Of a stretch of DNA of 64,000 nt, positions 1 to 64,000 are shown one piece after another. Numbering within the stretch: position 1 is the first letter of the stretch; each line of letters starts with the position of its first letter. The stretch covers positions 1 to 64,000 of the forward strand of contig NZ_QASO01000098.1 in the NCBI RefSeq assembly GCF_003052605.1, written 5' to 3'. This stretch comes from Ectopseudomonas oleovorans. GTDB taxonomy: Bacteria > Pseudomonadota > Gammaproteobacteria > Pseudomonadales > Pseudomonadaceae. The position numbers were made by a program, and so were the translations under genes. Under the pieces are notes generated by a model. The model made no database searches. It saw only the letters and a list, made by a program, of their open reading frames with translations, and was not told the DNA's origin.

Positions 1-95
1 AGTTGCTTGCGGCATTTGACCTGCTCATGGCTGTCGACACCATGAACTTGAAAAACCTGCTTTGCCAAATCCACGCCTATGCGTTTAAGTTTCAT
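1..95 (-). mobile_element. IS110-family transposase, N-terminal 31 codons, cut by window edge
   Basis: Reading leftwards from an ATG at 93-95 gives 31 codons that run off the window. They begin MKLKRIGVDLAKQVF, the start of the DEDD (RuvC-like) transposase domain of the IS110/IS1111 family; the Asp in GVDLAK would be the first catalytic acid. A purine-rich stretch (GGAGGGGGA read on the minus strand) just before the ATG serves as ribosome binding site. Most of the element lies outside the window, so group and integrity cannot be judged. Confidence 0.8.
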
Positions 96-241
96 GCGGG
101 CTCCCCCTCCGGGATTGTTTGTTTCGTAACCTACAGTCTGGCGCAATGACGCCGTAGGAGGGAGGAGTCCATCTCATTGGGCTACAGCGCAGGCAAAAAA
201 TCGGTGCGCACAGCGCACCAGGTCCAACACGCAATCGCGCC
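96..241. other. Non-coding stretch between IS110 transposase and rstB
   Basis: No supported gene. It should hold the outer end of the IS110-family element. In IS110-group elements the non-coding region upstream of the transposase encodes the bridge RNA; in IS1111-group elements the RNA lies downstream. I could not define the element boundary or a convincing RNA fold by eye. Confidence 0.4.
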
Positions 242-1849
242 TTACTCTCCCTGCTGTCGCGGCCACACCAGGCTGAAACGCGCACCGCCTAGGCCGTCGC
301 TACGGCCGATCTGCGCCCGGCCGCCGTGCCAGTAGATGATCCGGCGCACGATCGACAGGCCCAGGCCATGCCCGCCAGAGGCCCGCGTGCGGCTGTCATC
401 GAGACGCAGGAAGGGACTGAACAGACGCTCCCAGGCCTCTTCCGGTACACCCGGCCCATCGTCCTCGACATCAATGCGGCAACGCTTGTAGCCGACCTGA
501 CAGCTGATCAGCACCTTGCCTTCGGCATAGCGCATGGCGTTGCTCACCAGATTCTGCAACGCGCGGTGCAGGTAGCGCGGCTCGGCCTCGACCCAGCAGG
601 CGCCATCCCCCTGCACACTGAGCACCGCGCCACATTCCACACGCACCTTGTTGCTCAGCGGCGCCAGCTCGTCGATCACCTGATCGATCAGCGCCTTGAG
701 CTCCACCTGCTGGAAGTTCAGCGCCGGCGAACCCTGCTCCAGGCGCGCGTAAGTCAGCATCTCGTCGACCAGCTTGTCGAGGTCCTGAATATCGCTGTCC
801 ATGCCGTCCATGTACTTGCGACGGGCACTTTCGTTCGGCGCGTCGGCGATCATCTCCAGGCCGAAACGCAGGCGCGCCACCGGCGTGCGCAGCTCGTGGG
901 ACACCGCACGCACCAGCTCGCGCTGGGTGCTCAGGGACGTCTGCAGGTGCTCGGCCATGGCATTGAAGCTGCTGGCCAGGCGCCCGACCGAATCCGCGCC
1001 GCGCGTCGGCACGCGGGCATCCAGGCGACCGCTGGCGATATGCGTGGCGGCGCTTTCCAGGGCACGCAGGCGCTGCTCCAGCGAACGCACCAGCAGGTAA
1101 ACGATCAGGCCGATCAGGCTCAGCCCCAACGCGCCGATCAGCACCAGCAGTTGCGGCGGATAGGGGTTCATCTGGTACAGCGGGCCGATTTCCAGCACCC
1201 AGGGCGTATCGACGATGCCGGAGAACACGTAGATGGAGTCGCCACCCTTGCCCAGCGCCATCACCGTATCGCCCTCGTCGATGCGGCGACGCTGGTCGAG
1301 GTCGAGGGTGGCGTCTTCCAGCCGCACCAGTTGCAGATTGAAGCCGAACTGCTTGGCTGCCTTCAATTCTGCCAGACGCTGCGGCTGCTCATGCACCGGG
1401 TAGCGCACCAGCTCATCGATCAGCAGGTAGTTGGTCGCCCGCGCCAACTGCTCGCTGATCTGCTGAATCTCGCCCGTCAGCAGCAGCGGCTGCTTGTCAT
1501 CGAGCAGGCCATAGACCTTGGCCGAATGCGGGCCAGTCTGCCGCACCAGCACATGACCGCGCTGCAGGCGGTTGCGCTCGCTACTGTCCAGCGGCACGGC
1601 GCTCAGCGCCTGCAACTCCAGCGGAATGCCGAGCAGACGCGACCACACCACCAGGGCACGCTTGCGCTCCACCTCGGTCATTGGCAGCAGGTTGTCGGCC
1701 ATCAGGCGGAAGGTCCCGCGCGCCAGGCCTTCGCGGTATTGATCACCGCGCACCTCGTTGACCAGGTGCAAGGTACCGACGCCCAGCAACGCCACCAGCA
1801 CCAGCGCGGCGAGCATGCCGCCATAGATACGCAGGAAGATCGAGTTCAT
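242..1849 (-). CDS. rstB: Sensor histidine kinase, RstB-like
   Basis: Inner-membrane sensor kinase that should phosphorylate the response regulator encoded just upstream. 535 aa from the ATG at 1849, which starts a normal membrane anchor (MNSIFLRIYGG); an in-frame upstream start would add 13 non-hydrophobic residues. Order: TM about 5-27, periplasmic domain to about 225, second TM about 228-252, HAMP, HisKA with phospho-His in AVSHELRTP (about residue 318), HATPase_c with N box NAMRYAEG, DDGPG and GGHGLGLS. The start lies 10 bp after the stop of the regulator gene, so the two form an operon. The same pair sits beside nrdAB in P. aeruginosa (PA1157-PA1158, from memory). The symbol is by family resemblance; the signal is unknown. 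Confidence 0.88.
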   Translation of the reverse strand: MNSIFLRIYGGMLAALVLVALLGVGTLHLVNEVRGDQYREGLARGTFRLMADNLLPMTEVERKRALVVWSRLLGIPLELQALSAVPLDSSERNRLQRGHVLVRQTGPHSAKVYGLLDDKQPLLLTGEIQQISEQLARATNYLLIDELVRYPVHEQPQRLAELKAAKQFGFNLQLVRLEDATLDLDQRRRIDEGDTVMALGKGGDSIYVFSGIVDTPWVLEIGPLYQMNPYPPQLLVLIGALGLSLIGLIVYLLVRSLEQRLRALESAATHIASGRLDARVPTRGADSVGRLASSFNAMAEHLQTSLSTQRELVRAVSHELRTPVARLRFGLEMIADAPNESARRKYMDGMDSDIQDLDKLVDEMLTYARLEQGSPALNFQQVELKALIDQVIDELAPLSNKVRVECGAVLSVQGDGACWVEAEPRYLHRALQNLVSNAMRYAEGKVLISCQVGYKRCRIDVEDDGPGVPEEAWERLFSPFLRLDDSRTRASGGHGLGLSIVRRIIYWHGGRAQIGRSDGLGGARFSLVWPRQQGE

Positions 1850-1859
1850 GGCCGCCGCA

Positions 1860-2615
1860 TCAACCGCCCAGGCTCGGCGCTGCATCACCCGCCGGCAAGG
1901 CTTCGGCGGCTTCGGCGACGAACAGATAGCCCTTGCTGCGCACCGTCTTGATCAGCCGTGGATGCATCGGGTCATCACCGATCTTCGGACGGATACGCGA
2001 GATGCGCACGTCGATGGAACGGTCCTGACCGTCATACTCGATACCGCGCAAGGCATTGAAGATTTCCTCGCGCGAGAGGATGCGCCCGGCGTTGGCTGCC
2101 AGCAGCCACAGCAGGTCGAACTCGGCACTGGTCAGCTCGATGCCCTGCTCACCCAGCCAGGCCTCACGCATGGCGCTGTCGATGACCAGCGGGCCAAATT
2201 GCAAGCGACGCGGCTGACCTTCATCACGCTCGCTGTCGCTGCCCTCACGGCGGCGCAACAATGCACGAATACGCGCCAGCAGCACACGCGGGCGCACCGG
2301 CTTGCACACGTAGTCATCAGCGCCCATCTCCAGCCCCAGCACCTGGTCCATGTCTTCGGTACGCGCGGTGAGCATGAGAATCGGCCCCTTGTAACCGCTG
2401 CGCACCTTGCGGCAAATGCTCAGGCCATCCTCGCCCGGCAGCATCAGGTCGAGTATCACCAGATCCGGCTGCTCGGCGAGAATCCGCGCCGCCGCACGGG
2501 CACCGTCGGCCTCGATGGCCACACGCAGGCCATTGCCTTCAAGATACTCGCGGGTCAGCTGCGCCAGGCGCTGGTCATCCTCGACGATCAGAATCTGCCA
2601 CCCTTCTTGTTCCAC
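1860..2615 (-). CDS. rstA: OmpR/PhoB-family response regulator, RstA-like
   Basis: DNA-binding response regulator of 251 aa. Receiver domain first (QILIVEDDQRLAQL, phospho-acceptor Asp near residue 55 in VILDLMLPGEDG, Lys in CKPVRP), then a winged-helix Trans_reg_C domain (SAEFDLLWLLAANAG, RSIDVRISRIRPK). The GTG at 2613-2615 is chosen because AGGAG lies 7 nt before it and VEQEGWQILIVEDD puts the receiver at the usual distance; the longer ATG reading adds 20 residues without domain character. Transcribed leftwards into rstB, divergent from nrdA. Its upstream region carries a palindromic NrdR-type box and, further out, the IS1182 insertion. Confidence 0.88.
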   Translation of the reverse strand: MEQEGWQILIVEDDQRLAQLTREYLEGNGLRVAIEADGARAAARILAEQPDLVILDLMLPGEDGLSICRKVRSGYKGPILMLTARTEDMDQVLGLEMGADDYVCKPVRPRVLLARIRALLRRREGSDSERDEGQPRRLQFGPLVIDSAMREAWLGEQGIELTSAEFDLLWLLAANAGRILSREEIFNALRGIEYDGQDRSIDVRISRIRPKIGDDPMHPRLIKTVRSKGYLFVAEAAEALPAGDAAPSLGG

Positions 2616-2745
2616 GCCCTCTCCTCTCTGCCTACCGGCAAGCACCGCAAACACGGCCGTCATTCTAGGGGGCACAGGCGCTTGGCGCGAGCAGCAAACC
2701 CGTAGCTGCAGCGCACCCGCTGGTCAAGCACAGCACATGCCAAAA

Positions 2746-2761
2746 GCACTATATATAGTGG
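2746..2761. promoter_or_regulatory. NrdR box, perfect palindrome
   Basis: The core CACTATATATAGTG (2747-2760) is a perfect 14-bp palindrome and matches every core position of the NrdR consensus acaCwAtATaTwGtgt. NrdR is the ATP/dATP-sensing repressor of ribonucleotide reductase genes. It lies about 130 bp upstream of rstA and is separated from nrdA by the IS1182 element. Confidence 0.75.
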
Positions 2762-2829
2762 TAGTCTGTGCACCGCCAAACAGCTTCGCCAACTCGCGGA
2801 AATCCTTCCTCCAGGGGCGACGAACGGTC

Positions 2830-4506
2830 CAGAGTGTGTAAAAACGCAGCGGAGAAGTGTTGACCGGTAGAGCGGCCACCGAGATACGCTAGAAAGCTGG
2901 TCACTGGCCTTCTACGCCATACGTGGGATTCTGAAGCTTCCTGGTCGCATAACTACAAGAAACGGGCTGTACGGGCGCCAGGCGAGCCGAAAAGGCATTT
3001 TGCCTTAGGCAGCTATTGCCTCCATCAGCGCTGCGCTACCCATTATCTTGATCACCCGCTTCATGTTGTAGGCGAGCACATGCAAGCTCATTTCAGTGCT
3101 GACCCTAGGCAAGGTTCTGGTCAGAAAATGGGTAGCGCCCATCCAGGCTTTGAGCGTTCCAAAGGGGTGCTCAACGGTCTGTTTACGGATACGCATCATC
3201 TCGGGGGCCTGATCCAGGCGATGCTGCATACTTTCCAGCACGCTTTCATGCTCCCACCGCCTTACGCGTCGCTGCGTGCTGGGCGTGCATTGCGCTTTCA
3301 GCTCGCAGCTCTGGCAATGTGAACTCCAATAAGTGTGGAGTTTCAGCCCCTTTTCAATACTGGCGTACCGCCAAATCAAGCGCTGCCCTGCTGGGCATTT
3401 GTACTCGTCGGTTTCGGTGTCGTAAATAAAAGTAGCTTTGTCATATCGCCCATCTGCCTTGGCCCCTGAGGTCATAGGCCTTGGCACGTGTACGGTTATA
3501 TTCGACTGCTGACAGGCCAATATTTCTTCGCTTTTGAAGTAGCCACGATCGGCCACCACCGATAGTTTTTCTGCCCCCATGGCCTGTTTCGCCAGCTTGG
3601 CCATTGGACTTAGTTGGCTTCGGTCACTGCCGTCGTTGGTCACTTCATGAGCCACGATTAAATGGTGCTTTGTATCTACCGCTGTTTGCACGTTATAGCC
3701 CACGATGCCCGTGCCTCGGGTCTTCATCGAGCGAGCATCAGGATCGGTCAGCGATATCTGTTTATCCGGCGTCTCATTAAGTCGTACCTCGATTTCCTTG
3801 AGCTCTTGCATCTTCATTTTCAACGCAGCTATCTTGCCGTGCAGTCGCTCGGCCTTCAGTTGCGAAACGACAGGCTCCTGACGATCTGCGGTATCGAGTG
3901 CGCTCAGGTACTTATTGATACTCGATTCAATTTCTTCCATGCGCCGCTGGAGCTTGGCGCTAGTGAAGTTGCGATCCCGGTTATTGACCGCCTTAAATTT
4001 GCTTCCGTCGATTGCAACGAGAGCTTCAGAGAACAAGCCAACCTGCTGGCACAGCACCACAAATTGACGACAAACAGCGCGGATAGCTTTGCCGTTGTCT
4101 TTTCGAAAATTGGCGATGGTTTTGAAGTCCGGCATCAAGCGTCCAGTCAGCCACATGAGCTCGACGTTCCGTTGAGCTTCTCGCTCAAGGCGACGGCTGG
4201 ATTGGATGCGGTTGAGGTAACCGTAGATATAAATTTTGAGCAGGTCAGCAGGATGGTAGGCGGGCCGACCTGTTTCCGCCGGTACGACACCGTCAAAACC
4301 CAGCTTGCCTAGGTCGAGCTCAGAGACGAATACATCGACTACCCGCACCGGATTAGTGTCCGACACGTAGTCGTCCAAACTCTCTGGGAGCAAGGTAACT
4401 TGAGTCCGATTTTCACCTTGAATGAATCGCCGCACAGGCATCTCCTGCTGAGATGAAGTCTGGTCAAATCATATCAAGATTGGTGCCTGCGTTTTTACAC
4501 AGTCTG
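2830..4506 (-). mobile_element. IS1182-family insertion sequence, apparently complete (about 1.68 kb)
   Basis: Both ends carry the inverted repeat CAGA(G/C)TGTGTAAAAACGCAG: left arm 2830-2849, right arm 4487-4506, 19 of 20 positions matching. GGTC occurs directly outside each end (2826-2829 and 4507-4510), consistent with a 4-bp target duplication. One transposase gene fills the interior. Removing the element and one GGTC restores a continuous rstA-nrdA intergenic region of about 760 bp. The intact ends, intact ORF and clean duplication suggest a fairly recent insertion. Confidence 0.85.
3005..4441 (-). CDS. IS1182-family transposase
   Basis: 478-aa transposase with an N-terminal DUF772-type region (ETGRPAYHPADLLKIYIYGY, MPDFKTIANFRKDNG) and a DDE region: VAIDGSKFKAVN holds the first catalytic Asp, VVADRGYFKSEEI the second, and RKQTVEHPFGTLKAWMG the Glu. 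A Cys-rich segment (CPAGQRL, CQSCELKAQC) lies between. Lower in GC than neighbouring genes, consistent with acquired DNA. No frameshift seen; likely functional. Transcribed away from nrdA. Confidence 0.92.
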   Translation of the reverse strand: MPVRRFIQGENRTQVTLLPESLDDYVSDTNPVRVVDVFVSELDLGKLGFDGVVPAETGRPAYHPADLLKIYIYGYLNRIQSSRRLEREAQRNVELMWLTGRLMPDFKTIANFRKDNGKAIRAVCRQFVVLCQQVGLFSEALVAIDGSKFKAVNNRDRNFTSAKLQRRMEEIESSINKYLSALDTADRQEPVVSQLKAERLHGKIAALKMKMQELKEIEVRLNETPDKQISLTDPDARSMKTRGTGIVGYNVQTAVDTKHHLIVAHEVTNDGSDRSQLSPMAKLAKQAMGAEKLSVVADRGYFKSEEILACQQSNITVHVPRPMTSGAKADGRYDKATFIYDTETDEYKCPAGQRLIWRYASIEKGLKLHTYWSSHCQSCELKAQCTPSTQRRVRRWEHESVLESMQHRLDQAPEMMRIRKQTVEHPFGTLKAWMGATHFLTRTLPRVSTEMSLHVLAYNMKRVIKIMGSAALMEAIAA

Positions 4507-4573
4507 GGTCATTAGCAGCCAGAGCCAGAGACCATGCGGGCTACACCGTTCACACCCACAAGACGCCCACACC

Positions 4574-4582
4574 TTATCCACA
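4574..4582 (+). promoter_or_regulatory. DnaA box (TTATCCACA) upstream of nrdA
   Basis: Exact match to the consensus high-affinity DnaA box. DnaA control of nrdAB is established in E. coli; its position about 480 bp before nrdA makes the same role possible here, but a single box could be chance. Confidence 0.45.
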
Positions 4583-4844
4583 GGCTGCTCTTCTTTCAGC
4601 GCCTTGCAATACCTCCAACAGCGCACTATCTTGTACCCCCATCGCACGGCACCCACCAGATATTGGGTCAAAGCTAAAAACCGGACACTACCAGAGCCAA
4701 TCGTGCAAGCCCTTTCCACAGGGTCTTTCAGAGGCTCCGGCCAAAGGTTTCGACCTGATCCAGGCCTGCCTTGGGTCACAACCACGCGGCAACGCCCGAC
4801 GTTGCGCGTAAGCCGGTCAGACAGCGGTCTTATCCGCCAGTCGA

Positions 4845-4860
4845 CCACTATATTTAGTAG
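4845..4860. promoter_or_regulatory. NrdR box upstream of nrdA
   Basis: CCACTATATTTAGTAG matches the core of the NrdR consensus (CTATATTTAG) with mismatches at the outer bases and one inner position. It is about 200 bp before nrdA. The usual second box about 31-33 bp away is not visible; the only other good box is the perfect palindrome at 2746-2761. Confidence 0.65.
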
Positions 4861-5059
4861 GCGGGGTGTGGTAATGCCCCGCTGTGACTGATGCGCCAGG
4901 ACGGCACTTGAAGTCGTGCCCACCCTGCCCGCTCTTGCAACACCCCGTACCCGGCGTCGCTGCCGCGCACGGCCCGAGTTGTTGATGGAATGAATGGCGG
5001 ACAGAGCACGACAAGCACGCGTGTCGTCCCACCTAAAATTACAGAACACGGAGATCTCC

Positions 5060-7966
5060 ATGCATACCGACACTACTCGCGAGAACCCGCAGGCCGTGGC
5101 GCCGCAGGCCGCTGAATCCTCCCAGGATCTGGCTGCCACCGCGCCCGGCCAACTGCGTGTGATCAAGCGCAACGGCACTGTCGTCCCCTACACCGATGAC
5201 AAGATCACCGTCGCCATCACCAAGGCCTTCCTCGCAGTAGAAGGCGGCACCGCCGCCGCTTCGTCGCGCATCCACGACACCGTCGCGCGCCTGACCGAGC
5301 AGGTCACCGCCACCTTCAAGCGTCGCATGCCGTCCGGCGGCACCATTCATATCGAAGAAATCCAGGACCAGGTCGAACTGGCCCTGATGCGTGCCGGCGA
5401 GCAGAAAGTCGCCCGTGACTACGTGATCTACCGTGAAGCCCAGGCCAACAAGCGCAAGGCCAGTGCCGGCAGCGACATCGCCCAGCCGCACCCGAGCATC
5501 CGCATCACCACCGCCGGCGGTGAACTGCAGCCGCTGGACATGGGCCGTCTGCAGACCATCATCAAAGAAGCCTGCGAAGGCCTGGCCGAGGTCGACAGCG
5601 CCCTGATCGAGCGCGAAACCCTGAAGAACCTGTACGACGGCGTGGCCGAGAAGGACGTCAACACCGCTCTGGTGATGACCGCCCGTACCCTGGTCGAGCG
5701 TGAGCCGAACTACAGCTACGTCACCGCCCGCCTGCTGATGGACAACATCCGCGCCGAGGCCCTGAGCTTCCTCAACATCACTGCCAGCGCCACTCACCAC
5801 GAGATGGCCGACCTGTACGCCAAGGCCCTGCCGGCCTACGTGGAAAAAGGCGCCGAGTACGAGCTGCTCGACCCGAAACTCAAAGAGTACGACCTGGAGA
5901 AACTGGGCAAGGCGCTGAACCACGAGCGCGACCAGCAGTTCACCTACCTGGGCCTGCAGACCCTGTACGACCGTTACTTCATCCACAAGGACGGCATCCG
6001 TTTCGAACTGCCGCAGGTGTTCTTCATGCGCGTGGCCATGGGCCTGGCCATCGAAGAGCCGAAGAACCGCGAAGACCGTGCCATCGAGTTCTACAACCTG
6101 CTGTCCTCGTTCGACTACATGGCGTCGACCCCGACCCTGTTCAACGCCGGCACCCTGCGTCCGCAGCTGTCGTCGTGCTACCTGACCACCGTGCCGGACG
6201 ACCTGTCGGGCATCTATGGCGCCATCCACGACAACGCCATGTTGTCGAAATTCGCCGGCGGTCTGGGTAACGACTGGACGCCGGTGCGCGCGCTGGGCTC
6301 CTACATCAAGGGCACCAACGGCAAATCCCAGGGCGTCGTGCCATTCCTGAAAGTGGTCAACGACACCGCCGTGGCGGTCAACCAGGGCGGCAAGCGCAAG
6401 GGCGCGGTCTGCGCCTACCTGGAAACCTGGCACATGGACATCGAGGAATTCCTCGAGCTGCGCAAGAACACCGGTGACGACCGTCGTCGTACCCACGACA
6501 TGAATACCGCCAACTGGATTCCGGATCTGTTCATGAAGCGCGTCTTCGAAGACGGCAAGTGGACCCTGTTCAGCCCGTCCGAAGTACCGGACCTGCACGA
6601 CCTCACCGGCAAGGCCTTTGAAGAGCGCTACGAGTACTACGAAGCCCTGATCGAGTACGGCAAGATCAAGCTGTACAAGACCATCCAGGCCAAAGACCTG
6701 TGGCGCAAGATGCTCTCGATGCTGTTCGAGACCGGCCACCCATGGCTGACCTTCAAGGACCCGTGCAACCTGCGCAGCCCGCAGCAGCACGTGGGCGTGG
6801 TACACAGCTCCAACCTGTGCACCGAGATCACCCTGAACACCAACAAGGACGAGATCGCCGTCTGCAACCTGGGTTCGGTCAACCTGGTCAACCACATCAA
6901 TGACGGCAAGCTGGACACCGAGAAACTCAGCCGCACCGTGAAGACCGCGGTGCGCATGCTCGATAACGTCATCGACATCAACTACTACAGCGTGCCGCAG
7001 GCGAAGAACTCCAACCTCAAGCACCGTCCGGTCGGCCTCGGCCTGATGGGCTTCCAGGACGCCCTGTACCTGCAGCACATCGCCTACGGCTCCGACGCTG
7101 CCGTCGAGTTCGCCGACAAGTCGATGGAAGCCATCAGCTACTACGCCATCCAGGCCTCCTGTGACCTGGCCGAAGAGCGCGGCGCCTACAGCACCTTCGA
7201 AGGCTCGCTGTGGAGCAAGGGCATCCTGCCGCTGGATTCGCAGCAGATTCTGATCGAGTCCCGTGGCCAGAAGTACATCGACGTCGACCTCTCCGAGTCG
7301 CTGGACTGGGCGCCGATTCGCGAGCGCGTGAAGAAAGGTATTCGTAACTCGAACATCATGGCCATCGCGCCGACCGCGACCATCTCCAACATCATTGGCG
7401 TGTCGCAGTCCATCGAGCCGACCTACCAGAACCTGTACGTGAAATCGAACCTCTCCGGCGAATTCACCGTGATCAACCCCTACCTGGTGCGCGACCTGAA
7501 AAACCGCGGCCTGTGGGACAGCGTCATGGTCAACGACCTGAAGTACTACGACGGCTCCGTGCAGCAAATCGAGCGCATCCCGCAGGACCTGAAAGACCTG
7601 TACGCCACCGCCTTCGAAGTGGAAACCAAGTGGATCGTCGACGCTGCCAGCCGTCGCCAGAAGTGGATCGACCAGGCTCAGTCGCTGAACCTGTACATCG
7701 CCGGCGCTTCGGGCAAGAAGCTGGACGTGACCTACCGCATGGCCTGGTACCGTGGTCTGAAAACCACCTACTACCTCCGCGCCCTGGCCGCCACCAGCAC
7801 CGAGAAGTCCACCATCAACACCGGCAAGCTCAACGCAGTTTCCGCTGGTGGTGACGAAGGCTTCTCGGCCAAGGCCCAGGCGCCTGCCCAGCAGGCCGCC
7901 CCGGCCCCGGCGCCAGTACCAAAGGCCTGTGCCATCGACGAACCAGACTGCGAAGCCTGTCAGTGA
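5060..7966 (+). CDS. nrdA: Class Ia ribonucleoside-diphosphate reductase, alpha subunit
   Basis: Reduces ribonucleoside diphosphates to deoxyribonucleotides together with NrdB. 968 aa from the ATG at 5060, which has GGAGAT 4 nt upstream; the longer reading from 4994 lacks a site. Two ATP-cone domains occupy about residues 30-130 and 150-240, an arrangement known from P. aeruginosa NrdA. Catalytic features: first redox Cys in LSSCYLTT, active-site NLCTEI (thiyl Cys and Glu), second redox Cys in CNLGSVNL, radical-transfer tyrosines in TTYYLR, and the C-terminal shuttle pair CEACQ. Expected to be cytosolic and regulated by NrdR and dATP. Confidence 0.97.
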   Translation: MHTDTTRENPQAVAPQAAESSQDLAATAPGQLRVIKRNGTVVPYTDDKITVAITKAFLAVEGGTAAASSRIHDTVARLTEQVTATFKRRMPSGGTIHIEEIQDQVELALMRAGEQKVARDYVIYREAQANKRKASAGSDIAQPHPSIRITTAGGELQPLDMGRLQTIIKEACEGLAEVDSALIERETLKNLYDGVAEKDVNTALVMTARTLVEREPNYSYVTARLLMDNIRAEALSFLNITASATHHEMADLYAKALPAYVEKGAEYELLDPKLKEYDLEKLGKALNHERDQQFTYLGLQTLYDRYFIHKDGIRFELPQVFFMRVAMGLAIEEPKNREDRAIEFYNLLSSFDYMASTPTLFNAGTLRPQLSSCYLTTVPDDLSGIYGAIHDNAMLSKFAGGLGNDWTPVRALGSYIKGTNGKSQGVVPFLKVVNDTAVAVNQGGKRKGAVCAYLETWHMDIEEFLELRKNTGDDRRRTHDMNTANWIPDLFMKRVFEDGKWTLFSPSEVPDLHDLTGKAFEERYEYYEALIEYGKIKLYKTIQAKDLWRKMLSMLFETGHPWLTFKDPCNLRSPQQHVGVVHSSNLCTEITLNTNKDEIAVCNLGSVNLVNHINDGKLDTEKLSRTVKTAVRMLDNVIDINYYSVPQAKNSNLKHRPVGLGLMGFQDALYLQHIAYGSDAAVEFADKSMEAISYYAIQASCDLAEERGAYSTFEGSLWSKGILPLDSQQILIESRGQKYIDVDLSESLDWAPIRERVKKGIRNSNIMAIAPTATISNIIGVSQSIEPTYQNLYVKSNLSGEFTVINPYLVRDLKNRGLWDSVMVNDLKYYDGSVQQIERIPQDLKDLYATAFEVETKWIVDAASRRQKWIDQAQSLNLYIAGASGKKLDVTYRMAWYRGLKTTYYLRALAATSTEKSTINTGKLNAVSAGGDEGFSAKAQAPAQQAAPAPAPVPKACAIDEPDCEACQ

Positions 7967-7988
7967 AGGCTTTCGCGTGGATCTGAGC

Positions 7989-8067
7989 GGCGCCCGCGTC
8001 GTTGCCAGGTAGGCCGGCCCCCATCACGTACTGAAGTACGCTCAGGGGCTCCGACCTACCAGGCGCC
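7989..8067. repeat. Long imperfect palindrome downstream of nrdA
   Basis: CCAGGTAGGCCGGCCCCC on the left pairs with GGGGCTCCGACCTACC on the right, with GTACTGAAGTAC at the tip and GGCGCC on both outer edges. It starts about 20 nt after the nrdA stop and could end or attenuate nrdA transcription. No clear U-run follows, so it looks more like an intergenic palindromic repeat than a classical terminator. Confidence 0.5.
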
Positions 8068-8133
8068 TAGCGCTCACTCGCTCAGCTACACGCTCGAAGG
8101 TTGGATGAAAAGCTAGAGCAACACACCGATCGA

Positions 8134-8216
8134 TCCCCTCTCCCGCTTGCGGGAGAGGGTTAGGGAGAGGGCAAGCGGTTCGGCTTGTATATGTGGGAGG
8201 GGCTTTAGCCGCGACC
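8134..8216. repeat. Pseudomonas-type intergenic repeats
   Basis: CCCTCTCCCGCTTGCGGGAGAGGG forms a short perfect hairpin followed by TTAGGGAGAGGG, and GTGGGAGGGGCTTTAGCCGCGA (about 8194-8215) matches the REP-like pattern of pseudomonads. Related copies occur near 21.6, 23.9, 26.7, 46.7 and 53.5 kb. Confidence 0.6.
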
Positions 8217-8333
8217 CAAAGCCCGAGCAGAACCGCCAACCCTCCCCCCAAAATTCCCGCCCCTCCCCCGGGTCGAGGGGCAACGGTCAGCCAGCAATCC
8301 ACCGCCTGCTGACCAGTGGTACCCGTTTTACCC

Positions 8334-8361
8334 TTGCGCGCATCACGCAACGGAACATAAT
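8334..8361 (+). promoter_or_regulatory. Possible sigma70 promoter of nrdB
   Basis: TTGCGC (8334-8339) and CATAAT (8356-8361) are 16 bp apart. The -10 matches five of six consensus bases; the -35 is weak. Transcription would start near 8368, at the edge of the LexA box. Prediction by eye only. Confidence 0.4.
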
Positions 8362-8370
8362 TCAAATTAT

Positions 8371-8386
8371 CTGTATATCCATACAG
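8371..8386. promoter_or_regulatory. LexA (SOS) box in front of nrdB
   Basis: CTGTATATCCATACAG fits CTGT-N8-ACAG exactly and has a perfect CTGTAT/ATACAG inverted repeat, close to the ideal gammaproteobacterial SOS box. It sits 38 nt before the nrdB ATG, at or just after the predicted start site, where LexA would block transcription. Nothing comparable is seen before nrdA. Confidence 0.75.
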
Positions 8387-8405
8387 GCCGGTTTATTCGC
8401 CGGCC
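8386..8405 (+). promoter_or_regulatory. Hairpin in the nrdB 5' leader
   Basis: GGCCGG and CCGGCC, 8 nt apart, form a small GC-rich stem just upstream of the AGGAG ribosome binding site (8411-8415). It abuts the LexA box. Effect on translation unknown. Confidence 0.4.
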
Positions 8406-8424
8406 CTCACGCAGGAGCCAAGCC

Positions 8425-9675
8425 ATGCTGAGCTGGGATGAATTCGACAAGGAAGACGGCGCAGAAGCAGCCGCCGCAAGCAATGCCAACGCACAGAGCG
8501 CCGGCACCAACTTCGACAAGCTCGACAGCGAAGCTGCCGGCTCGGTCGAGCAGGCCCGCGCCGTCGCCGCCAACGACTCCGAGGCCGTGGCCCGCGCCAA
8601 GAAAGCCCTGAACGACCTCGACATCCAGGAAGGCCTGGACGACCTCGAAGGCGCCTCCGCGCGCGTACAGGTCGGCGACAAGCAGATGATCAACGCCCGC
8701 GCCGACCTCAACCAGCTCGTACCCTTCAAGTACGACTGGGCCTGGCAGAAGTATCTGGATGGTTGCGCCAACCACTGGATGCCGCAGGAAGTGAACATGA
8801 ACGCCGACATCGCGCTGTGGAAGAGCACCGACGGTCTCTCCGAAGACGAGCGCCGCATCGTCATGCGCAACCTCGGCTTCTTCTCCACCGCCGACAGCCT
8901 GGTTGCCAACAACCTGGTGCTGGCCGTGTACCGCCTGATCACCAACCCCGAGTGCCGCCAGTACATCCTGCGCCAGGCCTTCGAGGAAGCGATCCACACC
9001 CACGCCTACCAGTACTGCATCGAATCGCTGGGCATGGATGAAGGCGAGATCTTCAACATGTACCACGAGATCCCGAGCGTCGCGAAGAAAGCCTCCTGGG
9101 GCCTGAAGTACACCCGCTCGATCTCCGATCCCAAGTTCGAAACCGGCACCCCGGAAACCGACCGTCAGTTCCTGCGTAACCTGATCGCCTACTACTGCGT
9201 ACTGGAAGGCATCTTCTTCTACTGCGGCTTCACCCAGATCCTCTCAATGGGCCGCCGCAACAAGATGACCGGCACTGCCGAGCAGTTCCAGTACATCCTG
9301 CGTGACGAGTCCATGCACCTGAACTTCGGCATCGACGTGATCAACCAGATCAAGATCGAAAACCCGCACCTGTGGGATGCCCAGATGAAGGACGAAGCGA
9401 CCCAGATGATCCTGCAGGGCACCCAGCTGGAGATCGAATACGCGCGTGACACCATGCCACGCGGCGTACTGGGCATGAACGCAGCGATGATGGAGGACTA
9501 CCTCAAATTCATCGCCAACCGCCGCCTGACCCAGATCGGCCTGAAGGAAGAGTACCCGGGCACCACCAACCCCTTCCCGTGGATGAGCGAGATCATGGAT
9601 CTGAAGAAGGAGAAGAATTTCTTCGAGACCCGTGTGATCGAGTATCAGACTGGTGGGGCGTTGAGCTGGGATTGA
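8425..9675 (+). CDS. nrdB: Class Ia ribonucleoside-diphosphate reductase, beta subunit
   Basis: Diiron-tyrosyl-radical subunit partnering NrdA; 416 aa. Ligand motifs: [17 protein letters not shown] (Glu, His and the radical Tyr, equivalent to E115, H118 and Y122 of E. coli), FFYCGF and ESMHLNFG. The N-terminus has an extra Ala-rich, acidic stretch of about 70 residues before the conserved core. The C-terminus ends ALSWD, the tail that docks on NrdA; the N-terminus also begins MLSWD. A 458-bp gap from nrdA with its own promoter-like sequence and LexA box suggests that nrdB can be transcribed separately. Confidence 0.96.
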
Positions 9676-9835
9676 TTCCTGGGTCCAGTCCGTTAGGACA
9701 GATTAGAAAGCGCTTTGCCTGAGAATGGATGTTCGGGGTAGCGAGAGAAACTAAAAGCCCCGCCTAGTGCCTAGCCGTTGGGGAAATCTGTTGAAAGATT
9801 TCCCGATGGCCTGCGGTTATGGGCCCTGGACGCAA

Positions 9836-9878
9836 AAATCCCCAGCAGAGATATTTTCTGCTGGGGATTTCTGTTTTT
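9836..9878 (+). terminator. Rho-independent terminator downstream of nrdB
   Basis: AAATCCCCAGCAGA (9836-9849) pairs perfectly with TCTGCTGGGGATTT (9857-9870) around a 7-nt loop, followed by CTGTTTTTT. It lies about 160 bp after the nrdB stop. Confidence 0.8.
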
Positions 9879-10036
9879 TGGCTTTCAGATCATGACGTTA
9901 GCGATCTTCATCAACAGATTAAGCCAGCGCCTTGGCCTAGTGCGGGGCTTTTTTATAGAGGGCTTCACACATTGTTGCAGTACCAACAGAAGCGGTGGTT
10001 TTCAAGTACTGCGACTGACGGTCAAGAAGCGAATGC
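9879..10036. other. Non-coding stretch before azoreductase remnant
   Basis: Less GC-rich than the surroundings and without a supported gene. An 11-bp inverted repeat (AAAAGCCCCGC at 9753-9763, complement at 9942-9952) brackets it together with the nrdB terminator, and GCCTAGTGC occurs directly in both arms. This may be what remains of the insertion or rearrangement that removed the 5' half of the next gene. Confidence 0.35.
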
Positions 10037-10441
10037 GTGCAACGCTACTGGCCATTCGGCATGCCCGCCGCGCTCAAGGCGTGGATCGACCAGGTGGTGC
10101 GCCCCGGCCGCACAGTGGACGTGGATGAAAGCAACCCGCTCGATCCCTATGCACCCAGGCTGGCCGACCGGCCGCGCCATGCGGTGATCCTCACGGCCCG
10201 CGGCGGCGTCGGTTTCGATGTGGGCGGAGAGATGGCGCATATGAACCATCTGGAGCCGAACCTGATCACTGCGCTCGGCTTCATCGGCATCACCCGCGTG
10301 CACCAGATTGCCATCGAAGGTCAGGAAGTCGGCGGTGAACTGCTTGCCGAGTCCGTCAAACAAGCCTTGGGCAAGGTCGATGCGCTGGTGGCCGAGCTGC
10401 AGCGTTCATTGCAAGCCGAGCGCGTCGAAGAGCCGGCGTGA
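10037..10441 (+). pseudogene. FMN-dependent NADH-azoreductase remnant (3' half)
   Basis: About 134 codons matching the C-terminal half of AzoR-type flavodoxin-fold quinone/azo reductases: FGMPAALKAWIDQVVRPG (substrate loop and helix), then AVILTARGG and the terminal helices. The N-terminal half, which carries the FMN phosphate loop, is absent; intact proteins are about 200 aa. The GTG at 10037 is only the first possible start in the surviving frame. Homology begins abruptly about 370 bp after nrdB, so a deletion or rearrangement removed the 5' end. Probably non-functional. Confidence 0.75.
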
Positions 10442-10476
10442 GGCAATGGCCAGGCCGAGGATGACGCTGCCTCGCC

Positions 10477-11220
10477 TCAGCGCTTGGTGCAGGCAAACAG
10501 CGCGTTGCCGGAGCTGCCATCCCACAGCGCCAGGCGCTGATAGTCGTGCTCCAGCACCTGCACCTCGAAGTACGGCGCCAGCAGGCTCTGTAGCTCGGCG
10601 AAGTTCACCGCCACCATCGGGTGTTCGTCGTGCCAGACCTCGGTCTGTTCGGCGAGGGTGCGTTCGATGCGCAGGCGCAGAGCCTGCTGTTCGCCTTCAC
10701 CGCGGTAGTACCAGCCGGAGCTGAAGCGGAACTGCCCTTCAGCATGCCCTGCGCAGTGGGAAACGAACGAGGCATTGTCGATGCGCAGCTTGTCCACCGC
10801 GTTGAAGCAGAACACCCCACCCGGAGCCAGGGCGCCGTGCACGCTGGCGATGCAGGCCTTGAGCCGTTCGATGCTGGCGCTGTAGTGGATGGAGTAGAGA
10901 AAGCAGGTGATCAGGTCCAGCGGCTCGTCGACCTGAAAACCGCACATGTCCTGCCGGGCAAAGCGTGCCTCGGGGCAGCGCTGGGCGGCGCGGTCGAGCA
11001 TCGGCTGGTTGATGTCCAGGCCGCTGCTGGAGTAGCCGGCATCGAGAAAATGGCGCACATGCGGACCGGTGCCACAGGCCAGATCGAGGTGGCGCTTGCC
11101 GCCGTTGCCGAACAGTTGTTGCAAGCGGTGTACGCAATGACTCTGGGCGGCGTAGTCGATGTCCGCGCACATCAGATCGTAGTAACCCGACAGATCGGTA
11201 TAGAGGGCATTGCCGGACAT
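10477..11220 (-). CDS. Class I SAM-dependent methyltransferase
   Basis: 247 aa from the ATG at 11220 (MSGNALYTDLSGYYDLMC). Motif I LDLACGTGPHVRHF binds S-adenosylmethionine; motif II-like SGLDINQPMLDRA and post-motif DLITCFLYSIHY follow. The N-terminal YTDLSGYYD segment is typical of small-molecule methyltransferases of the Methyltransf_25 type. Substrate unknown. Two in-frame upstream starts exist, but none of the sites has a strong Shine-Dalgarno sequence. Convergent with the azoreductase remnant. Confidence 0.8.
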   Translation of the reverse strand: MSGNALYTDLSGYYDLMCADIDYAAQSHCVHRLQQLFGNGGKRHLDLACGTGPHVRHFLDAGYSSSGLDINQPMLDRAAQRCPEARFARQDMCGFQVDEPLDLITCFLYSIHYSASIERLKACIASVHGALAPGGVFCFNAVDKLRIDNASFVSHCAGHAEGQFRFSSGWYYRGEGEQQALRLRIERTLAEQTEVWHDEHPMVAVNFAELQSLLAPYFEVQVLEHDYQRLALWDGSSGNALFACTKR

Positions 11221-11504
11221 GATGACAGGGGCGCGAGGACGAAGGGCGCGCATCATAGCTCAGGCCACGAATGGGCAGAATCACTATCGCTGCTGTCGAC
11301 ATGCCAGCAGTCTGGTCGAGCCCGACGCTCACCATGAGAGGGCCCCAGCGACGCTCATGAAACAGCTGGAAGCCTTCTATAACTGGGCTTTCGCCAGCTA
11401 TCACCGGCATCGATGTTCACCATCATGCCAATGAAGTTCTCTGAAAAAATCCAGTGCGTAAGATCTGCTCCATACCCAACCACAACCCCCTGGAGCACCA
11501 CATC

Positions 11505-11789
11505 ATGAAACGCCAACTCATCCTCAGCTTTGCTTTCTCCGTACTGGCAGCCAACGTATTTGCCGCTTCTTCCGCTCAACCTGTAGTCGCCGAAGGTGGC
11601 TCCGATCGTCTGATCGAAAACCGCGTTGCCGAAGGTGGTTCCGACCGCCTGATCGAGAACCGCGTCGCCGAAGGTGGCTCCGATCGCCTGATCGAGAACC
11701 GCGTCGCCGAAGGTGGCTCCGATCGCCTGATCGAGAACCGCGTCGCTGAGGGTGGCTCCGATCGCCTTATCGAAAACCGCACCGCCTGA
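11505..11789 (+). CDS. Secreted peptide with five identical 13-residue repeats
   Basis: 94 aa. Residues 1-20 are a Sec signal peptide (MKRQLILSFAFSVLAANVFA), probably cleaved before ASSAQPV. The mature part is almost only five copies of VAEGGSDRLIENR, ending TA. Start at 11505, with CCTGGAGC upstream. The repeat is acidic and Gly/Ser-rich, with no Cys and no second membrane segment, so it should be periplasmic or released. I recall short pseudomonad proteins with AEGGADR-type repeats annotated as phage infection protein; the basis of that name is unclear to me. Monocistronic, with a strong terminator behind it. Function unknown. Confidence 0.8.
   Translation: MKRQLILSFAFSVLAANVFAASSAQPVVAEGGSDRLIENRVAEGGSDRLIENRVAEGGSDRLIENRVAEGGSDRLIENRVAEGGSDRLIENRTA
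11586..11780 (+). repeat. Five tandem 39-bp coding repeats
   Basis: Units at 11586, 11625, 11664, 11703 and 11742. All five encode exactly the same 13 residues but differ at synonymous positions (GTC/GTT, GGC/GGT, GAT/GAC, CGT/CGC, CTG/CTT, GAA/GAG). That pattern means selection on the protein rather than a very recent DNA expansion. Confidence 0.9.
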
Positions 11790-11848
11790 TACCTTCCTGA
11801 TGAACTGATCGAGAACGTCGTATGACTCGATGGAACGCGCAGCCCCAC

Positions 11849-11881
11849 AAGGCCGGCCTGATAAGCCGGCCTTGGTTTTTT
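11849..11881 (+). terminator. Rho-independent terminator after the repeat-peptide gene
   Basis: AAGGCCGGC pairs with GCCGGCCTT across a 7-nt loop (11849-11873), followed by GGTTTTTT. It lies 60 bp after the stop. Confidence 0.85.
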
Positions 11882-12000
11882 CAGCGCTAGAAAGTCTCGC
11901 GCACTGCGCGAATGAGCAGCCCCGTGTCGACCCCAGACAATCGACCGCCCTGCCCCCGCTCTATGGTGAACGCCCCTTTGATCACTCACCGGAGCGCCCC

Positions 12001-12348
12001 ATGGCCAACAAACCGATCACCGTTCTGCGCGATACTCAACCGATGCCCGTCGTCGATGCCTGCAAGTGGGAGCGCATCGAAGGTGACCCGCACACCGTCA
12101 ACCTCAATGCCTACACCTCCGAAGACGGCAGCAAGATCATGGGCACCTGGATCTGCACGCCCGGCAAATGGCGCGTGGAGTACCTGAAGTGGGAGTACTG
12201 CCACTTCCAGGAAGGCTACTGCATCATCACCCCGGACGGCATGGAGCCGATTCACCTTAAAGTTGGCGACATCTTCGTGGTCGAGCCCGGCATGAAAGGC
12301 ACCTGGGAAGTGGTGGAAACGGTGCGTAAGTACTTCGTGTTCGCCTGA
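12001..12348 (+). CDS. Cupin-domain protein (DUF861 / cupin_3 type)
   Basis: 115 aa, almost entirely one small beta-barrel: GTWICTPGKWRVEYLKWEYCHFQEGYCIITPDG followed by LKVGDIFVVEPGMKGTWEV. This matches the cupin_3 family that includes ureidoglycine aminohydrolase domains, but a single short domain of this type says nothing firm about substrate. The ATG at 12001 follows GGAG and begins the conserved region; longer in-frame readings do not look coding. Stands alone, with a terminator on its left. Confidence 0.8.
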   Translation: MANKPITVLRDTQPMPVVDACKWERIEGDPHTVNLNAYTSEDGSKIMGTWICTPGKWRVEYLKWEYCHFQEGYCIITPDGMEPIHLKVGDIFVVEPGMKGTWEVVETVRKYFVFA

Positions 12349-12482
12349 CGCTGAGCTGACAGCAGCGCACCGGCTTGAAAAGCGCAGGAACTTGGCCTAT
12401 TCACAACGGTCAGTGCTGCGCCGCCGACCTGGCGGTTCCCTCATCACGGACGGCCCAAAAGGCCTTTCAGCAAGGAATCATC

Positions 12483-12959
12483 ATGAACCGACTCAAACTG
12501 CCGCTGCTCTCCCTCGCCTGCGCCCTGCCGCTGGTCGCCTGCGCCGCCACCCCGGAGGCGCTCAAGCCCTACCCCGCCGCTGCCGACGGCTACAGCCGCC
12601 ATGTGATCGAGCTGCCGGCGCAAAGCAATGAAGCCGAGCACAAGGTTGAGATCATCGCCGGCAAGACCCTGGAAGTGGATTGCAACCAGCAACGCCTGGG
12701 CGGTCAGTGGCAGGAAAAGACCGTGGAAGGCTGGGGCTACAGCTACTACGAGCTGGGCCAGGTCGGCCCGGCCATGAGTACGCTGATGGCCTGCCCGGAC
12801 GGCAGCCGCAAGCAGGCCTTCGTGCGCGTTGGCGGTGAGCCGCAACTGGTGCGCTACAACAGCAAGCTGCCACTGGTGATCTACGCGCCGAAGGATGTCG
12901 AAGTGCGCTACCGCGTGTGGTCTGCAGCGGCCGAAACCAGCACCGCACCGCGTCAGTAA
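12483..12959 (+). CDS. eco: Ecotin, serine protease inhibitor (probable lipoprotein)
   Basis: 158 aa. Ecotins are envelope inhibitors that dimerise and block trypsin-fold proteases such as neutrophil elastase. Matching segments: [65 protein letters not shown] are aligned across the whole E. coli protein; the two disulfide cysteines (C50 and C87 in E. coli) are present. The P1 residue of the primary site is Leu where E. coli has Met84. The leader ends LVAC at residue 20, a full lipobox, so the protein is probably a lipoprotein. ATG at 12483 follows AAGGAATC. Confidence 0.93.
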
Positions 12960-12996
12960 CGCCGGCTGACACACTCTGAGCCAAGTGGGTGCATGT

Positions 12997-13410
12997 TCAG
13001 TGCTCGCTGGGCTTCTTCTCGGCCTTGGCTACAACAGCCAAGGCCATCACCACTTCGCGTGCCACCTTGCGCTGCGCAGCAGGCAGAGCCAGAAAGGCCT
13101 CGATCACCTCGCGTTCCTGATAGAACTTGGGATCTTCCCAACGGCCACGCTGCTCGCGTACCGCAGCACCGGCCTGTGCGCCAAAGCGCAGTACCTGCGG
13201 TTCGATACGCAGCCACTCGGCAAGCACCTGCAATTTGTCCTGCGACGGTATCGCCTCGCCACGCAACCAGCGGGAAACCGCCTGGAAGGTCACGGAACGG
13301 CCCCAGTAACGCGAATTGAACTCGCGCTCGAGCACGGCGGGGCGATCTGGATATCCAGCCGCAATCATGGCGCTACGCAGGCGCTGGGCGAATTCGGTTT
13401 TTTCGGTCAT
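12997..13410 (-). CDS. XRE-type helix-turn-helix regulator
   Basis: 137 aa. The N-terminal part (EFAQRLRSAMIAAGY, then VTFQAVSRWLRGEAIPSQDKLQVLAEWL) is a lambda-repressor-like HTH with the recognition helix around AVSRWLRG. The C-terminal 50 residues are charged and helical, without a peptidase or sensing domain. Divergent from the BRO-N-like gene at 13529, with a palindromic sequence between them, as in phage repressor/antirepressor pairs. No other prophage genes are near, so this is a domesticated pair or a stand-alone regulator. Confidence 0.82.
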   Translation of the reverse strand: MTEKTEFAQRLRSAMIAAGYPDRPAVLEREFNSRYWGRSVTFQAVSRWLRGEAIPSQDKLQVLAEWLRIEPQVLRFGAQAGAAVREQRGRWEDPKFYQEREVIEAFLALPAAQRKVAREVVMALAVVAKAEKKPSEH

Positions 13411-13467
13411 GGACGCGGACGTTAAATTCCGCTTCCATGCTTGATTGAACAGTCAGTTGTATATTAA

Positions 13468-13486
13468 ATGAAATTCATGGTTTCAT
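13468..13486. promoter_or_regulatory. Possible operator between XRE and BRO-N-like genes
   Basis: ATGAAA-N7-TTTCAT, a perfect inverted repeat in an AT-rich 118-bp divergent intergenic region. Location and symmetry suggest a binding site for the XRE protein. Inference only. Confidence 0.4.
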
Positions 13487-13528
13487 CGCATTCAACAGGC
13501 CGTTGTTTCATGCACTAGGGAGGGCGCC

Positions 13529-13987
13529 ATGACCAGTCCGATCAACCCCGTCTTCGAAGACATTCGTCTCACCGTGCAGCGCGCCGCCGACGGCCGTTTC
13601 TGGTTCGTCGCGCAGACCGTTTGCCAGGCCCTGGAACTGGCCGACGAACAAGCCGCCCTGCTGCTTCACTGTCGACCGGAGGGCATCCTCTTCGGCAACG
13701 AGGAAACGCCTCAAGCCATGATCGACCTGGAGAACCTGCTACGCCTGAGCCTGAGCAGCACCAGCCCACGCGCTGAACGTCTGCGCAGCTGGCTATGCCA
13801 AGTCCTGCTGCCGCACCTGTTCAGCAGCTCCAGCCTGCCCAGCTATCGACAGCTGAGCACGGCAAACAAACGCCTGCGCGTACTCAAGTGGCACGACGAC
13901 TGGTGGATGTCGATGAATGACGTGATGCAGGTTTTCGGCACCCGGCCGGAGCTGCTGGCGATGAGCGAGGACCCGTGCTGCAGTTGA
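13529..13987 (+). CDS. BRO-N-domain-like protein (antirepressor type)
   Basis: 152 aa. It begins with FEDIRLTVQRAADGRFWFVAQTVCQALEL, the strand-helix pattern of BRO-N domains of phage antirepressors, followed by a region with LENLLRLSL and RSWLCQVLLPHL, and a C-terminal segment (WHDDWWMSMNDVMQVFG) that could be a second DNA-binding unit. GGGAGGG precedes the ATG. Pairing with the divergent XRE gene supports a regulatory role. Assignment from pattern only. Confidence 0.65.
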   Translation: MTSPINPVFEDIRLTVQRAADGRFWFVAQTVCQALELADEQAALLLHCRPEGILFGNEETPQAMIDLENLLRLSLSSTSPRAERLRSWLCQVLLPHLFSSSSLPSYRQLSTANKRLRVLKWHDDWWMSMNDVMQVFGTRPELLAMSEDPCCS

Positions 13988-14032
13988 GCACGACGCCGGG
14001 GCTCGCTCGCCAGGCATGCTGACAGCGACCGG

Positions 14033-14677
14033 TCAGCGCATGCAGCACTGCTTGTATTTCTTGCCGCTGCCGCAGCTGCACGGGTCGTTGCGCCCGATCT
14101 TGGCGTCATCACGGCGTACCGGCAGCAGCGGGTCCAGGTTCTGCTGCCAGTACTCGTAAAGCTCGACGGCGGCCGGCTCCAGCATCGCTGTGCTGGCTTC
14201 GTATTCGGCATCGGTCATGGCCTTGAGCGTCTCGCTGCCGCTTTCATCGCCATGCAGGGTGATCAGCGCCAGAGCTGCCGCCACCGACTCCGGCAGCGAT
14301 GCATCGAGCCAGCCGGCGACTGCGGCGCCGCGCAGGTAACCCGCGCACCATTCGGAGACGATCAGCTTCTCGCCCTTGCCGTTGTTGTCGGCCAGGAAGA
14401 TCGCTTCGTAGTCGTCCGGCTCTTCGGCAAGCATGTAGGCGGCTTCGCTCATCAGCTCGACGGCCAGCTTCATGAAGCGCTCACCATCCTTGTCGCTCGG
14501 CCATTGCGGCGGCTGGTCGGCCCAGATCGCCGAATACCAGACGACAGGCGCGACCTGGCGCGGGCTGGAGACGATGGCGGCGAAATAACCGTCTAGCTCG
14601 CTGGCGGACAGGATCGAGTCATCGTTACCGTACTTGAGCAGCCACTGATCGAGCTTCTCCAACCCTCTGTTGTCCAT
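14033..14677 (-). CDS. YecA/UPF0149-family protein with C-terminal SEC-C zinc motif
   Basis: 214 aa. The helical UPF0149 domain ([26 protein letters not shown]) is followed by [18 protein letters not shown], the zinc-binding SEC-C motif also found at the end of SecA. E. coli YecA has the same layout and has been linked to SecA/ribosome binding. ATG at 14677 is preferred over GTG at 14683 because CGGAGG is 7 nt before the ATG and almost touches the GTG. Divergent from rlhA. Confidence 0.88.
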
Positions 14678-14823
14678 CGCCACGCCTCCGCCTGAAAAAG
14701 GCCGCTACTGTACCGCCATCGGTGCGTATTACCAGCCGTCCGGCATCTGACGAGTGCCCACAGGCCATCAGCCCGGTACAATGCGCGCCTTGCCCGTGTG
14801 CCAGCCTGATAAAAGAAAACACC

Positions 14824-16833
14824 ATGTCCTTGCCCAAGAACCACCTGGAACTGCTCAGCCCTGCGCGTGACGTCGAGATCGCCCGCGAGGCCATTCTGCA
14901 TGGCGCCGACGCCGTCTATATCGGCGGCCCGAGCTTCGGCGCGCGGCACAATGCCTGCAACGAAGTGAGCGATATCGCCAGACTGGTGGAGTTCGCCCGC
15001 CACTATCACGCGCGGGTGTTCACCACGATCAACACCATCCTGCATGACGATGAGCTGGAGCCGGCGCGCACGCTGATCCACCAGCTCTACGACGCGGGCG
15101 TGGATGCGCTGATCGTGCAGGACATGGGGGTGATGGAGCTGGATATTCCGCCCATCGAGCTGCATGCCAGCACCCAGACCGATATCCGTACCCTTGAACG
15201 GGCCAAGTTTCTCGACCAGGCCGGCTTCTCCCAGCTGGTGCTGGCGCGCGAGCTGAACCTGCAGGAAATCCGCCAGATTGCCGATGCCACAGACGCGTCC
15301 ATCGAGTTCTTCATCCACGGCGCGCTGTGCGTGGCCTTCTCCGGCCAGTGCAACATCTCCCACGCGCAGACCGGGCGCAGCGCCAACCGCGGCGACTGCT
15401 CGCAGGCCTGCCGCCTGCCCTACACCCTCAAGGATGAACAAGGCGGCGTGATCGCCTACGAGAAACACCTGCTGTCGATGAAGGACAACAACCAGAGCGC
15501 CAACCTGCGCGCCCTGGTCGAGGCTGGCGTGCGCTCGTTCAAGATCGAGGGCCGCTACAAGGATGTGGCCTACGTGAAGAACATCACCGCCCACTACCGC
15601 CGCGAGCTCGACGCCATTCTCGAGAATCGCCCGGACCTGGCCCGCGCCTCCAGCGGCCGCACCGCGCACTTCTTCGTGCCCGACCCGGACAAGACCTTCC
15701 ACCGTGGCAGCACCGATTACTTCGTCACCGAGCGCAAGGTGGACATCGGCGCCTTCGACTCGCCGACCTTCACTGGCCTGCTGGTCGGCAGCGTGGAGAA
15801 GGTCAACAAGCGCGACCTGATCGCCGTCACCCATGAACCGCTGTCCAACGGCGACGGCCTCAACGTGCTGGTCAAACGCGAGGTGGTCGGCTTCCGCGCC
15901 AACATCGCCGAGTTGAAAGGTGAGTTCGAGGAAGACGGCGAGAAGCGCTACCGCTACCGCGTCGAGCCCAACGAGATGCCCGAGGGCATGTTCCGCTTGC
16001 GCCCGAATCATCCGCTTTCGCGCAACCTCGACCACAACTGGCAGCAGGCGCTGCAACGCACCAGCGCCGAACGTCGTATCGGCGTGAGCTGGAAGGCCGA
16101 GCTGCTTGAAGACGCCCTCAAGCTCACCGCCACCAGCGAAGAAGACATCAGCGTCGACGTCGCCCTGCCCGGCCCGTTCGGTGTCGCCAACAAGCCGGAA
16201 CAGGCGCTCGATGGCCTGCGCGACCTGCTCACCCAGCTAGGCACCACCATCTACCATGCCCAGAGCGTGACGCTGGATGCGCCGCAAGCGTTCTTCGTGC
16301 CCAACTCGCAACTCAAGGCGCTGCGCCGCGAGGCCATCGAGGCGCTGACCGCAGCGCGCGTGGCCGCCCATCCGCGTGGTAGCCGCAAGGCCGAGACCGA
16401 GCCGGCGCCGGTGTACCCGGAGTCGCACCTGTCGTTCCTCTACAACGTCTACAACCAGAAGGCGCGCGACTTCTACCATCGCCATGGCGTGCAGCTGATC
16501 GACGCCGCCTACGAGGCCCACGAGGAAACCGGCGAAGTGCCGGTGATGATCACCAAGCACTGCCTGCGCTTCTCCTTCAACCTGTGCCCGAAGCAGGCCA
16601 AGGGCGTCACCGGCGTGCGCACCAAGGTGGCGCCAATGCAGCTGGTACACGGCGATGAAGTGCTGACCCTGAAGTTCGACTGCAAGCCGTGCGAGATGCA
16701 CGTGATCGGCAAGATGAAGGGCCATATCCTCGATCTGCCGCAGCCGGGCAGCGCCGCGACCCAGGTGGTCGGCCACATCAGCCCGGACGACCTGCTCAAG
16801 ACCATTCGCCAGAAGCCGGGCTATAGCCACTGA
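14824..16833 (+). CDS. rlhA: 23S rRNA 5-hydroxycytidine C2501 synthase (U32 peptidase-like)
   Basis: 669 aa, close to E. coli RlhA (YdcP, about 650 aa). U32 core: LELLSPARDVEIAREAILHGADAVYIGG is followed by the signature FIHGALCVAFSGQCNIS...NRGDCSQACRLPY, whose cysteines bind the iron-sulfur cluster. C-terminal CLRFSFNLCPKQ and FDCKPCEMHVIG carry further conserved cysteines. RlhA hydroxylates C2501 of 23S rRNA using prephenate-derived chemistry. Start at 14824 (MSLPKNHLELLSP) is where family members begin; the 34 upstream codons do not look coding. TrhP/YegQ paralogues are about 450 aa, so length favours RlhA. Confidence 0.88.
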   Translation: MSLPKNHLELLSPARDVEIAREAILHGADAVYIGGPSFGARHNACNEVSDIARLVEFARHYHARVFTTINTILHDDELEPARTLIHQLYDAGVDALIVQDMGVMELDIPPIELHASTQTDIRTLERAKFLDQAGFSQLVLARELNLQEIRQIADATDASIEFFIHGALCVAFSGQCNISHAQTGRSANRGDCSQACRLPYTLKDEQGGVIAYEKHLLSMKDNNQSANLRALVEAGVRSFKIEGRYKDVAYVKNITAHYRRELDAILENRPDLARASSGRTAHFFVPDPDKTFHRGSTDYFVTERKVDIGAFDSPTFTGLLVGSVEKVNKRDLIAVTHEPLSNGDGLNVLVKREVVGFRANIAELKGEFEEDGEKRYRYRVEPNEMPEGMFRLRPNHPLSRNLDHNWQQALQRTSAERRIGVSWKAELLEDALKLTATSEEDISVDVALPGPFGVANKPEQALDGLRDLLTQLGTTIYHAQSVTLDAPQAFFVPNSQLKALRREAIEALTAARVAAHPRGSRKAETEPAPVYPESHLSFLYNVYNQKARDFYHRHGVQLIDAAYEAHEETGEVPVMITKHCLRFSFNLCPKQAKGVTGVRTKVAPMQLVHGDEVLTLKFDCKPCEMHVIGKMKGHILDLPQPGSAATQVVGHISPDDLLKTIRQKPGYSH

Positions 16834-16855
16834 GCCCAGCCTCGCCAGTTCCCGG

Positions 16856-16950
16856 TAGCCCGGGTGCAATCCGGGGCATGCGCCTGTATGTCCCGGATTG
16901 CATCCGGACTACCACAACAATCGCCAGCAAGCTGGCTCCTACGGATCGCG
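16856..16950. repeat. Palindromic intergenic repeats after rlhA
   Basis: GTAGCCCGGGTGCAATCCGG and its near complement ending in CCGGACTAC form an imperfect inverted repeat, followed by ATCGCCAGCAAGCTGGCTCCTACG, a REP-type unit of the same family as those at 23.92-24.0 kb. Confidence 0.6.
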
Positions 16951-16952
16951 AA

Positions 16953-17261
16953 CTAGGCCCGCGCGGCACTCGCCGGGCTAAGCATCTCGATCTCGCGAAT
17001 CTCGAAATCACGACGCAGATAGTCCATGCGCTGGTCATGGAACTTGCGCATGTGCGGCAGTGCCGTGTGTTCGGCCAGCGCCTCCGGCGACGCCCAGACC
17101 TCGTAGAAGATGAACAGGGTCGGGTCCTGGGCGTCACGCAGCATGTGATATTCGACGCAACCGGGTTCGGCGCGGCTGGGTTCGACGTAAGCACGGAACA
17201 GTTGCTCGAAGGCCTCGGCCTGCTCGGATCTGGTGTGCGCGTGAAGGATGAAGCCGTACAT
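16953..17261 (-). CDS. Antibiotic-biosynthesis-monooxygenase-domain protein (YgiN-like)
   Basis: 102 aa, one ABM dimeric alpha/beta barrel: YGFILHAHTRSEQAEAFEQLFRAYVEPSRAEPGCVEYHMLRD and LFIFYEVWASPEALAEHTALPHMRKF are the usual strands and the His-rich helix. In E. coli ygiN (quinol monooxygenase) is next to mdaB; here the gene is divergent from mdaB with 153 bp between, so a shared role in quinone redox cycling is plausible. Substrate not shown by sequence. Confidence 0.82.
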   Translation of the reverse strand: MYGFILHAHTRSEQAEAFEQLFRAYVEPSRAEPGCVEYHMLRDAQDPTLFIFYEVWASPEALAEHTALPHMRKFHDQRMDYLRRDFEIREIEMLSPASAARA

Positions 17262-17414
17262 GGATGCAAGCGCCTCGATGCGGGAAGATGCCTCACCTTA
17301 ACGCAGCATTCGGCGATATTTTCATGACTTTCAGTCAACAATTATTTGATCACTTCGGGGTGTTTCGCACGCGCAGGGCCCGATAACCTGCCGCCACATT
17401 TTTGGAGAACCCCC

Positions 17415-18002
17415 ATGAAAAAGATCCTCCTGCTCAACGGCGGCAAAGCGTTCGCCCACTCCCACGGCCAGTACAACAGCACCCTGCACGACGCGGCGGT
17501 GGCCTTCCTCGACCGCGCCGGCTTCGACGTCAAGACCACCTTCATCGACGGCGGCTACGACGTGGAAGAAGAAGTACAGAAATTCCTCTGGGCCGATGTG
17601 GTGATCTACCAGATGCCCGGCTGGTGGATGGGCGCACCCTGGACGGTGAAGAAGTATCTGGACGAGGTGTTCACCGCCGGCCACGGCAGCCTGTATGCCA
17701 ACGACGGCCGTACCCGCTCCGATGCATCGCAGAAGTACGGCAGCGGCGGGCTGATTCAGGGCAAGCAGTACATGCTGTCACTGACCTGGAACGCCCCGGT
17801 GCAGGCCTTCGAGGACCCGACCGATTTCTTCGAAGGCAAAGGCGTGGACGCGGTGTACTTCCCCTTCCACAAGGCCAACGAGTTCCTGGGCATGACTGGT
17901 CTGCCCACCTTCATCTGCAACGACGTGATGAAGGTGCCGAACATCGAGCACGACGTGGCACGCTACGAGCAGCACCTGGCCCAGGTGTTCGGCGTCAACT
18001 GA
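17415..18002 (+). CDS. mdaB: NADPH:quinone reductase MdaB
   Basis: 195-aa flavodoxin-fold protein closely resembling E. coli MdaB: MKKILLLNGGKAFAHSHGQYN at the N-terminus, the YQMPGWWMGAPWTVKKYLDEVFT loop, and SLTWNAPVQAF. It carries out two-electron reduction of quinones with NADPH through FAD, protecting against one-electron redox cycling. ATG at 17415 begins the conserved N-terminus. Divergent from the YgiN-like gene; convergent with the CAP gene, 13 bp after its stop. Confidence 0.92.
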   Translation: MKKILLLNGGKAFAHSHGQYNSTLHDAAVAFLDRAGFDVKTTFIDGGYDVEEEVQKFLWADVVIYQMPGWWMGAPWTVKKYLDEVFTAGHGSLYANDGRTRSDASQKYGSGGLIQGKQYMLSLTWNAPVQAFEDPTDFFEGKGVDAVYFPFHKANEFLGMTGLPTFICNDVMKVPNIEHDVARYEQHLAQVFGVN

Positions 18003-18015
18003 AGCCGGCGCTCAC

Positions 18016-18873
18016 TCATTGCCCGCCGAACAACGCCGTCCAGTAGATGCCGGCATCGCTCTGCGGGTCGTTGGCGTAGGCTGCGCCTAGCTCGCTGAAC
18101 TCCGGGTTCATGATGTTGGCGCAGTGCCCGGAGCTGGCCAGCCAGCCCTCGACCACCTTGGCGGTGGTATCCAGCGCCGCGGCGATGTTCTCGCCGACCT
18201 TGGTACCGCTGTACCCCGCCAGTTCCGCGCGGTCACCCGGCGTCAGGCCGTCACGCCCTTGATGGGAGAAGAAGTTGCCGTTGGCCATGGCTCGGCTGTG
18301 GCTCTCGGCGGCGCTCCCCAGTTCGGCATTCCATACCAGCGGCGCGGTGGCAGCGAAGTGCTGGTCACCGCATTGGCGTGCCTCGGCGCGGGCAGAGTTG
18401 ATCAGCAAGAGCAGACTTTCCCCCTCGGTCTGCCAGGTTTGCAGGCGCCCACTGAGCAGCGGCCGTGCCAGCACGATGCGCCAGTCGCGATCCTGCTGGC
18501 TGACGCCGATGTCGATGAATTGCGGATCGAGCAGCACGCGGCAGAAACTCTCGCTCAATGCCTGCATGGCTGCCTGCGCATTGCGCGGGCCGGAGAGGGT
18601 GATGGCCTGTACGTTAACCAACGGGTAACCAGCCGCGCTCAGCGAATCCTGCAGATCCGCGGTGCCGTTGGCAGGCAGGATCAGGCGTGGATCGTTGGTC
18701 AACGGCGGCAGTGGCTCGGAGGCCTGAACGCCACAGCGCTGCACCTCGCTACGATAGCTGTTGATCATCTCGATCAGCGCAAGGTCCTCAGCGGCCTGGG
18801 CCGCGCCGCAAATGCCCATCAGCAGCAGCGCCAGCAGGCAGCGTTGCCACCCCCATTTGTCCATTGTTGTCAT
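18016..18873 (-). CDS. Secreted CAP/SCP-domain protein
   Basis: 285 aa. A signal peptide (residues about 1-28, ending ICGAAQA) is followed by two parts: an N-terminal domain with INSYRSEVQRCG that looks like a degenerate CAP repeat, and a canonical CAP domain from about residue 155 (LLINSARAEARQCG, WNAELGSAAESHSRAMANGNFFSHQG, VGENIAA, GWLASSGHCANIMNPEFSELGAAYA). Bacterial CAP proteins are extracytoplasmic with mostly unknown substrates. ATG at 18873 follows GGGAGAGGG; the upstream TTG is less likely. Confidence 0.85.
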   Translation of the reverse strand: MTTMDKWGWQRCLLALLLMGICGAAQAAEDLALIEMINSYRSEVQRCGVQASEPLPPLTNDPRLILPANGTADLQDSLSAAGYPLVNVQAITLSGPRNAQAAMQALSESFCRVLLDPQFIDIGVSQQDRDWRIVLARPLLSGRLQTWQTEGESLLLLINSARAEARQCGDQHFAATAPLVWNAELGSAAESHSRAMANGNFFSHQGRDGLTPGDRAELAGYSGTKVGENIAAALDTTAKVVEGWLASSGHCANIMNPEFSELGAAYANDPQSDAGIYWTALFGGQ

Positions 18874-19112
18874 ACCGCCCTCTCCCAACTAACGTCGTGA
18901 TTCTGACGCAATTTCCGGCGCAGGATCATGGCCGGTTTCCTGATCCCATCGAACGCCCGCGTACACTGGGATCGCGGCCGAACGGCAGGGTTCCTGCATG
19001 ACGCCCTCTGCCGTCATCGAACAATTTACGCATTTGTCTCTCCCGCTCGAGAACACTGCTACCCGGTTACTTCGCCAAGAACGAACAACATCGCCGCCTG
19101 GTCCTCAAAGCC

Positions 19113-20099
19113 TTGCTATGGATCACCTTGAGCGGCGGTTTGTTCTTCTCGGTCGTCAATCTGTTGCACGACAACTGGCTGCTGGCCGGCCTGGAGATCG
19201 GCTATGCCGCGGTGTCGCTGTATCTGCTGACCATCATCGATAAAACACGCAACCTGCAGCTATTGACCGCAATTTACCTGCTGCCGTTCTTCAGCATCAT
19301 GATTGTGGCGCTGTCTCAGACCACCACTACCTTCGCGGTGTTCGCCTGGATCCAGACAATTCCGATCATCTGCTATCTATTACTGGGGTTGCGCCTGGGG
19401 ATGTACGGCTCGATCGTGTTCGTCGGTGTCGGCCTGTTCGTCTTCAGTCAGCGGTTTTCGTCCGATGAATTGCTGCAAAACGTCGAGATCATCGCCAATC
19501 TCGGCCTCGCCAGCTTGGCGGTGATGATTTTCGCGCACATCTACGAGCGCAGCCGCCTGCTCAATGAGCAGCGCCTGACCGAGCAGGCGACCACCGGCTC
19601 TCTGACCAGCCTGCCAAACCGCCTGAAGCTGGCCGAGGTATTCGAGCGTGAGCGTGCCCATGCGTTGCGCAATGGCACGCCGCTTTCGCTGGTATTCGTC
19701 GATATCGGCCACTTCAAGCAGATCAACGACCGCTTTGGCCACGAAGTCGGTGACCGTGCCCTGGTTCACTTCGCCAAGGTGCTGGCGCAGCGTTTACGGG
19801 TCAATGATCTGTTCTGCCGCCTGGGCGGTGAGGAATTTGCGGTGCTGCTGCCAGGCAGCAAGGCAGCGCAAGCTCGGGAAATCGCCAAAAGCCTGCGCGA
19901 ACGCCTGGTTGCGCAATCGCTGACGGTGGATGAAACCACGCTGCACATGACGTTGAGCGCTGGCGTGGCCTGTTTCGGGGTAGATGGGCAATCACTGGAC
20001 GAGCTGATGCTGGCGGCAGACAGGCGCACCTACGCGGCCAAGCGCGCCGGGCGTAACCGGGTGATCACCCGAGAGGACGTAGAACCCATTCTGGGCTGA
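19113..20099 (+). CDS. Membrane diguanylate cyclase (GGDEF); N-terminus uncertain
   Basis: A membrane segment block of about five helices precedes a GGDEF domain with signature LGGEEFAVLL, so an active diguanylate cyclase making cyclic-di-GMP is expected. DIGHFKQINDRFGH keeps the first metal Asp but has Gly at the second Asp. RVND five residues before GGEEF is an allosteric I-site. The only start in the open frame is a weak TTG at 19113, and the frame is open back to 19002 without ATG. An ATG at 18998 in another frame gives a plausible N-terminus (MTPSAVIEQFTHLSLPLEN), so one frame change near 19060-19080 is suspected. Confidence 0.8.
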   Translation: MLWITLSGGLFFSVVNLLHDNWLLAGLEIGYAAVSLYLLTIIDKTRNLQLLTAIYLLPFFSIMIVALSQTTTTFAVFAWIQTIPIICYLLLGLRLGMYGSIVFVGVGLFVFSQRFSSDELLQNVEIIANLGLASLAVMIFAHIYERSRLLNEQRLTEQATTGSLTSLPNRLKLAEVFERERAHALRNGTPLSLVFVDIGHFKQINDRFGHEVGDRALVHFAKVLAQRLRVNDLFCRLGGEEFAVLLPGSKAAQAREIAKSLRERLVAQSLTVDETTLHMTLSAGVACFGVDGQSLDELMLAADRRTYAAKRAGRNRVITREDVEPILG

Positions 20100-20110
20100 A
20101 CGGCTGCGGA

Positions 20111-20560
20111 TCAGACGTAGATGCTGACTCCGCCCTTTTCCTGCAGCCACTGGCGGTAGGTTTCCAGCGAGTCGGTCTGCTGGTCGTCGTTGTAACCGGC
20201 GATGCGCACGCTGCCATCCATGCCGGCATCCACCATCTTCTGCACCTGCGCCAGCAGCTTGGCGGCATCGTCGCGATCGAGCTGCGTCACATCCGGCAAT
20301 TGAATCACCGAAGGCCTAGTCGGCTGACTGTCACCACTGCGCTGCACGGTATTGCTGGGCTGCGCTGCGCCGCCATTCATCGCGCGTAGTAGTCCACCCT
20401 CACTGCGCGCCACCACCTGTTTGGCAAAACGCCGCAAGTCGGCAACTGGATCCTGACTGGCCTGACCGTTGGCTTCGCCGCTGGTCGCAGTCGAGCGATT
20501 GTTGAGCTGGCTACCGTAGTAGCTGAGCATGGCAGGCGTGCTGTTGTTGATACTGGTCAT
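20111..20560 (-). CDS. Hypothetical protein, conserved-looking
   Basis: 149 aa, unrecognised. The N-terminal half is Ser/Asn/Gln-rich and probably disordered; the C-terminal 50 residues (LPDVTQLDRDDAAKLLAQVQKMVDAGMDGSVRIAGY, then YRQWLQEKGG) look like a small helical domain. No signal peptide or membrane segment. ATG at 20560 has GGAGG at 6-7 nt, better than the ATG 33 nt upstream. Convergent with the GGDEF gene, 11 bp apart. Confidence 0.65.
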   Translation of the reverse strand: MTSINNSTPAMLSYYGSQLNNRSTATSGEANGQASQDPVADLRRFAKQVVARSEGGLLRAMNGGAAQPSNTVQRSGDSQPTRPSVIQLPDVTQLDRDDAAKLLAQVQKMVDAGMDGSVRIAGYNDDQQTDSLETYRQWLQEKGGVSIYV

Positions 20561-20695
20561 GAGGCCTCCGCGAAATCCGTTCGCCTGATGCATAGCAGAT
20601 TCCGGGCCAGCCGCTGCAGACCAGTAAATACGAGGCTTTCATACGACGTCGCGGCATGGACTTGCCACCCCGAGGCAAGGGTTTGCCAATAGCGG

Positions 20696-21036
20696 TCAAC
20701 CCAATAGATCGACCATTACCGCGTTGCTGTAGATCAGGCAGCCATCTTCGGCGCTGTAGCCGACCAGATGAAACTGGCCACGCCCCTCTTCGCCGCCAAT
20801 GTAGACGCGCCATTTGCATTCACTCAGTGGGCCGAAGCCCTCCGACATGACCAGCTCCAACGTCGCATGTCTGCGTCGATCATCGCGTCCCGGACGCCGC
20901 TGCGCTGCAGTTGCTCCTCAGCCTGCTCCAGGCGCAAGTGCTCCGACTCGCTGACATAGAACTGCAGAATGCCGATAGGGATGGATTTGCTGTCATTGTC
21001 GGCCTTGCGCCAACCGTCGATGCTCAGGGTGTTCAT
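20696..21036 (-). pseudogene. Small hypothetical gene with a single frame change
   Basis: Frame one gives MNTLSIDGWRKADNDSKSIPIGILQFYVSESEHLRLEQAEEQLQR and ends prematurely after about 70 codons. From about 20865 another frame continues coherently: LELVMSEGFGPLSECKWRVY, GQFHLVGYSAEDGCLIYSNAVMVDLLG, stop at 20696-20698. The joined product would be about 112 aa, soluble, of unknown function. The shift lies near 20860-20870 (around IDADM). It may be a real one-base mutation or an assembly error. Confidence 0.7.
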
Positions 21037-21203
21037 CCGCAAGTCTCCTCAGTGAAGCCTGAGTTCAGGGCAGATGCCCACTTACAGAAGATGGGACAAG
21101 CCAGACGCCGAAACGGCTCCTGACAGGTGGACGAACGGCCGACCGTTTGCTTGTCGAGGCGATTGCGCTAGGCTCTGCACCTTCATTGATAGGAGGTACT
21201 CCC

Positions 21204-21485
21204 ATGGCCCGCGCCACTGCCCGCCACATCCTGGTTGCCAGCGAAGACAAGTGCAACGAACTGAAAGCCGCCATCGAAGGTGGGGCCGACTTCGCCCAAC
21301 TGGCCAAAGACAACTCCTCTTGCCCGTCCGGCCGCAGCGGCGGCGATCTGGGCTCGTTCGGCCCGGGCCAGATGGTCAAGGAATTCGATACCGTGGTCTT
21401 CAGCGCGCCGGTCGGCGTGGTGCAAGGCCCGGTCAAGACCCAGTTCGGTTATCACCTGCTGGAAGTCACCAGCCGTCAGGACTGA
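21204..21485 (+). CDS. ppiC: Parvulin peptidyl-prolyl isomerase C
   Basis: 93-aa single-domain parvulin: RATARHILVASEDKCNELKAAIEGG, FAQLAKDNSSCPSGRSGGDLGSFGPGQMVKEFD and GPVKTQFGYHLLEV contain the catalytic His/Cys/Phe/His pattern of the family. Cytosolic, no signal peptide. ATG at 21204 follows an ideal AGGAGG. Immediately followed by a 210-bp inverted-repeat element. Confidence 0.93.
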   Translation: MARATARHILVASEDKCNELKAAIEGGADFAQLAKDNSSCPSGRSGGDLGSFGPGQMVKEFDTVVFSAPVGVVQGPVKTQFGYHLLEVTSRQD

Positions 21486-21499
21486 TTCTCTCGCAATGG

Positions 21500-21709
21500 A
21501 AAAGCCACCCGCCGGTTAATGCTGATCAGTTAAGCGCCGACTGCCTACGATCAGTCCCCTCGCCCCTCTGGCGAGGCACGTTCGGAGAGGGGTAGATGGC
21601 CGTTTCGCGGTATTTCGGCCCTCTCCCCCAGCCCCTCTCCCGTAAACGGGGGAGGGGAGCCAAACGCGTACAGCCTTAACTGACTGGAATTAACCCGCCG
21701 GTGGTTTTT
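21500..21709. repeat. 210-bp element with imperfect terminal inverted repeats
   Basis: The left arm (21500-21534) and the reverse complement of the right arm (21675-21709) share AAAA-CCACC, GGTTAAT and TCAGTTAAG in register, roughly 28 of 35 positions. The interior holds further palindromes (CCCCTCGCC...GGCGAGG; CCCCTCTCCCGT...ACGGGGGAGGGG). No ORF. Non-autonomous MITE or composite REP structure. Confidence 0.65.
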
Positions 21710-21752
21710 CCGTTGCCCACGCTATTCAGTCCCACGGCAGGGCTCTGGCTTT

Positions 21753-23282
21753 ATGAAACGCGGTACCCGGCTCACCTTTATCCTGCTGGTATTCATATGC
21801 CTGTCGCTGGCATTGCTGACGGCCTGGCAAATCTGGTTCTCCCGCGAGCGTGCCCTGCATCAGGTGAACGTGGCCAATCTCAACCTGGCGCGTGCCCTGG
21901 ACAATTACAGCGAAGGGGTGATTCGCCAATCCGAGCTGATATTGGTGGAGCTGGCAGAACGCCTGGAGCAGGAAGGCAAGGGTCGGGCACATCTTGATCG
22001 CCTGCAGCAGGTCGTGCAGGAACAGAGCCGGGTGTTCAAGCTGGCCAGCACCATCATCATCTACAACGCCAAGGGTGACCGCCTGCTGGTATCGCGGGGC
22101 GATATCAATGCGCGCCCGAACGCCGCCGATCGTGCGTTCTTCATCCATCATCGCGACAATCCCTCGCCCGAGACGTTCATCGGCCCGACCATCAAGAGCC
22201 GCCTGGCGGACGGGTGGATATTCACCGTCAGCCGGCGCCTGAACGATACCGACGGCAATTTCTCCGGCGTGGTGGCCATCACGTTGAGCGTGGAGCATTT
22301 CCTCCAGCTGTTCGGCAGCCTCGATCTGGGCCAGCAAGGCACGATGAGCCTCTCAACCAGTGATGGCACCCTGCTGGTTCGCCAACCTTTCCGTGAACAG
22401 GATGTGGGCCTGGATTGGTCGAGCTCGCCGATCTTTCAGATAGTACGCGCACAGCAACAGGCCACGACCACAGAGGTCTCCAGCATCGATGGCATCGAGC
22501 GCCTGTGCGCGTTCCGCCATAACAGCAACCTCCCGCTGATCACCGGGGTCGCGCTGGGCCGCGATGAGGCGCTAACGGCCTGGCGCCGTGATGCACGACT
22601 GTTCGCCACGGTGGTTCTGATCCTGCTGCTCGCCGTCGCCATCATCGGCCAGCGGCTACTTGTCGACATGCACCGTCGCTCGCGCGCCGAGCGCCAACTG
22701 CTCAGCGCCCGGGAAGAACTGCTCGACGCCAATGCCCGCCTGGAAATACTGGCTTCGCAGGACGCCCTGACCGGCCTGGCCAACCGCCGCAGCTTCGACC
22801 AGGCGCTGGAAGTGGAAATTCGCCGTGCGCAGCGCCAGGGTTCAGACCTTACCCTGATGCTGCTCGATATCGACCACTTCAAGCGCTACAACGATCACTA
22901 CGGCCACCTGGCAGGTGACGAATGCCTGCGCAGCGTCGCCGACCTGCTCCAGCGCTGCATGCGTCGCCCCGGCGACCTGGCGGCACGCTACGGCGGCGAA
23001 GAGCTGGCCGTGATTCTGCCGAACACCAGTAGCGAGGGCGCCGAAGCCATCGCTCTCGCGTTCATGGCAAACCTGCAACGCAGCGCACTGCCGCATGAGA
23101 ACAGTCCATTCCAGAGAATTACGGTGAGTATCGGCCTGGCCAGCCTGAGCCCCGGCCACCAGGACAGCGCCACAAGCGCCCTGAGCCTGATCGACGCAGC
23201 GGACCAGGCGCTGTATCGGGCCAAGGCCAATGGTCGCAACCGCCTGGAAAGTGCAACACGCCAGGATGCAGCGGACAGGTGA
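21753..23282 (+). CDS. Periplasmic-sensing diguanylate cyclase (Cache-type sensor plus GGDEF)
   Basis: 509 aa. TM1 about 8-28, periplasmic Cache-like domain about 35-285 (STIIIYNAKGDRLLVSR, RAFFIHHRDNPSPETFIGPTIKSR, GVVAITLS), TM2 about 288-307, short coiled linker, GGDEF domain to the end. The domain has DALTGLANRRSFD, LDIDHFKRYNDHYGH, and GGEEL in place of GGEEF; RPGD upstream fits an I-site. Likely an active cyclase responding to a small periplasmic ligand. The start lies 43 bp after the 210-bp repeat element, so its promoter may lie in the repeat. Confidence 0.9.
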   Translation: MKRGTRLTFILLVFICLSLALLTAWQIWFSRERALHQVNVANLNLARALDNYSEGVIRQSELILVELAERLEQEGKGRAHLDRLQQVVQEQSRVFKLASTIIIYNAKGDRLLVSRGDINARPNAADRAFFIHHRDNPSPETFIGPTIKSRLADGWIFTVSRRLNDTDGNFSGVVAITLSVEHFLQLFGSLDLGQQGTMSLSTSDGTLLVRQPFREQDVGLDWSSSPIFQIVRAQQQATTTEVSSIDGIERLCAFRHNSNLPLITGVALGRDEALTAWRRDARLFATVVLILLLAVAIIGQRLLVDMHRRSRAERQLLSAREELLDANARLEILASQDALTGLANRRSFDQALEVEIRRAQRQGSDLTLMLLDIDHFKRYNDHYGHLAGDECLRSVADLLQRCMRRPGDLAARYGGEELAVILPNTSSEGAEAIALAFMANLQRSALPHENSPFQRITVSIGLASLSPGHQDSATSALSLIDAADQALYRAKANGRNRLESATRQDAADR

Positions 23283-23341
23283 CAAGTCGGCCGGAGCGAT
23301 TCAGCATCCCTGCTACTGTCAGCCATAAATGAGCAGTCACG

Positions 23342-23881
23342 ATGAGCAACGACACCTCGCACCCGCTGCAAAAACTCGCCCAGACCCTGCTCGGCAAAGC
23401 CCCCCACGAACTGGAGCCGGAAGAAAGCCATGTGCTCGAACGAATCCGCCAGCGCCGCCCCATCAGCCGCGACGCTGCCGATGCGTCGGATGAGCAGTCG
23501 AGCTTCGGCGAACGGCTTTCGGACAGGGTCGCCGCCGTCGGCGGTTCCTGGACCTTCATCATCTGTTTTTCGCTGACCATGCTCGGCTGGATGCTGATCA
23601 ACACCGACGTGCTCTCGCACTTCGGCATGGCCTTCGACCCTTACCCCTACATCTTTCTCAACCTGATGCTGTCGACCCTGGCCGCCATCCAGGCGCCGAT
23701 CATCATGATGAGCCAGAACCGCCAGGCGGCGAAGGATCGCCTGGCAGCACGCCTGGACTTCGAGGTGAACCTGCGCGCCGAACTGGAAATCATGCGCCTG
23801 CACGAGAAGATCGACCAACGCATCCAGCAACGCCTGGATCAGATCCTCGAACGCCTGCCGGAGCAGCCTCCGCAAGCCTAA
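23342..23881 (+). CDS. DUF1003 membrane protein
   Basis: 179 aa. Basic N-terminal region, then two TM helices (SWTFIICFSLTMLGWMLIN and YIFLNLMLSTLAAIQAPIIMM) with the DUF1003 signature FDPYPYIFLN and SQNRQAAKDRLAARLDFEVN, and a C-terminal helical tail. Function unknown for the family. Starts 60 bp after the GGDEF gene on the same strand, so it may be cotranscribed. Confidence 0.88.
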   Translation: MSNDTSHPLQKLAQTLLGKAPHELEPEESHVLERIRQRRPISRDAADASDEQSSFGERLSDRVAAVGGSWTFIICFSLTMLGWMLINTDVLSHFGMAFDPYPYIFLNLMLSTLAAIQAPIIMMSQNRQAAKDRLAARLDFEVNLRAELEIMRLHEKIDQRIQQRLDQILERLPEQPPQA

Positions 23882-23920
23882 TGTTGATTCCGTAAACACC
23901 GCCCTCAGCGCTATAAGTCC

Positions 23921-23995
23921 GTAGGAGCCGGCTTGCCGGCGATGCCTTGTGTAAGTAGGCTGCATACACCGGATCGCCAGCAAGCTGGCTCCTAC
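23921..23995. repeat. Paired REP elements in inverted orientation
   Basis: GTAGGAGCCGGCTTGCCGGCGAT (23921-23943) and, facing it, ATCGCCAGCAAGCTGGCTCCTAC (23973-23995), 29 bp apart. The two halves can form one large hairpin, the BIME-like arrangement of pseudomonad REPs, between the convergent DUF1003 and EamA genes. Confidence 0.75.
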
Positions 23996-24065
23996 ACACT
24001 CATCTTCTTCGCTTAACTCACTGGCATGCGACAGAATCTGTCGTATCGTACCCGCCACAAGCGTG

Positions 24066-24959
24066 TCAAACAGCCCCTGGAGCCCGTTGCCGCCAGCTAT
24101 CGAGCAAGCGCCCGCCCCAGACGTTGATCAGCAGACCGGCCATGACCAGCGCCGCACCGACCATCTGCAATCCGCCGAGACGTTCGCCCAGCAGCAGCGC
24201 CGAGGAGCTGATACCCACCACCGGCACCAACAGCGAAAACGGCGCCACCTGGCTGGCCGGGTAAAGCGACAGCAGACGACTCCAGAGCCCGTAACCGAGA
24301 ATGGTGGCACCGAATGCCAGGTAAGCCAGTACCAGCAGCGAGTCCAGGCTGAGACTACGCAGCGACTGGCTGATCAGTTCCGGGCCTTCCAGCCACAGCG
24401 ATAACGCCAGAAACGGCAGCGGCGGGATCAGGCTGCCCCAGACCACCAGGCCGACCAGATTGACCTTGCCCAGCTTGCGTGTGACCACGTTGCCCAGCGC
24501 CCACATCGAGGCAGCGGCGATGGTCAGGGCAAAGCCGGCCAGGGTCATCGCCTGCCCGCCCTGCAGACCGATCAACACCAAGCCGCTGGCCGCCACCAGC
24601 AGGCCGAACAGGTTGCTGCCGCGCAGCCGCTCGCCGAGAAACAGCGCAGCGAAAAACAGAGTGAAGAACGCCTGCGACTGCAGCACCAGCGACGCCAGGC
24701 CAGCCGGCATGCCGACATACATGGCGTAGAAGAGAAAGGCGAACTGCCCCACTGAAATGGTCATGCCATAGGCCAGCATCCAGCGCAGCGGCACCTGCGG
24801 CCGGCGCACGAAGAGGATCGCCGGAAACGCCGCGAGCATGAAACGCAGAGCGCCCATCAGCATCGGCGGCATGCCGTGCAGGCCGACCTTGATCACCACG
24901 AAGTTCAGCCCCCAGACGATGATCACCAGCAGCGCCAGCAGCAGATCCTTGGGCGTCAT
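24066..24959 (-). CDS. eamA: EamA-type exporter, O-acetylserine/cysteine exporter-like
   Basis: 297 aa, about ten TM helices in two EamA repeats. Closely follows E. coli EamA (YdeD) along its length: LLALLVIIVWGLNFVVIKVGLHGMPP, GMPAGLASLVLQSQAFFT, APFSLLVPVVGISSSALLLGERL. That protein exports O-acetylserine and cysteine from the cytoplasm. ATG at 24959 chosen over GTG at 24965 because of a GAGG at suitable distance. Stands alone, divergent from the TauE remnant. Confidence 0.87.
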   Translation of the reverse strand: MTPKDLLLALLVIIVWGLNFVVIKVGLHGMPPMLMGALRFMLAAFPAILFVRRPQVPLRWMLAYGMTISVGQFAFLFYAMYVGMPAGLASLVLQSQAFFTLFFAALFLGERLRGSNLFGLLVAASGLVLIGLQGGQAMTLAGFALTIAAASMWALGNVVTRKLGKVNLVGLVVWGSLIPPLPFLALSLWLEGPELISQSLRSLSLDSLLVLAYLAFGATILGYGLWSRLLSLYPASQVAPFSLLVPVVGISSSALLLGERLGGLQMVGAALVMAGLLINVWGGRLLDSWRQRAPGAV

Positions 24960-25098
24960 GAGCACAAACCTCGAATTGAGTGAGCCGGCATTAGAACAGC
25001 CTCACCCCGCAGCAGACAGACACAGAGGCCGAGGAAAAAAGCCACACAGCCACTGCCGGCTGCTAACCTGCGCGCTTCTGTAGTGGCACGCCAAACCC

Positions 25099-25822
25099 AT
25101 GACTCTGCACGATTTCCTTCTGTTCGCCTTGCCTGCAGTGTTTCTCACCGGGCTGTCCAAGGGTGGCTTCGGTGGCGCTCTGGGCGGCATCGCCGTGCCG
25201 TTGCTGGCACTGGCCACGTCGCCGAAACAGGCGGTGGCGGTGATGTTGCCAATTCTCTGCCTGGCCGATGTGGTGGGCCTCAAGGCCTACTGGGGCAAGT
25301 GGGATGTGGCCAATCTCAAGGTCATGTTGCCGGGCGCGGTCATCGGCATCGCCATCGGCTCGATGACTTTCGGTTTGTTCGACGAACGCGCCATCGGCCT
25401 GCTGATCGGCGCCATCGCCATTATCTTCGTCGGGCTCGGCCCGGTAGTTGGCAACCAGGCACCTCGCCCGCTGCATAAAGGACGCGGCACACTGCTGTCG
25501 AGCCTGGCCGGCTTCACCAGTTTCGTCGCCCACGCCGGTGATGATGCACCTGCTGCCGCAGCAACTGGAAAAGGTGCGTTTCGTCGCCACCATCAACCTG
25601 TTCTTCCTGCTGACCAACGCGGCGAAGCTGTTTCCCTACGCGGCGCTGGGTCAGTTCACCCAGGAAAACCTGCTGCTCAGTCTGATGCTCGCTCCCATCG
25701 TGCCACTGGGCGTGTGGAGCGGCCTGTGGCTCCAATCGCGGGTCAACCACCTGTGGTTCTACCGCATCGCCCGGCTGGGCATTCTGCTGGCGGGCGTACA
25801 GTTGATCTGGCGCTACCTCTGA
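25099..25822 (+). pseudogene. Sulfite exporter TauE/SafE-family gene, broken by a short deletion
   Basis: The first frame encodes a normal TauE N-terminal half (LPAVFLTGLSKGGFGGALGGIAVPLLAL, ADVVGLKAYWGKWD) to FTSFVAHAGD near 25545. Coding then continues in the +1 frame: PVMMHLLPQQLEKVRFVATINLFF to the end at 25822. Family members read HAGGPPVMM here, so about 11 bp (the GGPP codons) have been lost between short GCCGG repeats, shifting the frame. The uninterrupted frame gives a meaningless tail. Intact protein would be about 245 aa with eight TM helices. Confidence 0.85.
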
Positions 25823-25942
25823 GTCCGCCGGCTGAAATTGCAGGTGCCGATAGCCGCGCAAGGCACTAGAATCCGCAGCCTATCCGATCGTCAGGCGTAC
25901 CAGGGCCTGACGCCGACTCACTTCTCGGCCAGGAGACCCCAG

Positions 25943-26644
25943 ATGGGCGCCCAGTGGAAAGCCAAACCCAAAGAAGCAGCCGCCAATGCCCGAGGCAAGA
26001 TCTTCGGCAAGCTGGTGAAGGAAATCATGCTCGCCGCGCGTAACGGCGCCGACCCGGACATGAACCCCAAGCTGCGCCTGGCCGTGCACCAGGCCAAGAA
26101 AGCCTCTATGCCCAAGGACACCCTGGAGCGTGCCATCAAGAAAGGTGCGGGCCTTTCCGGTGAAGTAATCAACTACGAGCGCACCCAGTACGAGGGCTTC
26201 GCCCCGCATCAGGTGCCGGTGATCGTCGAGTGCCTGACCGACAACGTCAACCGCACCGTCGCCGAGATTCGCGTGCTGTTCCGCAAGGGCCAGCTCGGCG
26301 CTTCCGGCTCGGTCAGCTGGGACTTCGACCACGTTGGCCTGATCGAAGCCACTACCGAAGAAGGCGCTGACCCGGAGCTGGCGGCCATCGAAGCCGGCGC
26401 CCAGGACTTCGTGCCCGATGACGAGGGCTCGACCCTGTTCATCACCGACCCGACCGACCTCGACGCCGTGTGCAAGGCACTGCCGGAACAGGGTTTCACC
26501 GTCAACTCGGCCAAGCTCGGCTACCGCCCGAAAAACCCGGTAAACAGCCTGACGCCGGAGCAGATGGAAGAAGTCGAAGCCTTCCTCGAGGCCATCGATG
26601 GCCACGACGACGTGCAGAACGTCTATGTCGGCCTCGCTGGCTGA
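25943..26644 (+). CDS. YebC/TACO1-family protein (YeeN-like paralogue)
   Basis: 233 aa, all of the YebC (DUF28) fold: [100 protein letters not shown]. YebC proteins were named as transcription regulators (PmpR in P. aeruginosa), while newer work supports a ribosome-associated role for YebC/TACO1 at proline stretches. The main YebC gene is normally beside ruvC, which is absent, so this is likely the second paralogue. ATG at 25943 follows AGGAGA. Confidence 0.88.
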
Positions 26645-26652
26645 TGTTCGCT

Positions 26653-26724
26653 GGGCGCCCTGAACCGGCGCCCACGTCAGGCAAGGCTTCAGCCCCTGTA
26701 GGAGCCCCGCCCCGGGGCGAAGCT
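26653..26724. repeat. Hairpin and REP-like repeat after the yebC-like gene
   Basis: GGGCGCC and GGCGCCC (26653-26673) form a 7-bp stem that may act as terminator without a U-run. GTAGGAGCCCCGCCCCGGGGCGAAGCTT (26698-26724) is a palindromic repeat of the type also found at 53484. Confidence 0.55.
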
Positions 26725-26781
26725 TTGCAACTTGCGTTGCGCAGTTTCGCCGGAGACGCCATCCGCTCAGTGCCTGCCCCC

Positions 26782-27051
26782 ATGAAAACTACCCTGCATA
26801 TCGCCGCAGCCTGCCTGTTCGACGAACAAGGCCGCCTGCTGCTCGTGCGCAAGCGCAACACCCGATTCTTCATGCTGCCTGGCGGTAAACGTGAAGCGGA
26901 CGAAGACGCACTGTCGGCGCTCGAACGTGAGCTGCTCGAAGAGCTGGAAGAACTGCGCTGGCTCGACACCGCCCAGCCCCTGCCCGATGACCTGGCGCCA
27001 CTGCTGCGCGATCAGGTGCTGCCGGCCCTGAAACGGCTGCCGTCTGTGTAA
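26782..27051 (+). pseudogene. Nudix hydrolase with internal deletion
   Basis: 89 codons. The N-terminal half is a good Nudix protein (TLHIAAACLFDEQGRLLLVRKRNTRFFMLPGGKREADEDALSALERELLEEL, with the REXXEE helix). It then jumps straight to EELRWLDTAQPLPDDLAPLLRDQVLPAL, which normally closes proteins of about 130 aa. About 40-45 residues with the central strands are missing, apparently through an in-frame deletion at similar GAAGAGCTG/GAAGAACTG sequences. The frame is open, but the fold should not be complete. Could be read as a short CDS by automated tools. Confidence 0.7.
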
Positions 27052-27192
27052 GAGCGTCGCTCACGGCATCAAAACCGCTGACGGCAGTTTCTTGATCCAC
27101 GACAACGCGGGTGACAACACCAGCGATTAGGCTGCGCCGATAAACAAAACCATTCGCCTTGCCTGCAAACCCCACAGGAAACGAGGTTTGCC

Positions 27193-27522
27193 ATGAGTAT
27201 CACGTCCGCCCAAATCTGCGAGGCCGCCGACCAGCTGCAGGGTTTCGTCGGCTTCAACGCCAAGACCGAGCAGTACCTGCTGCGATTCTCCGAAGACAGC
27301 TTCGGTCTCGACGTACCGGCCGACACCATCACGCCTACCTGCGAATACGTCTGGCACGCTGACGAGGGCGAACTGATGCGCCTGGATCGCCAGCGCCTGG
27401 CCTGGCTACAGGAACAACGCATCGATGACCGAGTGAATCTTAGCGAGCCGCTGCGCGTCTATCTGCGCCGCAGCGATTTGCCGGAGATCCGTGCGGAGCG
27501 GCGACGCCTGACGCCGGCCTGA
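27193..27522 (+). CDS. Hypothetical protein
   Basis: 109 aa, unrecognised. No signal peptide or TM helix. Mixed alpha/beta with GFVGFNAKTEQYLLRFSEDSFGLDVP and a basic C-terminal tail (LRRSDLPEIRAERRRLTPA). Starts 12 bp after an AGGAAACGAGG stretch, so expression is plausible. Alone between the Nudix remnant and a palindromic repeat. Confidence 0.6.
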   Translation: MSITSAQICEAADQLQGFVGFNAKTEQYLLRFSEDSFGLDVPADTITPTCEYVWHADEGELMRLDRQRLAWLQEQRIDDRVNLSEPLRVYLRRSDLPEIRAERRRLTPA

Positions 27523-27575
27523 GATTCAGCGTGTTTCGAGGCATTCGGTGCGCACCAACCCACCGGGACCACAAC

Positions 27576-27634
27576 GGCGGGGTACCCCCGCCCTACGACA
27601 CGAGCGCTACCCCGTAGGGCGGGTGCAACCCGCC
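27576..27634. repeat. GC-rich palindromic repeat
   Basis: GGCGGGGTACCCCCGCCCTACG and GTAGGGCGGGTGCAACCCGCC face each other around a short spacer, making a large potential hairpin between the hypothetical gene and the FHA gene, which converge here. Confidence 0.6.
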
Positions 27635-27665
27635 ATGCCGGTTCTATCGGGTGACGCGCCCCGCC

Positions 27666-28574
27666 TCAGCCCAATAGCCGCATGGCGACAGCACCGAGGC
27701 CTACGCCGATCAGCAGCAGTACGATCCCACCCAGCCACAGCTTGCCCGCACTGGCCGCAGGTGGCGCGGCAAGGGGGGCCGGCTTGGCCTGAGCCGCACG
27801 CAGCGGATTGGCCGCCGCCGGCGCTGCCTTGGCGCTGGCACGCGCTGCTACCTGCGGCGCCGGGGCGATCTGCGTGGCGCCACCGCCAGCCGCCTTGGCA
27901 GCCAAAGCCGGCGGCAGGTCCGCCACACGCATGAACTGGGTGGCATCCTCGTCGGGCGCATCGCTCACGCTCACCTGCGGCCCGATCACCAGCAGCGTCA
28001 CCGTGCCCATCTTCAACTGATCGCCCGGTTGCAGCACGGCGGTCCTGACCTTCTGCTGGTTGACCAATACACCGTTGGCCGAGGCAAGATCCTTGACCTC
28101 CAGCACGTCGTCCTTGAGAAAGAACTCGCAATGCCGGCGCGACAGTTCCAGATCGCTGAAGCACAACTCGCACTTGCTCGAACGGCCGAAGGTCATCGAG
28201 CCGTGGATATGAAACTTGCGCCCCTGGTGCTCACCCTGGATCACCTGCAGAAACCAGCGTGGCGCGGCAGCCTCGCGTCTGGCCGCACTTTTCGCCGGGT
28301 CGACCAGCTGTAGTTCGACGGCGCCCAGGCGCAGGCGATCACCGTCGCGCAGCTGAAAGCGTGTACCGACGCGCTGGTCGTTGACCCAGGTGGCGCCCTG
28401 ACCGGCATCGCTCAGGTAGTAGTAGCCGTGATCCTGGCGGATCTCGGCGTGGAAGCTGGCGATTCCGGCATCGCCAAGCACCAGCTGGTTACGGCTGTCC
28501 TGACCGATGGTCAGGCGTTCATCAGTCAGCCAGATGGGTGCTTGGCGGTTATCCAGGAACTGCAGTCTGAGCAT
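27666..28574 (-). CDS. Membrane-anchored protein with two FHA domains
   Basis: 302 aa. FHA 1 (about 1-95: LTIGQDSRNQLVL, ASFHAEI, GATWVNDQRV) and FHA 2 (about 108-200: MTFGRSSKCELCF, LSRRHCEFF, SANGVLVNQQKV), each with the phosphothreonine-binding G-R/S-H-N pattern; the second is closer to consensus. An Ala/Pro-rich linker leads to one TM helix at the C-terminus (LWLGGIVLLLIGVGLGAVAM). It should bind phosphothreonine marks at the inner membrane. Last gene of the phosphatase-kinase-FHA operon, 15 bp after the kinase stop. Confidence 0.9.
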   Translation of the reverse strand: MLRLQFLDNRQAPIWLTDERLTIGQDSRNQLVLGDAGIASFHAEIRQDHGYYYLSDAGQGATWVNDQRVGTRFQLRDGDRLRLGAVELQLVDPAKSAARREAAAPRWFLQVIQGEHQGRKFHIHGSMTFGRSSKCELCFSDLELSRRHCEFFLKDDVLEVKDLASANGVLVNQQKVRTAVLQPGDQLKMGTVTLLVIGPQVSVSDAPDEDATQFMRVADLPPALAAKAAGGGATQIAPAPQVAARASAKAAPAAANPLRAAQAKPAPLAAPPAASAGKLWLGGIVLLLIGVGLGAVAMRLLG

Positions 28575-28589
28575 CGTGGTCGCCTCGGG

Positions 28590-30074
28590 TCAGTCGAATA
28601 GATTGTTCAGCAAGCGCTTGATCGGGTTCTGCTGGACCGGCGGCGCGCTGCGCGGCCGACTCGCCGCCTGGCTGCTGCGCACGCGCTGCAGGTGACCGTC
28701 GTAGAGCGCCAGCAGGCGTTCGTTGTCTGGCTCGGCCTCGAGACCCTGCTTGATATGCTCAAGCGCCAGGTTGTATTCGCGCCGTGCATAGGCCGCCTCG
28801 CTCTGTTCGATGAAACGCTGCGCCACCCGGTTGATGCCAGCCCGGGCCAGCAGGTTGTCCGGTTCCCAGCCAAGCACCTGGCGGAAGTAATGCACCGCGC
28901 TGTCGTCCTCCGGCAGGATCAGCAAACCCTCACCGAGGCGTTGCTCGGCCAGGTCGAGATACTGCTGGATACGGGCCTGCAGCACGCGCTGCAGACCGTC
29001 GTTGGCCTGCTGGTTGTCCTCGTCCAGAGCCAGCGTCTGGCGAAAATAGTAGTCGGCGTTGTCTTGCGCCGGGGTCAGCAGGTGCCCCTCGCTCAAACGC
29101 GTTTCAGCCAGCGCGAGCAACCCGGCGATGCGCTGCTGCAGCTGCCAGTAGTAGCCACCTGCGCTACTCACGGCTAGCAACAGCAGGCCAAGCACGGCCC
29201 AGGGCAGCCAGCGCCGCCGGGAGGGACGAGGCGGCAGGCTGACAGCCGGGCTCAGACGGGTCTGGCCCTGATCGGCGTCCTGCAGCTCATCGAGGCTGGC
29301 CAGCAGCACGTGGCAGTCGGCGAAGCGATCTTCCGGGTCCTTGGCCAGCATGCGGTCGAGTAGCCACTGCAGCTCGCCCAGCGACTCCGGAAGCGGCGGC
29401 GCCTGTAGCTGCAATTGGTTCATCAGGGTCTGGGTGTAGTTACTGCCGCGAAAGGGGTTATGCCCGCTGAGCATCTCCAGCAGGATCACGCCCAGGCTGT
29501 AGATGTCGCTGCGTGCGTCCAGCGCCTGACACTGCGCCTGCTCGGGGCTGCTGTAGGCCGGGCTGCCGACGGCGATGCCGGACTGGGTCATCTCGCTGTC
29601 GAGCTGCAGCTCCTTGGCCACGCCAAAGTCGCTGAGCACCGCGGTGCCATCGTCGCGAAAGAGGATGTTGCCCGGTTTGATGTCGCGGTGCACCAGGCCC
29701 TTGTCGTGCACCAGCGCCAGGGCGCTGGCGATCTGCCGGACGATGCGCAGCGCACGCGCCGGCTCCAGAGTCTGGCCCTTGTACTGAGCCAGATCGCCGC
29801 CTGCCAGGTACTCCATGGCGAGGAAATGGCGGCCATCGTCGAGTTGGTCGATGCGGTAGATGGTGATGATCGAAGGATGCTGCAGGGAGGCGACTGTATG
29901 GCCTTCCTTGATGAACCGCTGGGTGAAGGCTGCGTCCTCGCGGTGCAGCAGCACCTTGAGCGCCACCTGGCGCTGCAGCGCCTGTTCGGTAGCCAGATAG
30001 ACCTCGGCCATGCCGCCTTTGCCGAGGCGGTGGTGAATGCTGTAACCGGGTACGCTGATGGTGGGCTGACTCAT
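28590..30074 (-). CDS. Hanks-type Ser/Thr protein kinase with TM helix and TPR-like C-terminus
   Basis: 494 aa. Kinase domain about 8-270: GKGGMAEVYLA (P-loop), VALKVLLHRED (Lys), HRDIKPGNILF (catalytic loop), SDFGVAKE (DFG), SPAYSSPEQ (activation segment end). One TM helix about 300-320 (LPWAVLGLLLLAVSSAGGYYW). The periplasmic part has three TPR-like units of the form ADYYFRQTLALDEDNQQANDGLQRVL. ATG at 30074 (MSQPTISVPGYSI) chosen; the upstream extension overlaps the phosphatase gene. Resembles kinases that regulate type VI secretion, but no secretion genes are present in this window. Confidence 0.92.
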   Translation of the reverse strand: MSQPTISVPGYSIHHRLGKGGMAEVYLATEQALQRQVALKVLLHREDAAFTQRFIKEGHTVASLQHPSIITIYRIDQLDDGRHFLAMEYLAGGDLAQYKGQTLEPARALRIVRQIASALALVHDKGLVHRDIKPGNILFRDDGTAVLSDFGVAKELQLDSEMTQSGIAVGSPAYSSPEQAQCQALDARSDIYSLGVILLEMLSGHNPFRGSNYTQTLMNQLQLQAPPLPESLGELQWLLDRMLAKDPEDRFADCHVLLASLDELQDADQGQTRLSPAVSLPPRPSRRRWLPWAVLGLLLLAVSSAGGYYWQLQQRIAGLLALAETRLSEGHLLTPAQDNADYYFRQTLALDEDNQQANDGLQRVLQARIQQYLDLAEQRLGEGLLILPEDDSAVHYFRQVLGWEPDNLLARAGINRVAQRFIEQSEAAYARREYNLALEHIKQGLEAEPDNERLLALYDGHLQRVRSSQAASRPRSAPPVQQNPIKRLLNNLFD

Positions 30075-30090
30075 GCGGCTCGACTGGCGC

Positions 30091-30879
30091 TCAGGGTTGA
30101 AGGGATTTGAACAGCTTGCGCAGCAGGCCGAGGGGCGACGCTTCACGGGGTTCGGCAGCCGGGCCAAGGCCCAGGACGATACAGCTGATATTGTCTCTGC
30201 CGCCATGGCTATTGGCCAGCCCCACCAGTTGCTCGACCATCATTTCGAGCGTGGCCGCCTCAGCGCAACAGCGCTGGATGGCAGCGTCGTCCAGCTCGTT
30301 GGTCAGCCCGTCGCTGCACAGCAGCAGCAGTTCGTCCGGCGCCAGTCGGACCCGCAGCAGACCGACTTCAGGCGCCTGCCCGACCTGCCCCAGGCACTGC
30401 AGAATCACGTTGCGGCGCGGGTGCTCACGCGCCTCCTCGGCGCTCATCCGGCCAACGTCGACCATGGCCTGGACCCAGCTGTGGTCGTGACTGAGCTGCT
30501 CGATATGTTCGCTGCCGATGCGATAGGCGCGGCTGTCGCCGACCCAGGCCAGCTCGAACACATCCCCGTCCAGGCGCACGGCAACCAGGGTGCTACCCAT
30601 GCCAGCCTCGCCCGCAGCGGGCTGCGCCGCCGCTACGATTGCCAGATGGGCGGCCTGCACCGCAGCAGGCAGTTCCTCGCCCTGTTGCAGGGCGCCCACC
30701 AGTTCCTCCAGCGCCAGGGCACTGGCCACCTCGCCACGCGCGTGCCCGCCCATGCCATCGGCCAGCGCCCACAGCCCCAGATCGGGACGGCAGGCCAGGG
30801 CATCCTCGTTATGCGTGCGTACCTGGCCGGCAACGCTCTGCGCAGCGAAGACCACGGATACAGGGGAAGGCTGAGACAC
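30091..30879 (-). CDS. PP2C-type Ser/Thr phosphatase
   Basis: 262 aa PP2C (Stp1/PppA-like). Metal-binding motifs in order: VRTHNEDALA, WALADGMGGHARGE, AGMGSTLVAV, WVGDSRAYRI, LCSDGLTNEL, GGRDNISCI. It should reverse phosphorylation by the kinase 16 bp downstream on the same strand. Cytosolic. The order phosphatase-kinase-FHA points to one operon and a closed phospho-signalling module. Confidence 0.92.
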   Translation of the reverse strand: MSQPSPVSVVFAAQSVAGQVRTHNEDALACRPDLGLWALADGMGGHARGEVASALALEELVGALQQGEELPAAVQAAHLAIVAAAQPAAGEAGMGSTLVAVRLDGDVFELAWVGDSRAYRIGSEHIEQLSHDHSWVQAMVDVGRMSAEEAREHPRRNVILQCLGQVGQAPEVGLLRVRLAPDELLLLCSDGLTNELDDAAIQRCCAEAATLEMMVEQLVGLANSHGGRDNISCIVLGLGPAAEPREASPLGLLRKLFKSLQP

Positions 30880-31021
30880 GCGGCGAATCCTTGAGCAAAA
30901 TGCGATTGCCCATGATGCGGCGCCACGAACGGGCTGTCACCGCCCGCAAGGCCGTAAATGCGCAACCGTTAACCAAAATGCGATGCTTAAATAAGTCGCC
31001 AGATCCTTCCCGCCTGAACCC

Positions 31022-31432
31022 ATGATCACCACGCGCTTTCGCCACCTGCCCCTCCAGTTGCGACCGCTGGTCGACAAGTTCTACCGCGACCACCGCTCGC
31101 CGATGCGCAGCCAGGCGGGGGATGAACTGTGGGTGGCGCAAAGCGCCAGCGAGATCGTCGCCGCCCTGAGCCTTCGCCCTGTAGCGGGCGGGCAGTGGCT
31201 GACCGGCCTGTTCGTCGCCCCCACGCTGCGGCGCCAAGGCCTGGCGGCAGCGCTGCTCAGCCACAGCCTGGCGCTGCATCCCGAGCCCGTCTGGCTGTTC
31301 TGTCATCCCGAGCTGCGCAGCTTCTATCAGCGCCTGGGCTTCGAGGACTGTCAAAGCCTGCCGACCGAGCTGGCCGTGCGACTGATCCGCTATCAGCGCA
31401 ACAAATCGCTTGTCTCGCTGCGCATCCACTGA
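31022..31432 (+). CDS. GNAT-family N-acetyltransferase
   Basis: 136 aa with a recognisable GNAT core: WLTGLFVAPTLRRQGLAAALLSHSL contains the acetyl-CoA pyrophosphate-binding motif (R/Q-x-x-G-x-A), followed by PVWLFCHPELRSFYQRLGFEDC. Substrate unknown. Divergent from the PP2C gene. Confidence 0.85.
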   Translation: MITTRFRHLPLQLRPLVDKFYRDHRSPMRSQAGDELWVAQSASEIVAALSLRPVAGGQWLTGLFVAPTLRRQGLAAALLSHSLALHPEPVWLFCHPELRSFYQRLGFEDCQSLPTELAVRLIRYQRNKSLVSLRIH

Positions 31433-31540
31433 GCAGCCTGTCGGTCTGGGCGAAAATACTGGCACTTTGCTCAGGAATGCCCCTTGCCATTAGCGGTCAA
31501 AGCTCTGCATGCTTGTTCCATAACAACGAAAAGAAACGCT

Positions 31541-32587
31541 ATGGCTACCCAGACCGCTCGCTTGCTGAAGCGCCTGCGCAACGATTTCCAGCTATCGATC
31601 ATCACCCTGATGGGGCTGTTCGGGGTCATCGGTATCTCGCCTTATGCCGTCTACCGCCTGCTACACGGCAACTACCTGGTCGGTATCGCCGACACCGTCA
31701 TCGTCTTTTCCACCCTGTTCGCCGTGCTCTATGCCTGGGTCACCCGCGACACGGTCAAGCCCGGTATCTACCTGGCGGCCGTGTTCTCTGTCGGTGCCAC
31801 GCTGATCGCCATCAACCTGGGGGTCAACGGCCTGTTCTGGATCTATCCGCTGATCCTCTTCAACTTCTTCATGGTCACCCCTGGCAAAGCCCTGCTGGCC
31901 ACTGCACTGGTGCTGGTCAGCCTGGTCAGCCACGCCCTGCTGGTACCCGGCAGCGTGTTCGAAAGCCACTACCAGATGGTGTCGTTCCTGGTCACCTGCA
32001 TGATGGCCAGCGTGCTCAGCTTCATCTTCGCCTTCCGCACCCGCACCCAGCGCGACCAGCTGCAATCGCTGGCCATTCATGACCCATTGACTGGCGCACG
32101 CAACCGCCGGGCGATGAACGAAGAACTGAAGATCGCCATGGCCAGCCATCGCCGTCACAGTGACAGCTACGGCTTGCTGGTGATGGACTTGGATCACTTC
32201 AAGCAGATCAACGACCGCTTCGGTCATCACGTCGGCGACCAGGTGCTGGTGGCCTTCGTCGAGCTGATCAAGCGCTGCTCACGCAAGGAAGATCGCTTAT
32301 TCCGCTTTGGCGGCGAGGAGTTTCTCCTGCTGCTGCCCAACACCGACCAGACGGGCCTGCAGGCCGCGGCGCAGAATCTGCTCAGTTGGGTGGCGCAGGA
32401 GCTCAAAAGCCCAGGCGGCGCGGTGACCGTCTCCATCGGCGGCGCCATTCTGCATAGTGGCGAGCACTGGGAGAGCTGGCTGCAGCGCGCCGATGAGTGC
32501 CTGTATCGCGCCAAGAGCGAGGGGCGCAATCGTGCGGTTATCGCCGACGCCCCGAGCGGCCCAAACAAGACTGCCGCTAGCCACTGA
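31541..32587 (+). CDS. Membrane diguanylate cyclase (GGDEF)
   Basis: 348 aa. About six TM helices (residues about 18-180) without a named sensor domain, then GGDEF: HDPLTGARNRRAMNEEL, MDLDHFKQINDRFGHHVGD, FRFGGEEFLLLLP, with RKED five residues before GGEEF as I-site. All catalytic positions are present, so an active cyclase is expected. ATG at 31541 chosen; the upstream extension (from 31484) is not membrane-like. The leader contains CATAACAACGAAAAG, an A-rich stretch that resembles Hfq/Crc targets of pseudomonads. Confidence 0.92.
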   Translation: MATQTARLLKRLRNDFQLSIITLMGLFGVIGISPYAVYRLLHGNYLVGIADTVIVFSTLFAVLYAWVTRDTVKPGIYLAAVFSVGATLIAINLGVNGLFWIYPLILFNFFMVTPGKALLATALVLVSLVSHALLVPGSVFESHYQMVSFLVTCMMASVLSFIFAFRTRTQRDQLQSLAIHDPLTGARNRRAMNEELKIAMASHRRHSDSYGLLVMDLDHFKQINDRFGHHVGDQVLVAFVELIKRCSRKEDRLFRFGGEEFLLLLPNTDQTGLQAAAQNLLSWVAQELKSPGGAVTVSIGGAILHSGEHWESWLQRADECLYRAKSEGRNRAVIADAPSGPNKTAASH

Positions 32588-32591
32588 GGCG

Positions 32592-32918
32592 TCAGCGGCT
32601 ACGCTGCTGCTGGTAACTGCCACTGCCGGGCTGACGCTCGATGATCAGCCCGCCCGGATATTCGGTGCTCTGGCGGATGCCCCCACGGCTTTCGCTGGAA
32701 TAGCTGCCATAGCTGCTTTCCTGACGCACGCTGCCCTGCGGCAGACGCTGCCCACCGTAGAGATTGTGCTGCTGATAACTGGACGAGCCCGAGACGCTGC
32801 CACTGGCGCCGGGGCTGACGTAGCTCTTGGGAATGACGCGAATGGTCTGCGGCTGATCGGCGAACGCAGCGCTGACGAACGCCGTCGCCAGGATCAATAC
32901 GAGGGAACGAATGAACAT
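32592..32918 (-). CDS. Small secreted Ser/Gly/Gln-rich protein
   Basis: 108 aa. Signal peptide MFIRSLVLILATAFVSAAFA, cleaved before DQPQ. The mature part is low-complexity, rich in Ser, Gly, Gln and Tyr (SGSVSGSSSYQQHN, QESSYGSYSSES, GSGSYQQQRSR), so largely disordered. ATG at 32918 has GGGAG 6 nt upstream. Convergent with the GGDEF gene, only 4 bp apart. Unrecognised. Confidence 0.7.
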   Translation of the reverse strand: MFIRSLVLILATAFVSAAFADQPQTIRVIPKSYVSPGASGSVSGSSSYQQHNLYGGQRLPQGSVRQESSYGSYSSESRGGIRQSTEYPGGLIIERQPGSGSYQQQRSR

Positions 32919-33024
32919 GAGCAACTCCCATCTGAGTCAGGGCCAGACGTCACGCGCCTGAGCCGAAAATCATCATCACACCGGCTTTGACAGCAACGCG
33001 AGGGAATTTTCAGCGCTGATACGA

Positions 33025-33052
33025 CAAAGGGTCAGCCGAAGCTGACCCTTTG
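33025..33052 (-). terminator. Terminator hairpin following tRNA-Thr
   Basis: CAAAGGGTCAGC and GCTGACCCTTTG form a perfect 12-bp stem with a CGAA loop. On the minus strand it comes 8 nt after the tRNA 3' end and is followed by a short T-rich stretch. Confidence 0.8.
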
Positions 33053-33059
33053 CTGGAAA

Positions 33060-33135
33060 TGGTGCCGGAGACAGGAATCGAACCTGCGACCTTCGCGTTA
33101 CGAGTGCGCTGCTCTACCGACTGAGCTACACCGGC
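33060..33135 (-). tRNA. tRNA-Thr, anticodon CGT
   Basis: 76 nt including the encoded CCA. Reading on the minus strand: GCCGGTG acceptor, TAGCTCAGTCGGTAGAGC D-arm, anticodon loop CTCGTAA, T-arm GCAGGTTCGAATCCTGT, then CTCCGGCACCA. CGT reads ACG Thr codons. Two oppositions are non-canonical: T6-T67 in the acceptor stem and A31-C39 at the base of the anticodon loop, besides G27-A43, which E. coli thrW also has. Confidence 0.92.
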
Positions 33136-33190
33136 GGGAAAACGTCGGCATTATGCGAGTTGCCACGCTCGCGCTCAAGTCGCTGGAGCA

Positions 33191-34033
33191 TCAGCTGTCG
33201 AGCAGCTCGATGCGGTCGTCGTGGATGCGGATCAGGCCCTGCTTGTAGAGGCCACCGATGGCCTTCTTGAAGTTGCCCTTGCTGACCCGGAAATGCTCGG
33301 AGATCAGTTCCGGCGGGCTCTTGTCACCCAGCGCCAGCACGCCACCCTGCGCACACAGTCGTTCGATGATCTGCTCGGCCAGGCCACTGGCGGCTTCGTG
33401 ACCGATGGGCTGCAGGCTCAGGCTGATCTTGCCATCGGCACGCAGTTCCTTGATGTAGCCCTTCTCGCGCATGCCGCTGCGGATGAACTTGAACAGCTCG
33501 TTCTTGTGGATCAGGCCCCAGTGCTTGCCGTCGATGATGGCCTTGAAACCGAGATCGGTACGCTCGACCACCAGCAGGTCGACTTCCTGGCCGACCTGGT
33601 AGTTGGCCGGCACCTTGTCCAGGTGGCGATCAAGACGCGCGGTGGCGGTTAGGCGACGGGTGCGTTTGTCCAGGTAGAGGTAGATCACACAGTAGTCGCC
33701 GATCTGCAGTGGGCGCTTCTCTTCGGAATGCGGCAGCAGCAGGTCCTTGGGCAGGCCCCAGTCGAAGAACAGGCCGACGCGGTTGATGTCCACCACCTTG
33801 AGGCTGGCGAACTCACCGAGCTGGATCTTCGGTTTCAACGTGGTGGCGATCAGCTTGTCTTCGCTGTCGAGGTAGAGAAACACGTTGAGCCAGTCATCGA
33901 CTTCGCTCGGCGTGTCCTTGGGGATATAGCGCTTGGGCAGGAGGATTTCGCCATCCGCACCGCCGTCCAGATACAGACCGAAGTCGGTGTGCTTGACCAC
34001 CTGCAAAGAATTCATCCGCCCAATCAAGGCCAT
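33191..34033 (-). CDS. cvfB: CvfB-family S1 RNA-binding protein
   Basis: 280 aa. Three S1-like beta-barrels (LQVVKHTDFGLYLDGG; ASLKVVDINRVGLFFDWG; VDLLVVERTDLGFKAIIDGKHWGLIHKNEL) and a C-terminal winged helix (ELISEHFRVSKGNFKKAIGGLYKQGLIRI). CvfB/YitL proteins bind RNA and influence virulence gene expression in Gram-positives; the role in pseudomonads is not clear. Cytosolic. Confidence 0.85.
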   Translation of the reverse strand: MALIGRMNSLQVVKHTDFGLYLDGGADGEILLPKRYIPKDTPSEVDDWLNVFLYLDSEDKLIATTLKPKIQLGEFASLKVVDINRVGLFFDWGLPKDLLLPHSEEKRPLQIGDYCVIYLYLDKRTRRLTATARLDRHLDKVPANYQVGQEVDLLVVERTDLGFKAIIDGKHWGLIHKNELFKFIRSGMREKGYIKELRADGKISLSLQPIGHEAASGLAEQIIERLCAQGGVLALGDKSPPELISEHFRVSKGNFKKAIGGLYKQGLIRIHDDRIELLDS

Positions 34034-34273
34034 CGCGTTTCACCTCACCAAAACAGCCGGCCATTCTACCCGAGTTAATCCGCGACCGGGCCGGCGTCGT
34101 AGCGAATCGACGGCCGGTCGAATGGTGGTGTAAGTGACTGGGAAACAAGCCATAAGTTGCCGCGAAAAGCTGGCCAGGCGCAGCCTTATGCTATTCACCA
34201 GAGCGATTAACCAAGCAGAAAGGAGCTGGTTGAGGCATAATGGCCGGCCGCCCTTCTGAAAGAGATCAAGGTC

Positions 34274-34465
34274 ATGGCCACCCTGCGCGTGAAGTCCTCC
34301 TCCAGCAAAGTCAGCAAACCCGCCCCAGCCGTGGAAACCCGCGAGTCCATCGAGGCGCAGATTGCAGCCTTCCTGCAGGGCGGCGGCGAGATCCAGCAGA
34401 TCGCCAAGGGCGTCAGCGGCCAGACTTACGGCGGCACTCGCCAGATCACCATCAGCAAGAAGTGA
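34274..34465 (+). CDS. Small basic protein, SutA-like tail motif
   Basis: 63 aa: a Lys/Ser-rich start (MATLRVKSSSSKVSKPAP) and a folded-looking tail, REsiEAQIAAFLQGGGEIQQIAKGVSGQTYGG. The FL-x-GGG-x-I-x-x-I pattern recalls the end of SutA, an RNA-polymerase-binding protein of P. aeruginosa, but that protein has a long acidic region that is missing here. AAAGAGATCAAGGTC precedes the ATG. Function unknown. Confidence 0.65.
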   Translation: MATLRVKSSSSKVSKPAPAVETRESIEAQIAAFLQGGGEIQQIAKGVSGQTYGGTRQITISKK

Positions 34466-34504
34466 TCGCTTCGGGTGCGCATTGCGCACCCAGCCCCTCC
34501 CTCA

Positions 34505-35650
34505 TTATTCGCTCGCCAGCCCCAGGCGCAGCAACTGCCCTTTCGGCGCATCCGTCAGCACGTAGATATAGCCGTCCGGCCCCTGCCGTACGTCGCGTAC
34601 CCGTGCGTTGAGCGATTGCAGCAGACGTTCCTCATGCACGATCTTGTCGCCATCGAGCTGCAGGCGGATCAGTGCCTGGCCGGCAAGTGCGCCGATGAAC
34701 AGGTTGTGCTGCCAGGCCGGGAAACGCTCGGCATCGTAGAAGGCCATGCCGCTGATGGCCGGTGATTTTTCCCAGACGTGATGCGGTGACTCGGTACCTT
34801 CCACGGTTTTGCCCTTGGCCTCGGGAATTGCCAGCATCGAATAGTTGACCCCGTGCGTCGCCAGCGGCCAGCCGTAGTTCTTGCCCGCTTCGGGAACGTT
34901 GATTTCGTCGCCGCCACGCGGGCCATGCTCATGGGTCCACAAGCGGCCACTCCAGGGATTGAGTGCCGCACCCTGCTGGTTGCGATGGCCGTAGGACCAG
35001 ATTTCCTCACGCGCGCCGTCGCGGCTGACGAAGGGGTTGTCCTCGGGGATGCGCCCGTCCGGTAAGATGCGCACCAGCTTGCCCTGCAGCTTGTCGAGGT
35101 CCTGCGCGGCGGGGCGATTGTTGTTGTCGCCCAGGGCGATGAACAGATGGCCATCGCGGTCGAACACTAGGCGCGAGCCAAAGTGCGCGCCACTGGACAG
35201 CTTGGGTTGCTGGCGGAAGATCACCTCGAAGCCTTCCAGGGCGGAGGCATCAGCCGACAGCTTGCCGCGCCCGACGGTCGTACCTGCCGCGCCGTCGCCC
35301 TCCTCGGCATAGGACAGATAGACCAGGCGATCCTTGGCGAAGTCCGGCGACAACACCACGTCGAGCAAGCCACCCTGGCCAACGGCGAACACCTTGGGTA
35401 CGCCGCGCAGCGGCTGCGACACCTCGCCCTCGGCGCTTACCCGGCGCAATGCGCCAGGCCGCTCGCTGACCAGATAGCCCTGGCCATCCGGCAGAAAGGC
35501 CACGGCCCAGGGATTGGCCAGGCCTTCGGCGACGGTGTGAACGTTCAAAGGGCCCAGCTCGGTGGCCAGTTGCCGGTCTTCGGCGAAGCTGTACTGATAA
35601 CCGAACAGTGCGAGCAGACCGAGGGCTGCCAGGGGTTTCAGGCGCGGCAT
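34505..35650 (-). CDS. PQQ-dependent soluble aldose sugar dehydrogenase (YliI/Asd-like)
   Basis: 381 aa six-bladed beta-propeller. Signal peptide MPRLKPLAALGLLALFGYQYSFA. Motifs: GLANPWAVAFLPDGQGYLVSERPG, SSGAHFGSRLVFDRDGHLFIALGD, WSYGHRNQQG, WTHEHGPRGGDEIN (the His/Arg set that binds PQQ and the catalytic base) and ARVRDVRQGPDGYIYVLTD. Oxidises aldose sugars in the periplasm using PQQ. ATG at 35650 begins a proper signal peptide. Confidence 0.9.
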   Translation of the reverse strand: MPRLKPLAALGLLALFGYQYSFAEDRQLATELGPLNVHTVAEGLANPWAVAFLPDGQGYLVSERPGALRRVSAEGEVSQPLRGVPKVFAVGQGGLLDVVLSPDFAKDRLVYLSYAEEGDGAAGTTVGRGKLSADASALEGFEVIFRQQPKLSSGAHFGSRLVFDRDGHLFIALGDNNNRPAAQDLDKLQGKLVRILPDGRIPEDNPFVSRDGAREEIWSYGHRNQQGAALNPWSGRLWTHEHGPRGGDEINVPEAGKNYGWPLATHGVNYSMLAIPEAKGKTVEGTESPHHVWEKSPAISGMAFYDAERFPAWQHNLFIGALAGQALIRLQLDGDKIVHEERLLQSLNARVRDVRQGPDGYIYVLTDAPKGQLLRLGLASE

Positions 35651-35733
35651 CGCGGCGTCTCCATGCGTCAGACAAGCGGCCATAGTGCAACAGCCCCCGA
35701 GCCGTGGCAGCCCCGCAAAAGTTTCCTCAGGTT

Positions 35734-36459
35734 TCAGTCCGTCAGGTAACGCTGCTCGATACGCTGGTATTCGCCGGACTCACGCAGCAGGCGTAGCCCC
35801 TCGTCGAAGCGCCGACGTTGTTCATCCCGGCGAAAGCCGACGCGGTATGACGTCGGCGGAAATATCTCGAACCAGGCCAGTGGCTGGGTGACGTCGACCT
35901 GGTCGTTCACCTCACGATCCAGGTAGCGGATGATGCGCTTGTCGCCCACCACCACATCGGTGCGACCGCTGTAGAGCAGGCGGTTGCGATTGATCTGCAG
36001 CGCCTCCTCGCGGTAGCGCGGGTTGTTCATGGCCATGCGCTCGAACTCAGGGCCCATGAGCAGTCGTGCACGCTGGAAGGCACTGACCGCGTACTGGCCG
36101 AGGTCGGAAATCTGCTCGATGTGATAACCGCGTTTGGCCAATGCCACTGCCACGTTCTGATAATGGATGTAGACGTCCGAATAGAAGGCCTGCACGCCAC
36201 TGCGCTCATGAGTGGTGGTGATGGCGTCGATCTCACCACGGCGCAGCATCAGGTGCAGACGCTCCATGGGCGCGTAATAGGCGGTCAACTCAAAACCGGC
36301 ATTGCGCGCAGCACGCTCCACCAGCTCATATTCCAGGCCGCGCGGCTCACCTTCGTAGACATAAGGCGGCTTGTGCGTACCAAAGCCGACATGCAGCACC
36401 TCGGCCGCAACCGTTGCGCTCAGGCACGCCAGCATCAATCCCAGCCACCATCTGACCAT
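35734..36459 (-). CDS. Periplasmic solute-binding protein, SBP_bac_3 type
   Basis: 241 aa. Signal peptide to about residue 19 (ATVAA). Then the amino-acid-binding-protein fold: VGFGTHKPPYVYEGEPRGLEYELVERAARNAGFEL, RGEIDAITTTHERSGVQAFYSDVYI, GRTDVVVGDKRII. No transporter genes adjoin it, as for many orphan members in pseudomonads. Ligand unknown. Confidence 0.82.
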   Translation of the reverse strand: MVRWWLGLMLACLSATVAAEVLHVGFGTHKPPYVYEGEPRGLEYELVERAARNAGFELTAYYAPMERLHLMLRRGEIDAITTTHERSGVQAFYSDVYIHYQNVAVALAKRGYHIEQISDLGQYAVSAFQRARLLMGPEFERMAMNNPRYREEALQINRNRLLYSGRTDVVVGDKRIIRYLDREVNDQVDVTQPLAWFEIFPPTSYRVGFRRDEQRRRFDEGLRLLRESGEYQRIEQRYLTD

Positions 36460-36606
36460 CGTCTACCTCGTTATCGGACCCGCCAGAGCATAGACGCCTG
36501 ACCACCGTCATAAGCAGAGTGGATGCCGGCTGATTCATTCCGCTTTGCCCTATCGAGGCTAGACTGGCTGCACGCATTTTGCGCCTGCCTTCAGGAGACC
36601 AAGACC

Positions 36607-37584
36607 ATGCTCAAAGCCGAATACCAACAGCGCGGCCCGGTACCGCAAGACGTGATCAGCGCAGTGCCACTGCAACTGCCGGAGCCCGCTGCCGGGCAGG
36701 TGCGGGTCAAGGTATTGGCTGCACCGATCAACCCGTCCGACATACTGACCCTGACCGGCGCCTACGGCATGCTGCCGCCACTGCCGGCCGTGGGCGGTAA
36801 CGAAGGCGTCGGCAAGGTCGAGGCACTTGGTGAAGGCGTCAGCAACTTCAAGGTCGGCCAGACCGTGTTGCTGCCGGTCGGCTGCGGTACCTGGGTCACG
36901 GCCCTGAACGCCCCGGCAGAGAAACTCATCCCGCTGCCGGATGCCGACCCGCTGCAACTGGCCATGCTTACCGTCAACCCGCCAACCGCCTCGCTGCTGC
37001 TCAGCGAGTTCGTCGACCTCAAGCCAGGCGACTGGGTGATCCAGAACGCCGCCAACTCGGGTGTCGGCAGCTACCTGATTCAGTTGGCCAAGCTGCGCGG
37101 TTTCAAGACCATCAACGTGGTACGCCGTGATTCGGCCATTGCCGCTGTCGAGGCCGAGGGCGGTGACCTGGTGCTGGTGGACGGCCCGGATCTGGCCAAG
37201 CGTGTGCGCGCAGCGACTGGCGGCGCCGAAGTTCACCTGGGTATCGATGCGGTCGGCGGCGTCAGCACCGACAACCTGGCCGCAGTGCTGGCCAACGGCG
37301 GCGTATTGGTGAACTACGGCATGATGAGTGGACAGGCCTGCCAGGTATCGCCGGCCTCGTTCGTGTTCCGTGACGTGACCCTGCGCGGTTTCTGGCTGGC
37401 CAAGTGGTTCCAGCAGGCCAGCCCGGCGCAACAGATGAAGGTATTCGGCGAGCTGGTGCAACTGATCGCCAGCGGCAAACTGAAGACTCGCGTCGCGGCG
37501 ACCTATGACCTGGCACACATCAAGGACGCTGTCGCGGCGGCGGCCAGCGGCGAGCGCGACGGCAAGATTCTGCTGGTGCCCTGA
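36607..37584 (+). CDS. Zinc-less MDR oxidoreductase (2-enoyl thioester reductase-like)
   Basis: 325 aa: N-terminal GroES-like domain (VRVKVLAAPINPSDILTLTGAYG, VGGNEGVGKVEALGEGV) and Rossmann domain (DWVIQNAANSGVGSYLIQLAKLRGFKTINVVRR). The PINPSD and NAANSGVG motifs are those of mitochondrial-type enoyl thioester reductases and quinone oxidoreductases; zinc-ligand cysteines are absent. NADPH-dependent; substrate not certain. ATG at 36607 follows AGGAGACC. Confidence 0.85.
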   Translation: MLKAEYQQRGPVPQDVISAVPLQLPEPAAGQVRVKVLAAPINPSDILTLTGAYGMLPPLPAVGGNEGVGKVEALGEGVSNFKVGQTVLLPVGCGTWVTALNAPAEKLIPLPDADPLQLAMLTVNPPTASLLLSEFVDLKPGDWVIQNAANSGVGSYLIQLAKLRGFKTINVVRRDSAIAAVEAEGGDLVLVDGPDLAKRVRAATGGAEVHLGIDAVGGVSTDNLAAVLANGGVLVNYGMMSGQACQVSPASFVFRDVTLRGFWLAKWFQQASPAQQMKVFGELVQLIASGKLKTRVAATYDLAHIKDAVAAAASGERDGKILLVP

Positions 37585-37831
37585 GACTGACAGTGCACCC
37601 TGCCTCCAAAGTGCACCCGGCGCCCCCCGTTCCCATGGGGCGCCCTCTCTCCTACCGCCCCCCGCAGCGCACTGCCTGCGGCGAGTACGCCCTGTGCAGG
37701 GCAGGCCACTGCCATTCGCCTGCTTTATCCGCAGCGTGAAACTGCTCAGCCAAAGCAGCTCATATCTGTAGGGAATAAGGCAAAGTACTTTTTCCACGCT
37801 AGAATCTATGGGTTTGGTCATTTTATGGCCA

Positions 37832-38077
37832 ATGGCCAATACCCCGCTGACTCGCCGGACTGTCACTGATGGAAACGCCGCAGCCCCCGCAAAGGTAGCC
37901 ACCCTGGCCGATATCGCCGACAACCTGCTGGCGCCGCCCGCGCTGCCGGGGCACAGCGTTAGCGGCGAGCAGTATCTGTATTTCACCGAACGCGATATCA
38001 AGCGCATCCTCGATAACCTCGATGGCCTGCGCAACATGGTGTTCCCGCTGGGCGAGCCGCTGGACGAAGGCGAGTGA
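37832..38077 (+). CDS. Small protein encoded directly upstream of the tubulin-like gene
   Basis: 81 aa from ATG at 37832 (MANTPLTRRTVTDGNAAAP); an in-frame ATG at 37808 overlaps the likely promoter, since TAGAAT at about 37799 could be its -10. No signal peptide or TM. The C-terminal 45 residues (SGEQYLYFTERDIKRILDNLDGLRNMVFPLG) look like a small helical domain. The stop TGA at 38075 overlaps a GTG at 38074 (GTGA), the classical sign of translational coupling with the next gene. Unrecognised; likely a partner of the tubulin-like protein. Confidence 0.65.
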   Translation: MANTPLTRRTVTDGNAAAPAKVATLADIADNLLAPPALPGHSVSGEQYLYFTERDIKRILDNLDGLRNMVFPLGEPLDEGE

Positions 38078-40007
38078 AGCCGCATTCAGCAGTTTCCCTC
38101 TGTGTACCTGATCGGCCTCGGCCGCTGCGGCTCGAACATCGCACTGGACGTCCCCTCCCTGGTCTACAACGCGCGCCAGTTCTATCTGGAAGAGTTTCAC
38201 AGCGAAGCCACTGCCACCATCGAGCAGGCCTCACGCCCCAGTCGCTGGATTCGCAGCAATCTATTGCGCGCGCCGCCCGGTATTCCTGATCGAGCCGCTG
38301 GTGATGCTCGGCGACCTGGACAAGGACATCGCCGGGCGCATCCGCTTCTCGCGCAAAGGCGAAATGAGCGGTTTTCTCGACGATTACAGCAAGATGAAGA
38401 TCATGGACCTGTCCGAGGTGCATGCCGGCGGTGCCGGCAACACGCCGATCCTCGTGGCCAAGATCATCCTCAACAAGGACACCCAGCGCTTCTCCAACGA
38501 AGACTGGAAGTTCATCCACAGCTACCTGATCGACTCCTGCGGGATCAAGGCCAACCAGTCGCGCCTGTACTTCTATATCTTCAGCGCTGGCGGCGGCACC
38601 GGCTCGGGCATGGCCTCGGAGTTCGGCCTGGCGCAGCAGTTCGCCTACATGAGCAAGACCTTCGACAGCAAGACGCCGGACGATGGCGAGGCCGAACGCG
38701 AACGTGGTTTCGTCTTCGAACCGATCTTCACCAGCGGCATCTGCATCCTGCCGAACATTTCCGACCAGCGCAGCGAGATGTCCGAAGCCCTGCATATCAA
38801 TGCCGGCCGCCTGCTGTGCAAGTACCTGGCCGAGGCATGGGACTTCTCCTACAACTTCGACAACGAGCAGAACAGCGCTGAAAACGTGATGCGCCGCATC
38901 CGCCCGTGGAACGCGATGATGCTGATCTCCAACGACATCATGCGTTAAGCCAAGGAAAGCGGTGACGGCAGCATCCACAACATAGACGTGACCGCCATGG
39001 AGCGCCACGCCAACCAGTACATCTCGCAGCAGATCTTCAACATCCTCACCGCCCAGGCGGTGACCAGCGACTACGACCAGAACTACTTGCGCCGCGCCGG
39101 CATCGACATCGGCGAAACCATCCGCCTCGACGCCAACGACCTGTTCATGAGCCTGGCCGGCCCGGTGGCCGTGGCTTACGCCGAATCCGTGGTGCCCGAA
39201 CAGCACACACAACTATCGGAAAAATTCCGTGTACTGGACAAGGAACAAAGCCCGCCACGGCTGAACATCAACGACCTGTTCTTCCGCTCCATCGACCTGC
39301 CGCACTTCAACAAGGTCACCCAGGCCATCGAAGGCATCAGCCTGCTGCCGATCGAGTCCAAGCGCTATCGCCAGGCGCTGGAGCAGTACAAATCCAGTGG
39401 CTACGACGCTACGGAGCTGAGCGAACTGCATTTCTTCAAGAACTGCTCCTCGGTGCTGTCCATCGTCTCGCTGTCCAAGGACTACAAGCTGTCCTACATG
39501 GATCTGAACCGCCTCAAGACCCACCTCAACAACCTGTTCCCCAACACCACGCTCAAGCGCTACGCGCTGGTGATTGGCGCTTCGGCCAACCTCTCGCTGA
39601 CCACCCTGATCGTCAAGAGCCCGTGCCTATCGGACGACTTCCTGACCCTGATCGTCGCCTACATCAAGTGCTGCTTCGCCCGCGACCAGTACCGCTTCGA
39701 CGACAGCCTGGACGACGCCATACTCGACTTCATCGTCGCCGAGCGCTTCGATGAGGCCAGGCTCGACGCCATGCTCAACGAGCACCAAGACCCGGCGAAG
39801 ATCCTCGACACCAACTGGTATGCGATCAAACCGATGTACGAGAAGAAGTAGCGCGAGCTGATCCACGACACGGAGAAATTCGTTTCGATCAATGACATCC
39901 GACTGACACGCGAAAGCGTCAAACAGGCGATCAAGTACCTGCGCGAAATCTATCGCCACCACATCGGCAAGACCCGGGTGATCTCGCTCAACGATTACGG
40001 CAAGTAG
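38074..40007 (+). pseudogene. Tubulin/FtsZ-superfamily protein gene, interrupted
   Basis: Conceptual product about 640 aa. Near the N-terminus YLIGLGRCGSNIALDV is a nucleotide-binding T1-type loop; FSAGGGTGSGMA (GGGTGSG at 38589-38609) is the tubulin/FtsZ T4 signature; NIDVTAMER (from 38979) sits where a T7 NxD loop with a catalytic acid would be. Most like the Tubulin_2 (tubulin-like) family rather than FtsZ itself. Interruptions: a frame change between GTG 38074 and about 38102, another near 38262-38280, TAA at 38946-38948 and TAG at 39849-39851. Coding continues cleanly across each, ending NDYGK, TAG at 40005. Either recently inactivated or badly sequenced. Confidence 0.8.
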
Positions 40008-40050
40008 CCGCCCGCCCGCGTGGACGAGAACCCGGCGCAACGCCGGCAGG

Positions 40051-40079
40051 CAGGGCGGGCATAAGCATGCCCGCCCCTG
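40051..40079. terminator. Hairpin between the tubulin-like gene and hyi
   Basis: CAGGGCGGGCAT and ATGCCCGCCCCTG pair with one bulge around AAGC. It lies between two convergent genes and probably serves both; no U-run. Confidence 0.5.
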
Positions 40080-40089
40080 CACGAATGCA

Positions 40090-40875
40090 TCAGGTGCACT
40101 GCTGCCACTGCACCAACCAGCCCAGGCTGGCCTGCGTGCCCTCCTCGCCCGGCTTGTATTCGGCGCCCAGCCAGCCGCTGTAACCGCTGCCACGTAAAGC
40201 ACCGAGCAGCGCGGGGAACGCCAGCTCGCCGGTACCTGGCGCGCCGCGCCCCGGCACGTCGGCGAACTGCACATGACCGATGCGCCCGGCCAGCAAGCGC
40301 ATTCCTGCGGCCACGTCCAGCTCCTGACGCGCCATATGGTAGAGGTCGTACTGTGCGGCCAGATTCGGGTGATCCACTGCGCGCAGCAGCGTATCGAGAT
40401 GCTCCGGCGTATTGATCAAGAAACCCGGCATATCGATCGGGTTAATCGCCTCCACCAACACGCGGATGCCCAACGTCGCGAAGGTCTCGGCGCTCTTGCG
40501 CAGGTTGGCGGCCAGGCAATCCAGCGCCTGCTCGCGGCTCACGCCTTCGGCCAGGCGGCCGGGCAGCACATTGATGCAGGCCGGGCGCGCCATGGCGGCG
40601 TAGGTCAGCGCCTCCTGCAGCGCCGCGTCGAACGCGTCCTGGCGCGCCGGCACGCTGGCCAGGCCGGGGCCGCCGCTCATCAGATCGCCTGCCGGCAGGT
40701 TGATCAGCACCAGCGGCAGCGCGGTCAACTCCAGCACTTCTTTCAGAGCGACGGCCGGCAACTCATAGGGGAACTGAATTTCCACGCCATCGAAACCCGC
40801 CGTCATCGCCGCCAGCACGCGCTCGCGCAACGGCAGTTCGGTGAACAGCATGGACAGGTTGGCAGCGATCTTCAT
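40090..40875 (-). CDS. hyi: Hydroxypyruvate isomerase family protein (Hyi/OtnI-like)
   Basis: 261-aa TIM barrel of the xylose-isomerase-like family: KIAANLSMLFTELPLRERVLAAMTAGFDGVEIQFPYE, INVLPGRLAEG, VLVEAINPIDMPGF, AAQYDLYHMARQE, HVQFADVPGRGAPGTGEL. Glu and His residues at these places bind the metal and act as base. Interconverts hydroxypyruvate and tartronate semialdehyde, or 2-oxo-tetronates in OtnI. Start at 40875 overlaps the preceding stop as ATGA, so it is coupled to the reductase gene. Confidence 0.85.
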   Translation of the reverse strand: MKIAANLSMLFTELPLRERVLAAMTAGFDGVEIQFPYELPAVALKEVLELTALPLVLINLPAGDLMSGGPGLASVPARQDAFDAALQEALTYAAMARPACINVLPGRLAEGVSREQALDCLAANLRKSAETFATLGIRVLVEAINPIDMPGFLINTPEHLDTLLRAVDHPNLAAQYDLYHMARQELDVAAGMRLLAGRIGHVQFADVPGRGAPGTGELAFPALLGALRGSGYSGWLGAEYKPGEEGTQASLGWLVQWQQCT

Positions 40876-41762
40876 GGGCATTGCTCCCGCAGCATTTCCA
40901 CAAGGGTGGCAGGGTCGCGCTCAAGAAAGCCCTGGCTGCCGTGCAGGCGCATCAACTGCGCGGCCAAGCCGCTCATGGGCGTGGCGCTGCCCTGCTCACG
41001 GGATAGTTTGACCGCCGTATCTAGGTCCTTGAGCAGCGTGCGTACATGCCACTTGATCGGTTCGAACTGGCTGGCGGCCATCTGCGGCGCAAGGATCTGC
41101 AGCGGCTTGGAGTCGGCGAAACCACCGGCCAGCGCCGGGGCGATCAGGCTGGCGTCGACGCCGGAGCGCTCGGCCAGCGCCACCACTTCGGCGATCACCA
41201 GCGCGTTGCAGGCCACGATCATCTGGTTGCACACCTTGGTCACCTGCCCGGCGCCCACCTCGCCCATGCGCGTCAGGCGCTGGCCCAGATGCGCCAGCAC
41301 CGGGCGCACACGCTCCACATCCTCCTCCCGGCCGCCAGCCATGATCGCCAGCGTGCCGGCCTCGGCACCCGGCGTACCACCGGAAACCGGCGCATCCACC
41401 CAGCGCATGCCAGTACGTGCCTCCAGCTCGGCGGCCATCTCACGGGTGGCCGCCGGCTCCAGGCTGGAAAAGTCCACCAGCAACTGCCCCGGCCGCGCAC
41501 CCTCGACGATCCCGCCCGGGCCGAACACCACCTCACGCACCACCTCGGTATTGGCCAGGCAGAGCATCACCACATTGGCATCGCGACACAGCTCGGCAGG
41601 GTTCTCCACGCGATGCGCGCCCTGCGCCAACAGCGGCGCACATTTGTCCGGCGTGCGGTTCCACAGGGTCAGCGGGTAGCCTGCAGCGAGCAGGCGGCGG
41701 GTCATCGGCAGGCCCATCAAACCAATCCCGGCGAAGGCCAGGGCGGGAAGCGTTGCGGTCAT
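40872..41762 (-). CDS. Beta-hydroxyacid dehydrogenase (tartronate semialdehyde reductase / L-threonate dehydrogenase family)
   Basis: 296 aa. Rossmann start FAGIGLMGLPMTRRLLAAGYPLTLWNRT binds NAD(P)H; DAPVSGGTPGAEAGTL is the substrate-binding signature; GAGQVTKVCNQMIVACN contains the catalytic Lys; KDLDTAVKLS follows. Same family as GlxR and LtnD. With the coupled isomerase it suggests a glyoxylate-to-glycerate or threonate route, but glyoxylate carboligase (gcl), normally adjacent, is missing here, so the substrate is open. Confidence 0.82.
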   Translation of the reverse strand: MTATLPALAFAGIGLMGLPMTRRLLAAGYPLTLWNRTPDKCAPLLAQGAHRVENPAELCRDANVVMLCLANTEVVREVVFGPGGIVEGARPGQLLVDFSSLEPAATREMAAELEARTGMRWVDAPVSGGTPGAEAGTLAIMAGGREEDVERVRPVLAHLGQRLTRMGEVGAGQVTKVCNQMIVACNALVIAEVVALAERSGVDASLIAPALAGGFADSKPLQILAPQMAASQFEPIKWHVRTLLKDLDTAVKLSREQGSATPMSGLAAQLMRLHGSQGFLERDPATLVEMLREQCP

Positions 41763-41891
41763 CGATCAACTCCAGGCAGTTCGTATCCAGCGCGCATCTT
41801 AACCCCGCAGTCAGCGCGCGCGTGCTGCAAGCGCGTCGTTCGGCCACTATACTGCGCACGCCTTCCCCGCTATTGAACCGGAGAATCCGTC

Positions 41892-42743
41892 ATGTTCAAG
41901 CAAACCCTGGCGCTCGCCGCCGGCATCGCCCTGTCCGTATCTGCAGTATTCGCGCACGCCGCCGACGTCCTCAAGGTCTCGGCCATCCCTGACGAAGCCC
42001 CCACCGAACTGCTGCGCAAGTTCAAGCCGCTGGGCGCCTACCTGGAGCAGGAACTGGGTATGAAGGTGGAGTTCGTGCCGGTGGCCGACTACGCCGCGGT
42101 GGTCGAAGCCCTGGCTGCCGACCGTATCGACATGGCCTGGCTGGGCGGTTTCACCTTCGCCCAGGCACGCCTGAAAACCGGCAACGCCGTGCCGCTGGTG
42201 CAGCGCGAGCAGGACGCCGAGTTCACCAGCAAATTCATCACCTCCGACCCGGCGGTGAAGTCCCTGCAGGATCTGAAAGGCAAGACCTTCGCCTTCGGCT
42301 CGGTGTCCTCCACCTCCGGCAGCCTGATGCCGCGCTACTTCATGCTGCAGGACGGCATCAAGTCGGAAGACTTCTTCAGCCGCGTGGCCTATTCCGGCGC
42401 CCACGACGCCACCGCCGCCTGGGTGCAGGCCGGCAAGGCCGACGCCGGCGTGCTCAACGCCTCGGTGTGGCAGAAGCTGGTGGACGCCGGCAAGGTCGAC
42501 ACCGACAAGGTCAAGGTCTTCGCCACCACCCCGACCTACTACGACTACAACTGGACCGTGCGCGGCAACCTCGACGCAGACCTGCAGGCGAAGATCAAGG
42601 CCGCCTTCCTCGCCCTCGACCCGGCCAAACCCGAGCAAAAGGCTATTCTCGATCTGCAGGCCGCCAGCCGCTTCATCGAAACCAAGCCCGAGAACTACGA
42701 AGGCATCGAAGAAGCCGCTCGCGCTGCCGGCCTGTTGAAGTGA
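41892..42743 (+). CDS. ABC transporter periplasmic binding protein, PhnD / putative selenate type
   Basis: 283 aa. Signal peptide to about residue 23 (AVFAHA). PhnD-like body: [76 protein letters not shown]. The start [13 protein letters not shown] is what I remember of the proteins NCBI names putative selenate ABC transporter substrate-binding protein; phosphonate or another oxyanion remains possible. First gene of a four-gene operon with GTGA or ATGA overlaps. TATACT at about 41848 may be the -10. Confidence 0.85.
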
Positions 42744-43540
42744 GCATCGCCCTGCGTGGCGTGGGCCTGGCCCACGCCAACGGCAAGGTCGCGCTGGAAA
42801 ATATCGATCTGCAGGTCAGCCCCGGCGAACGGGTGGCCATCATCGGCCCCTCGGGCGCCGGCAAGACCACCCTGCTGCGCCTGCTGGCCACCAGCCTGCA
42901 ACCCACCCAGGGTGAGATCGACCTGCTGCAGCACAACCCCTGGCGTCTGGCTGCCCGCCAGCGCCAGCGCCTGCGTGCACGTATCGGCCTGATCCACCAA
43001 GCACCGCCTTTGCCACCGCGTCAGCGCGTGGTCACCGCCGTGCTCGCCGGCAAGCTGGGCCAGTGGTCAGTGGCCAAGGGTCTGCTCAACCTGTTGCATC
43101 CACTGGATGCCGCCGGCGCTCAGGCCGCCCTGGCGCGTCTGGACATTGCCGACAAGCTCTACCAGCGCTGCGATCAGCTTTCCGGTGGCCAGTTGCAGCG
43201 CGTCGGCATCGCCCGCGTGCTGTACCAGGCGCCGGAACTGATCCTCGCCGACGAACCGGTCTCGGCCATGGACCCGGTGCTGGCCGGCCACACCCTGGCC
43301 GTGCTCAACCGCGAGGCCACCGAGCGCGGCATGACCCTGCTGGCCAGCCTGCACGCCGTCGACCTGGCGCTGGCGCACTTCCCTCGGGTGATCGGCATCC
43401 GCGACGGGCACATCGCCTTCGACCTGCCCACCATGCAGGTGCAACCTGCCCAGTTGCAGGCGCTGTATGCCAACGAACAACTGCAGGACACGCCTAGCTC
43501 CCCCGCGCCGCCGCAACCGACGCATATCCCGCGATGCTGA
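42740..43540 (+). CDS. ABC transporter ATP-binding protein (PhnC-like)
   Basis: 266 aa from a GTG at 42740 that overlaps the previous stop (GTGA). Walker [15 protein letters not shown], signature [13 protein letters not shown], Walker [16 protein letters not shown]-loop [12 protein letters not shown]. Sequence family of phosphonate-type importers (PhnC). Energises import by the two permeases encoded next. The last 20 residues are Pro-rich and overlap the next gene. Confidence 0.9.
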
Positions 43541-44361
43541 CCACCGCCCCACGCGACCCCGCCGCCCTGCCACGCCTGCTGATCAGCGTCCTGGCGCTGC
43601 TGTTGTTGTGGCCGGGCCTGAGCCTGAGCGAGTTGGACCTGACCGTGCTGGTCGATGGCGACAACACCCGCGCCATGGGCAACTTCCTTGCCGGTTTCTG
43701 GCCGCCTGCGCATGACGGCGAGTTCCTCGCTCTGCTCGGCCGAGCCACCCTGGAAACCCTGGCCATCGCCACCGCCGGCATGAGCCTGGCGCTGCTGATC
43801 GCCGTCCCCGCCGCGCTGCTGGCCAGCCGCGCGCTGTCGCTGTCAGCCGTGCATCGTGGTGGTCGCCCGACCTGGTGGGCGAACCTGGCGCGCTGGCCGG
43901 TGCGCGGCCTGCTGATCTTCCTGCGCAGCGTGCCGGAGATCGTCTGGGCGCTGCTGTTCGTCCGCGCCGTCGGCCTCGGCCCCACTGCCGGGGTACTGGC
44001 CATCGCCATCACCTACGCCGGCATGCTCGGCAAGGTGTATGCGGAAATCTTCGAATCGGTCGATGCCCGCCCCACCCGCGCGCTACTGGGTGCCGGCAGC
44101 GGCCGCCTGAGCGCCTTCGCCTACGGCGTGCTGCCCAATGCCGCCGGGGAAATGCTCTCCTACACCGTGTACCGCTGGGAGTGCGCCATCCGCGCCTCGG
44201 TGGTGATGGGCTTCGTCGGCGCGGGTGGGCTGGGCCAGCAGATCGACCTGTCGCTGCGCATGTTCGCCGGCGGTGAAGTGGCCAGCATGCTGCTCACCTT
44301 CCTTCTGCTGGTACTGCTGGCCGACCAGTTCAGCCGCCTGCTGCGCGCGAGGCTGACATGA
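43534..44361 (+). CDS. ABC transporter permease (PhnE-like)
   Basis: 275 aa with about six TM helices. Contains [43 protein letters not shown] and the EAA-loop area [25 protein letters not shown] typical of PhnE-type permeases. Overlaps the ATPase gene by 7 bp. Confidence 0.9.
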
Positions 44362-45119
44362 GAGCCGGCAACCTGATCCTGCTCGCCGCCCTCCTCGCCG
44401 CGGTGGTTGCCTCGTTCCTCTACTTGGGCATCGACCTCGGCGCCCTGGTCGCTGGCGACAGCCTGGCGCAGATGGGCAAGTACGCCAGCGGCTTCCTGCA
44501 GCCGGACTTCTCCGCCGCACACCTGCAGGCCATCGGCCGGGGCGCGCTGGAAACCCTGGCTATGTCCGCCATCGGCACCCTGCTCGCTGCCCTGCTTGGC
44601 CTGGCCCTGGCACTGCCGGCCGCCGGGCGCTTCGGCGGTGTCGCCCTGCACCTCACACGCCTGCTGCTCAACGCCCTGCGCGCCATCCCTGAGCTGGTAT
44701 GGGCGGCGCTGATGGTGCTGGCCGCCGGCCTCGGCCCCAACGCCGGCACCCTGGCCCTGGCCCTGCACACCGCCGGCGTGCTCGGCCGCCTGTTCGCCGA
44801 AGCGCTGGAAAACACCCCGCGCGAACCCGCCGACGCCATCCGCGAAAGCGGCGGCGGGCGCATGCTCGCCTTCTGCTACGGCACCCTGCCCGGCGTCTGG
44901 CCGCAACTGGTGGCGTATACGCTCTACCGCTGGGAGAACAACATCCGCATGGCCAGCGTGCTCGGCTTCGTCGGTGCCGGCGGCCTGGGGCAGATGCTCT
45001 ACGTGTCGCTCAGCCTGTTCCAGGAAGCGCAGGCGGCCACAGTGATCCTGGCCATGCTGGTGCTGGTGCTGGCGGTGGATGGCTTGAGTGGCTGGGCGCG
45101 GCAGCGCTGGGTGAGCTGA
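44358..45119 (+). CDS. ABC transporter permease, second PhnE-like subunit
   Basis: 253 aa, about six TM helices. Parallel in layout to the preceding permease: AIPELVWAALMVLAAGLGPNAGTLALALHTAGVLGRLFAEALE and [25 protein letters not shown]. Overlaps it by 4 bp (ATGA). Two different permeases suggest a heterodimeric channel. End of the operon; the truncated LysR gene comes in from the other strand right after it. Confidence 0.9.
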   Translation: MRAGNLILLAALLAAVVASFLYLGIDLGALVAGDSLAQMGKYASGFLQPDFSAAHLQAIGRGALETLAMSAIGTLLAALLGLALALPAAGRFGGVALHLTRLLLNALRAIPELVWAALMVLAAGLGPNAGTLALALHTAGVLGRLFAEALENTPREPADAIRESGGGRMLAFCYGTLPGVWPQLVAYTLYRWENNIRMASVLGFVGAGGLGQMLYVSLSLFQEAQAATVILAMLVLVLAVDGLSGWARQRWVS

Positions 45120-45149
45120 GCCGGCAGCGCGATATGGATATTTTGCTTA

Positions 45150-45705
45150 TCGCGCAACTCATCCGGGTGGCGCGGGCGCCCGACGCGGTCGAGAAAGGCG
45201 GGCGAGGCGCACACCACCGGGCGGATCTGCCCGACCTGCAACGCCGGGTGATCGCCCTCGGGCAGCGAGCCAATGCGCACGGCCACGTCGATGCCCTCCT
45301 CCATCATGTTCACCACGCGGTCGACCAGCAGCGCATTGACCTCCACGTCCGGGTGGGTGTCGAGATACTGGGCGATGCGCGGAATCAGGAACAGCTCGCC
45401 GAACATCACCGGCGCGGTCACGGTGAGTCGTCCACGCGGGCGCACGCTGCCACCGGCGGCCAGTTCCTCGGCCTCCTCCAGCTCCAGCAGGATGCGCCGG
45501 CAGTCCTCGACGTAGCGCTGGCCAGCCTCGGTCAGGCGCAGGCTGCGCGTGCTGCGGGCAGCAGCAGCGTGCCGAGGCGTGCCTCCAGCGCGGCGATGGC
45601 GCGAGTGACGCTGGGCGGCGAAATGCCCAGCAGCTTGGCGCCGCCGGCGAAGCTCTCGGCCTCGGTCACCGCCAGTAGCACCCTCATTTCCTGAAACCGA
45701 GCCAT
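45150..45705 (-). pseudogene. LysR-family regulator, frameshifted and truncated at the 3' end
   Basis: The N-terminal HTH is clear (MARFQEMRVLLAVTEAESFAGGAKLLGISPPSVTRAIAALEARLGT). At about 45550 one base is missing; coding continues in another frame as RSTRSLRLTEAGQRYVEDCRR, VRPRGRLTVTAPVMFGELFLIPRI, VAVRIGSLPEGDHPALQVGQIR, RHPDELRD. Homology then stops near 45150; about 100 residues of the effector domain are absent, and the frame runs antisense into the ABC permease gene. A deletion that joined this gene to the ABC operon fits best. Confidence 0.82.
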
Positions 45706-45726
45706 CGTCACCGCCTGGTTTTCTAT

Positions 45727-45893
45727 GGCTATGTCTGCGTTAAGTGTTGGGCGTTGGTACAAAAGCCCGTAGGGTGGGCCGGGCGGCGCTCCGCTTCAGC
45801 CCACCAACTGCGGTCAGCGTGGGCTAAAGCCCACCCTACAAGGCTCAGAGCCTTCCTAGAACCGCTTGGCAACAGCTAACGCAGACATAGCCC
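45727..45893. repeat. Inverted-repeat-bounded 167-bp segment
   Basis: GGCTATGTCTGCGTTA (45727-45742) is exactly complementary to 45878-45893; the similarity extends inwards over TGTTG with two mismatches. Inside lies a second palindrome (GTAGGGTGGGCCGGGCGGCG... and GTGGGCTAAAGCCCACCCTAC). No ORF. Resembles a small non-autonomous element or nested repeat, next to the LysR remnant. Confidence 0.6.
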
Positions 45894-45942
45894 TTTCTAT
45901 TGCATCGACACAGAGTAACCCAAGCAGAAGCGGCGCCAGGAC

Positions 45943-46563
45943 TCAGCGCCGGCTCAATGCCAGACGCGCGGCAAACAGAACGAAAATCAGCCCCGTGCTG
46001 CGATCCATCCACTTGATCACCGCCTCGCGCCGCAACCAGTGTTCGAGCGGCTGGGTGGCGCCGATCAGCAACAGCGCCCAGACCAGGCTGAGCGCCACGT
46101 GAATGCCGACCAGGCCGAACGTCCAGGCAATCAGTGACTGGCCCTGCGGGATGAACTGCGGCAGGAAGGACACATAGAAAATCCCCACCTTGGGGTTGAG
46201 CACGTTGCCCAGCAGACCGCGCAGGAACCAGTTGGCATCGGGTGTGCCGCTCGCCTGCGCGGGCGCCAGCGAGGTACGCGGGCGCAGCAGCATATTCAGC
46301 CCGAGCCAGGCCAGATAGGCCGCACCGCAATACTTGAGCAGGTTGTAGCCGAATTCGGAAACCGCCAGCAGCGCGCCGAGGCCGAAGGCCACCGCCGCGC
46401 CCCAGAGCAGGCAGCCGGCATTGATGCCCAGCGCCGCGCGAAACGCCTGCTGCCGGCCCTCGACCGCCGCGGTACGCAGCACCAGCGCCGTGTCGATCCC
46501 CGGCGTCAGGGTCAGCAGCGTGGCCGCCAAGGTGAAGGCGATCAGGTTTTCGGCAAAGGGCAT
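45943..46563 (-). CDS. LysE/RhtB-family amino-acid exporter
   Basis: 206 aa, about six TM helices: NLIAFTLAATLLTLTPGIDTALVLRTAAVEGRQQAFRAALGINAGCLLWGAAVAFGLGAL has the LysE signature TPGID and the G-x-x-x-G-x-x-x-G helix; GLLGNVLNPKVGIFYVSFLPQFI is the second conserved region. Exports amino acids or analogues. ATG at 46563 chosen, because the 16 upstream residues are not membrane-like. Confidence 0.88.
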   Translation of the reverse strand: MPFAENLIAFTLAATLLTLTPGIDTALVLRTAAVEGRQQAFRAALGINAGCLLWGAAVAFGLGALLAVSEFGYNLLKYCGAAYLAWLGLNMLLRPRTSLAPAQASGTPDANWFLRGLLGNVLNPKVGIFYVSFLPQFIPQGQSLIAWTFGLVGIHVALSLVWALLLIGATQPLEHWLRREAVIKWMDRSTGLIFVLFAARLALSRR

Positions 46564-46622
46564 CGTCAGGCACTCCAGTCGAAGGACAGAGCGCAAGTAT
46601 AAACAGCGCACCGTTCAAACCG

Positions 46623-46747
46623 TAGGGTGCGCCACGCGCACCGCCAACTACCGGTAAACCACCCGGTGCGAATCGCGGCTGAAACCGCTCCTACGGTATT
46701 CACCGCACCGTAGGAGCGGCTGGGCGGCATTCCGCTTCAGCCGCGAT
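46623..46747. repeat. REP-type repeats between lysE and pap
   Basis: GTAGGGTGCGCCACGCGCACC, then AATCGCGGCTGAAACCGCTCCTACG and CCGTAGGAGCGGCTGGGCGGC...TCAGCCGCGATT in opposite orientations, forming a large hairpin. Confidence 0.65.
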
Positions 46748-46754
46748 TAACGCT

Positions 46755-48242
46755 TCAATCCTTGGCGAACGCCGCCTCGATGGCCTCGTTGATGGTGCGC
46801 AGTACCTTGACCCGGGCGAAGCGCTTGTCATTGGCCTCGATCAGCGTCCAGGGCGCGATCTCGGTGCTGGTACGGTCGACCATGTCGCCTACCGCATCGA
46901 CGTAGTCGTCCCACTTTTCACGGTTGCGCCAATCCTCTTCGGTGATCTTGAAGCGCTTGAAGGGGATCTGCTCGCGCTCCTTGAAACGCTTCAGCTGCGT
47001 CTGCTGATCGATGGCCAGCCAGAACTTCACCAGGATCACCCCGGCGTTGGTCAGCTCCTCCTCGAAATCGTTGATCTCGCCGTAGGCGCGCAGCCAGTCG
47101 GCCTGGCTGCAGAAGCCCTCGACCCGCTCCACCAGCACACGGCCATACCAGCTGCGGTCGAAGATGGTGAACTTGCCGCGTGCCGGAATGTGTCGCCAGA
47201 AGCGCCACAGATAGGGCTGGGCACGTTCTTCCTCGGTCGGCGCCGCCACCGGCACGATGCGGTACTGACGCGGATCGAGGGCGCCGGTGACGCGGCGGAT
47301 GGCACCTCCCTTGCCAGCGGCATCGTTACCCTCGAATGCCGCGATCAGGGCGTGCTTGCGCATGCGCTTGTCGCGCATCAGGCCCGATAGGCGCGCCTGC
47401 TCGGTGGTCAGCTGTTCCTTGTACTCGTCCTTGCTCAGTGCCTGGGTCATGTCCAGGCTGGCCAGCAAACCGCGATTGTCCAGACTGGAAACCAGCGGCG
47501 CGGCATGCGGTTGCAGCCGGGTGCGCTGTGGGTTGGCCAATGCCGCCTGCAAGCCTTCGAGCAGGATGCGCCCGACGGTGAGACTGCGGTAATAGTGATC
47601 GACGCCCTCGACTACATACCAGGGCGCGTAATCGCGGCTGGTGCGGCGCAGCACGCGCTCGCCGTAGCGCACGAACTTGTCGTAGGTCTTCGATTGCTGC
47701 CAGTCCAGCGGGCTGATGCGCCAACTGTGCAACGGGTCGTCCTTGAGCGCTTCGAGGCGCGCCTTCATGTGTTTCTTGGACAGGTGGAACCAGAACTTGA
47801 AGATCAGTGCGCCCTCGTCGCAGAGCATGCGTTCCAGACGCTCGGCACCGTCGATGGCCTGATCCAGCACCGCGTCCTTGAACTTGCCGTGCACCCGCCC
47901 CTGCAACATCTGGCTGTACCAGTTGCCGAAGAACACGCCCATGCGTCCCTTGGGCGGCAGCTGGCGCCAGTAGCGCCAGGCCGGCGGTCGTGCCAGCTCT
48001 TCGTCGGTCTGTATATCGAAGGTGCTGACCTGGATCAGCCGTGGGTCCATCCACTCGTTGAGCAGTTTCACCGTCTCGCCCTTGCCGGCGCCCTCGATGC
48101 CGTTGATCAATACGATCACCGGAAAACGCGCCTGCTGCTTGAGCTCGTACTGCGCTTCCAGCAGCGCCTCACGCAACGCCGGTTCTTCGGCCTCGAACGT
48201 GGCCTTGTCGATACTGCGGCCGATTTCGGCGGTCTCGAACAT
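46755..48242 (-). CDS. pap: Polyphosphate:AMP phosphotransferase (class II PPK2)
   Basis: 495 aa with two fused PPK2 domains. Domain 1 (about 1-225): GIEGAGKGETVKLLNEWMDPR (Walker A), YWRQLPPKGRMGVFFGNWYS. Domain 2 (about 265-495): AAFEGNDAAGKGGAIRRV, RFWRHIPARGKFTIFDRSWYGRVLVERVEGF. Matches the P. aeruginosa enzyme in length (about 496 aa) and two-domain layout; it phosphorylates AMP to ADP with polyphosphate. Cytosolic. Confidence 0.93.
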   Translation of the reverse strand: MFETAEIGRSIDKATFEAEEPALREALLEAQYELKQQARFPVIVLINGIEGAGKGETVKLLNEWMDPRLIQVSTFDIQTDEELARPPAWRYWRQLPPKGRMGVFFGNWYSQMLQGRVHGKFKDAVLDQAIDGAERLERMLCDEGALIFKFWFHLSKKHMKARLEALKDDPLHSWRISPLDWQQSKTYDKFVRYGERVLRRTSRDYAPWYVVEGVDHYYRSLTVGRILLEGLQAALANPQRTRLQPHAAPLVSSLDNRGLLASLDMTQALSKDEYKEQLTTEQARLSGLMRDKRMRKHALIAAFEGNDAAGKGGAIRRVTGALDPRQYRIVPVAAPTEEERAQPYLWRFWRHIPARGKFTIFDRSWYGRVLVERVEGFCSQADWLRAYGEINDFEEELTNAGVILVKFWLAIDQQTQLKRFKEREQIPFKRFKITEEDWRNREKWDDYVDAVGDMVDRTSTEIAPWTLIEANDKRFARVKVLRTINEAIEAAFAKD

Positions 48243-48376
48243 AAAGCAACCTCCCTGGAATCATCTTCACAGCCTAACGGAACATCCAACACTTTGCCCG
48301 CCGACACGCTGCCTTGTTCCAGCGCCACGACACCTGTGCACGGTAGAATCGCCGCACGACCCAGCGGAACCCAGCC

Positions 48377-50353
48377 ATGTCAGACACCCATCACGCCCAG
48401 CTCGACTGGGACGAGCGCGGCCAGCCTCTGTCGCGCAGCTACGGCGACATCTATTTCTCCCAGGAAAACGGCCTGGAAGAGACGCGCTACGTCTTCCTCG
48501 CCAACAACGATCTGGCGGCGCGCTTCGCCGCTCTCGCCGACGGTGAATGCCTGAACATCGGCGAAACGGGTTTCGGCACCGGGCTGAATTTCCTCTGCGC
48601 CTGGCAGTTGTTCGAGCAGCAGGCACCCGCTGGCGCGCGTCTGCACTTCGTCAGTGTCGAAAAATATCCGCTGCATCACGACGACCTGCAGCGCGCCCTG
48701 GCCCTGTGGCCGGAGCTGGCACCGTTCAGCACAGAACTGCTGGCGCAGTACCGCGCCATTCACCCCGGGTTCCAGCGCCTGTTGTTGGCGGGTGGTCGGG
48801 TGGTGCTGACATTGTTGATCGGCGACGTGATGGCGCAATTGCCGCAGTTGGATGCGCGCATCGACGCCTGGTTTCTCGACGGCTTCAACCCGGCGAAGAA
48901 CCCTGAAATGTGGACGCCCGAGCTGTTCGCCGAACTGGCGCGACTGTCGGCCCCCGGCACAACCATCGGTACATTTTCCAGCGCCGGCCGGGTACGGCGC
49001 GCACTGAATGAAGCCGGCTTCAAGATGACACGCGTGCCAGGCCTGGGCAAAAAATGGGAAGTGGCTAAAGGGCAGTTCATCGGTGAGCCGCAAACCGTCG
49101 GCAAGCCCTGGTTCGCCCGCCCCGCTCGCCTTGCTCAGGAAAAACACGCGGTGGTGATCGGCGCTGGTCTGGCCGGCTGCGCCACTGCCGCCAGCCTGGC
49201 CGCGCGCGGCTGGCGAGTGAGCCTGCTGGAGCGTCACGCGGCGGTTGCCTGCGAGGCCTCGGGCAACCCGCAGGGCGTGCTCTACCTCAAGCTCTCGGCC
49301 CATGGCACCGCGCTGTCACAGTTGATCGTCGCCGGCTTCGGTCATACCCGCCGGCTGCTCGAGCGCCTGCAGCGCGGTGCCGACTGGGACGCCTGCGGCG
49401 TGCTGCAACTGGCCTTCGATGACAAGGAAGCCGCGCGCCAGGGCAAGCTGGCCGCCGCCTTCCCTGCCGATCTGCTGCATTCCGTTGGGCGCGAGCAGGC
49501 CGAAGCGCTGGCCGGTATCGGCCTACCGGCTGGCGGTCTGTTCTACCCCGACGCCGGCTGGGTACACCCACCGGCGCTGTGCCGGCAACTGGTGCAACAC
49601 CCATTGATCGAACTGCGCCCCTACCAGGAGGCGCTGAGTCTGAGCCGGCAGGATGCCCACTGGCGCGTCGACGGGCCGAGCGGCACACTGGTCGAGGCGC
49701 CGGTGCTGGTACTGGCCTGCGCCGCCGAAATCGGCCGCCTGTTGCCGGATGCGAACCTGCCGCTCAAGCGTATCCGTGGGCAGATCAGCCGCCTGCCGGC
49801 CAACTCACTCAGCCGTCAACTGCGCACCGTGGTCTGCGCCGAAGGCTATGTCGCGCCGCCGCGCGACGGTGAACACACCCTGGGCGCCAGTTTCGACTTC
49901 CACAGCGACGAGCTCACACCCAGTGTGGCCGAGCATGCCGGCAACCTGGAGCTGCTGCGGGAAATTTCCACGGATCTCGCCGAACGCCTGGACGCACAGA
50001 CACTCGACCCGGCGACGCTGGAAGGCCGCGCCGCGTTCCGCTGCACCAGCCCGGACTACCTGCCGATAGTCGGGCCGCTGGCCGATGCCGAGGCTTTTGC
50101 CGAGACCTATGCGGTACTGGCCAAGGATGCCCGCCAGGTACCGGACGCACCCTGCCCCTGGCTGCCGGGCCTGTACATCAACAGCGGCCACGGCTCACGC
50201 GGTTTGATCACCGCGCCACTGTCGGGCGAGCTGATCGCCGCCTGGCTGGAGGACGAGCCGCTGCCCGTGCCACGCGAGGTGGCCGAGGCCTGTCATCCCA
50301 ATCGCTTCATGCTGCGCACGTTGATTCGCGGGAGTGGATCACCCAGGCAGTGA
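48377..50353 (+). CDS. mnmC: Bifunctional tRNA mnm5s2U biosynthesis protein MnmC
   Basis: 658 aa. N-terminal methyltransferase domain (SYGDIYFSQENGLEETRYVFL, LNIGETGFGTGLNFLCAW for SAM, DAWFLDGFNPAKNPEMW) and C-terminal FAD oxidoreductase (HAVVIGAGLAGCATAASLAARGW, PQGVLYLKLS, YINSGHGSRGLITAPLSGEL). Converts cmnm5U34 to nm5U and then to mnm5U in certain tRNAs. Single gene, divergent from pap. Confidence 0.95.
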   Translation: MSDTHHAQLDWDERGQPLSRSYGDIYFSQENGLEETRYVFLANNDLAARFAALADGECLNIGETGFGTGLNFLCAWQLFEQQAPAGARLHFVSVEKYPLHHDDLQRALALWPELAPFSTELLAQYRAIHPGFQRLLLAGGRVVLTLLIGDVMAQLPQLDARIDAWFLDGFNPAKNPEMWTPELFAELARLSAPGTTIGTFSSAGRVRRALNEAGFKMTRVPGLGKKWEVAKGQFIGEPQTVGKPWFARPARLAQEKHAVVIGAGLAGCATAASLAARGWRVSLLERHAAVACEASGNPQGVLYLKLSAHGTALSQLIVAGFGHTRRLLERLQRGADWDACGVLQLAFDDKEAARQGKLAAAFPADLLHSVGREQAEALAGIGLPAGGLFYPDAGWVHPPALCRQLVQHPLIELRPYQEALSLSRQDAHWRVDGPSGTLVEAPVLVLACAAEIGRLLPDANLPLKRIRGQISRLPANSLSRQLRTVVCAEGYVAPPRDGEHTLGASFDFHSDELTPSVAEHAGNLELLREISTDLAERLDAQTLDPATLEGRAAFRCTSPDYLPIVGPLADAEAFAETYAVLAKDARQVPDAPCPWLPGLYINSGHGSRGLITAPLSGELIAAWLEDEPLPVPREVAEACHPNRFMLRTLIRGSGSPRQ

Positions 50354-50504
50354 TGTAGGGCGTACTCGGCTTTGGCTTTCTGCGTCGCTCTACCTCCTAG
50401 CAGTACGCCGTTTTCAGGCTTGGCATGGATCGGCGGACTGTTCGCTTCGCTACGCGCGGCCGGCATTCCCGCCCTACGACGAGCACCCAGCATTTCGATC
50501 GCCC

Positions 50505-51398
50505 CTATGCCCTGGCCTCGGCAAGCACCGGCTTCGGCTTACGAAACACCAACACGTTGCCCAGCATCACCAGGCCCAGGCCGAGCAGCGCCGGGGCCGT
50601 CCATTGGTAGCCCTCAAGGAATACCGAGATGTTCAGCGCCACCACCGGGAACAGTACCGTGCAGTAGGCCGCGCGCTCCGGGCCCATGCGCCCGACCAGG
50701 GTCAGGTAGGCGGTAAAGCCGATCACCGAGCCCGGAATCGCCAGATACAGCAACGAGCCGACGTAGTGCGCGCTCCACTCGAAGGCGAACGGCGTGCCGC
50801 TGACCAGGCAGATACCCACCAGCATCAGCGCGCCATAGAGCATGCCCCAGGCGTTGGTGGTCAGCGGCTTGAGCCCGGCCCTCTGCTGCAGGCTGGAGAG
50901 CATATTGCCGGCAGAGAAGAACAGCGTGCCGAGCAGCGCCAGGCCGATGCCCAGCAGGCTTTCGCGGCTGGCCTCATGCCCGGCCAGCTCCGGCCTGAAC
51001 AGTAAGCCCAGACCGACCAGCCCCAACGCGCCACCGAGCAGCACGTTGGCGCCAATGCGCTGCTTGAAGAACAGCCTTGCATTGATCGCGTTCCACAGGG
51101 TGGCGGTGGAGAAGATCACGGCGATCAGGCCACTGGGTATCCACTGGCTGGCGGTGTAGAAACACAGGAAGTTGAGGCAGAACAGGCACAGCCCCTGCAC
51201 CAGGCAGATGCCCTGGCCACGGCGATCCAGCGGTTGCAGGCGGCCGCTGAACCAGAGCATGGCGAACAGCACCGCCGAGGCCAGCGCGAAGCGATAGGCG
51301 ATGGAAGCGGCAACGGCCACCTCGCCCATCTGAAATTTGATGGCGATCCAGGTCGTACCCCAGATCAGTACGGTCAGCAGGTAAAGCGACAGGTTCAT
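50505..51398 (-). CDS. EamA-family DMT transporter
   Basis: 297 aa, about ten TM helices in two EamA repeats: LYLLTVLIWGTTWIAIKFQMGEV, SQWIPSGLIAVIFSTATLWNAIN and GMLYGALMLVGICLVSG, AIPGSVIGFTAYLTLVGRMGPERAAYCTVLFPVVAL. Different subtype from the EamA at 24.1 kb. Substrate unknown. ATG at 51398 starts the first helix; the longer reading adds 23 unrelated residues. Confidence 0.85.
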   Translation of the reverse strand: MNLSLYLLTVLIWGTTWIAIKFQMGEVAVAASIAYRFALASAVLFAMLWFSGRLQPLDRRGQGICLVQGLCLFCLNFLCFYTASQWIPSGLIAVIFSTATLWNAINARLFFKQRIGANVLLGGALGLVGLGLLFRPELAGHEASRESLLGIGLALLGTLFFSAGNMLSSLQQRAGLKPLTTNAWGMLYGALMLVGICLVSGTPFAFEWSAHYVGSLLYLAIPGSVIGFTAYLTLVGRMGPERAAYCTVLFPVVALNISVFLEGYQWTAPALLGLGLVMLGNVLVFRKPKPVLAEARA

Positions 51399-51547
51399 CG
51401 AGTATCTCCCAAGACTGAGCACAGTCTGGAAGCGATACTCGTCGGGCGCTTGCACAAAGTTGCGCATTTATCGCTGCGCCATCACTGCCTGCCATCGCGC
51501 TGCAGGCTTTATCATGCGGGCTTTATCCATCAGGTCATTCTCAACGC

Positions 51548-53434
51548 ATGCTTTCTGCTGTCGCGCGCTACAAACAATTGCTGTCCAGCGCCCTCGCCCG
51601 CTACTTCCCTCACACCACCGCCTACCTGCGTGCCGAGCGCGAAGCCGCGCAGCCACGTAAACCTGCACGCAAGCAAAGTAAGAAGAAGTCCACTGGCGAC
51701 AAGAAAGCCAGCGGCCGCAAGACTGACAGCGGTAAACCTGGCCCTGCCGGCATCTACCCTGCCACCCGGTTGAAGGTCGAAGACGCTCAGGTACAGGCGA
51801 TGCGCGAACGCGTGGCGCAGGCGGTGAACGCCAGGCTGATCGGCGCACCGTCGGACGAACAATGGGCGATGATCCTCTGCCGTGCGCCGCTGGCACGCAT
51901 CTTCGCCGGCGCCGGCTCGGGCAAGTCGAGCACGCTGGTACTGCGTGTGGTGTTCCTGCTCTGTCACCTGGAGGTCGACCCCAAGCGCCTGACGGTGATC
52001 TCCTTCACCAACGCCTCCTGCCACGAACTGCGCGAGCGCCTGCAACGCCTGCTCGACTTCTGGCACTACCCGCACGATGCACGCCAGTGCGTGCGCACCT
52101 TCCATGCGGCCATGGCCACGCTGGCCAAGGAACAGCTGGGCAACCCGCGCTGGTTCGAGCAACTGGACGAACCCGGCGAGGAGCCGGACAACCCGCTCAC
52201 TGGCGGGCGCCTGCGCCCCGCGCAGCAGCGCCTGCTCAAGCAGGCCTACCAGAACGCCTACGCCGAGGACGCACGCTTTCGCGCCCTGACTCACCGCCTG
52301 CTCAAGTTACCGGCCCCAGAAGAGCCGCCCAAGGGCAAAGCCAAGGCGCCCCTGGATGCCTGCAAGTTGCCTGGCGAATTCGCCGCCCTGCCGCTGTTCG
52401 AACTGCTGCACGGGCAGATCGACTTCGCCGAGAGCCTGGGGATTCGCCTCGACCGTCTGGAGGTGAAAGCCCTCGATTGCGCGCCCCGCGAACGCGACTT
52501 CATCGAGGCCATGCAGCGTTTCCACCAGCACTTCAACGCCCTGTTGCAAGGCCAGGGGTTGATCAGTTTCAACGGCGCTTTTGCGCAGCTGAGCGAGCGG
52601 CTGAGCAGCGACGGCGGCAAATCCGGCCCGGCCCTGCTCGCCCTGAGCCACCTGCTGATCGACGAATTCCAGGACATCTCACCGCAGATCGTGCTGTGGC
52701 TGCAGGCCGTGCATCGCCGCCTGCATGCGGCGGGCGAACGCATCAGCCTGATGGCCATCGGCGACGACTGGCAGTCGATCTACGGTTGGCGCGGCAGCTC
52801 GCCGGAGCTGTTCATCGATTTCGACCGCCACTTCCCCAGCCGTGGCCGCAGCAAGAGCAGCACCCTGCTGCTGGGCACCAACTACCGCAGCATCGAGCCG
52901 GTGATCCGCGATGGCGAGAAGGTGCTGGCCGAGGTACACAGCAAGCAGGCCAAGACCTGCATAGCGGCCAAGGCAATGCAACCGGGCGACCATGGCGTCA
53001 AGCTGATCCAGCGCTTCGACCTGGCCAGCGGCCTGCCGGCGCTGCTCCAGGAAATTACCGCGCAGTGCCAACACGTCAGCCAGCGCCCCAATGCAGATCG
53101 CACCGCCGTGCTGCTGCTCAGCCGGCGCAACGAGCCTCTGCAGCAGGTGCGCGCGCAGTTGGACAAGACGCTGCCGGTCAGAGCCATGACCATCCACCGC
53201 GCCAAGGGCCTGCAGGCCGAAGTGGCGATCATCCTCGACGACTGCCTGCCGGCGGATAAGCACCCGCTGCGCAACGCGCTCTACGCCCAGTGCGGTTTCT
53301 TCGCCGGCAGCTACGACCAGGCCATGCAGGACGAAGCCCGGCGCCTGGCCTACGTCGCCATCACCCGTGGCGTAAGCCGGGTGCTGTGGTACACGCGCAA
53401 GGCGCAGGGTGCGACGCAGTGCCTGGCCAGCTAG
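51548..53434 (+). CDS. UvrD/Rep-type superfamily 1 DNA helicase
   Basis: 628 aa. A strongly basic N-terminal stretch (residues about 33-65, Lys/Arg-rich) precedes the helicase. Motif I FAGAGSGKSSTL, Ia ISFTNASCHELRERL, II LLIDEFQDISP, III AIGDDWQSIYGWRGS, IV LGTNYRS, V MTIHRAKGLQAEVAII, VI RRLAYVAITRG. Shorter than UvrD or Rep (about 670-720 aa), with a large 1B insertion. Likely a DNA-repair helicase; the partner is not visible. Starts divergently 149 bp from the EamA gene. Confidence 0.9.
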   Translation: MLSAVARYKQLLSSALARYFPHTTAYLRAEREAAQPRKPARKQSKKKSTGDKKASGRKTDSGKPGPAGIYPATRLKVEDAQVQAMRERVAQAVNARLIGAPSDEQWAMILCRAPLARIFAGAGSGKSSTLVLRVVFLLCHLEVDPKRLTVISFTNASCHELRERLQRLLDFWHYPHDARQCVRTFHAAMATLAKEQLGNPRWFEQLDEPGEEPDNPLTGGRLRPAQQRLLKQAYQNAYAEDARFRALTHRLLKLPAPEEPPKGKAKAPLDACKLPGEFAALPLFELLHGQIDFAESLGIRLDRLEVKALDCAPRERDFIEAMQRFHQHFNALLQGQGLISFNGAFAQLSERLSSDGGKSGPALLALSHLLIDEFQDISPQIVLWLQAVHRRLHAAGERISLMAIGDDWQSIYGWRGSSPELFIDFDRHFPSRGRSKSSTLLLGTNYRSIEPVIRDGEKVLAEVHSKQAKTCIAAKAMQPGDHGVKLIQRFDLASGLPALLQEITAQCQHVSQRPNADRTAVLLLSRRNEPLQQVRAQLDKTLPVRAMTIHRAKGLQAEVAIILDDCLPADKHPLRNALYAQCGFFAGSYDQAMQDEARRLAYVAITRGVSRVLWYTRKAQGATQCLAS

Positions 53435-53787
53435 AACGCCCGGCGAATACTCCGCTCCCTTAAAGCTAACAAAGCAGCCAGGCGTAGGAGCCCCGCCTCG
53501 AGGCGAAGCTTTTCAGGTCAGCGCCACGCTTAAAACGCTGGGGCTAGGCGATTGATCGGGCTCTGGTTATGACCCGGTACTTTCTACAGGCAACAAAAAA
53601 CCCGCCGAAGCGGGTTTCCTCCCAACCATCCGATATCCTGTCGGTAGCCATTCCTGGCTTGGTCATCGTCCTTGATCCTCAGCGCTCCATCGCTGCAGGG
53701 GATGCGTGTAGATTAGTGATCGGCCCGCACGGGCAACAGTGGCGGTTGCCGTTATCGCCTGTAAGACATTCGCCATAGACGACTGCT
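53435..53787. other. Intergenic region between helicase and cytochrome b561 genes
   Basis: No gene supported. Holds a REP-like repeat (GTAGGAGCCCCGCCTCGAGGCGAAGCTT at 53484-53511) and the terminator listed at 53591-53617. A 69-codon ORF (53569-53778) crosses the terminator and is not credible. Confidence 0.6.
53591..53617 (-). terminator. Rho-independent terminator of the cytochrome b561 gene
   Basis: AAACCCGC and GCGGGTTT form an 8-bp stem around a CGAA loop (53598-53617). On the minus strand the stem is followed by TTTTTTGTTG. Confidence 0.8.
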
Positions 53788-54318
53788 TCAGCGACCGATC
53801 ATTCGCGCCAATACATCCTCACCGCCCTGACGGCGATGGACAAAGGCCATGGCGGCATGGCCAATCACCATGAACAGCAACAGCCAGCCCAGGTTGCCAT
53901 GCAACAGGCCAGCTGGAGCAATCATCCACTCGATCTTGCCGTCAAAACCGGGCATGACGGTCATGCCGAATGCCACGAACTCCCGGCCCGAGCCGTACTG
54001 ACGCAGCAGCGCGACAAAAGGAATCACGAACAGCAGTGCATACAGGGCCAGATGCCCAAGGCGCGCCGGGATGCTGACTGCGGCAGGACGGCGGTTGCGG
54101 TTGTAAAACGCCCAAAGCAGACGAATCACCACCAGCACCATCAGCAGCAGTCCTGTTGCCTTGTGCGTGCCCCAAGCGAACTTGTCCAGCACGCTGTCTT
54201 CCAGCAGGACATGGGCCAGTACGGTGACGAACTGCCACCCCAGCACAACGGCCATACCCCAGTGCAGCCAGCGTGTAACCGCACCATAGCGCTGCGCGGA
54301 ATCATGCAGATTCGACAT
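53788..54318 (-). CDS. Cytochrome b561 family protein
   Basis: 176 aa with four TM helices and the usual haem-ligand histidines: AVTRWLHWGMAVVLGWQF, WGTHKATGLLLMVLVVIRLLWAFYNR, LGHLALYALLFVIPFVALL, LHGNLGWLLLFMVIGHAAMAFVHR. Inner-membrane dihaem electron carrier, probably oxidising quinol or a reduced periplasmic donor; some members are superoxide:quinone oxidoreductases. GGAGAGG precedes the ATG. Confidence 0.88.
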   Translation of the reverse strand: MSNLHDSAQRYGAVTRWLHWGMAVVLGWQFVTVLAHVLLEDSVLDKFAWGTHKATGLLLMVLVVIRLLWAFYNRNRRPAAVSIPARLGHLALYALLFVIPFVALLRQYGSGREFVAFGMTVMPGFDGKIEWMIAPAGLLHGNLGWLLLFMVIGHAAMAFVHRRQGGEDVLARMIGR

Positions 54319-54474
54319 CGTGGTTCCTCTCCAATGTCATGTACGAAAACGGTGTTCGGGCCAGACGGCGGAATGCCCCATCCGAGGCAAAGACCCGCCC
54401 CAGACGCAATGGTGCCGCGCAGCAGAACGTTGATGCGCCTATAGATGTTAGCGGGTATGTCAGAAGGGCATCAC

Positions 54475-54503
54475 GTCACGCCCCCGGCAGGCGGGGGCGT
54501 GAC
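54475..54503 (-). terminator. Hairpin downstream of opgH
   Basis: GTCACGCCCCC and GGGGGCGTGAC form a perfect 11-bp stem with a 7-nt loop, 7 nt beyond the opgH stop. U-run poor. Confidence 0.65.
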
Positions 54504-54509
54504 GGATGA

Positions 54510-57050
54510 TCAGGCGTCGCGCAGGGCTTCGCGCCAGGCGTGATATTGCGGCTCCTGCCAGATGCGCGCGTGCAGGCGCGCCATGCCGTCAGGATCGTTG
54601 AGCAGACGCCAGCGGGTCGCCTCGACCTTACCCTCAGGTCCGGCGCTGAGGATCTCATCGATACGCTCGTTGCGCAGCGCTTCGGCAGCAGGCACCACCT
54701 TGGCGTGGCGGGCACGGGCCATGGCGCAGACCAGGGCGTTGTACAGCGGGTCGACCACTGCACGCAGGAAGCCCTTGCGCAGAGCCCGTGAGCTGTTCAG
54801 TTGCTCGTACTCGGCGGTGTTGCTCAGCTCCACCGGCACCTTGTGTTCTTCCGGAATCAGGAACAGCTTGCTGCGCCGTGCTGCCAGGCCCGGTGCCGTG
54901 CGGCTGGTCAGCACCGAGACCACCGGCGACAGCACCAGTGAAATGACGATAGGTGCCAGCCACCAGAGGAAGTCCGGGTTGAGCCAGGCCACCAGCGCCG
55001 TCCAGCTGAGTCCGATCAGCACCTGGGTGCCATGACGGCGGAAGGCTTCGCTCCAGGGGGTCGAGTCATCCACGCGCTGCGGCGAGTTCCACTGCACCGA
55101 CCAACCGAGGAAGGCGGCGGTGACGAACAGGCTGTGGAACAGCATGCGCACCGGCGCCAGCAGCACCGAGCAGGACGCCTCCAGCAGCATCGACAACAGC
55201 ACCCGCGTGCGCCCACCGTAGGCCTCGGCACCCTTGATCCAGATCAGCAGCACGCTGAGCAGCTTGGGCAGGAACAGCAGGGTCATGGTCGCCGAGAACA
55301 GGGCGATGGCCTCGTGTGGCTGCCAGCGCGGCCACAGTGGATAGAGCTGGTTGGGCTGCAGGAAGTACTCCGGCACCATCAGCGTATGAATCGCCAGCAG
55401 GCAGGTCGAGAGCACCAGGAACAACAGCCACAGCGGCGCGGACAGGTAGGACATGACCCCGGTGAGAAACACCACGCGGTGTACCGCGTGCATGCCACGC
55501 ACCAGGAACAGGCGGAAGTTCATCAGGTTGCCATGGCACCAGCGGCGGTCACGCTTGAGCTCGTCGAGCAGGTTCGGCGGCAACTCTTCATAGCTGCCCG
55601 GCAGGTCGTAGGCGATCCATACGCCCCAACCGGCGCGGCGCATCAGCGCGGCTTCGACGAAATCGTGGGAGAGGATCGCGCCGGCGAAGGAACCGGTGCC
55701 CGGCAGCGGCGCCAGGGCGCAGTGCTCGATGAAGGGTTTGACCCGAATGATCGCGTTGTGACCCCAGTAATGCGATTCACCCAGCTGCCAGAAGTTGAGG
55801 CCAGCGGTGAACAGCGGCCCGTAGACGCTGGTAGCGAACTGTTGCAGCCGCGCATAGAGGGTGTCCATCCCGGACGCCTTGGGCGCGGTCTGGATGATGC
55901 CGGCACCCGGATTGGCCTCCATCAGGCGTACCAGGCGGGTCAGGCATTCGCCGCTCATCACGCTGTCGGCATCGAGCACCACCATGTAGCGGTAGTTGCT
56001 GCCCCAGCGCCGGCAGAAGTCGTCGATGTTGCCGCTCTTGCGCTTCACCCGACGGCGACGACGGCGGTAGAAGATATGGTCGAAGCCTTCCACCTCACTG
56101 CACAGCTCCATCCAGGCCTGCTGTTCGGCGACGCAGATGTCCGGGTCGTTACTGTCACTGAGGATGAAGAAATCGAAATGCTCCAGTTGCCCGGTAGCCT
56201 TGAGCGATTCGAAGGTCGCCCGCAGGCCGGCGAACACACGCGGCACGTGCTCGTTGGCAATCGGCATGACCAGCGCCGTGCGCGCCCGGGGTGAAATGGG
56301 TTCATCACCGCAGCTGCTGGCCGAGATGCTGTAACGATCGCGGCCCTTGAGCAACTGGAAGAAGCCCATCAGCGCAGTCCAGAAGCCCATCGACACCCAG
56401 CAGAACAACAGGGCGAACAGCGCCAGAATGCTGGTCTGCACCACATAAGGCAGGATCTGCCGCGCCGACTCGTGCAACGGCTGCTCGAATACCAGGCCCA
56501 GATCGACCAGCGACCAACCCTGATAGGGCAGTACCGATTTCATGTACCAGGTGGCGACCACGGTCTGCGCGATCATCAGCACCAACAGTGCCGTGCGGCG
56601 CACCGCAGCGACATGCCGCCAACGCTCTTCGGCGAAGTCTTCGCTCTCACGTGTACGAGGTCGCGGGGCGGGTTTCTCGCCCTTCAGACGGCGCCAGCCG
56701 CGATCCAGGATATTGGTCTGCCAGGGCTCCGGCACCATACGCGTACGTCTGATCGGAGGGGTCGACTCGATGGTGGGCCGTCCCTGATGATCCTGCACGA
56801 TGCGGCAGCCGCGCTCGACGGCATCCGGCCAACCCAGCGCCAAGCGAGCCGGCACCGAATCGAGCAGCACACGGGTTTCTTCAAGGGGTTCGGCTGCTTT
56901 GCGCTCCTGTTCCTGCAAAGCCCTGTGCAACGTGGCGAGATCCCCGCCCTCCTCTTCCAGGCGATGAGCCAGAGCCTGCTGCCGCTCATGATCGAGCGGC
57001 AGTTCTCCCAGATACTCCTGGATTTGCGTAGGGTCTAGAGTGTTATTCAT
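54510..57050 (-). CDS. opgH: Glucans biosynthesis glucosyltransferase OpgH (MdoH)
   Basis: 846 aa inner-membrane GT2 enzyme that polymerises and exports the beta-1,2-linked backbone of osmoregulated periplasmic glucans. Cytosolic N-terminus about 1-140, several TM helices, GT domain with [61 protein letters not shown] and the RDRRW motif (QxxRW-like), then further TM helices. ATG at 57050 overlaps the opgG stop by 8 bp (ATGAATAA), so translation is coupled. Confidence 0.95.
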
Positions 57051-58602
57051 GGGCAGGCAGCTGATAGCTCCAGGTTTCCGACAGGGGCTTGCCGTCCTCG
57101 ACCAGGGCGGCACGCATCTCCACCGGCTGCGCCGGGTTCTTGACCTTGATGCGCAGCATCAGGCGCCAGCCTTTGCTGACCGGGTTGTAACGCAGGCTGT
57201 CTTCCAGCAACTCGGCGTTGCCATCGACGCTGACCTGAACGGTCGGCGCCGCGTCGGGCGAACGCTTGGCCAGCGCCTCACCGACGAAATCGACCACCAG
57301 CGCAGTACTGCCATCAGCCTGACGAATCAGGTTGGCCTGCTTGATATCACCCTCCGACAGCCGGGTCTGGCTGACCATGGCCAGTTGCGGGTCATGCAGT
57401 TTGGCATCGTCACGGCTGAAGTGTAGGCGATAGGCCACATCCAACGACTCACCCGGCGCCGGCAGCTTTTCCGGGCGCCACAGGGCGACGATGTTGTCGT
57501 TGGTTTCATCCGGGGTGGGAATTTCCACTAGCTCGACATGGCCGCCCCCCCAATCACCGACGGTCTCCACCCAGCCGCTCGGCCGCAGCTCGTAGCGATC
57601 ATCGAGATCCTGATACTGGTTGAAGTCGCGGCCACGCTGCATCAGGCCGAAACCGCGCGGGTTGTCGATGCGGTAGCTGCTGACGTTGAGGCGTTGCGGG
57701 TTGTTCAGCGGACGCCAGATCCACTCGCCGTTGCCGGCATGAATCCCCAGGCCTTCGGAATCATGCAGTTGCGGACGGTAGTTGGGGCGTGGCCAGGGTT
57801 GGTTGGCACCGAACAGGTACATGCTGGTCAGCGGCGCGATGCCGAGTTTTTCGACGTTCTCGCGCAGGTAGACCTTCGATTGCACGTCGAGCACGCTGTC
57901 GCGGCCCGGTTTGATTTCCATGCGGTAGGCGCCGGTGGCCCGTGGCGAGTCAAGCAATGCGTAGATCACCAGGCTGCGGCGGTCGGGCTGTGGCTTTTCG
58001 ATCCAGAACTCGGTGAAACGCGGAAATTCCTCGCCAGACGGCAGCGCAGTGTCGATGGCCAGACCGCGTGCGGAAAGACCGAACACCTGCCCCTTGCCGA
58101 CGATGCGGAAGTAGCTGGCGCCGAGCACGCTCATCACTTCGTCGTGCGTACCTTTGGCATTGATCTCGTTGATGACCTTGAAGCCGGCAAAACCGAGATC
58201 CTTGAGGTCGTCCGGGTTCAGATTGAGGTCGCCGAAGTCGAACATCGACGGGTCGTACTTGATCTCGCGAGTACCCTCGGCGGTCACCTCATTGATCTTC
58301 ACCGGCACATCGAAGTGCATGCCCTGGTGAAAGAAGTACAGCCGGAACGGCGTCTTGCCATCCGCCCAGTGTGCCTTCTCTTCGAGGAAGCGCACCTTTT
58401 GATAGCCGGCGAACGGCAGCTCACGCAGCGAAGCGGGCAACTGGCTTTGCGGGGCACTGTAGCCTTCTGCAGCCAAAGCCTTGGCCTTGACCGCCACATC
58501 ATCCAGATCGAAGGCCCAGCTCTGGGCAGCGAACAACAGCGGGAGCACGCAGAGGGCCAGCTTGCCGGCCTTGCCCATACGGGTTCCAGAACAACGACTC
58601 AT
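57043..58602 (-). CDS. opgG: Glucans biosynthesis protein OpgG
   Basis: 519 aa periplasmic protein; signal peptide [22 protein letters not shown] after a short lead. OpgG body: [62 protein letters not shown]-like segment, [38 protein letters not shown]. Needed for backbone branching or trimming; OpgG/OpgD relatives have recently been assigned beta-1,2-glucanase activity. The ATG at 58602 is chosen because CTGGAGGTTG lies about 9 nt upstream. Confidence 0.94.
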
Positions 58603-58838
58603 CGACACACAACCTCCAGGGCAACACGTACTGACGGGCAGCGGCCAGCCCATCAGGCGGTCGCTGCGCGAGTTGAAATCAGGCGAATGATGCAAAGACA
58701 ACGCGAGCGCGATACAGGTAGTCAGCCGGACGGCGACATCCCCGCATGCGCGGATTCTTTCTGCGCATTATTACCAGATCGTGAAGTCCGGCACAGGTAC
58801 CCACTCAAGTAAATTTTCCGCCACCTTGGACCACGCCC
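58603..58838 (-). promoter_or_regulatory. opgG upstream region
   Basis: 236 bp between bglX and opgG with no gene. It carries the opgG ribosome binding site; no clear -35/-10 pair or terminator could be recognised, so read-through from bglX is possible. Confidence 0.4.
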
Positions 58839-61133
58839 TCATTGGCGTGACAACAGTTCGAAACGCGCCTCCTGCACGCTCTGCGAATCCAGCCCCAGCT
58901 GAACACGGAAGGCGCCTGGCTCACTGACATGCTGCAGGTTGGCGTTGTAGAAACGCAGCATGGCTTCGTCGATCTCGAAACTCAGCTCACGCGTTTCGCC
59001 TGCCTCAAGCTTGACCCTGCGAAAATCCTTGAGTTCCTTCACCGGACGGATCACCGACGCGGCCTCATCGTGCAGGTACAGCTGCACCACGGTCGCGCCA
59101 GCCCGTGACCCGGTGTTCTTCAGCGTGACGCTGACGCGAATCTTCTCATCAGGCGTCATGCGCTCGGCGGACAGCTTCGGCGCCGACAGTTGGAAGTCGC
59201 TGTAGCTCAGACCGTAGCCAAACGGATACAACGGGCCGTTGGGCTCCTCGAAATACTGCGAGGTGTAGTTGCCAGGCGTGCCGGGCGTGTACGGACGGCC
59301 CAGGCGCAGATGATTGTAGTAGGTGGGAATCTGCCCGACCGAACGCGGGAAGGTGATCGGCAGCTTGCCGGAGGGGTTGTGCTCACCGAACAGCACGTCG
59401 GCGATGGCGTTGCCGCCCTCGATACCGCTGTACCAGGTCTCCAGTATCGCATCGGCGTTTTCCTTCTCCCAGCCGAGCGCCAGCGGCCGGCCGTTCATCA
59501 GCACCAGCACCAGCGGCTTGCCGGTGGCCTTGAGCGCACGCAGCAGGGCCTGCTGGCTGTCCGGCAGATCCAGACGCGTGCGACTGGACGACTCATGCGA
59601 CATGCCACGAGCTTCGCCCACTGCTGCAACGATGACGTCAGCCTGGGATGCCACACGCACAGCCTCCTCCAGCATCGCCTGCGGCGTGCGCTTGTCCAGC
59701 ACGACTTCAGGGCGGTCCCAATTGAGCTGGTTGAGGTAATTGATCACATGGGCATCGTCGGTGACGTTGGCACCGACGGCGTAGAGCAGCTTGCCCTGAC
59801 CTTGCAGCGCCGCCTCCATGCCCTTGCGCAGGGTCACTGCCTGCTGGGCCACACCGACCGCCGACCAACTGCCGAGCATGTCCACGGGCGAATCGGCGAG
59901 CGGGCCGATCAAGGCGACAGTGGCCTTCTTGCTCAGCGGCAGGGTGTCGTCATGGTTTTCCAGCAGCACCAGGGAGTCGCGTGCCATGGCCCGCGCATCG
60001 GCGCGGTGCAGGCGGCTTTCGGCATTGACGTCGGCCGGGTCGTCTTCGGCGCGGCCGATGCGGCGGAACGGATCGTGGAACAGGCCAAGGTCGTACTTGG
60101 TGTTCAGTACATGGGTGACGGCTTCATCCAGCACGCTCTGCGGCACCGCGCCGCTGCGCACCAAAGCAGGCAGCTCCTGATCGTAGAGCGTGTCGGCCAT
60201 GCTCATGCCGACACCTGCCGTGACGGCCAGTTTCGCAGCCTCACGGCCATCGGCGGCCACACCATGGCGCAGCAGTTCGGTGATCGCACCGTGGTCACTG
60301 AGCGCCACGCCCTTGAAGCCCCAGTCGCGACGCAGCAGATCACGCAGCAGCCAGGAGTTGGCCGAAGCTGGCACGCCATTGATCGCGTTCAGCGCCACCA
60401 TCACCCCGCCGGCGCCGGCATCGATGGCGGCGCGATAAGGCGGCAGGTAATCCTGGTACATGCGCATCGGGCTCATGTCGACCACGTTGTAGTCGCGCCC
60501 GCCCTCCACCGCGCCGTACAGGGCGAAGTGCTTGACGCTGGCCATGATGCGCTGCGGGTCGCTGGGATGCTCCCCCTGGTAACCGCGCACCATGGCTGCG
60601 GCGATGCGCGAAACCAGGTAGGGGTCCTCGCCGAAACCTTCGGACGTGCGGCCCCAACGCGGATCGCGGGAAATGTCGACGGTCGGCGCGAAGGTCATGT
60701 CCAGGCCATCGGCGCTGGCCTCGAAGGCCGCGATCCGCGCGCTGTTCTCGATGGCAGGAATGTCCCAACTCGAGGCCAGCCCCAGCCCAATCGGAAAAGT
60801 AGTGCGATGGCCATGGATGATGTCGTAGGCGAAGAACACCGGGATACCCAGGCGACTGCGCAGCGCCGCCTCCTGCATCGGACGGTTTTCCGGGCGGACC
60901 ACCGAGTTGAAGGTGGCGCCGATACGCCCTGCGGCCATCTCTTCGCGGATGCGCTCACGCGGCATGTCGCCGCCAATGCTGATCAGACGCAGTTGGCCGA
61001 CCTTTTCCTCTAAGGTCATGCGCCCGACCAGGTCGGCGATGAAGGCCGATTTGTCATCGACCGAAGGCGCGGCAGCCAGCAGGTTGGGGAGGATCAAGGC
61101 AGAGGCAAGAGCGAAGTGGTGCAGGTATTTCAT
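58839..61133 (-). CDS. bglX: Periplasmic beta-glucosidase BglX (GH3)
   Basis: 764 aa. Signal peptide MKYLHHFALASALILPNLLAAA. GH3 N-domain with RFGIPVFFAYDIIHGHRTTFPI-type segment, KHFALYGAVEGGRDYN and the nucleophile Asp in VALSDHGAI; GH3 C-domain with GEARGMSHESSSRTRLDLP (acid/base region), then a fibronectin-III-like domain. Cleaves beta-glucosides in the periplasm. It lies directly upstream of opgGH on the same strand, and P. aeruginosa BglX has been linked to periplasmic glucan turnover, so glucans are a likely substrate. Confidence 0.93.
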   Translation of the reverse strand: MKYLHHFALASALILPNLLAAAPSVDDKSAFIADLVGRMTLEEKVGQLRLISIGGDMPRERIREEMAAGRIGATFNSVVRPENRPMQEAALRSRLGIPVFFAYDIIHGHRTTFPIGLGLASSWDIPAIENSARIAAFEASADGLDMTFAPTVDISRDPRWGRTSEGFGEDPYLVSRIAAAMVRGYQGEHPSDPQRIMASVKHFALYGAVEGGRDYNVVDMSPMRMYQDYLPPYRAAIDAGAGGVMVALNAINGVPASANSWLLRDLLRRDWGFKGVALSDHGAITELLRHGVAADGREAAKLAVTAGVGMSMADTLYDQELPALVRSGAVPQSVLDEAVTHVLNTKYDLGLFHDPFRRIGRAEDDPADVNAESRLHRADARAMARDSLVLLENHDDTLPLSKKATVALIGPLADSPVDMLGSWSAVGVAQQAVTLRKGMEAALQGQGKLLYAVGANVTDDAHVINYLNQLNWDRPEVVLDKRTPQAMLEEAVRVASQADVIVAAVGEARGMSHESSSRTRLDLPDSQQALLRALKATGKPLVLVLMNGRPLALGWEKENADAILETWYSGIEGGNAIADVLFGEHNPSGKLPITFPRSVGQIPTYYNHLRLGRPYTPGTPGNYTSQYFEEPNGPLYPFGYGLSYSDFQLSAPKLSAERMTPDEKIRVSVTLKNTGSRAGATVVQLYLHDEAASVIRPVKELKDFRRVKLEAGETRELSFEIDEAMLRFYNANLQHVSEPGAFRVQLGLDSQSVQEARFELLSRQ

Positions 61134-61350
61134 CGAGAGCGGCATCCGGGATGCGAATCATTGTTTGAATGGCCGCCACGATACTCCGAGTCCTCGCACC
61201 GCGCCGCGGGTTGGTGCAAAAAAAACTTAAGCACCATTGAAAGGCGTTCCAGAAATTACGACCCCAGACTTTCACAAACTTGCGCATTTTTTCTTCGTCT
61301 CTGGCTTTGCCTGTCGGCAGGCGTAGCATGACCGCATTCGGGAGATGGTG

Positions 61351-62225
61351 ATGGCGCAATTCGAACATCTGCAGGTATTCCAGAGCATGAGCCGCTCGCC
61401 CAACGCGCGGCTGCACGCCATGGCCGAACTGGGCAACGGCATGGCCGTGACACGCTGGAGTAACGCCCATGATCCGCTTGACTACCTTGCCCCCAGCCAC
61501 ACCACACGCCGTCGTGCTACCTCAGTGGCGGCACTGGCACCTTTCGCCGTGAGCAACCCGGCAACAAGGGCGCTCCGGATAAACTGTGCATCCTGCCGGC
61601 CGAACACCAGTCGGCCTGGATCATCAATGGCGAGATTCAGCTTGCCCACCTCTATATAGAGCAGGAGCAGTTCGCCCTTGGCGCGGTCGCCCTGCTCGAT
61701 CGCGAACCGCGCAGCCTGCAACTGGAAGAAGCGACCTTTCTCGAGGACGTCGAACAGTCCGCGCGTTTCCGCCAGCTGTGCACCCTCGACTGGCAGGAGC
61801 CGGGCGAACGCCTGCTGGCCAGCAGCCTGGCTCACCAGTTGCTCGACCATGCGCTACTCAACCAGGTTGGCCTGCGCCAGGGCCTGCGCCTCAAGGGTGG
61901 CCTGGCACCGCTGCAACGCAGGCGTGTGCGCGAGTTCATCGAACAGCATCTGGAGACGCCGCTGCTGCTGAGCCAGCTGGCCGCGCTTTGTGCCCTGTCG
62001 GAATACCACTTCGCGCGCATGTTCCAGAGCAGCTTCGGCCTGCCGCCTCATCGCTACGTGTTGGCCCGGCGCCTGGCACGTGCCTGCCAGATGCTACGTC
62101 AGCCAGCCCCCGCTCTGAGCGAGGTGGCACTGGCCTGCGGCTTCGCCAGCGCCAGCCATTTCAGCAATCGTTTTCGCCAGGCACTGGGCGCCACACCGGG
62201 GCAGTATCGCGCTGCATTCCTGTAG
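61351..62225 (+). pseudogene. AraC-family regulator, frameshifted
   Basis: Frame 1 gives MAQFEHLQVFQSMSRSPNARLHAMAELGNGMAVTRWSN...YLAPSH up to about 61500. From 61503 coding moves to another frame: CYLSGGTGTFRREQPGNKG, LCILPAEHQSAWIINGEIQLAHLYIEQ and on to a complete AraC HTH (LAALCALSEYHFARMFQSSFGLPPHRYVLARRL, VALACGFASASHFSNRFRQALGATPGQYR). Relatives read SHHTLSCYL at the junction, so an extra AC in CACACCACAC fits a 2-bp insertion. The 3' part alone (from about 61839) could make an orphan HTH. Confidence 0.82.
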
Positions 62226-62371
62226 GACGAAAACAACCCGCCGCCCCACCCTACCGTCGGTAATCTCGGTACCACGCCTGCTAATCGTCACGCGGCTATG
62301 CGAAAATCTGTGGCTTTGCATTGCCACGGCCCAGTCATGCGCCCATTCCTTTTCGCCACGGGGCTTCGTTG

Positions 62372-64000
<1,629 letters not shown>

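Follow-up and report, generated by a model that had tools for sequence, protein, structure and literature searches.

A decayed tubulin-like gene, very probably of the FtsZl2 type, in Ectopseudomonas oleovorans, and its intact relatives in Pseudomonas

The window analysed here is a stretch of 64,000 nucleotides from Ectopseudomonas oleovorans (contig NZ_QASO01000098.1, positions 1 to 64,000 of the forward strand). Alignment with intact relatives, each encoded by a single open reading frame, showed that positions 37869-40007 on the forward strand are the pseudogene of one protein of ~722 amino acids. When its interruptions were read through, the translation was 94% identical to an intact relative over residues 143-722 and 87% identical over residues 3-140, and the resemblance is therefore greater than chance. 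At the DNA level, the gene is 94.4% identical to its two nearest intact relatives. A first-pass annotation, made from the letters alone, had described a recently broken tubulin/FtsZ-type gene of which intact relatives might exist, and such relatives were found: the nearest intact copies are single open reading frames of ~722 amino acids. The locus contains the following features.

37869..40007, + strand: tubulin-like pseudogene, very probably of the FtsZl2 type, from the former start codon to the stop (alignment to intact single-ORF relatives)
37832..38077, + strand: the "81-aa gene" of the first-pass annotation, a leader plus the N-terminal part of the same protein and not a gene; its end is a premature TGA
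37874..37875, + strand: 10-bp out-of-frame deletion, directly after the homologous start codon at 37869 (against 5/5 intact relatives)
38075..38077, + strand: premature TGA in the gene's own frame (frame reading; intact relatives read straight through)
38114..38137, + strand: T1 nucleotide-binding loop GLGRCGSN (top FtsZ T1 match in the family profile; invariant in 32/32 relatives)
38276..38277, + strand: 14-bp out-of-frame deletion (against 5/5 intact relatives)
38427..38447, + strand: T3-like loop GGAGNTP, GGAGNAP in relatives (top FtsZ T3 match in the family profile)
38454..38455, + strand: 9-bp in-frame deletion (against 5/5 intact relatives)
38589..38609, + strand: T4 tubulin/FtsZ signature GGGTGSG (FtsZ T4 match in the family profile; invariant in 32/32 relatives)
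38925..38936, + strand: T6-like ISND, assigned by eye (invariant in 32/32 relatives; third-best place for FtsZ T6, not above chance)
38946..38948, + strand: premature TAA at a codon where relatives encode Tyr (comparison with relatives)
39123..39140, + strand: T7-like acidic loop RLDAND, assigned by eye (invariant in 32/32 relatives; FtsZ profile not above chance)
39141..40004, + strand: C-terminal region without a match outside the family (family and PDB searches; 276-303 aa in 4/4 intact members)
39849..39851, + strand: premature TAG at a codon where relatives encode Tyr (comparison with relatives)

Compared with five intact relatives, the window gene is interrupted by three stops and has lost sequence in three deletions, two of them out of frame (10 and 14 bp) and one in frame (9 bp); all five relatives are free of these deletions. 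The first-pass annotation had rightly seen that the gene is disrupted, and had miscounted the disruptions as four. The TAA at 38946 and the TAG at 39849 are both present, and the frame change it placed near 38270 corresponds to the 14-bp deletion after 38276. No frame change exists at 38095, since the frame read from 37808 runs through the "81-aa ORF" to the TGA at 38075-38077 and continues as the same frame through GLGRCGSN; the interruption is the in-frame TGA, which the relatives read through. The 10-bp deletion after the start and the 9-bp deletion after 38454 had been overlooked. The GLGRCGSN, GGGTGSG and acidic T7-like motifs that it named all lie in the gene, at 38114-38137, 38589-38609 and 39123-39140.

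Intact members of the family have three parts: an N-terminal block, conserved in the relatives as YLYFTE.D..RILDNLDGLR ahead of the T1 loop; a domain with the T1, T3 and T4 loops and extra inserts; and a C-terminal region of ~280-300 amino acids. The Pfam Tubulin (PF00091) and Tubulin_2 (PF13809) models both matched 9/9 members, which are related to each other and not independent. The profile search proposed with the first-pass annotation thus returned matches to tubulin families, all of them below threshold: PF00091 gave 13.9-21.7 bits against a cut-off of 33 (best E 2.7e-4 among the nine, the best for either model), and PF13809 gave 14.5-16.7 bits, in the proteins with tables examined, against a cut-off of 27 (best E 0.004). 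Since no Pfam, NCBIfam, PADLOC or PHROGs model passed its own cut-off for the scanned member, this widely conserved protein probably goes unnamed in standard annotation. A role as a defence system was considered and dropped, there being no PADLOC match.

Further evidence of superfamily membership came from a chain test, in which ten FtsZ segments were placed along the family profile with plain BLOSUM62 scoring and compared with 1000 column shuffles. The FtsZ T1, T3 and T4 segments were each top-placed at the expected block and in the right order. The whole chain scored 100.2 against a shuffle mean of 44.1 and maximum of 75.3 (0/1000; z = 7.1), a score to which the placement of FtsZ T6 at a C-terminal stretch (VVSIVSLPKDYKLS), and not at ISND, contributes. 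T1 and T3 alone scored 37.0 against 14.6 (0/1000 shuffles; z = 4.8), and the chain without T4, in which the T3 segment moves off its own block to the GGGTGSG block, scored 75.2 against 42.3 (0/1000 shuffles). The reversed family gave 71.0 for the whole chain, 29.6 for T1 and T3, and 54.0 without T4. This positive result is the second of two settings tried, the earlier one, with a sharper profile, having given no signal and left two motif strings unfound.

Beyond T4, the segments T5, T6, H7, T7 and two C-terminal ones scored 29.4 against 27.7, a value reached by 370/1000 shuffles. The T6- and T7-like motifs are nevertheless constant within the family: besides the 32 aligned relatives, ISND and RLDAND are invariant in 157/157 locus entries, which were picked by two other motifs and in which the same genomes are repeated. 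GGGTGSG is likewise invariant in 32/32 relatives picked by pattern blocks other than GGGTGSG itself. By eye, FtsZ's T7 sequence NVDFAD compares with RLDAND in the family, where the first T7 Asn of FtsZ is absent. The family resembles FtsZ in having the T1, T3 and T4 loops in order, and differs from it in length (~722 against ~400 amino acids), in the spacing of T1 and T4 (16 representatives have 162-169 residues from one to the other, and the 32 of 34 FtsZ proteins that could be measured have 87-92), and in showing no similarity to the FtsZ C-terminus above chance. In L058, the stretch NCSSVVSIVSLPKDYKLSYMDLNRLKTHLN...YALVIGAS (~535-591 of the intact protein) resembles by eye a strand-helix-strand of the FtsZ C-terminal domain, a likeness unsupported by the profile test.

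These observations bear on the possibility that the protein is not a tubulin relative at all, and that an unrelated nucleotide-binding protein converged on glycine-rich loops. Such a reading would fit the lack of any alignment above chance after T4, and also the behaviour of profiles built from bacterial FtsZ only, since both an HMM search and hhalign aligned the GGGTG motif alone; with hhalign, the reversed control scored 30.7, above the 27.2 of the family, and 12 unrelated families scored 11.4-21.6, one control family with 2 sequences being left out. A search of solved structures by sequence gave no convincing match (best E 0.22 and 0.4), and structure prediction, which the first-pass annotation had put forward as a check of the tubulin fold, did produce two AlphaFold models, both unusable, so that the fold was decided neither way: mean pLDDT was 31.8 for the full protein with 32 sequences and 32.0 for the GTPase part with 62, likely because the relatives in the alignment are too alike. 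Against convergence stand the correct order of T1, T3 and T4, the matches to two different Pfam tubulin models, and an independent HHpred comparison of the Pseudomonas protein PFL_1302 with PF00091, with E = 0.0033 (Makarova and Koonin, 2010; PMC2875224). We consider convergence improbable; the case for superfamily membership appears real but partial, consisting of T1, T3 and T4 in order and of nothing after T4.

PFL_1302, from P. fluorescens Pf-5, is the type member of FtsZl2, a proteobacterial family that was delineated by computer analysis (Makarova and Koonin, 2010) and found through the motif GGGTG(S/T)G; the HHpred match just mentioned comes from its description. In the sections of that paper devoted to FtsZl2, the family is described as having inserts between T1 and T4, the motifs T1, T4, T6 and T7 and helix H7, a C-terminal region of ~300 amino acids without relatives, no coiled coil and no gene association. 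The family studied here shares with this description its occurrence in Pseudomonas, the GGGTGSG signature, the T1 and T4 loops (with T6 and T7 by eye), the inserts between T1 and T4, a C-terminal region without relatives (276-303 amino acids, counted from the T7-like loop onwards, in 4/4 intact members measured), no common gene partners, and a host FtsZ encoded elsewhere; the window copy differs in being broken.

A process of elimination points the same way. In P. protegens FD6, P. fluorescens C2 and P. viridiflava p8.G8, the open frames longer than 100 amino acids that contain GGGTG[ST]G were FtsZ, recognised by eye, and the family gene, and nothing else; Pf-5 itself is now placed in P. protegens. 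Because the testable features agree and the motif-bearing frames are narrowed in this way, the family is very probably FtsZl2, the identification being made from the published description and not from the PFL_1302 sequence itself. Accordingly, we regard it as highly likely that the window locus is an FtsZl2-type pseudogene.

The gene neighbourhood was examined in 20 loci, and ten were compared again together with distant loci. Surroundings are common within groups of related genomes; by eye, the neighbours include a RapA-like helicase, an MFS transporter, hydroxypyruvate isomerase, tartronate-semialdehyde reductase and a branched-chain amino-acid ABC transporter. The distant loci L042, L043, L177, L178 and L179 had no neighbour common to all, L178 and L179, which belong to one genus, having several in common. 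No partner gene is common to the compared loci. Upstream of the gene, none of 12 promoter/operator patterns was frequent in 80 listed relatives, the greatest excess among these being an Anr-like pattern (2/80 against 0.0 expected). Large open reading frames near the gene (L178:5568-8630, L177:2056-4791 and L042:1185-3863) match each other and frames in L031 and L045 by BLAST, and look like signalling proteins, a common type.

The first-pass annotation had instead pointed to Tubulin_2, and a Tubulin_2/FtsZl1-type protein, as found in multi-component vWA membrane-remodelling operons, is an alternative to FtsZl2. The two share the GGGTGSG signature, presence in addition to FtsZ and a weak profile similarity, and PF13809 did match 9/9 members. 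These matches are sub-threshold (14.5-16.7 bits, cut-off 27), and in the window's own genome PF13809 found nothing at E <= 0.001. FtsZl1, as characterised in the corresponding part of the 2010 paper, has a long coiled coil, a helical C-terminus and an unidentifiable T6-H7 region, with vWA, OmpA, kinase and GTPase genes as neighbours (PMC2875224), whereas the loci compared here have no neighbour in common. Assignment to Tubulin_2/FtsZl1 is accordingly quite unlikely, and the published match is FtsZl2. A later superfamily study discusses Tubulin_2, and its main text contains neither "FtsZl" nor "Pseudomonas" (PMC9871819). No functional study of FtsZl2 or PFL_1302 was found in the open-access papers searched, among which the FtsZl2 names lead to the 2010 paper alone; two papers that combine "tubulin-like" with Pseudomonas were considered and set aside, as the term means FtsZ in the relevant passages of both.

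To evaluate selection, the window copy was compared with four relatives, and those codons were counted at which a single lineage stands apart from the rest. The window-specific changes comprised 22 missense, 3 stop and 21 synonymous codons, compared with 8 missense and 87 synonymous for the four intact relatives pooled (0:14, 2:19, 0:13 and 6:41; Fisher p = 5.5e-9, or p = 7.1e-8 without the stops). In six neighbouring genes, one of which lacks one relative, the window's own changes were 13:53, stops being absent (p = 2.2e-4 when compared with the pseudogene), although single genes vary, with 3:5 for the window in the neighbour at 40090-40881 and 20:27 for one relative in the gene at 35734-36459. 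Because of this excess of window-specific missense and stop changes over the intact relatives, the window gene is a true pseudogene that has lost selection, and not a product of sequencing error. A second family copy was not detected in the window's genome at E <= 0.001, where only these broken pieces match. FtsZ of this genome is encoded separately, at G000:C88, which bears out the earlier view of an accessory tubulin-type gene.

It had also been suggested that the stops might be sequencing errors and the system live. The sequence comes from a draft assembly of 143 contigs, and the window protein is still 94% identical to its relative over the last 580 residues, two points in favour of that reading; however, six separate lesions fall within one gene, among them deletions of 10, 14 and 9 bp, missense changes are far above those of the intact relatives, and the six compared neighbouring genes are without a stop. 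With three stops and relaxed substitutions added to the deletions, the lesions are those of a real pseudogene, and a live gene hidden by sequencing or assembly errors is very improbable. We think it hardly more credible that a functional fragment is still produced from the decayed gene, the open frame at 38301-38948 being one candidate source. Long uninterrupted stretches do remain, but relaxation of missense changes extends across the gene, and stops or changes of frame separate the start region, T1 and the later parts from one another.

The weakest proposal, an operon in which a separate 81-aa protein is translationally coupled to the tubulin-like gene, draws on the window alone, where the small frame ends in GTGA just as another frame opens, and has next to no credibility, as in 19/19 relatives both parts lie within one open frame with GGGTGSG, the GTG that overlaps GTGA opens a non-coding frame, and without the 10-bp deletion after the homologous start at 37869 the upstream ATG at 37832 would be out of frame with the gene. 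The leader part of 37832..38077 is thus in frame through a deletion, the remaining residues are the front end of the same protein, and the apparent second gene is a consequence of the lesions in the window copy; in none of the 19 relatives do these residues form a separate gene beside the tubulin-like one.

The intact protein is strongly conserved. The copy in genome G012 (L002/L031; L002:439-2607) is 96% identical to the window's 215-aa fragment, and those of P. sediminis, P. chengduensis, P. alcaliphila and P. toyotomiensis are 96-97% identical to the G012 protein. Identity is 79% or more across an alignment of 32 Pseudomonas-group members, and is 59-86% against the G012 protein for 16 representatives selected at a 90% identity threshold. 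The gene is under strong purifying selection in the relatives. With the 215-aa fragment as query, a match was found in 27/36 genomes of the genus (own included) and 1/21 others. The full protein matched 40/248 family genomes, namely 38/55 in the genus (own included; the 17 genus genomes without a match are listed, and the remaining rows are ordered by kinship) and 2 outside. When both queries were joined, the gene was present in 64/88 sampled species genomes of the genus, and 62 of these 64 had no stops in the match, the other two being the window's broken copy and G243.

Wider samples, each including the window's own genome, gave 23/390 matches for the order, 13 of them in genus g314, 2/369 for the class and 5/299 for the phylum; stops reported in some g314 matches are ordinary gene ends (11/13 loci examined). 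In a scan of named species genomes, at least 427 of at least 592 pattern matches were confirmed, and among the 80 matches listed, 78 were titled Pseudomonas. None of 108 pattern matches in viral contigs was confirmed as a family relative, and no relative was detected in 72,556 plasmid or 50,697 phage records; a mobile-element origin was accordingly rejected. TubZ and PhuZ, the tubulins of plasmids and phages, are likewise accessory proteins of the tubulin superfamily, from which the present family differs in its absence from the plasmid, phage and viral records searched.

The gene is sometimes lost, judging from two different relics together with the absences. In G243 (L049:9512-9832; G243:C1 around 2669435-2669735), residues 34-101 and 689-720 adjoin, an arrangement that marks this copy as an internal-deletion relic and would represent another stage of loss.

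What the intact protein does can be sketched from its motifs. It would bind GTP through T1-T4, and its subunits may join head to tail, by analogy with other members of the superfamily, with the acidic T7-like loop and its two invariant Asp residues predicted to complete the GTPase site of the next subunit; filament formation by intact members is a prediction to which we give about an even chance. Such a filament would work beside the FtsZ division ring and not in it, and the C-terminal region may provide contacts for which other families use partner proteins. A hydrophobic membrane segment was not clearly present in 4/4 members (top 19-residue Kyte-Doolittle mean 1.32-1.43). A minority of the sampled genus genomes lack the gene or carry a dead copy, so the cell can presumably dispense with the protein. 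Our tentative model, which we hold to be possible and somewhat less probable than its negation, is that FtsZl2 serves almost the whole genus Pseudomonas as an accessory tubulin and forms a partner-free filament, anchored or bundled by the C-terminal ~290 amino acids, for a condition-dependent task, so that some lineages discard the gene.

Taken alone, the window locus is a dead gene, ordinary and of minor importance, and the family is not new, FtsZl2 having been named in 2010. The window adds a natural loss of an FtsZl2-type gene. The intact family is a good target, apparently unstudied: a tubulin-type protein under strong purifying selection, yet one that some lineages do without, is easily tested in harmless laboratory strains.

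Members outside the main genus (L042, L043, L051, L164 and L165) are scattered and 59-78% identical to the G012 protein, and in genus g20 one genome carries the gene and three are listed without it. This scatter may reflect transfer or many losses.
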